From Bombyx mori (Eukaryota > Arthropoda > Insecta > Lepidoptera > Bombycidae): 64,000 nt of DNA. Where the stretch lies: positions 7,378,001 to 7,442,000 of the forward strand of contig NC_085107.1 of NCBI RefSeq assembly GCF_030269925.1, given 5' to 3'. The notes beneath the pieces are model-generated. The model worked only from the letters and a program-made list of their open reading frames with translations. It made no database searches and was not told the DNA's origin. The position numbers and the translations under genes were made by a program. Below, in pieces: positions 1-64,000 of this stretch (positions are counted from its first letter, which is position 1; each line of letters starts with the position of its first letter).

Positions 1-230
1 TTAAGCACATTGACTTGTGAAATTTACGTAGGTATATCGTATACTTAGGTGAGAAATGAAAAATGAAATATTAGAATACGGTCTTTGTAATATTCTAGAC
101 GCATTAAATAAGCATTCGCAATGGCTACCGCTTGACCCCAAGTGAACTTTAAGTTAGACTGTTTCGATAATTAAAAAAAAATGTAAGTTTATATAATTAT
201 CTCATATAACATAGGCAGGATTTATTAAGT

Positions 231-470
231 TTTTTTTTCATTGCTTATATGGGAGCCCGCCTGGTGTTAAGCGATTACTGGAGCCCATAGACATCTAGAA
301 CGTAAATGCGCCACCCACCTTGAGATATAAGTTCTAAGGTCTCAGTATAGCTACAACGGCTACAACCCACCCTTCAAACCGAAACGCATTACTGCTTCAC
401 GGCAGACATAGGCAGAGTGTGCCTACCTACCCGTGCGGACTCAAAAGGTCCTACCACCAGTAAAAATAAT
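231..470 (-). mobile_element. Bm1 SINE, 5'-truncated
   Basis: The 3' half only, from the poly(T) side (CCCGCCTGGTGTTAAGCG) to TCAAAAGGTCCTACCACCAG. The tRNA-like head is missing. Reading frames inside it are not genes. Confidence 0.85.
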
Positions 471-894
471 AGTCATAAATCTAATTCGTACAAGCTTATT
501 AAAAACTCAGATGAGCATTACATAGATTTCGAAAACATGTTAGCTTCCGATCACACGTTTAATGTATTCCGGCGATGTATTAACAATAATACAAGCTTTA
601 TTAAAATGCGTATTAAAACATAACTCGGAATGAAACAAAGGTCGTTCACACCACACCGAGCCGGTCCTACGAATCGTAGTTTTTGACCTTCACAGCACGT
701 GTTCCTTGATATATTTTTTTCTTGTTAATGCAACCGTATACTTTTCATAATCGAATGAATGAAGTTTAGATAAGTGTGAATGTTTTGTAAAGAAAAGCGA
801 ACTTACAACGTTTTGCATAAATAAATAATATATAGACTATATACATTTACAAATGAATTTGGAAAAGCATTTTTTTTTTGTGATTGAAATATTA

Positions 895-1066
895 CTGGTG
901 GCCCGGAGGTCTTTCCTGCTTCACCAGGACAGGTGGGCGAGCAAGGCTCAGCTAGGAGGGGGGGGGGGGGGATTTGCTAACAACTGCCGAGCGCCTCCGA
1001 AGAAGACCTAACAACTCAAGAGCAACTGCTTCGCGAATGAATGTACCACCGGATCGGAATCGTAAT
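895..1066 (-). mobile_element. LINE 3'-end fragment (jockey-like family)
   Basis: Contains GGCCCGGAGGTCTTTCCTGC, a G13-14 run at 957-971, and CACCGGATCGGAATCG. It is the reverse complement of the 20395-20745 block, so it is the antisense 3' UTR of the same LINE family. It lies directly left of the 1192 Helitron. Confidence 0.65.
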
Positions 1067-1191
1067 CAAATTACAAAAATTTACATTTCCATTGGAACAT
1101 TGACGACATTTAATATTCTTGTTAATAAAAAACTATGTTCGTTGTGCGGAAAATTATTTAATAAAGTTAGAGTAAACCGACTCCAAGTTAA

Positions 1192-1615
1192 TCTATATAT
1201 TAATACGTGAAGGAAAAACTTTGTATCCCTTTTTACGAAAATTGCGCGGACGGAGGAGTATGAAATTTCCCACACTTATAGAGAATATAGAGAAGGAGTG
1301 CAGAAAGTTTTTTTTTTTTTTTTTAATTATGCCTAAAAAATACATTAAATCAATAAAAAAAACATTACAAACACTACCATGTATTTGACGCACATACTAT
1401 TTATTTATTGTCAAACTTTTGTTCTTGACGTCTGTGATCAAACTGAGAATAGATTAAATATTGTTTGTCTTTATTTCTATTTTTCTATAGTGTATTCTTG
1501 GCGAAATTTGTGATTATAGACAGTATAACAGTCTTTGAAAATCGAATCATAATAGTGTACAAACTTACAATTGCAATTCATTATAGTCGAATTTCGACTA
1601 CTGCGGGACCACTAG
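1192..1615 (+). mobile_element. Non-autonomous Helitron, family H1 (full length)
   Basis: Starts TCTATATATTAATACGTG and ends CACTAG, with host A before and host T after, the standard A|T Helitron insertion. A perfect palindrome AGTCGAATTTCGACT (1585-1599) lies 12 nt before the terminal CTAG, the Helitron 3' hairpin. It is 424 bp long with no coding capacity; the body is AT-rich. The same family recurs at 11687, 41028, 47684 and 63633. Confidence 0.85.
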
Positions 1616-3158
1616 TACTAATAATAAGTTAACAGTAATATTCTAGTCAAAGAACTTCAATCTGTGGTTTCTCAGCCACGCCTCACACATTAGTCGTCGA
1701 ACGGCTTGTCTTCGTAAAAAATGTCTCCGTAAGTAGGTAGTTAAGAATACGCTGTACCATTTATTTACAAGAGTGAATCCGTCTTAGAAAAACCAGCGTT
1801 CAAAATTATTAATGATTTGTTTGAATGGCGCTTCATTGTTGGCGCGCTCTCCGTCCGGATGCGCGGTCTGACACTAATTATTCTCATAGTGCTTGAATGA
1901 TAGATTGCCCTGGACAAATCACTGCTAGCTTCGCTCCTAAAAAGCAACAAAAAAACGCGCGACATTCGTTTTTTTTTAAGCCGAAGCCCACCGATTGTAA
2001 AAGAACGTGGGCCGTGTTGTAACGTTTGTCTAAAAAAGCAATAAGTTATTGTGAAAACCAAGAATACCGCGATGCTATCTCGGGTAGACTTCTGTCAGAT
2101 TAGTAAAATTAATCCCATTCAAAATTATGTACCAATACAACGTTTTGATTTTTATTTTCAGATTCCCTTTTTCTAATTTATTACACGCTAGTCTTCGTGT
2201 GAAACGCGCTTGACTTATGCTTTGCCACTAAACGAATTATAAATAACGTATAATATGCATGTTTATAAGTATAAAATTTATACATATTTACTTCGGATCT
2301 TATGAACTGATTGTAACATATTTTTTTTGTTACCAACACGGCAATAAACGTTCGACAATCAACATTCAATGAAAGAGTCATTCGGAAACATCAAAGGCGC
2401 ATGTAACAGAATAATTATTGTGTCGTCTACGTAAAAATTATTACGCAATCGTACAGTACACAAGTACGGGTATTAAGCAAAGCGTCAAGTGTAAAGGTTT
2501 ACGTTGATTCCGTGAACGATACCTACCGCAACGTTAACCTATCCACCTCGTACAAAATAACGGAGATAACATAACAAATCGCTTCGGTAACTATGATACT
2601 AACTGAAACGATAGCGTCGGTCGGAGCCCGCGCCGTGCCCAATGAAATATTATCTTTTTTGTGACTTACGAGTTCCAGCCATAATGACATTTTAGTATTA
2701 CAACATTTTATCTACAAGAGATGAAAACTTCCGAGATAACTTAAACGGCAACTGGTATATTGTTTCAGAAAGTTGACAGCCGATGTAATTTGTTAATGTC
2801 AAACGGCGTTTGCGAGCGGCGACGAGGTTACCGTGGCCGCAGGGCATTCTGACGTAACCTAAAAATACTCGGCGCTTCAGATTGCTTCAGACGTTTGTCT
2901 CGACGCATCCTTATCTGTCGCTCTCTCTTACATTAAGGGATTTATCGATTCTGTATGCACAAAAGCGTTTGATTATCTAACTTTATTAACTACTATAACT
3001 TGACAAAGCTTGAAGGTCGGAACTATTTTTTGCATTGTAACGAATTCGGATTTTTTATTTGTATTTTACAACTACTAGACTAGATAATTTTTAGATCAAT
3101 TAAATTACTGATGGGGTTCTTATTTTAAACTTAGTGGCGTGGATCGTCTATAATTCAT
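1616..3158. other. Gene-free stretch
   Basis: AT-rich unique-looking DNA. A moderately CpG-rich part lies at 2610-2900 (GGAGCCCGCGCCGTGCCC, GCGAGCGGCGACGAGG). No coding feature recognised. Confidence 0.5.
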
Positions 3159-3605
3159 TCTATACTATTCTATACTATTATTATAAAGCTGAAGAGTTTG
3201 TTTGTTTGAACGCGATAATCTCAAGAACTACTGCTCCGATTTGAAAAATTCTTTCAGTGTTAGATAGCCCATTTATCGAGGATTGCTATAGGCTATATAA
3301 AATCATGCTAAGACCAATACAAGCGGAGCACCAATAAATAATGTTTCAAAATCTGGGTTATTTTTACCTTGAGAGCTTTTGAGAGATTCCGCTGCGTGCG
3401 TTGCAGAAATGGTTAAAGTTTCGCTAAAATAATGTATGACAAAATTGTTCCCTTGTAAAAGATTTAAAAAAAAAATCTGAGACAGCATATGTCTATATGT
3501 TAAGGTTGGCTCACTATAACGTTTTATATGCTAACTAAATTTGTTCAAAAATAAAGCATTATTTGTGAACTATTCCACGCAGACGAAGTCGCGGGCAAAA
3601 GCTAG
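3159..3605 (+). mobile_element. Non-autonomous Helitron, family H3
   Basis: The 5' end TCTATACTATTATTATAAAG is preceded by a partial second copy of TCTATACTAT, so the exact start (3159 or 3169) is unclear. It is followed by GTTTGTTTGAACGCG and TTGAAAAATTCTTTCAGTG. The 3' end is GACGAAGTCGCGGGCAAAAG then CTAG, followed by T. Both ends fit the widespread lepidopteran Helitron type. Non-coding. Confidence 0.75.
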
Positions 3606-3996
3606 TTTGATATATATAATATGTAGTTAACAGTTGAAACTAATATACTATGTCACTAATTTCGAGAAATTGTATCCTATCAAATAAGGCCACGATAATA
3701 ATATCCACAAATTGATCGATTAAGAAAAAAAAAACGAACATCTACGTATAACATAAAGGTTTAAATAAAAATATGAATAACCCATTAATAATAGCTGCTG
3801 CGGTAAATGTCAGGTTAATTCCCGCCTACTCGCATTGTCCATCAGACACGTCTGAATCCAAGCTACAAAATATTAATATCTATTAATTCTTTTAAGGATT
3901 TTAGATTTGATACTTACTTACTACCTTTGATAATGATTCTGATTGGGAAATGAATATTTAAAACGCAATTGGTTGTAAATGTGTTATTAAATTATT

Positions 3997-4247
3997 GAAG
4001 TGAAACTTCTTTAGAATCGTTGTGATTTCAAACTCGATGAAACGAAATGAAACGAAACGAAAAAATAAGTGTGCCGCGATTGGCTTACCGAAGCGGCTCC
4101 GAGCGGCGCCGACAAATCACGAAGCGCTCCACACGGTCTCGCGTCACGATACCGTGATCATGCAGGCGGTTCCCCCAGGGTGAGGCTGCTCCATTGCTCT
4201 GCGGAGTTACTCTTGCGGTCATTCTTATTTTTTATAAGTTTCACTTC
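3997..4247. repeat. Repeat with inverted GAAGTGAAACTT arms enclosing the U1-like segment
   Basis: Perfect 12-bp inverted arms at 3997-4008 and 4236-4247. The right flank (ACTTGCACACACACAC) resembles the flank of a similar pair at 33980-34618. It may be a MITE-like element. Confidence 0.4.
4148..4238 (+). ncRNA. U1 snRNA-like pseudogene fragment
   Basis: The stretch GATACCGTGATCATGCAGG, CGGTTCCCCCAGGGTGAGGC, then TCCATTGCTCTGCGG and CTTGCGGTCATTCTTATTTT follows U1 snRNA from stem-loop I through stem-loop III in order and spacing. The U1 5' end (ATACTTACCTG) is not next to it; a weak match CTTACC lies 60 bp upstream (about 4084). The U1A-binding loop (normally ATTGCACTCC) is changed to ATTGCTCTGC, and no Sm site or stem-loop IV follows. 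It is most likely a pseudogene or a U1-derived repeat module. Confidence 0.6.
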
Positions 4248-4259
4248 TACCGTGTGTGA

Positions 4260-6520
4260 CTTGCACACACACACATTTTTTTTGTAAGTGATTTTGATAG
4301 CATTCGCGAGCAACTTTAACTACTTTTGTTTTTATTAGTCCAGGCTTCGATGAAACTTTAATGATCAATTAAAATATTCGATCATTTTCGTAATCCTTGG
4401 GACTGATGAAAAGCATTTATCGCTTGTTTTACGAAAATACCTAATCTATTAATACTCTGGACTTTTTATTTGCATAGACTGGTGAATAAAGATCACAACG
4501 TAAATACCACCCTTAACTGTAGGGCATAAGGTGGAAGTCACAGGATTGTATTGTGTAACGGCTCGCTCTATATCTCTCTCTCTTCAAACCAGAACGCAGG
4601 ACCTTCAAGTCAGAACCCTCTTAGGTTGAGTACTGTGACCTACTAGTCCGCGTGTAGCTGGAATAGCCCTTAGGCTACTAACAATTAGTAAGGGAAAACA
4701 AAGGCAGAACCTTAATACCAACCACGTAGACTTAGAGTGCCGCTATAGTAAAAATAAATTAGATAGAAGATCAAATATTCTTCTTCAATGACAACGGATT
4801 CTAACCTATTACGGATTTATAGTATATTTAATATTTTTTTGTTTATAAGAATTTTATAAAGTGTTTTTAAGGAAAAAGCACTCTATTCTCCTTATCTTGA
4901 GAATTAATAGTGAAATAAATATTTTAAAGAGATTTTCGCAGCAAATAGTAAACTTTCACACGATATTTTCAATAATAAATGATAAACATATTTTTTTTGT
5001 TGCATATTATTTATTAGCAGAACACTGCCGACAACATTATTGTCATAAACATGCACTTAATAATGTTAATGTGATAATAATTTTTTTAATGCTTTCTCAG
5101 GATAGGCGTCAAGGCATTTAATGTTGTAGTGAAAAGATGTTGTAGCAAACGCTAAATAGGTGAAATAAGTACGTTTGTCCATCCCAGTACAAAAAGGTGA
5201 TATCGTCATTGAAGAAAGATAAGTTTATGGATCTCTTTGGAAGCCAAGCGAGCTTAGGCTCAATTTGATTAGCAGTGGATATGGGCAGTCATGGATATCA
5301 ACAATGCACGGGCGTCACAGTAACATATACGAGTCCGTCAAAAGTTAGCCTAATTAGTAATTACTACTGGTTGAAAATCGAAAAGAATTTCATGAATGTA
5401 AACAAATAACAGAAGCACTCATATTTCGGCGATTAATTCGTGAAAAGATTATCCGTATCATCCGCGGGCCCTAATTCCCGGGAGCCCATCCCTGATAACT
5501 CTGTAACGCAAGCGCTCTCGTTTTCAAATAAGTAAATTAACGTGGTATTGAATTAAGTTCCGTCCCGAGTTGAGATTATAGCGATTTAGTGAGATTATCT
5601 GAATGTGTTAAACGTCGCTGTTGGGTTGTAATAGAAGGGCGCGGGTCGGGCCCATTGTTTAATTATAGATAGTGCTTCGGTACGCGGTCAGTTTCAACTT
5701 TGTTTATTTGTTCGGCGATACCTACCGTTTTTATAACCTTACTGTATATACGTTTTCGGATCCGCCCGAGCAATGAAATTGCGTAAAAGTAACGGTGATT
5801 ACTTACGTTGATTTTATTTGGGTTGCCGCGTAAAGTTTTTTGCGAATATCGATTTAACCAGAAACTTATCAATCAGTGTTTAGTTATCGATAGTAAAATC
5901 GATTTTGAAAAATTCGAATTTGTCACAGATACCAAAATGGTCATTTTGAAAAGCCAATTTTTCTGATGTTACTGTATCTTTTTTTTTTTAATAATTCATC
6001 TATTTGTCAATATTACATAATAATATGACTTAGAAGTCGAGACAGAAATGTACTTTTTTCCAACCTATAATAGAGTAGACGTTACGTTTTTAATCTCGAG
6101 AATGAATACCTTTTCATGATTTGTTCGTCGAGTTCTTCGCGAAAAAAATAAAAATTTTCGCCGAGGTTCACGTGCAGGCGTGTTCCTCCCAAACAAAATG
6201 CTAATTTCAACCACCCATACTTGACCACACAGTGTGCACCTTTGTAGCTACTACTACGTTCAATTTCAATGGAAAGCTGAACAAAAATGTCTGTATCAAG
6301 CGTATGCCTGCCTCTCTTGTTCCGTTACGTTTGAATTAATTTTATTTGTACCGTCAAATGCCGTAACCGTTAAAATTTTAAAACTATTTTATTAACTGAA
6401 ATTTTATTTATAATTAAATAATTTTCAGCAACCGATTAGAGTAATAATTACGTTACCTTGATCTGAAATCCTCACGAATAACCCTAAGATAAAAAATAAT
6501 TATACGAATTTCTAGTACTG
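4260..6520. other. Gene-free stretch
   Basis: A short CA microsatellite (4264-4275), then AT-rich DNA. A slightly GC-richer part lies at 5455-5510 and 5630-5660. No gene or repeat family recognised; short open frames here are not supported by composition or motifs. Confidence 0.5.
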
Positions 6521-6521
6521 A

Positions 6522-6960
6522 TGTCGCCATGGCCTAACGGATAAGACGTCCGGTGCATTCGTGTTGAGCGATGCACCAGTGTTCGAATCTCAGGCGGGTA
6601 CCAATTTTTCTAATGAAATACGTACTCAACAAATGTTCACGATTGACTTCCACGGTGAAGGATTAGGATCGTGTAATAAAAATCAAACCCGCAAAATTAT
6701 AATTTGCGTAATTACTGGTGGTAGGACCTTTGTGAGTCCGCACAGGTAGGTACCACCACCCTGCCTATTTCTGCCGTGAAGCAGTAATGCGTTTCGGTTT
6801 GAAGGGTGGGGCAGCCGTTGTAACTATACTGAGACCTTAGAACTTATATCTCAAGGTGAGTGGCGCATTTACGTTGTAGATGTCTATGGGCCCCAGTAAC
6901 CACTTAACACGAGGTGTGCTGTGAGCTCGTCCACCCATCGTACCAATAAATAAATAAATA
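6522..6960 (+). mobile_element. Bm1 SINE, full length
   Basis: Begins with the tRNA-like head: Pol III box A region CATGGCCTAACGGATAAGAC, then box B GTGTTCGAATCTC. The body follows (ACCAATTTTTCTAATGAAAT, GGTAGGTACCACCACCCTGC) and it ends in a (TAAA)n tail. This is the reference copy for the other Bm1 calls here. It lies 356 bp left of the TIR element. Confidence 0.92.
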
Positions 6961-7618
6961 ATGTTTTTTTATTTATTAAAATTCCTCTATAGAGGAATTA
7001 CCGGGATTAGATGAAGATTCATAGGATAATGTGTCGTATATACGTATAAATGTAAATAAAGCTAAATTGAAATCCTTGCTAACAGTCACCGAAAAATATC
7101 TAAGAATCGAATTAATATTCCATGATAGCATTTTTAAATGAACGAAAATAAAAATTCAGTGTAAATGAAGTATCATAATAATTCAATGCTGAAATGAAAC
7201 AAAATATATTTAAATATAATTCACGAGTGTTTCTGGTATCCACATAAAATCATTGGCCGCGACTATAGTTGCTTAGCTTTCATCCACACGCGAATAAAAT
7301 CTGGATTTTAATTCTAGGGTCAGCAGACTAAAGCACATAAGTCAAAAAACTCGACTTTACAGGAATTAAAAAAAACTATTTAGAACCTTATACATTAACA
7401 AACTTAATAATGTTTATTTGAATTATATAAGTCTATAACACTAACTTATTATTAAAATTAAATATTTTAAAGTAAATGTGATTATTTAATAATTAGATGA
7501 CTTAAGTTATAAGGAACACAATAATAGTATGAGTTAAGTGAAAAAGATCAACAATTAAGATATATATTATAATAATATAAGTCATAAATATAAATATAAA
7601 TATCAATTCAATGTTTAA

Positions 7619-8803
7619 TTAAAATTCTTCTTCTTCATCGAGTTCTAAAATATCTGGATCAGTATTTCGTAAAGTTTCCAACGTGGGAAGACTTATGTAA
7701 AATTCATGGAAAATATCTAGTATTAAAGGGAGCAGCGGAATTAAATCATTTTTTTTCTCGATGGATATGGGTAATGGCTGTATAGATATTATATCATCAG
7801 TTTGAGAACCTCCTATGGATGATCTCCTTTTCATAGCAACTGTCTTTATAAAATTGACACTTTCATCTAACGGTTTCATTAAACGTCCTCGGCAGACAGG
7901 TTCACGTTTACCCTGCACAGTAAAAAAGTATTTTTATGTCTTCATTCTAAGCTTTTGCTTTTCAGGTTCAATAGCTCGTATTCTTTGCTTAGATTTATCT
8001 TGAATTTCCATTAAAGACGCCAAGTATGCAGATCTTTTTACATATGACCCCATTTGCCAATATTCTGTAAATATGGCATGCCTATCAGCTAATGGTTTAC
8101 GTTCTTTACATTTCATTCTGCAAACAGGTAACTCTTTCAAATTCAAAATCATTTATTTGAACTTAGATGTCAGTATAACACACTTGTTGAATGTCAAAAT
8201 ATAAATAACAATGTAAACTCTACCACCGGCTCCAAAAAAAGCCACAGTCTTGAGAAGAACCGGCGAAACAAACTCAGCAGCCTTTTTTTTTTGTTTTTTC
8301 TCAAATTTTTTTTTCATAGTGCGATCTGATATACATTTTCCTTTTAAAGTTTTGTATGCCTGTCCTAAGTTACGTTTTATTTTTTCTCTTTTTATAGTAC
8401 GCAATACTCTTTTTTGGAGACACATTAGGATTCATTGAAATTTCATCACAAGTACTTGAACTTGATGTGATTGGAAGTCTCGGTAATTCATAACATGGAT
8501 CTCGTACAAAATCATCACTAGAGAAGTCAAATACAGAATAGTATGTTAAACTACTGACTTGACCTGATGATGTTGACGGTATAGGATCGTCTACTACTAG
8601 GTTCTCTGTGTTCAAAATCGACTGTTGACTTACATTTTCTAAAAAAGGACAAGACAATTATCTATTTATAATGATATAATATTGATATAATTACGTAATT
8701 TGCAAATCATAATTTAGAAGGTATGTGAAAATATACCTTCATTGCTTTCCAGATGAGTGGATAACGTCATTTCAACTAATTTCTTGCCTCTTTGAATATT
8801 CAT
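7619..8803 (-). pseudogene. Decayed gene inside the TIR element; arthropod family with Cys-rich N-terminal region
   Basis: A small exon 1 (8803-8737, starting MNIQRGKK) has a GAAG|GTATAT donor and joins exon 2 at 8638 (TTTTTTAG acceptor). Exon 2 is Ser/Asp-rich, then a basic block KREKIKRNLGQAYKTLKGKC. It resumes as VCRMKCKERKPLADRH, then IFTEYWQMGSYVKRSAYLAS, then YFFTVQGKREPVCRGRL, and ends in an acidic tail DEEEEF at 7619. The pattern C-x3-C, then YW-x-x-x-x-Y-x(2)-R-x-x-(Y/F), then G-x-R-x-x-V-C matches, from memory, the N-terminal part of arthropod proteins that usually end in a DUF7869-type domain; that C-terminal domain is absent here. Disabling changes: a frame change near the A6 run at about 8413, an insertion at about 8145-8280, and an in-frame TAA at about 7932. 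Its function is unknown. Confidence 0.6.
8145..8280 (-). mobile_element. LINE 3'-end fragment inserted in the TIR-element gene
   Basis: On the minus strand this stretch runs from TGCTGAGTTTGTTTC through GGAGCCGGTGGTAGAG to a tail AAATAAATGATTTTGAATTTG. That order and tail resemble a very common 3' end of insect non-LTR elements, from memory. It splits the host reading frame between the basic block and the VCRMKC block. A possible target duplication, AATTTGA, lies on both sides. Moderate confidence, based only on remembered consensus. Confidence 0.5.
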
Positions 8804-9211
8804 CTTAAATAATTAAAATACTTAAGCTACTACTGTGCACAATCGACAACATTAGTAAATTAAAACCACTTACCGAAGTATTGTTTACGTTATAAATATT
8901 TTTAAGTAACCACTTTCTCTAAAGAAATGTTACATTTTGATGTTCTTTATAACATAAGTCAAACTTCTTACGTTAATAACTTTGTACTTATGGTGTTCCT
9001 TAGAACATAAGTCCAGTTATGTTTTTTAGTTCGTTTGATTATATTAGGATTTGATAAGGTTGATACAGAACGCCGCTTGAATACGCCATGAAATACTTGA
9101 CTTTGATTTATGTGCTTTAGTCAGATTGTGTGTTGAGCAAAATGTAAACCGATGATGTAATAAAAAATAAATTGAAATTTTTGACTTATGTGCTTTAGTC
9201 TGCCGACCCTA

Positions 9212-9788
9212 GAATTTATGTTATGAATAAATTTACATTCGTGTTTATTTGTTTGAAGTAAGTTTGTCTAATTGATTTTTTTTGCGTGAGGTTTTATGGA
9301 AGCAGTTTATTGTTTCACCACACAGTCGTCTGTCTGTCTGTGTTTGTTTTAAAACATTTCGAGCTCTCAGTTGGATTATGATTAATTAATTGGATTCACT
9401 AGCATTACCGGTGACTTCTTTCGTGTTTTTCGGAACTTTAGTGTTATACAGTGCAGTGTAATAGCTCAGTTTAGTTAATGTTACAATAATACTTAACAGA
9501 TAAACTTTAATATATGTAGGTACAAGCGTAACTATGTACAAAGGCAATAAAATACATAATAATATATTTTTTGGCATAAAATAATGTTAAAGTAACCAAT
9601 AGATAAGCATATAGAAGTATTATCATTTGGATTTATAACATTATTATATTGTTTAAATAGTACGTGATTTCACCATATTTGTGAAATATTAAACTGGCGT
9701 GGTCATGAGTGCTCATCACTGACTCTATTAGCAATGTTATAATTGCGTCGATATTGTTATTGGATGCGATTTTCGTATTAGGAATATT
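9212..9788. other. Gene-free stretch right of the TIR element
   Basis: AT-rich, with a (GTCT)3-4 run at 9326-9342. Nothing else recognised. Confidence 0.5.
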
Positions 9789-10145
9789 TTTATTTATTAC
9801 TTATGTTGGTGGACGAACTTACGACCCACCAAGTCCTTACGTACGTGGTTAAGTAGAATCCGGAGCCCATGGACATCTGCAACGTAAATGCCAGCACCCA
9901 TCTTGAGACATGAGTTTTAAGTGTCAGTATTATAATACAATGGCTACCCCGCTTTCAAGCCGAAACACACTACTGTTTCACGGCAAAAATAGGGCGGTGG
10001 TACCTACCCATGCAGACTCACAAGACGCCCTACTACCAATAATCACGCAAATTAAAAATTTTGCAGCTTACATTTTTATTATACGTGGCTACTCCTTCGT
10101 CGTGGAATTCATTCGTGTCCGTATGTCAAGTAATTTCATTGCGGT
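9789..10145 (-). mobile_element. Bm1 SINE, diverged, head lost
   Basis: Recognisable blocks: GGAGCCCATGGACATCTGCA, CGAAACACACTACTGTTTCA, GGGCGGTGGTACCTACCC, and TTGCAGCTTACATTTTTATT. Many substitutions show it is an old copy. Confidence 0.75.
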
Positions 10146-11676
10146 AGGAACTGACTTGGTTATGCCGCCGGCGATGCTTTTATCCATTAAAAACAACGTT
10201 TTTTTTTCATTCTAGGCCGACATCACGGCCGGGTGGAATATCACCGTCCCCACTCTTCCCGTGAGCGTCGTAAAAAAGCCACGATTCACCAGAGAATGGG
10301 CAGTAGTGTTTTTATTTATTTATTGTGTAAATCTAGTGATTACCGGAACCCATTCTTTTTACCTTCCAAATTTAATATGGTTACTTTTTAAAATTCAAAA
10401 TTATTCCTCTTTGTTTATTATTTATTTTATTTTTTAATTCTTATCCGATTCCGAATTCTTGACGGAACGCATTAATACTTAATAGAAACTTGAAACAATA
10501 GAACGAAAAAGTTTCTGAGAGCAATTAAACAAGCGACCGTTCGATTCCGTGGCGACGTCGTTTTTTGTTTTTTTTGTTTTTTGTTTTATCAAACCGAAGA
10601 CGTAACTTCCACGTGTTCGAAGCTCGGTAGCTATCGCGAACCCGCGTAGAGATCGAGACTGATAATTGAAAAAGGCCTTGCGACTGCTGGATCTTAACAC
10701 CGATTTAAAACGGCAACGGATAAATTAAAAGAATCCGGTCCTCGGTGATTGTTTCTCTTTCCGTTTCCACGGCCGAGATCAAAAAGATAAGGTCGCCGCG
10801 AGCGAACTTTATGTTCCGTTTGTATTTGTGTAGCTCGTGTAGGTGGCGCTGTGTCGTGTCTTCATGTGTATTTAATTAAAAAACAAAACGAATTAACGTT
10901 AATGCGTATAAAGCCTGCTTGATTAATGCTTTAGTTGGACTGGTTTATTTTGTTGTATGCTGTTTCTTTAAACTCCCGCGGAAAGAGAGAGCGAAAATGG
11001 AATGAAGTGCGCTAATTTTTTTTTTATTGTCACTCTTTTTTTTTCCAGACATTATAGTATTATATTTAACGAATTTTAAATTGATTTAGAGATGAAAAAA
11101 AAACATAAGAAATCTTGTTAAGTCTAATATTTTAGGAATAGCACAAAAATAATCTCAATGGTCTATTATAATACTACACTAAGGAATGAACTGGCGCGAA
11201 ACAATCACAGAACTCAAAATAACAGCCCAAGTCAGAATTCGGGAAATGGCGTCACAGAACGCGGGGCTGCACGGCCGAAACGATAATTCACAAAAATTGT
11301 GAGCAGTTAATGTCCTCCCGAGCCTGAGGGAGACATAATCATCCGCAAAACTAAATTTAATGCTAATAGCACTTTTTAAATAAAACCTCGGCTGGGTCGG
11401 GCGCTTAGTGGCATTATTTAAAGTGATTTTAATTATGTTGAGAGCAGATGACACTCGGTACCCTCCTCTTCATAGTACGCGGTCGGCCATCGCCAACAAA
11501 ACCAACTCCAATGAGAGAGAGAGAGCTGACATTCTACATCGATATTTCGGTTTTAACAAAATAAAAAATTTAGATTTCAATAAATTTAAGACATACGCAG
11601 TGCTTTTGCACTTTTATACGATAGCACGTGCTCATAGTTTTCGCATTAATATAGTATTTGCAATGATGATAGTCAA
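10146..11676. other. Gene-free stretch
   Basis: 10205-10305 (GGGTGGAATATCACCGTCCC, CCCACTCTTCCCGTGAGCG) looks like part of a retroelement. Otherwise AT-rich, with T-rich tracts and (GA)n at 11514-11524. No gene recognised. Confidence 0.45.
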
Positions 11677-12351
11677 TCTATACTAACTAGAGGTCCCGCA
11701 GTAGTCGAAATTCGACTATAATTACTTGGAATTGTATGTTTGTACACTATTGTGATTGTATTTTATACTTCTATAGTCACAAATTTCGCCAAGGCATACA
11801 CTATAAAAAAAGATTAATAAAGACAAACAATATTTAATTTATTCTCAATTTGACCACAGACGTCAAGAACAAAAGTTTGACAATAAATAGTATGCATGCG
11901 TGTGTGCGTCAAATACATGGTATGTAGTGTGTGTAAAGTTTTCTTTATTGATTTAATGTATCTTTTATGCATTATTTAAAAAAAATATTAGGATTGTGCA
12001 CTTCTTCTCTATATTCTCTATAAGTGTGGAAAATTTCATACTCCTCCGTTCGCGCAATTTTCGTAAAAAGGGATACAAAGTTTTTGCTTCACGTATTAAT
12101 ATATAGATATATAAATCTACAGTGGTTTTTACGGATGTTCCGTTATAACTACTGAACCATGTATCCGATCGACTTAAAACTTGGTATCCATGTAGAAAAT
12201 ACATGTACTTAATGGATAGGTAAATATTTATATGAGTGTTGTACTCCCTACATCAGTTGCGGGGGCGTTAATGATGAGAATCTTTGTGGGGGTGAGAAAT
12301 AATAATGTTAATTTTAAATGCCCAGCGAAGCGAACGGGTATCTGTAGCTAG
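11677..12351 (+). mobile_element. Non-autonomous Helitron, family H2, split by an H1 insertion
   Basis: The 5' tip TCTATACTAA (11677-11686) is separated from the rest (12108-12351) by an antisense H1 copy. The body contains TTTTTACGGATGTTCCG and ends with CCCAGCGAAGCGAACGGG followed by CTGTAGCTAG, with T after. The flanking bases are A (11676) and T (12352), again the Helitron A|T site. It is about 254 bp without the insertion and non-coding. Confidence 0.75.
11687..12107 (-). mobile_element. Non-autonomous Helitron, family H1, nested in an H2 copy
   Basis: Antisense copy: the plus strand reads CTAGAGGTCCCGCAGTAGTC at its left edge and ends at ATATAGA, with A before and T after. It has the same hairpin and internal sequence as the 1192 copy, including the TTTCGTAAAAAGGGATAC segment. 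It sits exactly between A and T ten bases into another Helitron. Confidence 0.85.
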
Positions 12352-12352
12352 T

Positions 12353-12895
12353 CGTTTATAATGTGAATATATTCATCGCGAATTAATATTTATTTTAGAA
12401 CTTGAAATCTTAAAAATATTCGAGACATTACAACGTCTAGGTACGTAATTAGCAAATTTGATGTGATTGCGCGCCATGATTCTAATACGAAGGGAGGGTG
12501 TCAGTAATAGGCAAGTAACACAACACCACATCATCGCTGGGAGCCGGCAGTGCGTGTCTCTAAATCCAACGAAGCCAATAAATCACACGAAGGCAAACAT
12601 TACGAGGGCTCTTTGTGTATACGCGTATTACTGTTACGCGCCGTGGCCAACGCTCAGCGCTGGAAACGACTGTTGTCAGTGAGCACGACAAAAGCGATGC
12701 GCGGACATAAAGCGAGCGATCCGATTTACAAACGTACGTGTCAAAGCGGTGACAATACGACATCGGTACGGCGCGACGATTCGTTTGAATTTAATTAAAA
12801 TCTGTATTTTCGTGGCCACAGAATCAATGGATGCCAATGTAACGCATTGTATTTTTTTTTGTTTGTTTATTTTTGCACCAAAAAATGCGAAAACT
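12353..12895. other. Gene-free, CpG-rich single-copy-looking stretch
   Basis: 12467-12790 is distinctly richer in G+C and CpG than its surroundings (TACGCGCCGTGG, CGATGCGCGG, GTACGGCGCGACG) and matches none of the repeats in the window. Overlapping open frames on both strands are all short and lack recognisable motifs. Confidence 0.45.
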
Positions 12896-12897
12896 TT

Positions 12898-13336
12898 TTT
12901 TTTTATTGCCTAGATGTGTGGACGATCTCATAGCACACATCGTGTTAAGTGGTTACTGGGGCCAATAGACATCTACAACGTAAATGCGCCACACACCTTG
13001 AGATATAAGTTCTATGGTCTCAGTATAGTTACAACGGATGCCCAACCCTTCTTAACCGAAACGCATTACTGCTTCACGGCAGAAATAGGCGGGGCGGTGG
13101 TACCTACCCGTGCGGACTCACAAGAAGTCCTACTACCAGTAATTACGCAAATTATAATTTTGCGGGTTTGATTTTTATTACACGATGTTATTCCTTCACC
13201 GTGGAAATCAATCGTGAACAATTGTTAAACACGTATTTCATTAGAAAAATTGGTACCCGCCGGCGGGATTCGAAGATCGGTGCATCGCTATATACGAATG
13301 CACCGGACGTCTTATCCTTTAGGCCACGACGACTTC
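12898..13336 (-). mobile_element. Bm1 SINE, full length
   Basis: Antisense copy from a T-rich tail (12895-12906) to the tRNA-like head, whose reverse complement begins GTCGTCGTGGCCTAAAGG at about 13335. The box B region is mildly altered. Confidence 0.9.
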
Positions 13337-15640
13337 GCTGAATGATTCCCGTTGGATGCTACAATAAATTATGTTAAGAGCGTGATTGCTCTCCGATATC
13401 TTTGTTATTAGTGCGAATCGTTTTAGAGTATTTAAGCTCTTTGATCATCGTTAAATGTCGATTTTAACAAGTGAAACTACAACGATGTCCTTGATACTCA
13501 ACTTCAAATTTATTACATCTTCTTTAACCTCCCCTCTCTTCTCTTCTTCTTCATTACAAAGGGCTGTGATTCCCCCAACGAGCGATGATACTCCTCCGTC
13601 TGCGTCTGTCCTTGGCATCATGGGAAGCATCACTTAATTCACACATATCTTTCCAGTAATCCCGAACTGCTCTAGGCTACATCCATCTTCTACGGGCGAC
13701 GAGACTGATGTTAAAGAATACATAAATAACAAAGCAAATTTTGTGAAACTTTAGTAATCATTAATATGTTCTCATTTTACACAGTTTATTATTTGTAAAG
13801 TAAATGAATTACAACTTATTTATCTCTTCTTACGGCCTCATAAAATGAATCCATTCATGTTCAGATGACCATTATTTTTGTTAACGAAATTAGACCGATT
13901 AAGATAATGCCGTAATATTAACCTACATTAGCGAATATTTGAATTGATATCTGTTATTGAAGTAAGTGATTGTTATTTAGGTCACAATATGGCCTTTAAA
14001 TACACATTAAAGTTTGTGACAAAACTGTGGCTCCAAAGCTGTGTAAATTATTTTATGTAAGAATCAAATCATACGGATATAAAATATTTTATACTAGACT
14101 TTTATTCTATGTGATCATTTAAAGGCTTTTTTCCCATAATCAAAACATTTCAAAAAAATAGTCCAATGGACAAAAGAGAAAAGAAAAAGGAAAAACCTTC
14201 AGACATATCTATACGATTTTAGGAAAAAACCTTCACACATATCTATACGATTTTATGTATCAAATTTAGAATTAATCCTTGCTTCGTGTTATACTTTTTC
14301 GATGCAATTTTGTTTTCAATAGTACTCAGGGGAATCTTCTATTATTTTAAATTAAGAGTTACAAGACGCGTCAAATATGTGGTTACACACACTCGAATAG
14401 GCTCTCTTTCTAGAGTATTTTGAAATCAGTCAATGTATTGATTATGATGATGTAAAGGCAATCAATTCTGCATTTAACTCACACTAATTGCTACAAGTAA
14501 TTTTGGTGTGAATATTACCAACCTATTTATTTGGAATAGAATCTCAAGTTGTTCAATTGTTTCCACTTGATTTTTAGTAAAAATGTGTCAAGAGCGATAT
14601 TGTAGAGAGATAAAATTTTGAACCGTTCCAAACATACCAATAAACCTTTCAACACCATAGGCTTAATGAAATCGTTTTTTTTTTATGCGCAATATTCAAA
14701 CTAACAAACAGCCAAACAAGCAGACAGAAAAAAAGAAAGACGGTAATTGTTTTTTTTTTTTATGTTCATTAATGTATTTTAGAATAACATAGACAATATT
14801 TTTATTTAGTTAAAAAATATATTTAGAACTGTTTCGTTGCCAGCATCGATGCTCTATATTTAAAAGACTTTTTCACAACAACAACAAGAATCTATTATAG
14901 TTCAATATCAAAACAGCAATCCATTGTTTGTAGTAACGTGATATGTTTTAAGTCACTTTACGAAAGGTTCGTTCTGAAAAGCAACCTCGCACAATATTTA
15001 ACCGAAGTGTTTAATTATGGGATGACCTTAGAGAGTTTGTGACAACGTTGATCCTTCGGCGTTGATAAATCACACGTAACCTATACAAACAATTTGGGCT
15101 GGGTGTATCGTGTAATCTCACACCAGAACCAGCGCTTGTACTTTACGAAGATTCGTCAGAGTGATGATTAAATGAGACTTTTTGAGATTAGTCGACGGTC
15201 CTATCTTTAAATATGTAGCTACCGGCTCCCCTATATTAGGACACGAAATCGAAATTTTTTCACCGAACCAACACGCTAGCTTCGCAGCGAAAACGGACAA
15301 GACGGTTCCTATGTACACTACAGATTTGCAGGTTTAATTTTAATTAGGTACCCGATACCGTCTTCGTCGTCAATATACTAGGTAAGGCTTGCTAGGTACG
15401 TGTATTTCAAAAGATTAACACGTGTCCTTCCAGTTCGAATCTCGGATAGCTGCAACGTTCGAAATAAGTAAAGTAGCATTCTTATCAGCTAAATGGGCTT
15501 GGACGAAAATGGTCTGCTCTGTATCCGTATGATCGATGACGATGAATATGTCGTCCATGCACCAAAACCAAATGTTGCTCCAATACCAAGTTTTGTTTTC
15601 CTCAAGACTCAGCACCGTCCTTAAGTCATGGTTGCATCAG
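13337..15640. other. Gene-free stretch
   Basis: AT-rich apart from the tandem dimer at 14191. 15060-15640 is of more balanced composition and lies next to the RTE-like fragment; it may be further decayed retroelement, but I see no clear motif. Confidence 0.45.
14191..14256 (+). repeat. Tandem dimer, 34-bp unit
   Basis: Two consecutive copies of AAAAACCTTC(A)GACATATC with one base difference, both ending CTATACGATTTTA. Confidence 0.85.
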
Positions 15641-15644
15641 TTAC

Positions 15645-16060
15645 TTACTTCATCAGAGATGAAGATAGGCGGTTATCTAATACGCTTCGTTATTCTGTAG
15701 TCTTTCAGCGCGTGCTTTGGTGGCTACCATAATTTGAACTCCCTAAACATAGACTTTGAAGATGAAGACCGGTCCGCTGTGAGGTGCACCGCCTGTTGGA
15801 TGCTGCCTCCAACTGTGCTCTTTATAGTGCTCGACCATGTTGGTTGTGCTCTATCTTTGGCTGGTTTTCCCTCCTCTTGACCAAAAATGACAAGCTTTTT
15901 CAGATTCTGCCTTGGAGACCGCATTATATTATGTCCGAAAAAGCTGAGTGTTCGATCATGGCAAATGTTGGAGAGCCGCCTTGTGATCTTCACAGAAATA
16001 CTTACATACGTGTTCGCGATCTTCAGCTATGAGGAAACGACAAAGAAGAAAAACACAGAC
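15645..16060 (-). pseudogene. RTE-like LINE, C-terminal fragment
   Basis: The minus strand encodes MRSPRQNLKKLVIFGQEEG, then TWSSTIKSTVGGSIQQAVHL, the same R/W-D-x-I arrangement as at 25310 but with the RW pair mutated. Stops and an internal Ser-rich run show decay. Confidence 0.7.
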
Positions 16061-16936
16061 TAAAAACGAATTTTCTCAACCCAAACATGAAGAAAGACAT
16101 GTCATAGCACTCGCTAAATACCGTAGAGAGACCTAATGATAACATTACTTTATAATCAATACTTTTTTACTTTTCTTAATCTTAGACGGGTGGATGAGCT
16201 CGCGGCCTCACAAGATGCTTTTCTCTCCTATCTTATGTACCAATGGTACCACTGCCTTGCCCTGTTTCTGTCGATAAGCTAATAAAGAAGGCCATATATG
16301 CGTACATTAGCTCAGCTATGAATGTTTGTTTTATTACAAAACGAAGACGCGGGTGTAGAAGAGTTCTTAAAGGTTAAAGCGTTCTTGAAATAGCAAATAC
16401 GCCGAGTAAAAGGGAAATATTCTCGCAAAGGGAGACAGCTGGTAGTACCGGTGATTCTTGAGGCGATAACTACAAAAAAAAAAAACGTAATCGAACCAAT
16501 TATTTTTTACAAATGTTTTTTGCAACGCACGTAATAAGCCGCCATTAAAAACAGATGACAGGCGGCATCCACATTCACTTCAAAACAATTCGGGAAATTG
16601 AAAAATCGTTACAATTTCCATTTGTAAAATTCCAATTTATATTTGCAGCATATTATAATAAAATTTAAGTACTCCACAAATATTACAAAAAACATCAGGC
16701 TGCTATTTAGGTGATGTAAAATAATTTCGTGTTACGAAATACTAGACTATCTGCTGTAATAATTGACTTCTGAAATCCATCAAAGCCACCACGACGTGAC
16801 CGAATAACAAAAACACGATTGTTTTATCGCGCAATTCTTTCACATTTAGTGACTATTGAGATTAATATAAGGCGATAGCTGTTAACTCGTCTATCAGCAA
16901 GCAGTTTAATAAAATAGACCTTACGCATATTGTAGT

Positions 16937-17097
16937 TGAACCCACAAAATTTCTCGCCGGATTTTCTCAGTGGGCTCTGATTTCGATCCAGTGGCGAGGC
17001 ACTGCTCTTGATAGTGTTAGCAAGTCCTTCGAATTAGAGCCCCGTAAGCTCACCTACCGTGCGTAGCTGTAATAGCCACTTCTGCTAGCAGCTATTA
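16937..17097 (+). mobile_element. LINE 3'-end fragment (jockey-like family)
   Basis: Blocks TTTCTCGCCGGATTTTCTCA, GAGCCCCGTAAGCTCACCTA and AATAGCCACTTCTGCTAGCA match the 3' UTR found at 18599 and 30600. Confidence 0.65.
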
Positions 17098-17494
17098 CGT
17101 ACCAAACGATATATATTTTACTGAGCTTCTATACAAAGTCGCACTATTTTTATTTACCTGTAAACAGACAAATAGACAAACGAGTTTACCTATGTACTTT
17201 AAGGTAGACTCATAGACGTAACGTGAATAATTATCTAATCTAATTATCTAATCCTTTGAAATAATTATCTAATCCTTTCAAGCCGAAAACAGTGATTCTT
17301 AGTTTCAGCGCATGAAGACTTAATAAACAAATGCATATATTCAATCCGCAAAATGTAGCGAACATAATCGATAAATGCACTGATCCGGAGAAATACGATT
17401 CGCCCGAGATGATACCTACTTGTATGGTTTTAGTAACACACAGTTGAATTGCAGTGAAGGCGTAACGACACGACTTTCACTGGTCCTTACAATT

Positions 17495-17745
17495 TTACTG
17501 GTAGTAGGGCCCCTCGTGAGTCCGCACGGGTAGGTACCACCACCCTGCCTATTTCTGCCGTGAAGCAGTAATGCGGTTCCGTTTGAAGGGTGGGGCAGCC
17601 GTTGTAACTACACTGAGACCTTAGAACTTATATCTAAAGGTGGGTGGCGCATTTATGTTGTAGATAGATGTCTATGGGCTCCAGTAACCACTTAACATCA
17701 GATGAGCTGTGAGCTCGTTCACCCATCAAAGCAATAAATAAAAAA
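17495..17745 (+). mobile_element. Bm1 SINE, 5'-truncated
   Basis: Starts at TTACTGGTAGTAGGGCC and runs to the (AATAAA) tail at 17735-17745. It contains TGAAGCAGTAATGCGGTTCC and a short internal duplication GTAGATAGATG. Confidence 0.88.
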
Positions 17746-18598
17746 AATCAAACATTCGAAGCCATGAAGGGAGCGATAGGCAAATATTTTTGGCTAAGCC
17801 GGCATTACCGACGTCCACAAGAAATAGTGATCACTCATCATGGGGTAGGCCGCATGTTCTTCCGACGGCAATGATAAAAGAAAGCTTTCATACATTAGGT
17901 ACATATACTGATTTTATTAGCAGCAAAGTATTTGCCTTCAATCGTTCATATATCGCTAAAGATTTTAAAACTTCATTTTTCTAGATCTCTTCTATGTATG
18001 AAACTCTAAGGATTCCCTGAAAATAGCTACGAGAGCGATTATGATAATAACAAATAATATACATTTTATAAGACTCCATTCTTGTATTTAATTGATTCGT
18101 TCGAGAGATTCACGCAACATCGCCTTCTGACGTCATTATTAAATTTATATACCTACTTCAAAATCTATAAACAAGTGCATTTCTAGCTACGACGGCCCAA
18201 GACGGATGTGTGTAATAGTAAAACGACGACTTTTCATAACAAAGTGTAACCAGAGCCGGGTGTGAGATAACCATTATCGAAGCCGATAAATGAACGGAAT
18301 ATGAATATCTCGATACCCGCGACATACAAGGCATTGGACGCGCGTCAGCGGTTTTATGTTTGCATTACACTGCGGGCAAATAAAAAATAAAACCAAGCGA
18401 TTGTTCATAATACTGTCTAATCAAAATTTGAAATCACGACGTTGCCGTTTCAAGTATATTCATATTGTTGAAAACAAACATTATACTTGCGAGATAGAGT
18501 AAAGAGAGAAGTCTTTTTTTTACTAAAAATAAAAACTTGAAGAAGTTGCTTTGGCTGTAGCTACATTTTGGATCATAGAATTTCTACGTTATCGTTCA
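17746..18598. other. Gene-free stretch
   Basis: Mostly AT-rich; 18230-18350 has CpG-containing unique-looking DNA (CCCGCGACATACAAGG, GGACGCGCGTCAGCGG). No gene recognised. Confidence 0.45.
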
Positions 18599-18890
18599 AC
18601 TTCCTGATCCATTAACGATGCTTTTAGGTACCACAAGCACCGGTCACAGTCCTCGTCGAACCCGTCGTTTGTGACGAAGGGCTCGACGAGCGAATTAACC
18701 CACAGACACAACGCACTGAGTTTCTCACCGGATCTTCTCAGTGGATCGCGATTCCGATCCGGTGGTAGATTCTGCGAAGCACTGCTCTTACTGGAACCAG
18801 TGTTGGCAACACTCCGGTTTGAGCCCCGTGAGCTCACCTACACTTTAGGGTGACGCTGAAATAGCCCTTCAAGGCTATCAACAGAGGTAG
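18599..18890 (+). mobile_element. LINE 3' end (jockey-like family), including the end of the coding region
   Basis: The first 100 bp correspond to the Arg-rich protein tail (PRRTRRL-like), then the 3' UTR: TTTCTCACCGGATCTTCTCA, CGGTTTGAGCCCCGTGAGCT, and AATAGCCCTTCAAGGCTATC with an A-rich end. 5'-truncated, as is usual for LINE copies. Confidence 0.75.
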
Positions 18891-20394
18891 AAAAAAAGTT
18901 CAACTCCTAATACTAGTGGAAATAAAAGAAGGACGTCTTATATAAAATTAATACAAGACCATTGATGTACGTATGTATCTGATCTAATAGATTTTAAATT
19001 ATTATAATAGGTTATTTTTATTGTTTACTTTCCTATTTGTTCCCGGTATATAATAGTACTCTAAAATCAGTTTAATAGGCGTGCCTCTTTTCAAGGACAT
19101 AAAGAAAGATATAAAGTAAAGAAATAAGTGTTCATATTTTTAATAGTTACAGACCGTCTACTTAACATTTCCAGGTGGGATACATTTATTATGCAGTTTT
19201 AAATATGTCTACAGGCCATGGTAACCATTTAGGACCGAGTGGATCATGATCTCATCGGATTAAGCCTAAACGAAGTAGCTATTGGCTAGCTAAAAAAATA
19301 ATATGAGGTTTATTAATTTATTACGTGTTGATGGATTACCGTAATTATATTTAAAATAAGTTCCATTCACGTCACAGACCAAACACGAACTCGTGTTTGG
19401 TCTGTGACGTTTATTAGTGAGTTTATTAGTGAAAAGATCATTTTTGCCTTTTACCTGTAACCGAAGGCATGGACTTCTATCGTTAGTTGCTCATTAACGC
19501 GACAATGGAAGGCGGTCCGCGTTTAGACATTAGAAAGCCAGACGCTCCTTAATGACATACCCACTTATAGCCCATATGATTGCTCACTGCATTTAATGAT
19601 TAAATAGAATAATTCAGTGTAAAGAATTTCGCTGAAATTATTATTGAGTTCGATTGAATGCGACTTAGAACGGGCGATTAATGAAAAAAATAAAATTCTG
19701 ACTAGACTGAACTAAGCCGGAAATGTATTCAGTTATAAACTAGCTCGCGAAACTAAAACAAAACTCGTTAACACAAGCGAGTAGCTAGGTAACCGACGAA
19801 CTTTTGAATTAAATTATAAACTGTGGTTCTATTAGCGCCATCTAGCGTTGAAGTGAGACATCGCGCACCGGCTGCATTATTCCGTCTACACCGGTGGGAC
19901 GTGTCAAATGCAACGGCCGACAATACCGCCTAAAGTCAATATTTACACAAAATCCCATAATTTCGACCGCCAGGCACACAATAGATTTATAATATAAACA
20001 CAGAGTAAAATGTCTGTAAATAGGATTGACAACATTTTAATATATGGTCTCTTGTGTTTACACTGGGTTCGTTCGGCTTTCTGTTATGCCTACATGCGTT
20101 AATACTGTACCGTGAAATCATTGTTTTTTGTAGACTCTTCGGAGATTAAACACGAATAAAAGGACAAAAGAGATTTTGTGCTTTTTTAGCGTTGACTTAG
20201 TAAGCCCGGGATTTGGTGTGTCGGATTCTCTTGTTTCGCGCAGTGAAACCGTCTGTATATTACAATTGTTTGGTTTTATTAAATGAAAATATTCGTACGA
20301 TATTTTTTTATTGAACGTAACTACATTCGTTCAGCAATCATCTGCACATACTCATACATATATTGTCAGTTTAACTTGCATGGTTTCCTTACGG
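18891..20394. other. Gene-free stretch holding the 42-bp palindrome
   Basis: AT-rich with moderately CpG-containing parts at 19480-19550 and 19780-19960. A direct repeat of GTTTATTAGTGA follows the palindrome. No coding feature recognised. Confidence 0.45.
19369..19410. repeat. 42-bp hairpin palindrome
   Basis: Arms of 20 bp (19369-19388 and 19391-19410) are perfect reverse complements separated by only two bases (AC). The left arm is ACGTCACAGACCAAACACGA. No repeat family or gene recognised beside it. Confidence 0.9.
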
Positions 20395-20745
20395 ATCCAT
20401 CAGATCAAATAACCTTTGCATTAGACGCCTTCAGCTCTAACACTAGGAGCAGGCTTAGGGACCCCGGTAACCGTACTCGTCGAACTCGACAAAGAGTTCG
20501 CCGTGCAACCTAACCCATGAATCAGCTCGCTGAGTTTCTCGCCGGATCTTCTCAGCGGGTCGCGATTCCGATCCGGTAGTAGATTCATTCGCGAAGCAGC
20601 TGCTCTTGAGCTGTTAGGTCTCCTTCGGAGGCGCTCGGGTAGCTGCTAGCAAATCCCAACCCTCCTGGCTGAGCCTTTGCTCGCCCACCTGTCCTGGTGA
20701 AACTGGAAAGGCCTCCGGGCCACCAGTAATCCTTCAGTCATAAAA
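20395..20745 (+). mobile_element. LINE 3' end (jockey-like family, second subtype)
   Basis: Encodes DPSDQITFALDAFSSNTRSR and then an RRTRQRVRRA tail, followed by a 3' UTR with GATCTTCTCAGCGGGTCGCG, CTCCTTCGGAGGCGCTCGGG and GAAAGGCCTCCGGGCCACCA. It ends in an A12 tract. This copy ties the short GC-rich repeats in the window to a protein-coding LINE. Confidence 0.75.
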
Positions 20746-21500
20746 AAAAAAAAACTTGCATGGACTTTTTTTTAAAATGCAATCGTTGTCAATTACAACG
20801 AATCAAGAATTACGGTTGCATTAATTAATTGGCTCTATTGACCAATATTTATATTCAGTCGGGTTATAACTTGACGATTGTGTATTAAATCTATTCAATC
20901 AATATGAGTAGGTATTCTTATTTGAAAAATAAATCGAAATCCTTTAAAACCGCCAATCGAATTTCAATTTCAACCGATTTAATTCGATGTGACACTATAA
21001 TTTCGGAGTCTCAAAACGAAACCGATAATCTGTTTAGCGTTCATTTTAAAAACGTCAACGGTTTAGCGAAAAGGACGTGGGTTAAGGAAGTGACATTTGA
21101 GAGGCATTTATACCCGACCATAATTTTTGTAAAGGGTTCTCTTCTACACCTGAGCAAACTCGACCATCGTCAAAGAGAGGATTTTAACAGTTTATATTTA
21201 CAGATTACCCTATTGACAAACAAAGTTCAAAGCAGGTAATCTCTATTGGATATTAGCATTGTGCCAAATCTCACCGGATGTATATGATCGGCGTCGCCTT
21301 TCGCTGTCCGTGATGTGAATAATAAGGGTTTGCGATGCGTGATTTCATTTACGATTACCGTTCACAATTCATAATGTCATTGTAAAATGACAAACCCGTA
21401 TTGTGTGTACGATAATACCGGCCATAGGTGTATACGAGATCTCATCTGCGGTATACGACTCTATTTAAATAAAAAATATAAGAAGAACTTAATTTAGATT
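20746..21500. other. Gene-free stretch with an unassigned open frame
   Basis: An open frame of 111 codons (20904-21239, +) has no recognisable domain or signal. Its composition (Lys/Asn/Ser-rich) is that of AT-rich DNA by chance. Confidence 0.4.
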
Positions 21501-21530
21501 GTTTTTTTTTTCTTTTTTTTTCTTAAATGG

Positions 21531-21757
21531 GTTGACGATCTCACAGCCCACCTGGTGTCAAGTGGTTACTGGAGCCCATAGACATCTACGACGTAAATGC
21601 GCCACCCACCTTGAGATATAAGTTCTAAGGTCTCAAGTATAGTTACAACGGCTGTCCCACCCTTCAAACCGAAACGCATTACCGCTTCACGGCAGATATA
21701 GGCGGGGCGGTGGTGCCTACCCGCGCGGACTCACAAGAGGTCCTACCACCAGTAAAA
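21531..21757 (-). mobile_element. Bm1 SINE, 5'-truncated
   Basis: Antisense 3' half from GGGTTGACGATCTCACAGCC to GGTCCTACCACCAGTAA; a poly(T/CT) tract lies at its left edge (21502-21524). Confidence 0.88.
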
Positions 21758-23932
21758 ATTTCAATTATTGTATTTAATATCACGTGATTAACGTAATATT
21801 AAAACAAACGTGCAATTCTAATGGCGCGTAATCCGATCAGTGTAGAAATAAAATTAATAATAAACATTAACAATAAATTAAGCACACGAAAACAAAAACC
21901 CTGGCGGATCCATGGATCCGACCCTGACATGAGATTCGAGTTCCCGAGGGATTCTTATGTAATCATAATGCCTTTCCTTACATTGAATTTTGGAATGTTC
22001 GCAAAGGAACCTACACGAGTGTTTATATTAACATACAAAGTTTAGGTGCTCCCTATTCGAAAGGAACCACCCTATAAGGGGTGGTGTTATTAGTATAAGC
22101 AAAAGACATAAAGTTCCCCCTTTCGAGCAGACGTGGTGTGCATACAATGGAGTTGGGCATTGATTTCGAGTTAAATATCACCCCTTTACCTCGGCTTTGT
22201 TGTATGTTGGACGTGTACAAACATACTGACATGAATTATCGTTTCTAGTTTTTTATTCATTCGTTTACTAGTCGTTAATGAAACGATGAGAATATTTAGA
22301 AGTTCTACTTAATTATAATGAGGTGATGGTCGTGAAAAGTTTTACATCAACATCGTTCAAAACTTTAATTTTTTTTTAAATGTATTTCAGCACTTCGTTA
22401 ACACGGACTTGCAATGTATTGTTTACAATTTATGCATTATATATATTCGTATTGTTGATTCGATATTAATGCAAACGCGCATTTTGCACTTCCAATAACG
22501 ATGATTCATCTAGAATTAAGACGAAAACAATTCTTGGTAGGACTTCTAGTTGTTGAAAGCTTATCAATTTTCATTTGTAAGCTTAATAACATACGATTTG
22601 ATTCACGAATTAAATAACTATTACTATTATTATCATGACATTTATGTCTCATAAAATTAAACAGGAATATCCAATGAAAATGTACGAACACTTATTTGAA
22701 TAGAATAAAAATGAATTTAAATACAAAACGGAACGAAGTTCTACGATAGTTTTCTTCTAAAAGCGTATTTCTCGTAAAAAACCCGAGCGGAAACAGGGGT
22801 TGGTCTACATCGAATACAAAAATATTCCTCGGCTCATGTAAATACAGAGTGGTACAAACTCTGTATTCGGCAAGAGAGAACCAAGATTCAGTTCAAGAAC
22901 ACATGTAGGAAAGCGGGGCGGCGGCGTCGCGACGCTGGGCGGACACGTGTAGCCGCCTCTTTCCATGCTCTCATCGTAAGGATATGCCATTCGCCTCACT
23001 GTGTCTCCGGTCGACTCCGGCACCCACTTAAATTTGTATGCACATTATACATGAGGAGACATGCCGACCGATCATCTTTATATTACTGCCACTTCAGTCG
23101 GCGACACTCTGTAAACACAGTTAAGCCTTAGGCCCTGTTTGTTCGATATCGAGTTCCGAGTAATTTTTATTCCGTTATGTGCGTGTCTTTGAATGTTTTC
23201 TTATAATTTTATTGATGAAAAAAAATGTGCTTTTAAAAAACTGGTAGGCGATTTTCAATATATTTACTTTGTTTTAATACTACAGGTTTGTTTGTGGGCA
23301 TTGTTATATTAATTTAAAAAAAGCGACAAAAGTGATACACAAAATTGAAATGTCGCATAATATTTTATTAATTTGTATAATCAATTATTTTCACAATTTA
23401 TGCATATTATAATAAGTTCTTAAAAATATTAGGTTTCGATAGCATTATTCCAATGTTTTCAGTATTATCTCAAAATAAAAGTAAGATTGTAATGCCGTAG
23501 ATTCGTGACACGAAAATAATCGTAATAAACTTATTTATGGTAATGTTTGCAATGTTAACTAAAAATCACCTGACACTCCCGAACCGCGGTCTCGTGTGAT
23601 ACTAGGCCACGTCCAACTTTGCTTTAGTTTGCGGGATCTGGAAATATGAACTCACTAAAACAAGAAGTACTTCTGCTTGCTGTTGCCATCTAAAAGTATC
23701 ATTTTTCTATTTTCGTCTTGAGGAACTTTGCAGATACGTAAGCTCTGAAACGTGTTGTTTTAGAAAAAAAAAAAAACTTTTTTAAATTCATCCTTTACGA
23801 CGTCGCAACGGGTGTGATTTTAGATCAGACTTTGCAGACAAACAAACAAATAAACAAGCAAACAAACGTTCAGACAACAAAGAGAATTTGCTAATAGTTC
23901 TTCTATACAAACAGTTATTGACAGTACATTTT
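21758..23932. other. Gene-free stretch with one GC-rich block
   Basis: AT-rich except 22890-23035 (GGGGCGGCGGCGTCGCGACG). On the minus strand this block can be read as KWVPESTGDTVRRMAYPY and onwards, without a family match. A 10-bp stem hairpin lies at 22841-22867. The rest shows nothing I can name. Confidence 0.4.
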
Positions 23933-24172
23933 ACTGGTAGTAGGACCTCTTTTGAGTCCGCGCGGTTAGGTACCACGACCTTCCCTATTTCTGCCGTGAA
24001 GCAGTAATGCGGTTCGATTTGTAGGGTGTGGTAGCCGTTGTAACTATACTTGAGACTTTAGAACTCTCAAGGTGGGTAGCGCATTTAAGTTGTAAATGTC
24101 TATGGTCCCCAGTAACCACTGAACACCAGGTGGGCTGTCATCTCGTCCTCCCATCTAAATAAAAAAAAAAAA
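23933..24172 (+). mobile_element. Bm1 SINE, 5'-truncated
   Basis: Runs from TACTGGTAGTAGGACCTC to CATCTAAATAAAAAAAAAA. Small deletions (for example after TTAGAACT) mark divergence. Confidence 0.85.
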
Positions 24173-25029
24173 ACTTTACGTTTATTCATAGTGCATTGTG
24201 TATATTAAGAGAGAGAGAAGTGAAAGAAGAAGCATACTTTCTAACCTCTGAAACAATTTTATGAACATACTACACTTTTCTTTACACTTACAAGTATTAT
24301 GTAATGTTGAAAATTTCTGCACACCCTATCACAACAGTCGCGAAACAATTTCGAACCAGTTGCGAGAATTTTCATTTTGAACGTTAGACCCAGTTTACAC
24401 TGTCTGCTTGCATTGTCTATGTACACAGCCTGTTTCACAACTGAAACTTTTACGTATGCGAACTGCAACGGAGCTTATGTTTGCACTTTTAAAGTTCAGA
24501 CAGTAGAATAACACGCTGCAGTGTTTACTACGTTTTAGCTTCTTTTTTTTAAAGTTCATATTCGAAGAGAGATTTGTGTTTGCACTTAAATAAAAAAAAG
24601 AAATGTTTTGCTAATTTAATCTCAGATACCGATGTATAAATGACTCGCTAATTCCTTAACAGATGCCCTACACTTAATTCGGTTACACAGCTCAAAATGC
24701 AATATACACTTTTAGCAAAGAAACACATACCTATACATATGTTCAAATATCAAAGGTTTTAGAAAATGAACTAAGCCATTTTATGTAAATTCGTGTTATT
24801 TTAGATGCATGCGTGGCCAAGTGTAGTCCTTGAGTAAATACAAACCAAATAAGTCTACTATTGATAATATCATTAGCTTATATACAATAACGACATAAAT
24901 GTACCTAATTATTTGGCTAAGAGTATTCGCATTTTTCATGATTCTATTGTTAAATATTTCTGTTAGCGAGATATTAGATGATTTTATATGATATAAAAAT
25001 AAATATAGTACTTTTGTTTTTTTTCCTTC
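24173..25029. other. Gene-free stretch
   Basis: AT-rich with a (GA)n run at 24210-24217. No feature recognised. Confidence 0.5.
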
Positions 25030-25310
25030 CCTAATGGCTAAAGGGGTTATTCTAGCTTCACGCAGGTAGTTGAGCTCACGGGTCCAACCAGAGAGGATTT
25101 GCTAACACCAGCCGTAGCAAGAGCAGTGCTTCGGAGAATCTAAAATCGGATCGGAACCAAAACCTACTGAGATGATCTGGCGAGAAACTCAGTGAGCTGT
25201 GTCTATGGATTAGTTTGCTTGTCGAACTCTTCGACATCGACGTTGACATGACAGTGACCGGTGCTTGAAGAGCCTAAAATCACTGAGAGTGGATCATGGG
25301 GATCCAACAA
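25030..25310 (-). mobile_element. LINE 3' end (jockey-like family)
   Basis: Antisense 3' UTR plus part of the C-terminal coding region: TTGAGCTCACGGGTCCAACC, GAGAAACTCAGTGAGCTGTG, ACCGGTGCTTGAAGAGCC. It abuts an RTE-like fragment of opposite orientation. Confidence 0.7.
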
Positions 25311-25665
25311 GACATGTTTCCAGCTACACTGGCTTTACGTTACCCCGTCGCTTGGATCGGTAATGAAACAGTCTGTAAGCCAGAATGTATACGACACCAA
25401 GAATGTATATGGCCGGTCCATAGAACGCCTCGTTGTACAGGGAAGCGTTGATGGTATAAGAACGCGCGGGAGGCCACCAATGCGGTGGACCGACCAAATT
25501 AAAACTGCAGTGGGAGGTCCCCTAAATGAGTGCAGTAGAATGGCCTCGAGCAGGGAGAGATGGCGCAACATCGCAAGACGCATCAAGTCTGCCCCTTCCA
25601 ACACTACATGACGATCACGACCACTCTGTCAAGAGTGACACGACTATGAAGAAGAAGAATACGAC
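25310..25665 (+). pseudogene. RTE-like LINE, C-terminal end and 3' UTR
   Basis: Encodes YGRSIERLVVQGSVDGIRTR then GRPPMRWTDQIKTAVG and RERWRNIARRI, the R-G-R-P-x-x-R-W-x-D-Q-I ... W-x-x-x-x-R-R signature found at the C-terminus of RTE-type ORF2. It is followed by a short 3' UTR with CACGACC and a (GAA)n tail. 5'-truncated. Confidence 0.75.
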
Positions 25666-27217
25666 ACCAAGACAAAATATTGATTAAGAGTCACCGTTAT
25701 GATCTTGATTGCATTAAACATATTTGGCTTGAGTGTCATCCAGAACATTTGCATGGGCCTTTCGTGTCATGCGTTCCGGTTCTTTACCATCAAGTGGATA
25801 AATGATAAAAAAATCTGTTGCTGAATTCAACATAAGCGATAAGGGTTGTAATCAGATGATGCTAATCATTGCAGCGTGTCAGGTTTTTAATAGGAATTGA
25901 CTCTTGGTAAGCCAGTGGACTTAATGGCGGGTAAGAGAAAAGAAAAGTTATTGAAATTGTTTTACTGGTGTTGTTTGTTATGGAATTGTTTAAAGTTATA
26001 AGGGATTGTTTTATTTTGTTAATTTAGTGTTCGTTCAGATTCAAACGTAAACTAGTTATGGTCTCTTATAAGTCGCTTAGTATCTACAAAGCGGTTACAT
26101 ATTGGGAAAATGAATCAAATTAACTGGACGTGGTTTCTAGAGTCATTGCAAAATCTCCACTGAAGTCTTAGTAAATTACTACCATTTTATTAGGACCTAA
26201 TTTAATTTCATCTGTTCTCATTTTAACACACACACACATTACGATCTCAGACAAAATCGATACACTTATATAATTGAAGATTAAATAACAATAATTTAAT
26301 AATGCCAAGCGCGGAATAATGCCAAGAAACTGATTGCTATATTAAATAAATAAAAAAGAATGAGATAGCTTCCTTCTAGCACTCTAGAACTTACCAGTAG
26401 TATGGTCTTGCCTATCTTTGCCGTAAAATAATTATGCAATAAATATACAACGAGGAATTGATCGAAAAGAATACCCAAGTTTAACAAACTAACTCTAACT
26501 CATGTTTCTTCTACGAGATATTGCATGACTGGAACGTCTATGAGATTAATCAATTCATTATAATAAACAACTTATATATAATATATTATTTATTTCACTA
26601 TTTTACTACGGCAGCGTTACTCAATGTATGTTCGATTTTTCGGAACATTCACGTAAATTAACACGCGGAATACTTTTTAATACGGACACCTAAGCTCTTT
26701 TAGCGCGTTTAGTATCACCGATTCGGTGCTCATTGAGCCCGAATTGATCCTGGCTAAATCCCATTTCTCCCTTTTTCATTTTTACGGCCGTTCCAACACC
26801 GCTCAGATACTAATGAACCAGGGTTATTGCTTTTGTTTTCTTTTTTCATTGAAAACGGTTTTTTGATTAAAAGACTCTTTGTGGCTTTAGTCTCTTAGGT
26901 ACATGTTTTATTCATTTAACATTTCGAATGCTTGAAAATTTTCGTGGTCACGGAAAAAGAGGTTTAAAATCTTTAAACTAACTAACTACCTAGGAGCCGT
27001 TTTAAGCATTCGTGAAACCTTCAGAAATACCACACTATCATCGTATAAAATGATACATTCAATATATATTTAAAACTTTTTGTTTATCTTCACTTGCATG
27101 TATCTATCAACGTGATTTTCTCAAACTTGAAGATGGCCGATTTATTTACTACGAATTTGCACTCGTATCAAGGACGACAATGACAATGAAATTATTCTAT
27201 TAGTTTTTTTTTAGAGC
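25666..27217. other. Gene-free stretch
   Basis: AT-rich. Short CA run at 26229-26236. A possible very old Bm1 scrap lies at about 26390-26440. No gene recognised. Confidence 0.45.
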
Positions 27218-27434
27218 TTAAATGAGTGGACGAGCTCACAGCCCACCTGGTGTTAAGTGGTTACTGGAGCCCATAGACATCTACAACGTAAATGCGCCAC
27301 CCACATTGAGATATAAGTTCTAAGGTCTCAACGGCTGCCCCACCCTTCAAACCGAAACGCATTACTGCTTCAAGGCAGAAATAGGCAGGGTGGTGGTACC
27401 TACCGGACTCACGAGATGTCATACCACCAGTGGG
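27218..27434 (-). mobile_element. Bm1 SINE, 5'-truncated
   Basis: Antisense copy from AATGAGTGGACGAGCTCACA to TGTCATACCACCAGTGG, with a short deletion after GGTCTCA. Confidence 0.88.
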
Positions 27435-30400
27435 AGGCGGTAGGACCTACCTACCTATCACCTACTTATCTAAGTTTTTCTTGTGTTGCAAACGCTGAAA
27501 ACACGGAAGAAAATAAAAACGTAACGATCCTGAAAACCAAATATCTTAAATCTTAAGCAATGTATTAACACGAATTGAACCCGTGCCGCTTGATATAGTA
27601 TTTAGGGTCACTACTAGAAAAAAACAAACAAACGAAGCTCATGAGATTTCAAAAAAATGTATCACTCAAATGGATTATAAAAGTAAATAGTTTTATTATT
27701 TTTCTAAATAATGCGCATGAGATAAATCTTATATCTCATCTAGAACACATTGCTATCATACAAAGCACTCGGTGTAGCGAATCTCTGAACGTTGTCGCCG
27801 ACATATAACTGGCGAGGGGACATTTAATATTTTGTAGTCTGTTTCTAATTGCTTGCCAACACAATTTTTAAATGCATTTTATAAACAGGCTCAGAGCAGT
27901 TTCGCATTAATATCAAGACAGGGAGGGGTAAGTAAAGGGTGCGAATTCGCCCTCGGCGGTCTATTTTCGCGCCTATTCGAATACTCATTTAAGTTTTTAC
28001 AACTTACGTTTTCATTACTTTTTTGTTAAAATAAATGTGATGTGATAGGTAGGTTGACTGATTATCTAGTGTCAGCGGTTTTCGCACCTCACCAGCGTAA
28101 TGTCAATATTGGTGGCTAATTTCAGACTAACGACCTTACCTTGACATAACGACAATTTTTTATTATAACCTCTGAAATGGAACGTATTATCGTTTCTGGG
28201 TAGGAATAGGAGAGATAAGGCACTCACACGGTTGGCCTTGTAAAACGCCGTGGAAATAGACTTTACTTAATACAAAAATTAAAAAAGTTGGGTATAATAA
28301 ATGGGGATACCAACAAAGTGCTACTATGTAGTAATATTATTAAAAATAGTAGAAGAAAACTCGAATGATTCTTAGAAGTCCAAGACATTTACTTGGGACC
28401 CTAACAGAGCTCCTCGGTAATTTCGAGTATTCAGATTTGGCAATGCAGAAGAAACGAAAACTATACATCAGATACTTTATGAGTGTACATAAGTATGACT
28501 GCAAGCATGATGACCTTGTTAGGACGAGAGTCATCTTTGGCAATTACACATATAGGTACGTGCTTATCTCCAAAATCTCGTACAAAATTCAGCGGTATTG
28601 GGAAATAAAGAGTGGAGAGCAGGAAAATGCTATAAAAGATCCCAAAGGTTGAAGTATCGCTAATGCACAGTCTTCAAAGATAATAATCGGTTAAGACTCA
28701 TTGAGTGCAAGTACTTTCTGAAGCAACTGTAGTCGGTAGCTACCGGCACCAACCGAAAAAATGAAGCGTTGTCAGCTACGTAATAGCAACGCAAATGCTA
28801 AAGCATAACTATATTTTGCAAGTGAGGGTAGACTGTTCGTCAGCATAGAGAGTAGGTATACAAACATAATGTACAGGACAAATTGACATGCCGCATGAGG
28901 GGTAAACAAACGATCGGACAGTCCATCAACATCCCACTGCACGTAGGGTAATGGAAAATGATAATGCAGCACACGACACACCGTGACTGTGTGCATTTGC
29001 CTTTAATGTCGTATGATTAAACATGAACCGAGGACTTTATCAAATTTTGGCACGCGTCTGTTCGTTAGGGACGGGGCGGTGGTGTTTGCGGACCACGTAT
29101 GCATCGGCTGCTTCCCGATAGAGCCGTCAATACGTCGACTCACCGACAACCCTGAGTGATTGCTTAATAAACAATTCGTCAGATTTTATTTTTAGATAAG
29201 CCATCTAATATTCAATGTTTTGTTTGTCCTCTGCTTATTAAAAAATAATTGGATATCTCCCTTGTTTAACGGGAATCACTTGAACAATATACGAAAATTT
29301 CATAAAATCAGTGACAGTATGTAGTATTCACCGTTATTGTTATAATAAATAACACAACACCTATTTAACAAATAAAACGCATGGCATACGTAATTATTTT
29401 TTTTTCACAAAGTTTCCTCTTTATTTGTAAAGATCTCGAAAATAAAATAGTGATCAAATCGAAAGCATAGAGGCATTCACAGAATTTGGTTAACTTTAAG
29501 TGGAATCCCCAGAGTGTCCCTATTTCTGGTGAATACACAATAAGACCGATTAAACCTTTAAGTGCTTTATAGATCGCATTTTAATTGTTGATTCGAATTA
29601 ATTATGATTGTTAATCTGTTATTGATGTGACTCACCAAGAGAGAACCGAATTTACGTAAATAACTTAGTTCTGTTTCTAAATAAGTTGATCTCAATTTGC
29701 TAATGGAAGATCGTTTCACACGTCAAGAGGTATGTACTTTAAGCCGTCTCAATTAGATTTTGAGGTAGATTCAGGTTAAGCTTAGCGTACCAGGTTTGGA
29801 TATGTTTAGTATTTGCATTGATACTGCATTGAGGTGACGTCACTGTTCGAGCCACTTTGGGAACAGAGCAGGGGATTGAGCAGGACTTTACGGATTACCG
29901 TTGCAGAACGAAAGTTAGATTTTAGGATATGGCATTTTACGCTTACATTTTTAATAACAATGTAAATTACGTACACGATTTCTTTTACGTCGCTTTAAAT
30001 AGTACATTATTAAAGATCGGGCTGCTAGTATAAAGATCTACAGTCAAAACTGAAGTAAGTATCAGACTTCGAGTCTCATCCGCGTGATTACTCCAAGTTT
30101 CAACTAACAGGGGATGTATTTTTTTTCTTAAGCAAACGAGCTGTCGACGCACCTGTTCTTGAATAGTTACTCAAGACTAAATAAATCCTAAATTCCTACA
30201 AAGTAAAACGCTAAGATAGTTAAGTGAAGTTACCAAAGCATAAAAACGCCAAACGTGAATTCTAACATCCAAATGAACACATTCAACATTTACTCCAATG
30301 TCGTGCCAAAGTTTCCTATTAGATATACTCGGTTTTTATATATTTGGCTATCAAAGGAAAGACACAAATTACCTACAACGCATACTTTTCATCGCTAAAA

Positions 30401-30599
30401 GTCAGTCACTCTTATGTATCTAAAAGAAATATTACTAAAATGTAGCACAAGAGTAGGTAGGTATATTAGCAAGTTTATGGTACTTGGAACGGCCTTGTTG
30501 CTCATGGCTGCTGAGTAATAGATTTAGAAACTGAGGATTGATTATCATATGCACCAAGGTGATGGGCATTCGGTTTGTTTATACTTATAGACACAGGTT
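27435..30599. other. Gene-free stretch, 3.2 kb
   Basis: Mostly AT-rich unique-looking DNA. Two short open frames (28365-28652, + and 28772-28996, -) have no motif. A CpG-containing part lies at 29050-29150. No repeats recognised with confidence. Confidence 0.45.
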
Positions 30600-30815
30600 A
30601 CCGGTCAACATTAGACGATCCTTGCCCACTGCCACACCCACTGAGTTTCTCGCTGGATCTTATCAGTAGGTCGCGTTTTCGATCCAGTGGTAGAATCTGC
30701 GAAACACTGCTCTTGCTGGAGCCAGTGCTAGCAACACTGTTTGAACCCCGTGAGCTCACCTGCACATCAAGAAGCTGAAATAGCCTCTCAAGGTTATCAG
30801 CATAGGTAGTAAAAA
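30600..30815 (+). mobile_element. LINE 3'-end fragment (jockey-like family)
   Basis: GAGTTTCTCGCTGGATCTTA, TTTGAACCCCGTGAGCTCAC and AATAGCCTCTCAAGGTTATC match the 18599 copy, followed by an A-rich end at 30811. Confidence 0.7.
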
Positions 30816-32120
30816 AACGATGCTGGAGTTGAATTGCCATCAAAAAAAGAACATTAAGAGTATTGAATGTCGAATTTAATTTTGTCATTTCGTCATGTCG
30901 TCTTTTCGCATTAAAAGTGTAGAATTTCCAAATATTCGAAATTGAGTTAATATGCGTAACTATTTGGTATCACTAGTATTTTGCTCACAAATACCGTCAA
31001 AAGAGCGTAGTTTAGTTGGAATTTTTTTTTTTAGTTTACTTATATTTTGACTACTATTAACAAAATTAATAATACATAATTTTATCTTACTTTAAAAGAC
31101 AGATAATGTAACTGGTAAAAACTAAAAAAATATTGTTGCAAAGATGATTAATATTAAAAATATCATATTAATGTCATCCTATTAATGTCAATTAATATCA
31201 ATTATAAATATCATTTAAAACACTCTCCTGTAAAATTTAGTAAGTTTTGAGATTATACAGTTTTAATGCGAGAAGACGATGTGCGTTTCAGTTTAGTGCG
31301 TAAAACAAAAGGTTTTATTCGTAGCTGATTGTCTTGAGCTCATGGGCCGCCAAGATGCGACGGGCCCCATTCGCCATCCGTCAGGCTGTCGTGCGAACGC
31401 CGCTACACGGCTCTGCACTTAACTTGCCAACCGTACATGTGTCCGCAGAAAGAGGGGCTAACTCGCAACTTGTTAATAGTTGTGAAGGGGTCACGCGAAG
31501 TGGTCATCCCACAGACACCCAATTATGAGACTGATCATGACAGATGGCAATTTCACTCTTATCCGCCGCCTTTTATTTTCCTTTGCGTATTTTTGTGTTG
31601 TTTTTTTCAAAGTTAAAGTTCCACGCGTTATTTTATACGGTGCTAGTACATAAGCATTCATCAAATAATTATTTAGTAATTATTAGGTGCCTACCTGCCT
31701 TGTCTTGTCAATCTTGTAATTGTTAGTTACACTTCGAAAATATCGTTCTATTTTAGTACATGAACTATTTAAACTTTATTTGAATAGTATAAAAAATGTA
31801 TTTAGCTCGATGTCTAGACTGTGTAATATTTATTAGTTTTTTAAATTTTTTTTTTTTGGTAATCGTAAGCGGTCATTGTGTCGGTTAGACACTGATTGAG
31901 CACCTAGGATATGTCTCAAATGAAAACTTACCTCTAAAAAAGTCATAGTCACTATTTTGGTGCTTTACTTCCAATACAGCTACTTATCAAGTGGCACCAC
32001 CATTACTGCGGATATGTAGGTACTGTGAGGAACTGGACACAATGATGGAGAAGCTCGCGAATCTCCCGCCAGCCTTGGTTAATCTCTCGTCCCAGCTACT
32101 CCAACACGAGAACGCATTTA
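30816..32120. other. Gene-free stretch
   Basis: AT-rich; a GC-richer part at 31330-31510 is open on the plus strand for 64 codons but shows no domain. No other feature recognised. Confidence 0.45.
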
Positions 32121-32123
32121 TAA

Positions 32124-32389
32124 CATATCGACGCTTGAAAGGCAAACGTGACTAAGCGACAAAGCGTGAACTTTACAGTAGACTAATTCAAAGTTGAAAT
32201 ACTTGAAAACAAAATTTATTTTAACGAAACTAGCTGTAGTAGAATCTAGCTAGTAGCTGTAGGATTGAAATGATTTTAATAGACCTAGAAATATATATTT
32301 TTTGCGCATCGAATATTGTAATTGCCTGTCATTTATGTACAAAGCAGTTATTGTCGCTTAGCCACGTTTGCCTTTCAAGCGTCGATATG
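32124..32389. repeat. 39-bp inverted repeat pair with 188-bp spacer
   Basis: Arms 32124-32162 and 32351-32389 match with one mismatch (left begins CATATCGACGCTTGAAAGGC). The spacer is AT-rich with CTAGCTAGTAGCTG motifs. The purpose is unknown. Confidence 0.85.
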
Positions 32390-32719
32390 GTTTCTAAGCT
32401 ACAAGAGCTGGGATTGGAAGTTTTGCGTATCCATTCCTTAAACACACGTCCTTACGTCGACAAACTTCTACTTTTTTCAAAGTTTAGATAACTTCTTGTC
32501 AGGTAAAGAATTCAATACCCGAGAGACAGTACAGTACAGCTGACCTCTTTAAGAAGGATATTGAAAATTGCCATTGTGCTGGCAAAAATGCATCGATACA
32601 ATGGAGTATATTTTGATTAAAATAAATAAAAACATTTATAAAAAATACTTTTACTTTCTGCATACTAAGCTGTAACTTGCCCAATTTCTCGCAGTACAAA
32701 ACCCAACAGATGGTAATAT

Positions 32720-33260
32720 TAGGTGCTAATATTAGGTAATACTTTAGTATGAAATTGCCGATTTGTACTGAAAATTTTAAATTCGTTTTTTTTCATTTAA
32801 TCTGTTTATTCTATCAAAATATCTACCATTTTTATCTATACATTGCTGCCATCTAATAGGAAGGTCATATTTTATGCCTTTGCGATAGAACTCTGGTGAT
32901 CTAAATTCTACAAGCTGTGTGAAAGCATTTTGTACTGCCTCCTGGGAAGAAAACTTTTTATCACGCAGAAAATTGTCCAAATCACGAATAAAATGGTAGT
33001 CCGTTGGAGCAAAGTCTGGCGAATACGGAGAGTGACGAATAGTTTCTAATTGCAGTTCCTGTAGAGTTAAAACGGTTTCTCTTGCTGTATGAAGTCTCAC
33101 GTTATTATGGAGATATAATGGTGAAGATCGATTCATGAGTCGGGGCTGTTTCACTGCAAGTATTGCTATCATTGTTCGGAGTTCGGCACAGTAGACATCT
33201 GCCGTTATGGCTTGACCAGATCAGAGAAAGCTACAGTAAATAGCACCATGCTGAGACCAC
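32720..33260 (-). pseudogene. Mariner transposase relic (C-terminal half)
   Basis: The minus strand encodes SGQAITADVYCAELRTM after a stop codon, then SSPLYLHNNVRLHTARETV, HSPYSPDFAPTDYHFIRDL and RWQQCIDKNGRYFDRI. This is the order of a mariner (DDxD) transposase C-terminal half. The second catalytic Asp (normally H-D-N) is Asn here (H-N-N), so it would be inactive even without the stop. The N-terminal half is absent. Sequence at 32727-32760 (TTAGGTAATACTTTAGTATG) may be the 3' terminal repeat. Confidence 0.8.
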
Positions 33261-33403
33261 CTTTATTGCATTGTAATTAATATTAGTGTTTCGCAAAAGC
33301 AATGCTTTGTAAATCGACCTTATGATAAACGCTCGATATCAGCCTGGATGCAATGGATCTATCTCGGATCCTGAAATGTCAGTGGAGTCTCATCTTTTAT
33401 TTT

Positions 33404-33662
33404 ATGATTTTTTTTATTTATTGCTTAGATGAGTGGACGAGCTCACAGCCCACCTGGTGTTAAGTAGTTACTGGAGCCCATAGACATCTACGACGTAAAT
33501 GCGCCACCCACCTTGAGATATAAGTTCTAAGGTCTCAAGTATACTTAGTTACAACGGCTGCCCCACCCTTCAAACCGAAACGCATTACTGCTTCACGGCA
33601 GAAATAGGCAGGGTGGTGGTACCTACCCGCGCGGACTCATTAGAGGTCCTCCCACCAGTAAA
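33404..33662 (-). mobile_element. Bm1 SINE, 5'-truncated
   Basis: Antisense copy from the poly(T) at 33408 through TTAGATGAGTGGACGAGCTC to GGTCCTCCCACCAGTAA. It is flanked on the left by 38 bp also found next to a Bm1 at 42268. Confidence 0.88.
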
Positions 33663-33680
33663 TTAATGAATGAGAGATTA

Positions 33681-33760
33681 CTGTTGGCCCGGAGGCCTCT
33701 CCAGTTTTACCAAGACGGGTGGGCGACCAAAGGCCCTCACAGGAGGGTTCTCAACGCTAA
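33681..33760 (-). mobile_element. LINE 3'-UTR fragment (second subtype)
   Basis: GGCCCGGAGGCCTCTCCAGT and GGTGGGCGACCAAAGGCC match the terminal part of the 20395-20745 copy in antisense. Confidence 0.55.
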
Positions 33761-33979
33761 ATATATCTGACCATCTTCATAAAAATCTTGGTCGCTTTTA
33801 ATGGTAGTAAGTATCTATAAATATACCAGGTGAAATATTAAAACTACTGCGGTAATTTTATTTTCAATTTTATTGATATACCTAACCAACAATGTAAGCA
33901 AATAAGGCAATCAATTTAAATTCTATTCAATCACTCTGTACTAATACTTAATTTAATTTATATATTTTCGTTGCTTTTT

Positions 33980-34618
33980 GAAGTAAAACTTCTTTATGCG
34001 CATGAGGGTAAAATTTTTACAAAACGTCACGTAGGTATGCAACGGAAGTGACATTTTTTTTTTTTTTTTTTTTTTATTGCCTTTGTAGGCAGACGGGCAT
34101 ACGGCCCACCTGATGGTGAGTGGTTACCGTCGCCCATGGACTTCAGCAATGCCAGGGGCAGAGCCAAGCCGCTGCCTACCGTAAATCCGTAATACCGTAA
34201 TCAAACTACTATTGAAATTAAGTACTTGTCAAATGTCAGTAGCAGTAGTTGTTGTATTTTTCCAACTGGAAAGGCAAATGTATCATACCATACGGCCTAT
34301 ACGGCCATATTTTATAACTTTTTTGTGAATAATGTTAATAAGAATTGAAATGAAATGAAAATACTTTGGAACACTAATCAAATAGAATGAAATTAAATTA
34401 GTCAATTCAATTGGCAAAATATTAGTCATTTACAATTTAGAAATCTAAACATAATGTGACTGTCAACACTGAGGTTTGAAATTGACATTTGACAACCTTT
34501 TGGCGGGAACATAATATCTTCCATTTCCCCTTCCTCTAAGTCTCGGAAATCTAAAGTTTTAGATTTGTATAAATATAAGCAAGACTTATAAATTAGTTCG
34601 CCAAAAAAGTTTCACTTC
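33980..34618. repeat. Second element with GAAGTGAAACTT arms
   Basis: Arms at 33980-33991 (one mismatch) and 34607-34618. Inside are a LINE tail (34053-34200) and a GAAATGAAATGAAA stretch also seen near 4035 and 44460. Right flank GTACGCACGCAC. Confidence 0.4.
34053..34200 (-). mobile_element. LINE tail (GTCTGCCTACAAAGGC family)
   Basis: Poly(T) of about 22 nt at 34053-34075, then TGCCTTTGTAGGCAGACGGG and CCACCTGATGGTGAGTGG. In antisense this is a common lepidopteran LINE 3' end followed by poly(A). Confidence 0.65.
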
Positions 34619-35914
34619 TGAAATGTGTACTTTGTACGCACGCACTTTTTTTTGTGCAGTAATTGAAATGACGGACTCCACCTGTAGATGCGCAAACTAA
34701 ATATGGAAAACCACGTGACTGTATTAAGATTGTGAACAACTTTACGGTACGTAATTACCTACACAAAAATTTGTGTTTGCCCCGCTTTAGAAAGTAAATT
34801 ATATTCGCATGACTCATAAAAGCTATACAAAGAATACTATAAAAAACAAATTGTTTTAGTTGAAGGCACACGAGCATATGGCCTATTTGATAATAACAGG
34901 TTACGTCGCTTATGGTGAAATGTAAAACTCAGATCCAGTCCTTCTGTAGACCCAGAGGTTACAAAAGATCCGTGTGATAAGAATTATTGATAATCCGAAC
35001 GGCCTCTACTGTATGGAGTCAAATGAAACTAGATACTTGGGAGTTCCGACTGATAGAAATGGCAGAAATACCTACCTACTACGCGCGAGACCGAACACGT
35101 ATTTTGTAAAGCAAGACCTTAAAAAACCGTGAAATGTCCATATGTAGTGGGTACTAAAATTACCACCAATTGCCAATGTTCATAATTATACCCGCTAACA
35201 ACCGACAATTCCAACGCAGGACAGATTTTTTTACATAATTATGCTAAGTCACGTTATCCAAATGCAAATCTACACAATTTTAAAATGACCGTGTACAATG
35301 TAAATTACTATTTTGCATCAGTCCAGTATTCTTAATGTAAATGTTTTCGATTTCAATAATTTTTATTTACCTACTTAATTAAATAAAAGAAAACGTTGTC
35401 CTTTTAATTTTACTTTTGCATACAACTGGCGTTCATGGATAAACAACATCGCTAACGCCGGGTTAAGCTTGAGCTCATGCTTACGACAAAGGTATCTTAA
35501 GTGGCGGCCTTCTTCAGGATGTTGTATATTGTGTGCTTTAAGAAATCATTCGATAAATAACCATGCATTTAAAGTACAGACAGGTGTGGTCTGGATACTA
35601 TTACAAGTTTTTTTTTATTTACACGCCGACACCGTAGTTTGTTTTCCTTCATGCAAAGTCGCATATAACCTCATACTTGTAGTTTTTTCTTTCTGTCTTA
35701 TTGACAGCGCAATTTTATCTTTACTAGATCATTATCAACCACTTATCAACAGCCTCAAGAGCTACTTGACAACGTAGAACTATTGTGAATAAATGTCAAA
35801 TTTCGAGACCGTCGTGTAAAGATTAGGACGTGCGTTTTGATGATCTACCGTTGCTTGCTCCGGTGGTAAGTCGATTACCTGTTATTCACTCATAAATCAT
35901 TTTTTTCCTTCCTA
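34619..35914. other. Gene-free stretch
   Basis: AT-rich. The open frame 35469-35777 (+, 102 codons) is Cys- and Leu-rich but matches nothing I know. The text around 35440-35530 could be decayed retroelement. Confidence 0.4.
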
Positions 35915-36340
35915 AGCTGAGAGCCTTGAGAGGCTATATCAGCGTAACCTTTACTAGTAGGTGAGCTCACGGGGCTCAAACCTGACGACGTTGCTAACAC
36001 AAACCCTAGCAAGAGCCGTGCTTCGCAGAATCTACCACCGGACCGGAAACGCGATCCACTGAGAAGATTCGGCGAGGAACTCAGTGGGCTGTGTCTTTTA
36101 GCTCAGGGTTAATTTACTCGTCGAGCCCTTCCTCGCAAGCGACGAGTTCGACGAGAACGATGACCAGTGCTTGAGGTATCTAAAAGCACCGTTAGTGGAT
36201 CAGGAGGATTCGAAATGACGTGTTTGGGGCGACTTCGACTACTTTCCATTTTGTCCGCAGGATCGGGAATGTAGTTACCGGTGGCCACGATGAGAAGGTT
36301 CTCGTGTCGTGCCGCTTTATCGAAGTGGTCAATCATAACA
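35915..36340 (-). mobile_element. LINE 3' end (jockey-like family), long copy
   Basis: The minus strand encodes FDKAARHENLLIVATGNYIP then DPPDPLTVLLDTSSTG and an RRTRRLRGRARR tail. These are the last ~75 residues of ORF2, followed by the 3' UTR. It is the best-preserved example of this protein tail in the window. Confidence 0.78.
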
Positions 36341-36835
36341 AAACAGTATACGTAGGTACATATGCCTATTTAAGCCGCAGCAGCTGATGCTAATATTCAC
36401 GATGCAGGAACAGCTCTTCCCGTCATCGCATAGCATAGGTATATTTGGTACCTTCTACCGCGGGTCAACTGTCCCTTCGTAAGGTGAGAATGAAACTTCT
36501 ATACATAAGTGAGTGTAACGTTCACCCATGCGGGCCGCACCCACTTGTTCCTTCCAAACCCCGCTTTTCTAGGGATAACTTTCAAAAAACAGTGGTGAGG
36601 AGCGTCGATCTTTACCATAATCTACCTCTCACCAAAAACCCCTTATCTTCTAAGCAGATCGCGATTCCGATCTAGTGGTAAAGAGACTTAGACTTGCGAG
36701 GCCTGGTTAACCTATGAAGGCAATTCTCATGGCAATAAGCCTGGCGAGTCCCACCAACGATAAAAAGGCTATTGTTCACAAGATCAGTGTCACATCTTGG
36801 AGAAAGCTCGACATCACCCAAAACACGTCATTACA

Positions 36836-36995
36836 GATCCTCCTGATCCATTAACGGTGCTTTTAGGTACCACAAGCACCGGTCGCCGTCCTCGTCGAAT
36901 CCGTCGCTTGCGACGAAGGACTCGACGAGCGAATCAACCCATAACCACAGCCTACTGAGTTTCTCGCCGGATCTTCTCAGTGGGTCGCGCAGTGT
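36836..36995 (+). mobile_element. LINE 3'-end fragment (jockey-like family)
   Basis: CCTGATCCATTAACGGTGCT through TTCTCAGTGGGTCGCG. It is inverted relative to the 35915 copy 500 bp away; the two share the same subtype. Confidence 0.7.
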
Positions 36996-39545
36996 ATGTG
37001 ACACCGTTGAAACCACCCACTAAGATACTACAATGGACTCTTAGCTGGACGTCCGAGCTCCAAGCGTAACCTGAGCGGTAGTGACCGCGGTCAACACTAT
37101 CAGATGCCTGGCCAGCCCATAGACTTCTGATATCGGCGGTCATCGGCGAAAATGACCAAGTCGACCATAATTGCTAATCCATTATTTCATCACTAATCAA
37201 GAAATAGCTTTATTGTAACTATGCATGAAAGTAACATAAATTCACATTAAATATTCACAATTCTAAAATCATTGTAGCCTCATTAAACCTGGTAAGAATT
37301 GTGGAAATGTCGGATGATCTAGTGTCGGATGATAGTACTAATGTTGTTTATCCTAGATCATTATGATCTCATGATTACCCTGAAACGTGCATATTCAAAC
37401 TCTTGCATCATCACTAGAAATCCTGTCGAGTTTGGTTTCACTGGATTTTTCTGAACGAGGCCATTCATAAAACGTACTTTTTATTTAATTTAAACATATT
37501 TCACCGTTTTATTGTCGCAAGAGATCAGTCTTCCAAAATATTACATAGATTAAAATATTTTATACCTTTAACTATATCATATTGTACTCTCATTTTTATT
37601 TTATAAACAGAATATTGCAACAGCAATCTGATTTGTATTATTATGTGACATAAAACAAATTTATTTAATACACTAAGAAAATTTAAGTTAAAATCTAATC
37701 AGAAGCGTTCAAAAAGTGTCAACCAAACTGCAAATGTTAACATGATTAAAAAAATTAAACGTATTTATATATGAATACTCCTTTAAACAAAGTTTTTATT
37801 TGACGCGATAGCCAAGCAAGTTAATTTTTCTTTTATTTATTAATGCGCGCCATTGAAGGCGGCCTATTTTCTAAATAATAATACAACAGTTATGCGACCT
37901 AAATAGATCAAATTATGAATAATTTAAGCTTAATATAAAAAAAGAAAACAAGAAATAATGAACAAAAATATAATATTGAATAGAACAATCTAGTAACATT
38001 GAATCTTAACCAATAAGGTAAAATTTAGATGAAATAATAATATATTTTGGATATACGCAATTGATAACATTATTACAAATAATGTTATTTATATTTCTGA
38101 AAATCAACTTTTTTACCATTACAAACAATTCGTAGTAAAATATTGAAATTCTAATGTCAAGAAAATTAAAAACATTACAAACTACAGACAATATTTTAAA
38201 TCGTTGCAATTTCAATTATGAGCTACTTGAGTAGTAAAATAGTCGGGTTTTGTAATATTTGTAAAGTAACGATGGCCTTTTTTAATAAAGCAAAACGTAG
38301 TCATTCTTATTTCGTATACTTGTAAGGCCGATAAATACCAATTACATTTAAAAGTACAAACGGTAATAGAAACAAATTCCTATACCTCTTGTATTAGGAA
38401 TTTCTCACCAAGTTTCGCAACGTGTTCTTTTGTATAATCTGTGGAGCGGTCTTAAAGCACATACCGCAAGAAGTTTGAGAAAGAATTAGATATTACGCGC
38501 CATCTTGTGAATCGCCATTTTGACAAAGGGGCGCGCACATGCAAATTTAGGAAAATACAAGTACCTATAGCAAAAATGCAACATTTTAATGCAACATCTT
38601 TTATTTCGACATAAACATTATGAATTTAGGTTTTTAGTATATATGACGATTGAAAACTTTCAAAATAATATCAATGTGTGAAATGTATATACCGTAATAT
38701 ATGTGTATATATAATTATAAGCGACAACTATGGCTAGCATAGCACTAGAAAAGGACTTTTAAATATCAGGTAACAATTATGATTTAAAACTAAACCGATC
38801 AGAATCCAATGCTTAGACTACCTACTGAACGTTGGGGTTTCGAATTTAGACTCGTTGTAACAATTAGTTTCCATAATTACAGTATTTAATAAAAAGGGTC
38901 ACAATAATCGCATAACTACAAATATAACGAACACATTGCCAATTACGTCACGAAATCTTAGGATCATCGTGATTTTTCTTTATCACATATCTTGTTGTTA
39001 TCTGTACACACACATCAAATCAAATCAATCGAATTATAAATTTTAATATCACCACAAAAATTGCACTTAAATTAACGTCTTATACAACGATTCAAAATTA
39101 ATGAAGCAATAAAAATAGAACACAAATGTCAAACCCTAATAAAAAAATGTCAAAAAAACAATTTAATCAAAATATGTATCTACTAATACATTTAAAACAA
39201 TAGTTTCGTTTGCTAACTACTATATTCAAGTCTATATTGCGAGAATACTTTTACTACATAAAATAACGTTACCTACAATAGGTACTATTGAAACAGAGAA
39301 TGTCACATTACATTTTTTTTTTATAATGGCAACAAAATTTCACTGTACTTATGTAACTGTTATTTCGATGTCCGGTTTCCTAATCAATGATAAATAAAAA
39401 AATATAACACTACACTAATATGTATACATATATATATGTCTTTCCCATTTGTTAATTACCTAATGCCTAATTGATACAAAAATATACTCGATTCTAATAA
39501 AAATGACCTCACGGACGACATGAACATTAACATTATAACAAATAA
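36996..39545. other. Gene-free stretch downstream of the glycerol kinase gene
   Basis: After a short mixed-composition part (36996-37150) this is 2.4 kb of strongly AT-rich DNA with no repeat or gene recognised. The right end should contain the kinase 3' UTR. Confidence 0.5.
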
Positions 39546-39551
39546 TTTATT
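39546..39551 (-). terminator. Candidate poly(A) signal of the glycerol kinase gene
   Basis: An AATAAA hexamer on the minus strand about 265 nt downstream of the glycerol kinase stop. It is the nearest canonical hexamer I found. The DNA is AT-rich, so chance occurrence is quite possible; no downstream GT-rich element was confirmed. Confidence 0.3.
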
Positions 39552-39813
39552 GCATGTTTTTTTTTAGCTCTTGGTTCCACTTTGAAAACGATACCTGCAT
39601 TTTCTCATGTGTGACATGCCAGAAAATTTTGAGATGAGAATGAATGCAAAATATTTTTTCACAAAATGACTGGATGACCAGCCAGGACTATGTTTGATAA
39701 TCTACCAACCGAGCTATGCAACCATAGTTCGACCAACGTACACTAAGATGAAAAAAAACTTAATGTCACATCTGTGAAGCCATTACAACAATTATATAAG
39801 GCACGAACTGTAT

Positions 39814-40086
39814 TTAATTTTGTTCCCATCCCAACGATCTCTCGACGGCCATCTTCCACTGTTTGTATCTCATGTCGCGTTCGTCGTCGCTTATCTTTGG
39901 AGCATATGTGTTTCCGCTCGTCATGGGTATAGGAACACCCTGTATGTCTGTCTTGACGCCCCAATAGGCTACCATGGCGGCCCCCAAGGCAGTGCTCTCG
40001 GAAAATCCAGCTTTTATAACCTCTATGCCAACTAAATCAGCCTGCATCTGCATAAGTAATTGGTTTCCCGTCATACCACCGTCCAC
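39814..40086 (-). CDS. GK: Glycerol kinase exon 8 (residues 425-514 and stop)
   Basis: The acceptor is ATTTTAG|GTGGACGG. It opens with [18 protein letters not shown], the ATP-binding end of the kinase, continues with [11 protein letters not shown], and ends at SLGWEQN with a TAA stop at 39814-39816. The 3' UTR follows on the minus strand. Confidence 0.95.
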   Translation of the reverse strand: MDGGMTGNQLLMQMQADLVGIEVIKAGFSESTALGAAMVAYWGVKTDIQGVPIPMTSGNTYAPKISDDERDMRYKQWKMAVERSLGWEQN

Positions 40087-43000
40087 CTAAAATACATATG
40101 GGATTTGTTATTTGAACCTTCAATGAATTTCGTCCACTTTAAAACCCATCGCCCCGTGTACTCGTATCGCCGGAGTTAAAATTTAGGCGCATACTTTTAT
40201 GTATTTATAACGAGGAAATAGGTACATCGTGATAATAATATAAAGTCAAAGATTTATCTGGTAAATTCGATTTTCCACGGATATTTAACACTATTCTGTT
40301 CGATTTTTTTATTTCTAGGGTAATTAACCTTAAATATAAATAATATAAATAAATAACCTTAGCTATTTAGCCTAACCTGAAACTATATAATATGTCACGA
40401 AGTCTTTCATTGGTAATTTTCATCTTTTAGACGTCTGATTAGCATGAAAATTTGCACACGCATCGACTGATGACAATATTATAGTTTTATTACTTTGGTT
40501 TCATAACCAAGCCTATTACTTTATTAAAGCGTTTTTTTGGCGATTTTTTTTATTATTTTTAAATAGCGGTACGAGACCTCAACCTCAAGTTTCAAAGTCG
40601 GGCTTCAGGATGTTTTATTTTGCTATGTCTAATAACTAAGTAAGCCTTTAACTATCTAATTCGACTAAGCTTGTACGTGGATATAAAACACGAAAAAGAC
40701 ACCGTTATTTGAATAAATGTTAAAAAAAAGTATTTTTCCCTGCCATCTATCTTGCGATTTGGAAACTACCACAGAAAACAGACGTTAAAAACACGTTTTC
40801 GCTCATGTGGGTAGATGGCGCTGATCGACAAAAGTCGAAATTCAAACATCATCCACATAATGTATCTACTTTTAGTAGGTACCTATGTAGGTTACAGCTA
40901 TCTTTGTGGACAATGTCCAGAACTACCTGTCCTAAAAATGTATTGTATAAGCAGCCGTTACCCATATATCATTGAAATTTTAGGTACCTGAGGAATAATG
41001 TAAATGATTTATGTGTTTTAAAATATACTAGTGGTACGGCGGTAGTCGAAATTCGACTATAATTAGTTGAAATTATAAGTTTGAACATTATTAGTACATA
41101 TTCATTACGTTCTATTGTCAAAGACTATTATTTTACTTACTATAATCATAGATTTCGCCAAGACTACGTTATAGACAAACAATATTAATTCATTCTCAAT
41201 TTGACTACAGACTTTAAGCAATAACATAAGTTTGAAAATAAACGAAGAGTATATATGCGTGTGTGTGTGTGTCAAATACATGGTAGTGTATGTCATGTTT
41301 CTTTTATTGATTTAATGTATTATTCAGGCATAATCTAAAAAAAATTTAGCATTCTGCACTCCCTCTCTATATTCTCTATAAGTGTGGAAAATTTCATACT
41401 CCTCCGTCCGCGCAATTTTCGTAAAAAGGGGTATAAAGTTTTTGCTTCACGTATTAATATATATGTAGATACAATACTATACATAATATTCATGTCAATA
41501 TGAAAAAATATTGTGAGGTTTAATTTCTTTTCAAATTACCGAATAAAACTATAGAATAATTATGTTTTTGTTCAATATTGTAATGCATGTACATTGACTT
41601 TCCAAATTACCTTCAATACTTGTAAAGGAATACCGCAGTCCTCGTTCATTGCATCGAGAATATCTCGCACTTGGAAACATACTGCCTCCAGAGCCGCTTT
41701 CACAATATGATTGGAATTAGTGTCTTCAGTTATTCCACAAATCACACTGTAACCAGAATTATTTACGACTCATTAATAAAAAATACATTATCATTATTTT
41801 CACCATTTTCATTTGCTCATTTGCATTTTGAAGTCGTCGTCGCCTAACGGATAAGACGTCCGATGCATTCGTGTTGAGCGATGCACCGGTGTTCGAATTT
41901 CAGGCGGGTACCAATTTTTCTAATGAAATACATACTCAACACATGTTAACGATTGATTTCCACGGTGAAGGAATAACATCGTGTAATAAAAATGAAACCC
42001 TCAAAATTATAATTTGCGTAATTACTGGTGCTAGGACCTCTTGTGAGTCCGCGCGGGTGGTTACCACCGCCCTGCCTATTTCTGCCGTGAAGCAGTAATG
42101 CGTTTCAGTTTGAAGGGCAGCCGTTGTAACTAAGTATACTTGAGACCTTAGAACTTATATCTCAAGGTGGGTGGCGCATTTACGTCGTAGATGTCTATGG
42201 GCTCCAGTAACTACTTAACACCAGGTGGGCTGTGAGCTCGTCCACCCATCTAAGCAATAAAAAAAATATATCATAAAATAAAAGATGAGACTCCGCTGTC
42301 ATTTCAGGGCAGTCGTTGTGACCATACTGAGAGCTTAGAACTCATATCTCAAGGTGGGTGGCAGCATTAACGTTGTAGATGTTCATGGGCTGCAGTAACC
42401 ACTTAAGGTCAGGTGGGCTGCAAGTTCGTCCACCTATCTAAGCAATAAATAAAAAAAGTTGCACACATTAACAATAGTCTATCTTATTACGAAGCTTTTA
42501 GTCGTTGCTCTCGTCATCATATCATCAATCATCAATCATAGAAAATTTTCTATATAAATGTCGGAAAGCGATTGATGCACCAGTTGCATTTGCTTTGGAT
42601 GCATTGTTTATGAAACATTTAACATTCACACATACATTTTTTTTTTCAATAACTGGGAACAAATCACTCTCCGTCATCATCAAATTAGGTTTCCCTGTAT
42701 TATGAGTACCAGAGACTGACATACATATCTATAAATATAAAAATGAATTGTTGTTCGTTAGTCTCGCTAAAACTCGAGAACGGCTGAACCGATTTGGGTA
42801 ATTTTGGTCTTGAATTATTTGTGAAAGTCCAGAGATTTAAAAGGTAGATAAATATGAAAATGCTCGGAATTACATAAAAATAACAATTTTGTTTTTCCTT
42901 TGATGTGTCCCCCGTCAGACCGATTCCTTTTGTTTGTTTTAAGTTTATTTTATACAAAAGTTTAGGTATATTATTTATCGATTGAGGCACTACAAAGTCT

Positions 43001-46000
43001 GCCGGGTCAGCTAGTACTTAAATAAATACGTTTCATGATAATCGGTTCCTCTTGGCAGAGCAGTCGTGGTAATGTGGAATTCTTGTTTATTAAAGCCTTG
43101 ACAGATGTTTCCCATAGTTTGCGAATTGAGGCTTGGCGCACACACTCGTTAAGTTTCTCTTTATATGCGTTTAAATATATACATAGTTGATAAACACCCA
43201 GACAAAGAGCAAGCAAACCTGTTCATCACACGAATGTTTGCCCGATGTGGGAATTGAACTCACGACCATCGTCAAAACAGTTACCGCTAATTACAGCACC
43301 ACTGAGTCCAGCTTTATTAATTAATATCATTTTCTGTTTATTGAAACAGTAGCTTTATGCTTTTGAGATTCGGTTACCTTACCGACTTCAAAAAAGGAGG
43401 GGGTTCAATTGAATTGTATGGTTTTTTTTATGTTTGTTACCTTATAACCAGTGCTGATAATGGTAGCCATGAGAAAACCATATATGTCTTAAATTTGTAT
43501 TAAGTACGTAGGCGACATATTTTTGACGTTATTGAGTTATTCATCAATAGAGACTCAATATCACGCCAACCGATTTCGATGATTATTGTTTTTAGTATAT
43601 ATTAATTTGTTTTGGAATATCTTTTTTTTTTTCTATTTTAAGGCGGTTTTTTGTTAATGCATATCTATTTAAAATTATTTCCTACTTATGCTGATAGCCT
43701 TGCGAAGCTATATCAGAGTTACCCTTACGCGTGTTACCTTAAATCTAAGTGTCGGTTTATATACTAACCCTCTAGCATCTTGACGCCAATACGGCGCGTA
43801 TAGTCCACTAAAGGCGGGCACAAACACAACGCTACCGTTTTCTGTTGCCGTCTCTGCAATCGTTTGCGATTCCTTAGCAGTATCCAATAATCCAATATTC
43901 TCCTTTAGCCATCCTAATGCGGCACCTGCAACAGCTACCTAGAATGTTTCATTTTTAAAGAGTATATACTTCGCTTGGCACAAATAATAACAATAATCAC
44001 TGTTTAATTTGATCACCTCGTTGGAGTTAGTCACCCTACATACACATGGGAATTACGTTTTAATGGAATTATTAATGTTTGGTCAGTGTGTTTAAGGGTC
44101 GGTTGTGCACGTTCTTATCGACTGTGTTTCGAGGACTTAACAGAAAAAATAAACTAGAAAAGGCCCATTTTTTTTTATATAGTACAGTTTTTTGGGTAGA
44201 AATTGGAATGGAATTCTACGAGTAACATCCAACAAGTGAATCGGTCTACACGTTTGGATTCGTCTAATAACAGAGCGAAGCAACGTCGCATTCACAGACA
44301 CATCGATGAGAAACGGGAGCCAAGCAGCAAAAGCACTTAATTTCGAACACAATGAACTTGATTTTTTAAGGGATTTTATGACCTGGTAACTAAGACCTTT
44401 AAGTCATGTCTTATTTTAATTTAAATTCTTATTTTTATGAAAAATAATAATATGGAGTAAATGAAATGAAATGAAGATGATTAATTTGAGACATTAATCA
44501 ACTGCGATGAAATTAAACGAAATGGGATGAAATGTAATCTCAGTAAAATGGTGGTCATTTATTAAGATTTTTTCAGTGGACTTTTTGGAGGATCCCGAGA
44601 AGTTACATCCAGCGACTTTGTTCCATTTTCCCACATTTGTGCACTTTCACGGATATTAAACAGTTAATAAACCACCGTTTTTACACATTTAAACCCGAAG
44701 AAGCACTAAATAGACAAAATAAAACAAATCACACAACTTCACTCCTCGCGTTCCCGCCAAAAAGTCCCACAATGAACTTGATGACTCAGGGTGGACATAG
44801 ACCAGTGAATGCTGTCAATTGTGCAAGCTTCAAAGTCTGTGTCGTAGTCCCAGGTGCGTATGTGCATTTATGTGTTCTCTGAATCCTTGTCGTACATCAT
44901 AGAACCAGGATACCTTGCTGGGCAAGTTCTGTATTATGCCCCGCCTAGGGTTCGATTGGTTTGTCCAGATCCAATGCATCTAATACTCATTTAACCGGCT
45001 ATACCATATTAACTGTGCCATGCACAATGGTTCACGCAGAGATATTATTATTTTATCCTCATTATGGTTTTGATTACAACATTATTATTGTTGTATGTAG
45101 TTGATTTTTTTTATAAGTTCGATGGTCAGATTTTCATCATAAACCTGGCATTTAAATCAAGCGAGGAAATATCGACAGAGTTAGAAAATAGGAAACAATT
45201 GTCACAAGAATCATAAGGACACACTGCATGATCACAAGCTAGACCTTATGACTGATCTGTGAGAAAAAAGAAGAACCACTCTTTAGATGCTGTACTGCTG
45301 CGAAGTCTTAGGCAGCAAATAAATACTTACTGTGCAGAAAGCACATCAACTGTTCAAGATGATTAAGAATATCAATCTCAAAAAAAGTTCAGCATATGCT
45401 GGATTTGGAGTTACACAAAGATCCCTAATACTTCAGGTCGATCAATAGCTATATGTTTGTAATAAATGTTTTCAGTGTTTCTGATTGACTTCGGGGAAGG
45501 TAGTAGTACTAATGACTGAAGAGATTTCTGACATAAGGCACCTTTAAAATTGAAGTGGCTTTATCCAAAATTCTTGTTTTTGGTAAACACCAAAAATGTA
45601 ATTGAACTGTAATCTTTTAGTTTTACGATTTTAATACTTTATTGTATGATTATGTATGTGGTGATTTTAAAGAGACGTAAAGAGTATTTTGTCCTTTTAT
45701 AAACTACTAGCGACCCGCCCTCGCTTCGCTTCGGAAACATTAAAACACACATGAAACAAAAAAAACAAAAAAAATAATAAAAAGTAGCCTATGTTCATCA
45801 GGGACAATGTCGGCTTCTAATGGAAAAAGAATTTTTCAAATCGGTCCAGTAGTTTCGGAGCCTATTCGAAACAAACAAACAAACAAATCTTTCCTCTTTA
45901 TAATATTAAGTATAGAAAAGAGACTGTTTAATTTTATAAACAGATAGAATACATGTTTATAAGTAGTTCAAAATATAAAACTAATTTTCTTAAAAGTTTT

Positions 46001-49000
46001 AATTAAGACACTTCAATTCTGAAGATGCGATATGAAGGGCAAGAGTAAAAATTAGTCATTAAAAGATAAAAGTTTCTCCGCTTACCGATCCTTCTAATGC
46101 GTAGCTTGGGGGATTGTTGCTACCTAATTGGTAAGCAACTGTGGTAAGCAGACCTCTTGTCGAGTTTACTCGAATATCGCCTGTATTATAAAGGACAAAG
46201 CAACCAGTTCCGTACGTGGCTTTTGCTTGTCCTTTCTGGAGGCACATCTGTCCGACTAACGCGGCTTGTTGGTCTCCGAGGCAACCGGCAATCGGTACAC
46301 CTTTGAGAGGACCATCAGCAATGTATCCGTAAACCTGTAAAATAAAGATTAAAAACATACAAAATAAAATAACTAATTTACCCAGCAAGCACAAAGCAGC
46401 TTGCTTTGGGAAATTAACTAAACCAATAATTTCTAATAAAAGAAGTGCCTTATTAAATGAAATTGAAACCAAAACTTTTGATTCAAAGTAGCATTTTTAT
46501 TATAAATTGATTTTAAAGTGGCAACTTTATACAATGTGTATGGTGTGTAATTTTGGAAACGCTCAGGATAAATTTAAATTTATTTTATCAACATATCAGC
46601 CACCCATCGGCCTTTTGGATAAGATCAAAGTTCTTTTCAGCCTAATAGCCACCCATGTAATATTTTTAAATCCAATTGCTATTATATTACATAATTTGGC
46701 TCTTATATTTAAAAATAAATTAATCCAGAAACAAGTGACAAAAATAAAACAACACATCTAACAATATCTAAATTGAGACTTTAAAAACAAATGAGGTTCA
46801 TTTGTTAGCTAATAATGCAGGCCATAAATTAGAACCAATATAATTTTAAAGTTGTTTTGTATACGATTGAAAAAGAAAAAATAATGGTAAAAATGTGTTT
46901 GGCAGTGTCTTAAAGAAATTCAAGATATTCTTTGAATGTTTTTTTAAAATAAGTTACATTTACCTCAGGTTTTTTTGCCAACATTGCATATGAAAGTCTT
47001 ACCTCTCAATTTACATTTGTTAGGAGGTAGATAATAATATTATATTCAGAGAATCTATAGTAAACACAACACATATAACGTTACCTCTGAACTGGATTTA
47101 ATGTCTGGTAAGACGGACTTAGGCACTTCGAAAAACCTTAATAGCAGTGGATCCCAATTCAAATTCTCAATATTCATTAACATTGTTCTCGATGCATTGG
47201 TGACATCAGTGACATGCTTCCCGCCATTTGGACCACCTGAAAATATTTATTGTATAAATCTTACAATATGCACTGCAAAAAAGCAACTGAAGTAATATAT
47301 GTTATTAATAGGAATAATTTCTTAACACACACAAATATTACTGTTTTGGTATTAAATTAAATTAATAGATTAGCCTCAGCATATAGCAATTACAAATCAT
47401 AAGAGTGTGTAGTCAGTGTTGGTTTACATACATTTGTGCCTATGGGTGGATGAATGGATCCAACAGTGTGTGAAATATTTTAATTGTTGCTAATATTATA
47501 TTTTCATACCTGTCAAGTTCCATATGATCCAACAATCAACAGTACCAAAACGACAGGTACCCTTCTTCATGGCATTCTTTACAGGATCAACATTGTCACT
47601 AAGCCATCTCAGCTTAACAGCACTAAAGTAAGGTGAGAGTGGAAGACCACATAATGGCTGCAAAAGTTTTTTTATATTTCATACTAGAGGTCCCGCAGTA
47701 GTCGAAATTCGACTATAATTAATTGGAATTGTAAGTTTGTACACTATTATGATTGTATTTTCAACGCCCAGACTACACTATAGAAAAATATTAATCAAGA
47801 CAAACAATATTTAATCTATTCTCAATTTGACCACAGACGTCAACAACAAAACTTTGACAATAAATAAATATGATGCATGTGCGTGTGTGTCAAATACATG
47901 GTAGTGTGTGTAATGTTTTCTTTATTGGTTTAATGTATCTGTTATACATTATTTTAAAAAAATATTAGCATTATGCACTTCTTCTCTATATTCTCTATAA
48001 GTCTGGAAAATCTCCTCAATCCGCGCAATTTTCGTAAAAAGGGATACAAAGTTTTTGCTTCACGTATTAATATATAGATTTCATATACTAGTAATTACAT
48101 CTATTTCATAAACATTGAATTTTCATTATTAAGATGATAACCATGATAGTAGTAGGTCTGATAGCATGCATCTGCAATCTGATAAATCGGTGAAATAATA
48201 AAAATATTTGACACTTGATCAATCAAATAATAGTGTTTATCTATAGCACTGAGATATGTGAGATTCGAAATAAAGTTTTACAAATTTGTTTTTAAATTTT
48301 AAATTGTTGTTAAATATACCACCTGATTGTCTATATCTACTACTTGCTACTCAAAGATGTTGACAATACTAGAGAAGCAGCCAAAAAATAATAATTAATA
48401 GATTTCATTCGATTCCGATCCGAAATCGAATCCGGATCTGATTAATATTAGCAACGCGTCAGGTTTGAGCCCCGTGAGCTCACCTACTTGTTTGGGTTAT
48501 GCTGAAATGATCTCTCAAGACGAAAAAAAAAAGAAACTTCGATAATGAAATGAATCATTTCTAAGAGACTTTAAAAGACTAAAACATAAATTCTTCTTCT
48601 TCTTCTTTTAGATAATTTGGCTCCAACGCCTTTGGCATTGATTTTGCCAATGTCAAAGTATTTACAAAAATGACAGGTGCTTAGAGAGGGAAAAAATTAC
48701 TAAGTCTAAATACAAATAAATTTGGTCGGTTTTTCCATACGTGAATCTGTGGTTTTAAGAACAGCACAAACAAATATATGTTAGACTAACTACTTTAGAG
48801 ATAAATATTATTAGCAGATAAAAATGTACACAGAATATTTACATGTTTAGAATAGACTAAAGTTAATAAACAATTAATATTAATAGGCCGGGGAATGTCA
48901 TTGGGAAGGATATCATAAAGAGGGGATACGATATTGGGGCAGTCGAAGAAAATGTGATCCAGGGTATCCTCATCTAATCCACACTCACAAAGAGAATGGT

Positions 49001-50763
49001 CACAGACCCTAATTTTGGCAAGAAAAACAGGGGAGCAAACATGGCCAAGTCTAAGACGGATTATAGCTGAGACAATTTTTTTAGGAAGATGGCAGTGGGA
49101 GGAAAACCAACGCTTAGAGGGCAGGGTCGGTTGCAAGTTACTAAAAACATAAATTAAAAACAAAAATCCAGGCACTCAGTAACAGAAATCAACATAATTA
49201 CTTCAGGGGACTGGTGATCTACATGGCAGTCAATGTGTTAATAGTCCATAATGACCCTATAGAAGAGTGTGAAATTGAAAATATATCTAGACATTTCTAT
49301 AGTGCTATATTGTAAACATCTGTGTTTGTCAATATGTTAGGGAAATCATAACGGCGAGGCGGTGCAAGGTGACTCCTGTGCGCGGCCCACTTTGTTTCTC
49401 CCGAAATGACGTCCTTCAGAATATTCCCAGAGATGAAATCCCGCCGTATCAACATGACGGGTACCGGTGTACCGGCGGGCTTTCGGCGCGCATTGCGGTA
49501 CTGTAGGTTTAATGTAGCTGGTGTGGTGGAGCTCGTTGGGGTTAGTCGGTAGTCGTTTTGGCGAGGCGAGCGCCTCAGGCGCCCTTTTCCAAGGCGTAGA
49601 GGAATTGGGGTGAGTGTTGGGTTGAGATCTTAGCGCTCTTCGTCTCCCTCTTCCTCTCTGAAGGCGCCAGAGTCCGACATTTCGGTCTGTTACCCCTCTC
49701 GACTAGATATCCGTAAATGTATTCCCCAGTGTTAAAACATAACAAATAAATGTTTTGATGACTCACTATGTAATTTAGACAAACTGTTTAAAAAATCAGA
49801 AACTAGCTGGTATAATGGAAAAAAACTAATTGAAAAGGAAAATTTATACTGCACATTTTAAAAATGCACTACATCATTGTAGCCCTTCCTAGGATTATTG
49901 CTGTTAAGAAGTGCTTGTAGCAGAAAATTACTGAATAGTGCTTTTTTGCAAGTCATTTGCATGTATGGATATTTTTGTTTTTAGATAAGTTTATTTGAGC
50001 AGGTATGACAGGCTTACCTTTAGGTAATTTTTGTTTCTTGTTTTGTTTGGCACCGTGTCAAGAAGCTTGTCAATAGTGGAAGATGTTCTCATATCCAGCC
50101 AAACAATTGCGTTGTACAAAGGTTTCCCTGTGCCTTGTTCCCAAACTATAGTTGTTTCTCTTTGGTTTGTGACTCCAACTGCTATTATATCCTGGAGACA
50201 TAGTACAACATAGGATTGCATTACAAAAATAAATTAATATTTAAGATCAAAACTTATCAGCAATGTCGATACCACAAATGTTAATATAATTAAAAATGTG
50301 TAATTGTATCAGTAACTGGTAACCATTTAATGTTTGACAAGCATGAGCCTGTCTGCACATTCGAAGTAGTTAAAATTTTACAAAAATATTTTCAAGTAAA
50401 AACAACAAACTTTACAAAGTCAATCTTTTGAAGGTCAAATGTTGAATACCTATCACGCAATAAAAGCATTACGATAGTGCATGCAATCATGCAATGTCAA
50501 ACTATATTTTGAAAACAAACCTCTGGATTTCCCCCCAATGCCACCAAATTCTCCACTGCTTTTTCTATGCACGTTTTAACTACGGCCAATATTGCATACG
50601 GATCTTGCTCCACCCAACCTTCTTGAGGAAAATGCTGTTCTAACTCTTTTTGATGGTATGCAACCACATCGGAAGAATTAGCTTTGAATATAATAAACCG
50701 CGCACTAGATGTGCCTTCATCAATTGCCCCTACCAAAGGCCCAAATTTACCGAACTGGCTCAT
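39814..50763 (-). CDS. GK: Glycerol kinase, complete 8-exon gene (514 aa)
   Basis: Catalyses ATP + glycerol to sn-glycerol 3-phosphate in glycerolipid and energy metabolism; FGGY carbohydrate kinase family. Exons (minus strand): 50763-50521, 50191-50018, 47657-47510, 47236-47085, 46334-46086, 43938-43769, 41746-41611, 40086-39814. They sum to 1545 nt (514 codons plus stop) with consistent phases and GT/AG at every junction. Visible motifs are the N-terminal phosphate loop DEGTSS (residues 15-20), the glycerol-binding Arg92/Glu93 in NQRETT, Tyr149 in LPLSPYF, the catalytic Asp260 in [16 protein letters not shown], and the C-terminal ATP-site VDGG (425-428). The order and spacing match human GK across the whole length. 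The protein ends at ...SLGWEQN with no hydrophobic tail, so it is probably cytosolic. The start was chosen because it begins the [13 protein letters not shown] block with A at -3. No disabling change was seen. Confidence 0.96.
41028..41469 (-). mobile_element. Non-autonomous Helitron H1 in glycerol kinase intron 7
   Basis: Left edge CTAGTGGTACGGCGGTAGTC, right edge TATGTAGA, flanked by A and T. It carries the AGTCGAAATTCGACT hairpin and a short GT microsatellite near 41258. It is in the same orientation as the host gene. It is somewhat more diverged than the 11687 and 63633 copies. Confidence 0.8.
41611..41746 (-). CDS. GK: Glycerol kinase exon 7 (residues 379-424)
   Basis: The acceptor is GTTACAG|TGTGATT and the donor AAG|GTAATT. 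It encodes [20 protein letters not shown], which fits the FGGY family signature 2, followed by [14 protein letters not shown]. It starts in phase 2 and ends in phase 0. Confidence 0.94.
41836..42267 (+). mobile_element. Bm1 SINE, full length, glycerol kinase intron 6
   Basis: Begins GTCGTCGCCTAACGGATAAG, has box B GTTCGAATTTC and ends with CTAAGCAATAAAAAAAAT. Its 3' flank is shared with another Bm1 copy (see the finding on the common flank). Confidence 0.9.
42306..42460 (+). mobile_element. Bm1 SINE fragment in tandem with the 41836 copy
   Basis: Only the last ~150 bp of Bm1, from GGCAGTCGTTGTGACCATAC to the CAATAAATAAAAAAA tail. It has the same orientation as the full copy 40 bp upstream. 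Confidence 0.8.
42728..43014 (+). mobile_element. Non-autonomous Helitron, family H4, in glycerol kinase intron 6
   Basis: 287 bp, flanked by A and T. It begins TCTATAAATATAAAAATGAA, contains CTCGAGAACGGCTGAACCG, and ends TGCCGGGTCAGCTAG. Ends and insertion site match the Helitron rule. It is antisense to the kinase gene and non-coding. Confidence 0.8.
43145..43330 (-). mobile_element. Second tRNA-derived SINE, glycerol kinase intron 6
   Basis: On the minus strand the order is CTCAGTGGTGCTGTAATTAG, GCGGTAACTG, then GGTCGTGAGTTCAATTCCCA, which resembles Pol III boxes A and B of a tRNA-like head. It is followed by CATCGGGCAAACATTCGTGT and an AT-rich tail. It is clearly different from Bm1. The family name is not known to me. 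Confidence 0.55.
43769..43938 (-). CDS. GK: Glycerol kinase exon 6 (residues 323-378 plus 2 nt)
   Basis: The acceptor is CATTCTAG|GTAGCT and the donor AGAGG|GTTAGT, leaving two bases of a Gly codon. It encodes [16 protein letters not shown] and [12 protein letters not shown], the strongly conserved domain II block. A short LINE 3' fragment lies just beyond the donor. Confidence 0.94.
44430..44880. repeat. Dispersed repeat in glycerol kinase intron 5
   Basis: AAATGAAATGAAATGAAGAT, then AGTAAAATGGTGGTCATTTA, TCCAGCGACTTTGTTCCATT and TTCACTCCTCGCGTTCCCGC. I recall this text as recurring in Bombyx non-coding DNA but cannot name the family. The reading frame at 44637-44882 is not considered a gene. 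Confidence 0.4.
45707..45916 (-). mobile_element. Helitron of the H3 type, short copy, glycerol kinase intron 5
   Basis: The plus strand starts CTAGCGACCCGCCCTCGC (after A) and ends ATAATATTAAGTATAGA, the reverse of a TCTATACTTAATATTATAAA 5' end. The segment TTTTTCAAATCGGTCCAGTA and the (AAAC)n run match the same lepidopteran Helitron group. It is 210 bp, internally deleted. Confidence 0.75.
46086..46334 (-). CDS. GK: Glycerol kinase exon 5 (residues 240-322)
   Basis: The acceptor is TTTTACAG|GTTTACG and the donor TCG|GTAAGC. It encodes [18 protein letters not shown] with the catalytic-base Asp (residue 260), then [14 protein letters not shown] and [11 protein letters not shown], all hallmarks of glycerol kinase. 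Phase 0 at both ends, 83 codons. Confidence 0.95.
47085..47236 (-). CDS. GK: Glycerol kinase exon 4 (residues 189-239)
   Basis: The acceptor is TTTTCAG|GTGGTCC and the donor GAG|GTAACG. It encodes [16 protein letters not shown], the conserved T-D-x-T-N-A-S-R-T-x-L block, and ends at ...DIKSSSE in phase 0. The two flanking introns are short (273 and 750 nt). Confidence 0.94.
47510..47657 (-). CDS. GK: Glycerol kinase exon 3 (residues 140-188 plus 1 nt)
   Basis: The acceptor is TTGCAG|CCATTA and the donor ACAG|GTATG. It encodes [16 protein letters not shown], which includes the substrate-binding tyrosine and the family's K-x-x-W-L signature, then [13 protein letters not shown]. The exon ends in phase 1; the split Gly codon is completed in exon 4. 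Confidence 0.94.
47684..48078 (-). mobile_element. Non-autonomous Helitron H1 in glycerol kinase intron 2
   Basis: Left edge CTAGAGGTCCCGCAGTAGTC and right edge ATATAGA, with A and T outside. It begins only 27 bp from the exon 3 acceptor, on the intron side, so it must contain or lie against the branch-point and polypyrimidine region. It has small internal deletions relative to the other copies. Confidence 0.85.
48415..48515 (+). mobile_element. LINE 3'-UTR fragment in glycerol kinase intron 2
   Basis: GTTTGAGCCCCGTGAGCTCA and TGAAATGATCTCTCAAGACG match the jockey-like 3' UTR and end in an A-rich run. Confidence 0.6.
48590..48612 (+). repeat. (TTC)n microsatellite
   Basis: Six TTC units in a row; probably the A-rich (GAA) tail of the antisense LINE fragment it borders. 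Confidence 0.7.
48590..49175 (-). pseudogene. LINE ORF2 C-terminal fragment and 3' UTR, glycerol kinase intron 2
   Basis: The minus strand encodes [20 protein letters not shown], then [20 protein letters not shown], the C-x-C-G-x(3-4)-D-x-x-x-H-x(4)-C tail typical of LINE ORF2 proteins after the RNase H region. It is followed by a 3' UTR with TTGGCGCC-like text and (GAA)n, i.e. TTCTTCTTC on the plus strand. 5'-truncated, same orientation as the kinase. Confidence 0.75.
49340..49760. other. GC-rich block in glycerol kinase intron 2, identity unknown
   Basis: Sharply GC-richer than the intron around it (TACCGGTGTACCGGCGGGC, GCGAGCGCCTCAGGCGCC). It is followed by a plus-strand AATAAA at about 49744. 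It may be the terminal part of an inserted retroelement; no protein motif found. Confidence 0.4.
50018..50191 (-). CDS. GK: Glycerol kinase exon 2 (residues 82-139)
   Basis: The acceptor is CCAG|GATATA and the donor AAG|GTAAGC, phase 0 at both ends. It encodes [14 protein letters not shown], containing the Arg-Glu pair that hydrogen-bonds glycerol in the family, followed by [13 protein letters not shown]. The next intron is 2.36 kb and is filled with a Helitron, LINE pieces and a GC-rich block. Confidence 0.95.
50521..50763 (-). CDS. GK: Glycerol kinase exon 1 (residues 1-81)
   Basis: Holds the start codon at 50763-50761 and the first phosphate-binding loop, [16 protein letters not shown]. 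It continues with [12 protein letters not shown], a conserved block of eukaryotic and bacterial glycerol kinases. The donor is GAG|GTTTGT after Glu81, phase 0. The following intron is only 329 nt. Confidence 0.95.
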
Positions 50764-51317
50764 TTTTATTAAAAAATAAGTAAAGTCACAATAAAATTAC
50801 ATAAGTGTACTTTGAACATTTAATTTGCAAAACTCCTGCATTAATATCATAAAATTTATTACATACAGACTCGTACCTACTTCCCTATCCCCACTTCACT
50901 TCTATAATCAGCATCATCCAATCCCAAGATTCATCATTCAAATTAAAATTAATGAAGTTTCTGTTCATGACATTGACATTGACAATCAAAAAGGTACGAA
51001 AATAACAATGCCAATTACATTAGGTAGCACTTCTATGAATGTGAATTTGATACACTAAAAGTTTAATAAATAATCAGTTATTTTCTATGTCAATAAATAA
51101 ATAAATACATCGAATATCTATAATTTTTAAACGAGAATTCATCCTTACTTTTATCGTTTCAGCGCCATCTTTCAAATTAAATATGAACTAAGTTCTACTA
51201 TTTAGATATTCTTAGTTCCATTTGATTTCTATATTTCATCATAGGTGACGGATAGTACCTACCAAGTTTAATATTTTGAATTTTCATTGATATAATATCT
51301 CAACGACAATAAATGTT
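50764..51317. promoter_or_regulatory. Upstream region of glycerol kinase
   Basis: AT-rich 550-bp interval between the kinase start codon and a LINE tail. It must hold the 5' UTR and promoter if these are proximal. No TATA box or initiator could be singled out. Confidence 0.35.
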
Positions 51318-51430
51318 TATATTGCCTTTGTAGGCAGACCAGCATACGGCCCACCTGATGGTGAGTGGTTACAGTCACCCATGGACTTTAGCAATTCCAG
51401 GAGCAGACCCAAGCCGCTGCCTACCGTTAA
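51318..51430 (-). mobile_element. LINE tail (GTCTGCCTACAAAGGC family)
   Basis: TTGCCTTTGTAGGCAGACCA, CCACCTGATGGTGAGTGGTT and AAGCCGCTGCCTACCG match the 34053 copy. It lies about 550 bp upstream of the glycerol kinase start codon. Confidence 0.65.
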
Positions 51431-51559
51431 GTACTCTCCACAAGCCTCGTTTGAAAAAGTATATGTCTTGATGATTATTCATATTGATTAAATTATTCAA
51501 TAAAATGAATATGTTAGGTATGTACCTATGTTTAAGTACAAATTGAGTTTCGATTTTAT

Positions 51560-52080
51560 TTTATTGCATAGACGGGTGTATGAGCTCACAACCTATTTGG
51601 TGTTGTCACCCAAGCTCATAGACAACAACAAGTAGTCAACAGTAGAACCAAACATTTAAATCGGAACGCATTACTGCTACACGATAGAATTATGCAGGAT
51701 GCCGGTGCCTACTCCTACGGGCGTACCTACCTTCTTCTTCTTGTTCTTATCTCACAGTATGTGGGGTCGGCGCTGAATGTCCTGTTATCGTGTTGCCAAG
51801 CAATATGGCATGAGTTTTGCGATCGGCGAGCAATCTGGTATCAACCCTTATTTGCTTACAAGACGATCAACCTCCAGTAATTGCGCAAAATATATTATTT
51901 GCCAGTTTGATTTATATTGCCCGATGTTAATTCTATGTCGCGGATGTCATGCATAGCATTTGTTCACCCACACGTCATTACAAATTAGTGCGTGCCAGTG
52001 GCATTCGAATACAGGCTTATTCGTATCGCACGATACGAGTACCTATACCAGGCGTCTTATTTATTAGGGCACAACGTATT
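51560..52080 (-). mobile_element. Old Bm1 SINE interrupted by another repeat
   Basis: Degenerate antisense Bm1: GACGGGTGTATGAGCTCACA at the left, CGGAACGCATTACTGCTACA in the middle, and GCCAGTTTGATTTATATTGC then GGCGTCTTATTTATTAGGGC at the head. The segment about 51731-51862, starting CTTCTTCTTGTTCTTATCTC, is foreign to Bm1 and looks like a separate inserted repeat. Confidence 0.6.
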
Positions 52081-52699
52081 TGAGACTTAATAAAGGTACA
52101 GCACCTCTCAGTCGACGATGTCAATGGGTTCCGGTAACAACTTAACACGGATGGGTCACAAGCCTGTTCATCCTCTATACAAAAAAAACCCATGAAGATG
52201 AGACGGTAACGGTTGTGATTTCTTATTATTCAAAAGTCGAATTAATGATCGTGTTTTATTAATAATAAATAATTTTGTACAATAATCTTAATCAATATTT
52301 TTCATTAAGTTCTTGAGGTTAGCCGATGTTCATAATGGTGAGAACCTAAGATTAAAATCTTTTTCGTATTAACATCAACGTAATGTGTTAAAGTAGCAAA
52401 AAATGTTCAAATTATACATAAACATTAACTCCAGCGTTTTTCAAAATTCATCGTGAAAAACTTTTTTTTTTTCAGAAAAAGAACTAACAAGAAGGCTGTT
52501 AATATGTTTTGATTTTATCAGGCCACGTGAAACTAGCGAAATAAAAACAAAAACTTGAAGGATTTCAGAGTAATTTGTTCAAGAGTAGTTAGAGGGCACA
52601 TTGACAAAGCATTATTATACCACGTTCTTACACTAATAAAGATTGGCCGCCTCTTCACAAGGGAACGCGCGATCCCGTTCGCTCTAGCTGTTGTTAAAT

Positions 52700-53345
52700 A
52701 ATAATAAAAAATGTCTTTGTAGGCAGACAAATGTTTCCCCCCGGCGAAGGTCATGGGGCAACCTGATGGGGTTGAGGCCTTCTAACGCGCCGCCGAGGAG
52801 TTCACTCATACTGTTATCATTGTGAAAAAACGGAACCGGTTGACGGTGTACCGCGTTCCGACCAGGGACACCAGTGGCACCATCTGAGTGGCCTAACGCG
52901 GTTTGCTCTCTGGTTGGAACTAGCCTGCCAGGTCAAGACGCGATACACCAGCAACTGGTTGCCTTTATGATAACAGTCCTGGTCGGCGTGTTTGAGTGTT
53001 GGTAGCACGCCGCGCGGATTAATCCCTCTCAGGTCACCTCGTGATCCCCACTGGGGGAGGCCACCGCCTACAGGGGCCTGGATGTACGCTTTGATCACTC
53101 CTCCATCCCCCGAATCGGTGCGGAGACGGAATAACTCTCTCTCGTTCCGCCACCTCCTTCGTCGAGCACCGCCGAGCATTGTAGCCACAACGGTCGTCAG
53201 CGACAGGTCCTCTCTCACGAGCGCAATAAGGTGGCGTGCTACTTCTGGAATTCAGATCCGGAAGATTCGGCCGTGAACGCCGTCAGGGCCTGGGGTCGCA
53301 TTCTCAACATGGCCACACGGATCTCTGGCCAAGACCCTGCATGTT
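52700..53345 (-). mobile_element. GC-rich LINE-like block with the same tail
   Basis: The left edge TGTCTTTGTAGGCAGACAAA is the tail motif of the LINE tails above. The adjoining ~600 bp is GC-rich and unlike its AT-rich surroundings. It lies antisense, with long but stop-prone reading frames and no recognised domain. I infer the 3' region of a larger LINE; the exact family is not known to me. Confidence 0.45.
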
Positions 53346-55619
53346 TGATTGTATTTAGCTTAGATGGGCGAATGAGATATTGAACTGCGTTGTACTCAGT
53401 GTTTACCAAAGACCACAGTTTAATCCGAGTGGATCGCGAAGAAGTATGCCAATTATCACCATTTAAAAAAAAACCTCAATATGATATAATTTTTCGGTAA
53501 ATTTCTGTAATTAGTTAGTTGCGTTTATAACGTAAGAAGAAATTTTTTCAACAATTACGTAAGTTCGCAAGGCGCACTAAAAATTGAACGCCTATTAAAA
53601 AATCGTTGCTAATTTTTTTATCAGATTTCCATTACTTTTCTAGGAAAATATCTAACTGAACGTCGCTCAATTGGAATGATAGAGTGTGAAAAATAATAAA
53701 CACGAGGTACATAATCAAAGGAATTTGCGGGATATATTTTCCGAGAACGGCGAAGTCAATTAATTAGCTTTGATAGGTCGGTGAAAATAATAAATTGCTT
53801 CCTGCAACGCACACACGCTGCAACATTAGCTTGAATAATATTAAATACAGAGTTGTGTTAATTAAATAGTTAATGAAATCTCGAAATTTAAAAGCTTACA
53901 AATGTGTTTAGACAATCTCAGGTTTGACAAAAGATGCCAGGCAAAGCCGATGTACTTTGCTTTGGAGTTCAGGAATACACAGTAAACATAAATTAAAAGC
54001 TCTATTGAATAGGCAACCATTACATATATGATTGAGGCTATGATTAGGAAGAGAGCAAGAGATCTTTTCTTCGAAGCAGAGCTCGTGGTCTGTTTGCATT
54101 TGTTTCCATACTCTGTTTGATTGGAATACTTTCAGTAGCATTGGAATAATAGTTACTATGATTCGTCACGCACATACGTGTTTCTACTGCGGAGCATTAT
54201 ATTTGTATTTAATCTCATACAACTTTTTTTAATATCGCTTAAAACGCACACCATAGGATAGAGCTAGTGGGGTAATTCTGGAAATAAAGTCTCACCCACT
54301 AAACGAAAATTTTTTGTTTAGTTTTCCTAAACAAATTTTTTTTTCCATTTTAGGCAGACGATCATACGACCCACCCGATGGTGAATGGTCACCATTGCTC
54401 ATGGACATCAACAGTGCTAGAGGCACGGCCTGATGTCTGCCGAAATAAGGTCGTCGAAGCTTGAGGACAAGCTTCTAACCCTAGCTGTGCTAGGATGGCT
54501 CGATGATGTTCCTTCAATATGTGGCCAATAGCACACGTATGCTGTATTGTCATAGTCACCGGTGGTTGCCATCCGTTGACGGCTCCTACATACTTCCGAA
54601 AAGATCCAGCATATCTTACATACGTTTAAATAGTTACGTCATGGTTGAGATAGCGAGTGCAGTCATCAGAACGGGTTCAACCTTAATCATTTCGAAGAAC
54701 ATACTCTGAATTGGAATATATCTTTAGGATTTGGTTTATGTAACTATAAATTTGTCATACAATGACTAAAGGGATACAGAAACGGCCATGTTAAAATAAA
54801 ATTACGTAACTTTCGTTCCATTTTGTTCTATTTGAAAACCATTCGGATTGATCATTAAGAGCAATCAGATGCCAAGTGACGCTGCAGACCTATAAGGTGC
54901 CTTAAGGTGGAGTAGTTAAGTCATAAAATTGAAATCGAAGCCGATGGATGCATCGGTGAGTCGAGCTCGTTACAGTAACCACATTGCGTCCATGTGTCGT
55001 GAACGCATTAGTCTGTTTTAATACATCAAAAGCAAAAAATACGAGAATATTGAATAGTGAATGTTATAAAGTTATTTGGAAACTGAAAGCTGTTAAAATC
55101 AATTGAAGTCTGGCTTATCATTTCTTAGCCTTGGAGGGCGCTGTTCAAAACGAGTACGTATGTATAAATTTATTAAATTTTGTCCATTGTAATAAAATAA
55201 TGCGAGCAATACATTGCGTGCGAAATTTAAGATTTTAAATTTAGCGAATTCAATAACACCAATGATTTGTCAGTTATTTATTAGAGGAACACGTTCCTTT
55301 GTTATTCTTAAAAAATTAAAATTTAAGTTATAGAAATCCCTATGAAAAAAAAGACATACCGCTAAGGATAAATTAAATCTTAGTATTCAAATTTCGTCAT
55401 AAAATGTAATCCTGATATGACATTAAACATTTAATCTTAATGATTTCGGAAAGCTAATTTCGTCATTAAGCATAACTCATTTAGTTTAAGTTTTAACAAC
55501 GTTAGCTGATCCCATGTTCGACTATACTCTATATGTTTTGGAAGATGAATGCATTATTTTTTCAATGTTAATATATTAATATATTTATTATAAAATGTAT
55601 TGAATGTGAATTTAAATAG
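53346..55619. other. Gene-free stretch
   Basis: AT-rich apart from the LINE tail at 54340-54490. Short open frames (53908-54141, -; 54503-54709, +) show no motif. Confidence 0.45.
54340..54490 (-). mobile_element. LINE tail (GTCTGCCTACAAAGGC family), diverged
   Basis: TTTTAGGCAGACGATCATAC, CCACCCGATGGTGAATGG and TGATGTCTGCCG follow the same order as the 34053 copy. Confidence 0.55.
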
Positions 55620-57125
55620 TGAATAGACGATGGAACTTGAATTGATTCGCCCCTACCCCGCGACTTGTCCTCCGACCGCGTCCGACAATTTCGCTGTAGC
55701 GATCGACTTTTTTCAATTCATCAACTTGGAGCCGCCGCCTCCACTGCACAAAACTTCATCGCCGTTGTGCAAAAATACGCCGACGTATACGCGTCATTAA
55801 ATACGTACGTCCTCCCCTCACTCCGCCGGTTATCAATGGCATACAACAGTAGAATGAGAGTCCTATCCGTAACGATAAGATTTTTTAACTGTGACGTGAT
55901 CGTCGACAAATGAACGTGATCAGGTTTGTGATTTTTTGCGTGACCATCGAATTGACATCTTTTTAGTGCAGAAGACTGTACTTAAACCCGCGGGTCGCGA
56001 CCCTAAAATCGCGAACTATAACATAGTTACGAACAAAAGCGTCACTGCTCGTAGTGGTGGTATCGTCATCCCGCTCGATCCCCCCGCGCTCGCCAACATC
56101 GAGGCATCAGTACATTTGCCGAATCGCACTGCGGGACACGCACAGATCATTATCGCGTGTTTATCTTCTACCTGATAAGATCATTTTAACCAGCAATATC
56201 GATGCGCTGCTCGGCATCGGAAGCTCTGTCATTCTGGCGGACGAGATGCCAGATGGTTTAATTTCTTAGAAGGACTCGCATTCTCCATACGGTCTTACTA
56301 CCGCTTAGCTCGTACTCTCAAATCGGGTACAATAGTAACTATGCCCCTCACGCGTAGGCCACTCAGGCCGACTCGCGCCGTTTGATGATGACGAAAAAGA
56401 GCTGCTGGCCGATACATTGCAAGCCCAGTGCACGCCCAGCACTCAATCCGCGGATCCTGTTTATTTAGAATTAATAGACAGAGAGGTTGAACGCAGAGCC
56501 TCCTTACCACCCCCGGACGCGTTATCACCCGTCATACCGATGGAAGTTAAAGATTTGATCAAATATCTACGTCCTCGCAAAGCTCCAGGTTCCGACCGTA
56601 TATCTAACAGTGTTATTAAACTTCTACCTGCCCAGCTCATCGTGACGCTAGCATCTATTTTCAATGCCGCTATGATGAATTGTATCTTTCCCGCGGTGTG
56701 GAAAGAAGCGGACGTTATCTGCATATATAAACCGGGTAAATCAAAAAATCATTGATAAACAATTCGTATTCGGCGCAAATCCGTGCCGCGTTTATTCTTG
56801 GCAGACCCTACCCCATGATCTGAAAGCGGAGTAAAATGTCGGAACAAGGTGACGCTTTACAAAGCTTGCATAATGCCCGTCATGACTTACGCGAGTGTGG
56901 TGTTCGCTCACGCGGCCCGCACACACATACCTATACACACCCTCAAATCCCTACAATCCCGCTTTTGCAGGTTATCTGTCGGAACTCCATGCTTCGTTAG
57001 GAACGTTTCCCTACACGATGACCTGGACCTCGAATCAATCCGGAAACACATGAAGTCAGCGTCAGAAATTGAAATAATCACTAAAAATAAAATTAGAAGA
57101 CAAAATGACATTTATTTGAATTAAT
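55620..57125 (+). pseudogene. Non-LTR retrotransposon (jockey-like LINE), decayed
   Basis: Pieces in several frames follow LINE order. First is an ORF1-like end, then an APE endonuclease-like stretch (DHRIDIFLVQKTVLKP at about 55940, SSVILADEMPD at 56225). Next is the reverse transcriptase N-terminal part (PRKAPGSDRISNSVIKLLP at about 56570, CIFPAVWKEADVI). After a jump at about 56757 comes the C-terminal region (CIMPVMTYASVVFAHAARTH at 56868). The catalytic RT core lies in the missing part. Stops and frame changes show it is dead. Confidence 0.8.
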
Positions 57126-58164
57126 TTTATATAATATAATAATATATTGTACATGTCGGCGATAAGCGAGTATTTTCACACTTAAGATCCATTACAACAA
57201 AAATACAACACAATTTTATGACACGTTTCATAACGTGAACACTACTCTAAAAGCACTGCCTTAATTTTACATAGTCAGCCATTTTATTTGTTTTGATAGA
57301 TAAATCAACTGCAACTTCTTTTATCAATACAATTGAATTGAATTACCTACTACGAAACGATTAATTAAGTGTAGCTTAATATTGAAAAGAAATATTTAAG
57401 TAAACTCTAACAATAACTCCCAAGTTATTTATTCTACATAAATTACTTTTTAATAAACAAACATTAACATTATTGGTGGGAACAAACTTAATTCAAAGAT
57501 ATTTATACCAGGGAGGGGAGTATCACCAAAGAGTGATCAGAAAGAGCGGCAGACCGAGGCTAGGTAATTTTGATATGAGTAGTAGACGTACGTACCTGCC
57601 AACTCGGCTTCTTGTAGGCTGCAGTGTCTTGGAAACGTGACTAGCGGACGACACTTAATGGCGGCGGTTAGCTTGACGGCTGGAGAGCTCTCCTCTAAAT
57701 TAGTTGTTTTCACTAAAACAGGTATGACACTCGCGCAACGACGAGGATGATCGTCCGTAGTAGTTCGTAAGAAAAAATTAACACAAGTCCAAAATATTGA
57801 GACGTAAAAAGCGGCGGGTGCGCGTAAACGCGCGCGATGCGGTCGGCGAGAGTCTTTTCGAGTAACTGGTCATGCGATAGGTTCGATGACCGCTCGTGAG
57901 TTGACAAGTATTAGATCTACCCTCATAAAAAAAGAACCAATTATACATTCTGATAGATGGCGCCACCGTCATTATTTGCTACAACAACTACAATATTTTT
58001 TGAAAGTAATCATTAATTCATGTTAACAGGTTTTGTTATTAAAATTTATGCTTATTAATATTTGAGTATTTTGACAGCTGTATGAGTTTTTAAACAATAA
58101 ATTAAGATTATTTTAAACGTTTTCGCATATTTTTTGCCTTCGTAATGCTAGCAAAGTCGAGGCG
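57126..58164. other. Gene-free interval between two LINE copies, with a CpG-rich block
   Basis: 57520-57910 is CpG-rich (GCGGCGGGTGCGCGTAAACG, CGCGCGATGCGGTCGGCGAG) between AT-rich flanks. A minus-strand frame (57907-57713) reads NLSHDQLLEKTLADRIARVY then a hydrophobic stretch. I cannot assign it; it might be a real first exon or promoter, or more retroelement. Confidence 0.4.
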
Positions 58165-59900
58165 TCGAGGTGAAGCTTCACCGAACGTGTAAGCCAAACT
58201 CATAAGGCTCAGCCTGGGAGACTTTTCAGCATTTGCCCTAGCAAGACCAGTGCTACGCTGACTGTACCACTGGATGTAAATCGCGACCTACAAAGAAGAT
58301 TCGGCGAGAAACTCAGTGGGCTGCGTCTGTGGGTTAATTTTCACGACAAATCCTTTGTCACATTCGATGGGCTCGACGATAACGGTAACGGGAGCTTGGA
58401 ATACCTAAAATCACCGATAGTAGATCGGTAGGAACCGAATTGACGTGCTTACAGCGACGGTGAATGTTTACAGTTTGGTCGTCTGGATCGGGTATATACA
58501 GGTAGTTTCCGGCGGCCACGATTAGGGGGTTGCGGTGCCGCGCCGCTTTTCCGAAGAAACGTACGCTGTCTTCAGATTCTTAAGGATTGAATTAAGTTCT
58601 ATGTCGTCTACATTCCTCACGTATCACGTTGCTCCGACAGCTATCCTGTAAAAATGGGATTAAATGACATGTAAGGTATTTATGAGAGTGCGGGCCGCGT
58701 GAGCGAACACTACGCTTGCATAAGTCATGAACGGACGAATGCAAGTTTTGTAGAGTTTCACCTTATTTCGAAGGGACAATATACTTAGCTTGTAAATCAT
58801 CGGGCAAAGTCATCCGAGTAGGAACGAGGTTCGGTCGTGTACCTTCTTTATGTGGGGACGGGGAATGTTATCTCTTTGTCGAGGGTGATGCTTAGTCTTC
58901 AAGGCCCATGGTATGGGCTGGCCGAAGAAGGGGATGTGGCGAAAAATACTATCATGCTTAATACAGTGTAGAAATTCTAAGTAGATAGTATCGGGAGGGT
59001 GACCTCTTTTGAAGAGCACGGCGCTACTTTTTGTGGGGCTGATGTCGATGGGTCATTTTTGGAACTACTGTCCCATTTGACGACTTCCCTCTACACGAGT
59101 ATTAAATTTCAGTATTATCGGCGAATAGAAGGTCTCCGGCGATCGGGCAATACCGTTAATATACAAACTTAATAATTAGGGGGACAGAGCGGAGCCTTGC
59201 GGGATTCTGGCTATTATTTAACGAGAGCTTCCTCTGCTCGTTACCGAAACGAACGGTTCGAGAAGAAGTCTCGTATGATGAGCACGACGCCATCTGACAC
59301 GCTCATGTTATGTAGTTTGTAAATCAAACCGTTGTGCCAGACTTTATCGAAATCCTTCGTGAGATGGATGAAGAGGGTTCCTGTGAGGACGGGTCTGCGT
59401 TTATTAAGCTCTACTAAGATGTACTCCGTAAGGCGGTGCACTTGTTGGACGCACGAGTATCCGGCGCGGAATCCATGTTGCTTGTCGACTAGTGTGCCTT
59501 TTAAGGTGACAAAGTTCTAAAGGCGTTTAGGAAGGAGGAGTTCGCAAAATTTACCTATCGCTGGGAGTAAGTTAATCGGACTGTAGCTTGCGGGTTCGTT
59601 TTTTAGTTTACCCGGCTTATGTATGCCGATAACGTCCGCTTCTTTCCACGGCACGGGAAAGATGCAGTTTGCCACAACAGCATTTAATATAGGGGTTCAA
59701 CATAACTATCAGTTGGTTTGGTAATTTTCTTAATAAGAGGTTACAGATACTGTCGGAGCAGGGGGCTTTCCGTGGCTGTAAGTTTGCTTACACAGCTTCG
59801 GTAGTGATAATGGGGGTGGTAACGCATCCAAGAGTGAGATTTAACATCCCGCTATAGACGACGCATCCGAATTCGGCTTGACTCCGTGGGACTCCCGGGG
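58165..59900 (-). pseudogene. Second copy of the same LINE, antisense, with its 3' end
   Basis: Read on the minus strand from about 59900. An RT segment HLTKDFDKVWHNGLIYKL (59241-59441 region) is followed by a thumb/C-terminal part. The block at 58680-58760 is the counterpart of the VMTYASVVFAHAART region of the 55.6 kb copy. Further 3', 58165-58580 encodes a damaged tail (KAARHRNPLIVAAGNY-like) and the 3' UTR with GAGAAACTCAGTGGGCTG. Many frame breaks; non-functional. Confidence 0.75.
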
Positions 59901-60419
59901 AACAGATAAGATGCTGTGGAAGCAATCCTCCGCATTGATTTCTCTGAATGGCCTTCCTATTGGGGAAGATAAATGGTTCGTCACGGTTGAATCCGAGTTA
60001 CAGAAGTGGATTAGTGGGCGGCTTCGGCCAAGCTGGTGCTCAATTTATGTTTTCTCATCAAAACAGTGTCTACTAAATATTAAATATAATAAAATAACAG
60101 TTCATGTTACTAATGACAAATAAATATCAACATAAAATAAAATAAGCTAAGATCATGATTAATTATTTTCAATAATGGCGGTTAGCGCCCATTTATACGT
60201 TTAGAAAGAGAGTGAATATAACGAGCATCTTGGTGTATTGCAACAAGAAATAAATTTTATTCTGAACGAAAAAGTTAAGTTACCTCAGAGCTCTGAAGCG
60301 CCACTTAATTTCCATCAACTATCACTATAGCACTGTTCAAACTTTACCTTCAGCGCGGGGGAAACTGACTCTATTGATATAGTAGGAATTGTTTGAGTTA
60401 ATCCCATCGTATCTTTTTT

Positions 60420-60790
60420 GACTATCGCACTACAGGCATCCGTGGTAGATTATAGCTCACAATAGAATCCTCCTCCTCGAATCGTGTTCCTCATGTCTGA
60501 GGGTCGTGACCACCATCACCCATGAGCTTCAATCTTAAGATGTTTTTCCACTTTCCCCTGTCCACGGCGTCATGCAGCGCGCTGTACACTGTACTGTCCA
60601 AAGTGGTGCGGATCTGATCGGACCAACAAGTCGGGCAGCGGCCTCTAGATCCGTTGCCTTTAACTTTCCCTGTGATCATAAGTTTTTCCACAATAGAATA
60701 GATGGAGTGAAATAAAACCATCTTCCCCACACTTTGTTGCTTGAGAGCGATGACATGTCTTATTACAAACACGATTTGCAAAAAGTCTTG
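60420..60790 (-). pseudogene. RTE-like LINE, C-terminal fragment and 3' UTR
   Basis: The minus strand encodes IVEKLMITGKVKGNGSRGRC, then WSDQIRTTLDSTVYSALHDA and WKNILRLK, ending at GDGGHDPQT. The 3' UTR follows with GTCTGAGGGTCGTGACCACC on the plus strand. The RGR...W-S-D-Q-I motif is intact apart from Cys for Arg before Trp. Confidence 0.75.
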
Positions 60791-60902
60791 AACGTTGATA
60801 AGCCTCTCCTATTATGTTATTGCTGTCAGACAGTGACCCAATAATCCCCAAGAAAGACATAAAACTTACTACTATTAACAATAATTTTATTGTAGGAGTC
60901 AT

Positions 60903-61311
60903 GATATGGACTTAAATAGCAACGGTATTGCTTAGCGTTTCTTCCACTTATCAAACAGAAAATCATGGCTGTTTCCCACTGAAAATAGGCTAAATGGTAA
61001 CGTTTAATATGCAAAATCATAACTATCTATGTATTAATAAACAATAATCGAAATCAATCAACTGTTTTTAGTAAAATGAACTTTTTGAATCAAATGATAA
61101 TACTAGTAAACTGCAACCAAAGTTAGTACAAAAGTAAAAAATCCAATTTATTGTAAATACAGTTGTAATTATATTTCTGATATTTTTATCGTTCATCTAG
61201 TAATTAAAATTTTAAAAATAATAACAAAAACATCGTAAAAAGCGTAATAACAAGACATACCTAATAAACATATCATATCATAATAACAATAATCTAGCGC
61301 ATTTATATGTA
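60903..61311. other. Gene-free stretch
   Basis: AT-rich, nothing recognised apart from a minus-strand TATTTAA motif at about 60912-60918, upstream of a small open frame with a signal-peptide-like start. Confidence 0.45.
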
Positions 61312-61739
61312 CTAGCGGCCCGCTCCGGCTCCGCTCGGGTCTTTAACAATAAATTTCAACGATATTTGAAGTTGTTTTATTTTTAAAAATAAAAGAATAC
61401 TCATTACGACAACCATAGTAGTTAGACATATCCTGTCGCAACACTTTTTGCAAATAATAATGTGTTCTACAAAGTCGTAGTACGTTATTTTATTCTGTCA
61501 TCAATCGTTTTCGCAGGGCACGCAATATAAAGAATATTTTAGCTAATTTTTTACACCTTGGGTTACATTATTGGAGTTTTAGTAAAGAATCCAATTTTTT
61601 TTTTTAAATTATTGCCTATGTCTCTCGGGAATAGTGTAGCTTCCAAACAGTGACAGAATTTTTCAAATCGGTTCAGTAGTTTCGGAGCCTATTCAATACA
61701 AACAAACAAATCTTTCCTCTTTATAATATTAAGTATAGA
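61312..61739 (-). mobile_element. Helitron of the H3 type just upstream of the P450 exon
   Basis: Left edge CTAGCGGCCCGCTCCGGC (A before it), right edge ATAATATTAAGTATAGA. It shares the tail segment with the 45707 copy (TCAAATCGGTTCAGTAGTTT) but is about 430 bp. It ends 188 bp before the P450 start codon, so it may sit within or beside that gene's promoter. Confidence 0.75.
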
Positions 61740-61926
61740 AAAAGAAAAACAAAAGGTCGCATGACGGAAAAACATTAATAAACATGAAACGAGGACTTAA
61801 AAGATCGCATATTAATTGTTTTTTTTTGCATTTGAATTTAAGTTTTGTCTCGATTAACTCATATCGTTTGTTACAGTTGTTCATCTACATTTCTGAAGAC
61901 ACAACTATTGACGATTGCTTTTCGCA

Positions 61927-62017
61927 ATGCTGCCAGTGCTTGTTTGCATAATAGTTATCGTATTAATCTGTTGTAATGTCATCAGAAGTGTAATCAAACC
62001 CGAGAAATTTCCTCCAG
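61927..62017 (+). CDS. First coding exon of a cytochrome P450 (partial gene)
   Basis: The ATG at 61927 opens 30 codons plus one base, ending CCTCCAG|GTTTGT at a good donor site. The peptide starts MLPVLVCIIVIVLICC, a hydrophobic N-terminal membrane anchor. It continues to KPEKFPPG, matching the P450 signature in which a basic stretch leads into the proline-rich hinge PPGP that follows the anchor of microsomal P450s. The spacing (about 30 residues from Met to PPG) and an intron inside that hinge fit insect mitochondrial-clan-excluded CYP2-clan genes such as the CYP303/304/305 group, but I cannot name the member. The remaining exons would lie to the right; I found none within the last 2 kb. Alternative: a chance ORF with a PPG motif. 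Confidence 0.6.
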
Positions 62018-62906
62018 GTTTGTAAATTTACTTTCATCATAGTAGTAAAAAAAGGAAATAAGTTGCGGATGGATATGCTCTAATTGTAGGAGCGCTTGTT
62101 TAAAGGCTCAGTTTTTAAAATTCTCTTACTGCTTTGATGTTTATTCATAATTTTGACAAACTAACAAATCATTAAAAATTATAGTCGTGTTATAGTATTC
62201 CATACTACTAAGGCTGTCTTTCTAATCATTAAAAGAATAAGCAGTAGCAAATACATTATAATGCACACTCTGGCCACTAATACTGTTAAAATAAAAAACA
62301 AAATTTTTAAATTTAAATTAGGAACCTGTCATTCGCTTAGTAAAATGTGAATTCATCGCGATAGTATTTTATCTGATATTAAAATGGAGTAAACCGAAAT
62401 GCTGAGATAGCATTTCAGAAAATAGATACCGAGCTAAAAGTATTTTTTAAGCCCTCTATCCGCTTGGTATTACGGAGTCGTTTTTGTACTGAGCTATTTA
62501 TTAATAGGGAAAGATCAAATGCTTACCAAATTTTCTACTGAGCCTGTAATGCCGAGGACCATAGATATGAATTGAAACAAATAAAAATATAAAAGCTTTA
62601 ATTGAAATTAAATATTGAGTACCTATTCAGGCTTCGCTATTTCATTAGTTCTAGTACCAGGTTTTCAAGTGGAAATACTCCTGTCGAAGCTCTCTGGTGT
62701 CACTAATAAATGAAAAGTTTACGCTCAATTCCATATTAAGTGTCGCTCGTTCAACGGGCTCGGCTTTGAAATGTTCTTGAACGAGGAATAAATTTCTTAA
62801 ATTTTTGCTTTATAATGGACATATGGACTTAGGAATGTCTGATTATTAGTGATTACTGGAGATCAAGGACGTAAAAACGTCGATGCCGTCGCGCTCTTAT
62901 CGTGTT
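62018..62906. other. Predicted P450 intron 1 (left part)
   Basis: AT-rich DNA after the GTTTGT donor; no further P450 exon or repeat seen before the Bm1 at 62907. Confidence 0.4.
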
Positions 62907-63348
62907 ATTTTTTTTTTGTTGCTTAGGTGGGTGGACGCGTTCACAGCCCACCTGGTGTTAAGTGGTTACTGAAGCCCATAGACATCTGCAACGTAAATGA
63001 GCCACCCACCTTGAGATATAAGTTCTAAGGTCTCAGTATAGTTACAACGGCTGCCCCACCCTTCAAATCGAAACGCATTACTGCTTCACGGCGGAATTAG
63101 GCAGGGCGGTGGTACCTACCCGTGCGGACTCACAAGAGGTCCTACCACTAGTAATTAAGCAAATTATAATTCTGCGGGTTTGATTTTTATTACACGATGT
63201 TATTCCTTCACCGTGGAAGTCAATCGTGAACTTTTGTTATGTACGTATTTCATTAGAAAAATTGGTACCCGCCTGCGGGATTCGAACACCGGTGCATCGC
63301 TGGATACGTATGCACCGGACGTCTTATCTTTTAGGCCACGACGACTTC
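62907..63348 (-). mobile_element. Bm1 SINE, full length, intron of the P450 gene
   Basis: Antisense copy with T-rich tail at 62907-62919 and head ending GGCCACGACGACTTC at 63348. It lies about 890 bp downstream of the predicted P450 exon 1. Confidence 0.9.
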
Positions 63349-63632
63349 AGAGTTAAATAATAATATTTATATTTATGTTATGTTCAATATTTATATGTGT
63401 CCTCTTATATGGAAACGCACAAATGTATCGCGACGGCAATTACTGTAACCATTCTTGACTAGGCAAATTAGGCTAAGCAATAACTGAACGTATTATCTAT
63501 TTAGAAGTCCTAGTTTAACTCTAATATCAGTTTAACATATATTACTTATATCAGTAGCAGATGTACTTAGCAGTTGAAAAATCCGTGAAATTGATTGACG
63601 TTCTTGATTTTCAATTACTGATATTGTAATTA

Positions 63633-64000
63633 CTAGAGGTCCCGCAGTAGTCGAAATTCGACTATAATTAATTGAAATTGTATGTTTGTACACTATTATG
63701 ATTGTATTTTATACTTCTATAATCACAAACTTCGCCAAGGCTACACTATAAAAAAATATTAATAAAGACAAACAATATTTAATCTATTCTCAATTTGACC
63801 ACAGACGTCAAGAACAAAAGTTTGACAATAAATAGTATGCATGCGTGTGTGCGTCAAATACATGGTATGTAGTGTGTGTAATGTTTTCTTTATTGATTTA
63901 ATGTATCTTATATGCCTAATTTAAAAAAAAATTAGCATTGTGCACTTCTTCTCTATATTCTCTATAAATGTGGAAAATTTCATACTCCTCCGTCCGCGCA
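63633..64000 (-). mobile_element. Non-autonomous Helitron H1, cut by the window end
   Basis: Begins CTAGAGGTCCCGCAGTAGTC with A before it, has the hairpin, and follows the same internal sequence up to the last base of the window (CCTCCGTCCGCGCA). The remaining roughly 50 bp of the 5' end lies outside. Confidence 0.85.

Follow-up and report, generated by a model that had tools for sequence, protein, structure and literature searches.

Internal deletion that joins the N and C termini is the usual form of a non-autonomous transposon derivative, and subterminal repeats of the kind described below are typical of transposase binding sites. In Tc1/mariner elements, the catalytic acids follow the spacing pattern DD34-39. 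Sola elements are of the DDD/E cut-and-paste type and are described as having DDD transposases and 4-bp duplications, with terminal inverted repeats (TIRs) ranging from 11 to 1124 bp and with an occurrence that includes bacteria (PMC10741241). Sola2-type families have AT-rich 4-bp AWWT duplications and TIRs of 12-21 bp, and they include derivatives in which the transposase region is largely missing (PMC3627910). Sola elements are rare in one aphid mobilome, with 508 elements or 0.02% of the genome (PMC9783078), and Kolobok is defined by a TTAA duplication and 5'-RR termini (PMC9587614). Here, we compare with these systems an element found in a 64-kb stretch of Bombyx mori DNA (the window, i.e., the whole stretch that was analyzed). 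We assign a probability of about 85% to the reading that it derives from a DNA transposon of the cut-and-paste type, the transposase family of which is represented by the DUF7869 proteins, and that the copy seen here is non-autonomous and inactivated.

Ends of the Element and Target Site Duplication

An earlier note on this DNA had claimed 32-bp TIRs with one mismatch, a TA duplication and a discrete unit of 1893 bp. The TIRs were borne out by blastn, with 31 of 32 bases matching inversely between 7317-7348 and 9178-9209, and an inverted match with only one mismatch even spans 39 nt (7310-7348 / 9178-9216); it begins at AATTCTAGGG, 7 bases outside the earlier border. The left AATTCTA faces the right TAGAATT, and the inverted symmetry thus continues 7 bases past GGGTC. 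In the repeat search, the inverted arms reached 48 nt at 90% (7310-7357 / 9169-9216). A 19-nt TIR pattern allowing up to 3 mismatches matched the two element ends and no other place in the 64-kb window, as compared to 0.02 matches expected per window from shuffling. The features of the element are compiled in Table 1.

Table 1. Features of the element in window coordinates.
Feature	Position	Strand	Basis or remark
Target site duplication AATT, left copy, best-supported framing	7310..7313		rivals CTAG, TA, AT, TTA
Left TIR, CTAGGGTCAGCAGACTAAAGCACATAAGTCAAAAA	7314..7348	+	earlier border 7317-7348
Subterminal repeat ACATAAGTC within left TIR	7335..7343	+	
Further exact ACATAAGTC copies	7690-7698, 8952-8960, 9005-9013, 9183-9191	-, +, +, -	
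Last 57 family residues (IISIQPLPIS...DPDILELDEEEEF) and stop codon	7619..7792	-	
Internal deletion junction	7792..7793	-	alignment with P0003
N-terminal domain continued to ...RRSSIGGSQTDD	7793..7933	-	
Conserved N-terminal domain (CRMKC...EYWQMGSYVKRSAYLASLMEI) up to stop	7934..8137	-	
Repeat-like insertion, approximate extent, between conserved ...DRTMK and KEL...CRMKC	8138..8311	-	alignment, frames
Continuation in another frame (RVLRTIKREKIKRNLGQAYKTLKGKCISDRTMK)	8312..8410	-	frame change near 8410
N-terminal acidic/serine-rich region of DUF7869-family protein, first frame	8410..8638	-	
Predicted GT-AG intron after exon 1	8639-8736	-	
Predicted exon 1 (MNIQRGKKLVEMTL...)	8737..8803	-	inspection
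Internal copy of TIR stretch GACTAAAGCACATAAGTCAAA, 20/21	9102..9122	-	repeat search
Right TIR	9178..9212	-	one mismatch (A/G) vs left TIR
Target site duplication AATT, right copy, best-supported framing	9213..9216		

Framings of the duplication were enumerated over a range that starts 6 bases inside the earlier border and extends 15 bases beyond it, and in this one copy perfect duplications were obtained for TA (unit 7317-9209), CTAG (7318-9208), AATT (7314-9212), AT (7313-9213) and TTA (7311-9215). The TA framing leaves to chance the 5-bp palindromic flank AATTC/GAATT, which is present at 11 of the 5827 TA sites of the window, and the CTAG framing leaves the AATT on each side unaccounted for. 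All of the end symmetry is accounted for by AATT with the TIR CTAGGGTCRGC..., and likewise by TTA with the TIR ATTCTAGGG. As a control, 3000 random intervals of 1893 bp were searched, and 410 of them had a direct match of at least 4 bp at some searched framing; 4-bp duplications immediately flanking an inverted repeat that continues up to them arose in 400 of 60000 cases. AATT is preferred because it requires the least coincidence; judged from one copy, it has about an even chance of being the target site duplication, TA and TTA are both rather unlikely and to the same degree, and CTAG is the least likely of these. The claimed TA does flank GGGTC on both sides, but it is not the best-supported framing, and while the inverted ends of the claimed 1893-bp unit are real, its exact borders vary with the framing.

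Exact copies of the motif ACATAAGTC, which was picked post hoc, number 5 in the 64-kb window, and all of them lie inside the element. With one mismatch allowed, 27 copies were counted in the window as compared to 17.6 expected, 9 of them inside the element, and a count of 27 was reached by 1 of 100 shuffles. For CATAAGTC, also picked post hoc, 5 occurrences were counted in the element as compared to 0.047 expected, a count reached by 0 of 1000 shuffles.

The Gene Remnant

The element contains one recognizable gene, which lies on the minus strand and is preserved as pieces of one protein in order. Starts resembling the predicted exon 1 (MKRGRYLVNM, MSRGRKILDM, MMNRGKLMVE) were found in 3 of 122 relatives with a motif written post hoc. 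The N piece of the gene matches 227 of 241 relatives. The insertion of about 170 bp at about 8138-8311, of which the 64-kb window holds no second copy, presumably resembles a LINE or SINE tail of Lepidoptera. The stop at 7934-7936 sits where P0001 to P0005 carry Tyr, and the second Cys of the family CxxC is replaced by Arg. Judging from its sequence, the window copy codes for nothing functional now, given the frame change, the stop and the repeat insertion.

At the deletion junction, about 379 residues (P0003 209-587) are missing between ...GGSQTDD and IISIQPLPIS..., and the N and C pieces are joined there in one reading frame. The deleted segment comprises the Pfam DUF7869 domain and the predicted catalytic core of the relatives; the absence of a Pfam DUF7869 match for the window copy is explained by the deletion of this domain. 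Accordingly, a Pfam scan of four window frames gave a single sub-threshold match (E 0.18), and the joined conceptual protein of the window copy gave none. Of 241 relatives, 112 are matched by the C-terminal piece (best 40/54 identical, P0008), and in the 12 rows examined the match stops at most 3 residues from the C terminus of the relative. Since both protein ends are kept and the middle is lost, this is an internally deleted gene and not half a gene acquired elsewhere. The gene had previously been described as resembling the N-terminal half of an arthropod protein; it is indeed the only recognizable gene and part of such a family, but the C terminus of the family is present too. From the deletion anatomy of this single copy, we infer that these TIRs belong with an intact DUF7869 gene.

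Relatives of the Window Protein

The pieces of the window gene, joined with X, were used as a query against 2539 candidates, 7 of which scored an E of 1 or lower. P0001 to P0005 showed 51-64% identity to the window protein over 49-83% of the query (the values for P0005 being 64% and 49%), P0006 (334 aa) showed 86% identity over 14% of the query, and P0007 showed 24% identity at an E of 0.038. Searches with P0003 and P0007 found 388 proteins below 1e-3 among 6329 candidates and 290 proteins below 1e-3 among 7981 candidates scored, respectively, and names and sources were taken from the 120 matches listed per query. The sources among the matches listed are butterflies, moths, beetles, flies, an aphid, a leafhopper, a stick insect, a cockroach and a spider; P0011 from Euphydryas editha, for example, shows 79% identity to P0003, of which the match covers 79%. 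Most of the matches listed are nameless and others are termed uncharacterized, hypothetical, unnamed or DUF7869, with one fused model termed SUEL lectin; the label "transposase" does not occur among the matches listed for P0003, P0007 and the window query. Full-length relatives encode one protein, mostly of about 600-800 residues, with a conserved tail. With the window copy, DUF7869 proteins such as P0003, P0005 and P0006 have in common the N-terminal motifs and the C-terminal end.

All 51 relatives taken into an alignment, out of 122, match Pfam DUF7869 (PF25273). Of the 34 Pfam families matched by these 51 relatives, 25 were listed, down to families with one member matched each; apart from DUF7869, at most 5 members matched any of them and none was convincing. 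NCBIfam gave two chance-level matches for seven relatives, both of them in P0001. Neither DUF7869 and PF25273 nor IPR057191 and PTHR34415, which may be further identifiers of the family, were named in any open-access paper of the incomplete library searched. In viral contigs, the TIR pattern was found in 0 stretches, and patterns from P0003, the alignment of 51, P0091 and P0007 gave none, 10, 2 and 14 pattern matches, respectively, with no confirmed relative. Two peptide patterns from the alignment of 51 relatives gave 47 pattern matches in prokaryote genome contigs, none of which was confirmed.

In an AlphaFold model of one relative, a DDE/D RNase-H transposase/integrase core is predicted in the segment that is deleted from the window copy. 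D432, D474, H477 and E481 are each present in 51/51 aligned relatives, D355 in 50/51 (with one gap) and E472 in 49/51, and the motif GH[ST]..E.D..H..[IVL]E was found in 225 of 241 relatives. Of the cysteines in the N-terminal part, C99, C103 and C175 are present in 50/51 and C178 in 49/51. A possible triad of the predicted core consists of D355 and D432 with either D474 or E481 as the third acid. The core of the model resembles Mos1 and Metnase; the best Foldseek E was 1.2e-3, with none below 1e-3, and NurA, RNase H, MutS and Argonaute came next. Structural matches (VIA rows) fell mostly on residues 219-508 and scarcely on the N-terminal part. A PDB sequence search returned two chance-level matches (E 0.4 and 0.51). 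A Barrevirus "IS4 family transposase", the sole match below 1e-3 in the BFVD fold search, was set aside at TM values of 0.13/0.19.

Probable Mobility of DUF7869 Genes in Other Genomes

In E. editha, P0123, P0133, P0149, P0151 and P0153 sit on five different contigs. The proteins compared share 353/356 (P0123/P0149), 315/318 (P0149/P0153), 351/356 (P0133/P0149), 314/319 (P0151/P0153), 329/335 (P0149/P0151), 474/488 (P0123/P0133), 327/340 (P0123/P0153) and 324/338 (P0133/P0153) identical residues; the lower values of 364/436 (P0123/P0151) and 354/428 (P0133/P0151) are probably due to gene models that are fused or rearranged. Such near-identical copies in one butterfly genome point to recent mobility. 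The P0123-type proteins belong to the P0007 branch, which is about 30% identical to the branch of the window protein (P0011 vs P0123). Moreover, P0150 from the spider Argiope bruennichi is identical to P0123 in 278 of 312 residues, a similarity that suggests horizontal transfer, or contamination.

Several of the gene models are fusions. P0149 is fused to what we take to be protease/disintegrin-type domains and P0153 to a presumably cuticle-type domain (from precomputed Pfam accessions), and P0151 is fused to a stretch that, read by eye, resembles reverse transcriptase. In P0140, DUF7869 is fused to a lectin domain. The fusions of P0140, P0149 and P0153 may be gene-prediction errors or exon capture.

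Nature and Placement of the Element

DUF7869 proteins very probably are the transposase and do not represent a captured host gene, since relatives have a predicted DDE/D core, the acids are invariant and near-identical copies exist in one genome. Of the two readings offered in the earlier note, a transposase within this family or a host gene captured by the element, the former gains support from the predicted core, the invariant acids and the behavior of family genes as mobile DNA in other genomes. The latter, in which the element captured and mobilizes a piece of an ordinary DUF7869 host gene, finds some footing in the fact that DNA transposons are generally known to capture genes and that the window copy has parts of the gene only. 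However, both protein ends were retained and the middle alone was lost at a single reading-frame joint, relatives have the predicted core and near-identical copies in one genome, and the spider/butterfly identity of 278/312, for which contamination is possible, would be untypical of an ordinary gene, which together make capture very improbable. Far less probable still is that the inverted repeat around this decayed gene arose by chance or as an artefact of the assembly: the window element was examined as a single copy, yet its ends match over 39 nt with one mismatch at an expectation of 0.02 per window for the 19-nt pattern, and the exact subterminal repeats occur in the unit alone.

Following the reading of a transposon with its own DUF7869 transposase, we propose that the N-terminal cysteine-bearing part of the full-length protein would bind to the TIRs as well as to the subterminal ACATAAGTC repeats, and that the central DDE/D RNase-H core, the fold of which is predicted, would cut and join DNA, so that the protein may cut at the element ends and insert the element with a short duplication. 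The internal deletion observed here took out the core while the ends stayed intact, and the shortened element could subsequently have been mobilized in trans by a supplied transposase, leaving the 4-bp duplication, preferably AATT. Damage is also seen in the form of the frame change, the stop and the repeat insertion.

With regard to the superfamily, the DUF7869 element is probably Sola-type and closest to Sola2, compared by description only. AATT, in the preferred framing of one copy, fits the AWWT of Sola2, and D355/D432/D474 of the relatives would make the DDD of Sola, yet E481 is invariant too. The claim that the transposon is undescribed thus finds no support in this comparison, as a 4-bp AT-rich duplication, which is the preferred framing, and a possible DDD fit the described Sola. 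Differences are seen in the TIRs, which are about 35 bp in the window element as compared to 12-21 bp in Sola2 (PMC3627910), and in the distribution, given that Sola is reported in bacteria (PMC10741241), whereas no DUF7869 relative was confirmed in the prokaryote contigs. A less favored possibility, which we hold as tentative, is that DUF7869 defines a DDE/D superfamily absent from current classifications, of which the window element is a non-autonomous derivative; such a superfamily would be arthropod-wide, hidden in 'uncharacterized' models, and marked in this lineage by CTAGGG at the terminus with AATT as the target. This would be in line with the finding that DUF7869 and PF25273 appear in no open-access paper found in the incomplete library, that no transposase name occurs among the matches listed and no other Pfam family is supported, and that Sola is rare in one aphid (PMC9783078), while DUF7869 is widespread in arthropods. 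Contrarily, with 388 and 290 proteins below 1e-3, oversight by repeat curators is unlikely, and AATT and the possible DDD match the Sola descriptions (PMC10741241, PMC3627910). On account of the abundance of DUF7869 in arthropods, a Sola-type element already in repeat libraries is judged likeliest.

Assignment to Tc1/mariner, with TA as the duplication, is very unlikely, despite the fact that TA is found on both sides of GGGTC and the model core resembles Mos1 and Metnase. No mariner family is present in the full Pfam table of P0003 or in the list for the 51 relatives, which covers 25 of their 34 families; the spacing of 76 from D355 to D432, followed by 41 (D474) or 48 (E481), lies beyond DD34-39, and a TA duplication makes the AATTC/GAATT flank a matter of chance (11/5827). 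The superfamilies hAT, P, MuDR, Kolobok and Dada have a C/DxxH motif between the second D and the last E. DUF7869 proteins have an invariant DxxH (D474, H477; 51/51) between the second D and E481, but it lies only 3 residues before E481 and may therefore not correspond to the C/DxxH motif; Pfam families of hAT, P, MuDR, Kolobok and Dada were not among the 25 of 34 listed for the 51 relatives. In a Kolobok framing of the one copy, TTAA pairs with TTTA (3/4), and the element would start at TTCTAGGG and not with the 5'-RR of the definition (PMC9587614). PiggyBac-like termini (CCCTAGAA) were rejected, the orientation being reversed and sequence support lacking.

Hundreds of arthropod proteins are labeled 'uncharacterized' or 'DUF7869 domain-containing', and DUF7869 proteins, if indeed transposases, belong among the masked repeats and should be left out of gene counts. 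Some DUF7869 gene models are fused to host genes, via prediction error or real exon capture. The useful outcome is a likely function for DUF7869, the element itself being probably in a known superfamily, and linking DUF7869 to Sola or showing it to be separate would fix its place in the transposon classification.

Other Features of the Window

Elsewhere in the window, three frames had no match in Pfam at 1e-3. The 147-aa frame at 32777-33220 on the minus strand presumably resembles the end of a mariner-type transposase, the 138-aa frame at 56339-56755 on the plus strand a fragment of what we take to be a non-LTR reverse transcriptase, and the 145-aa frame at 46059-46496 on the minus strand, by our assumption, a glycerol kinase exon.
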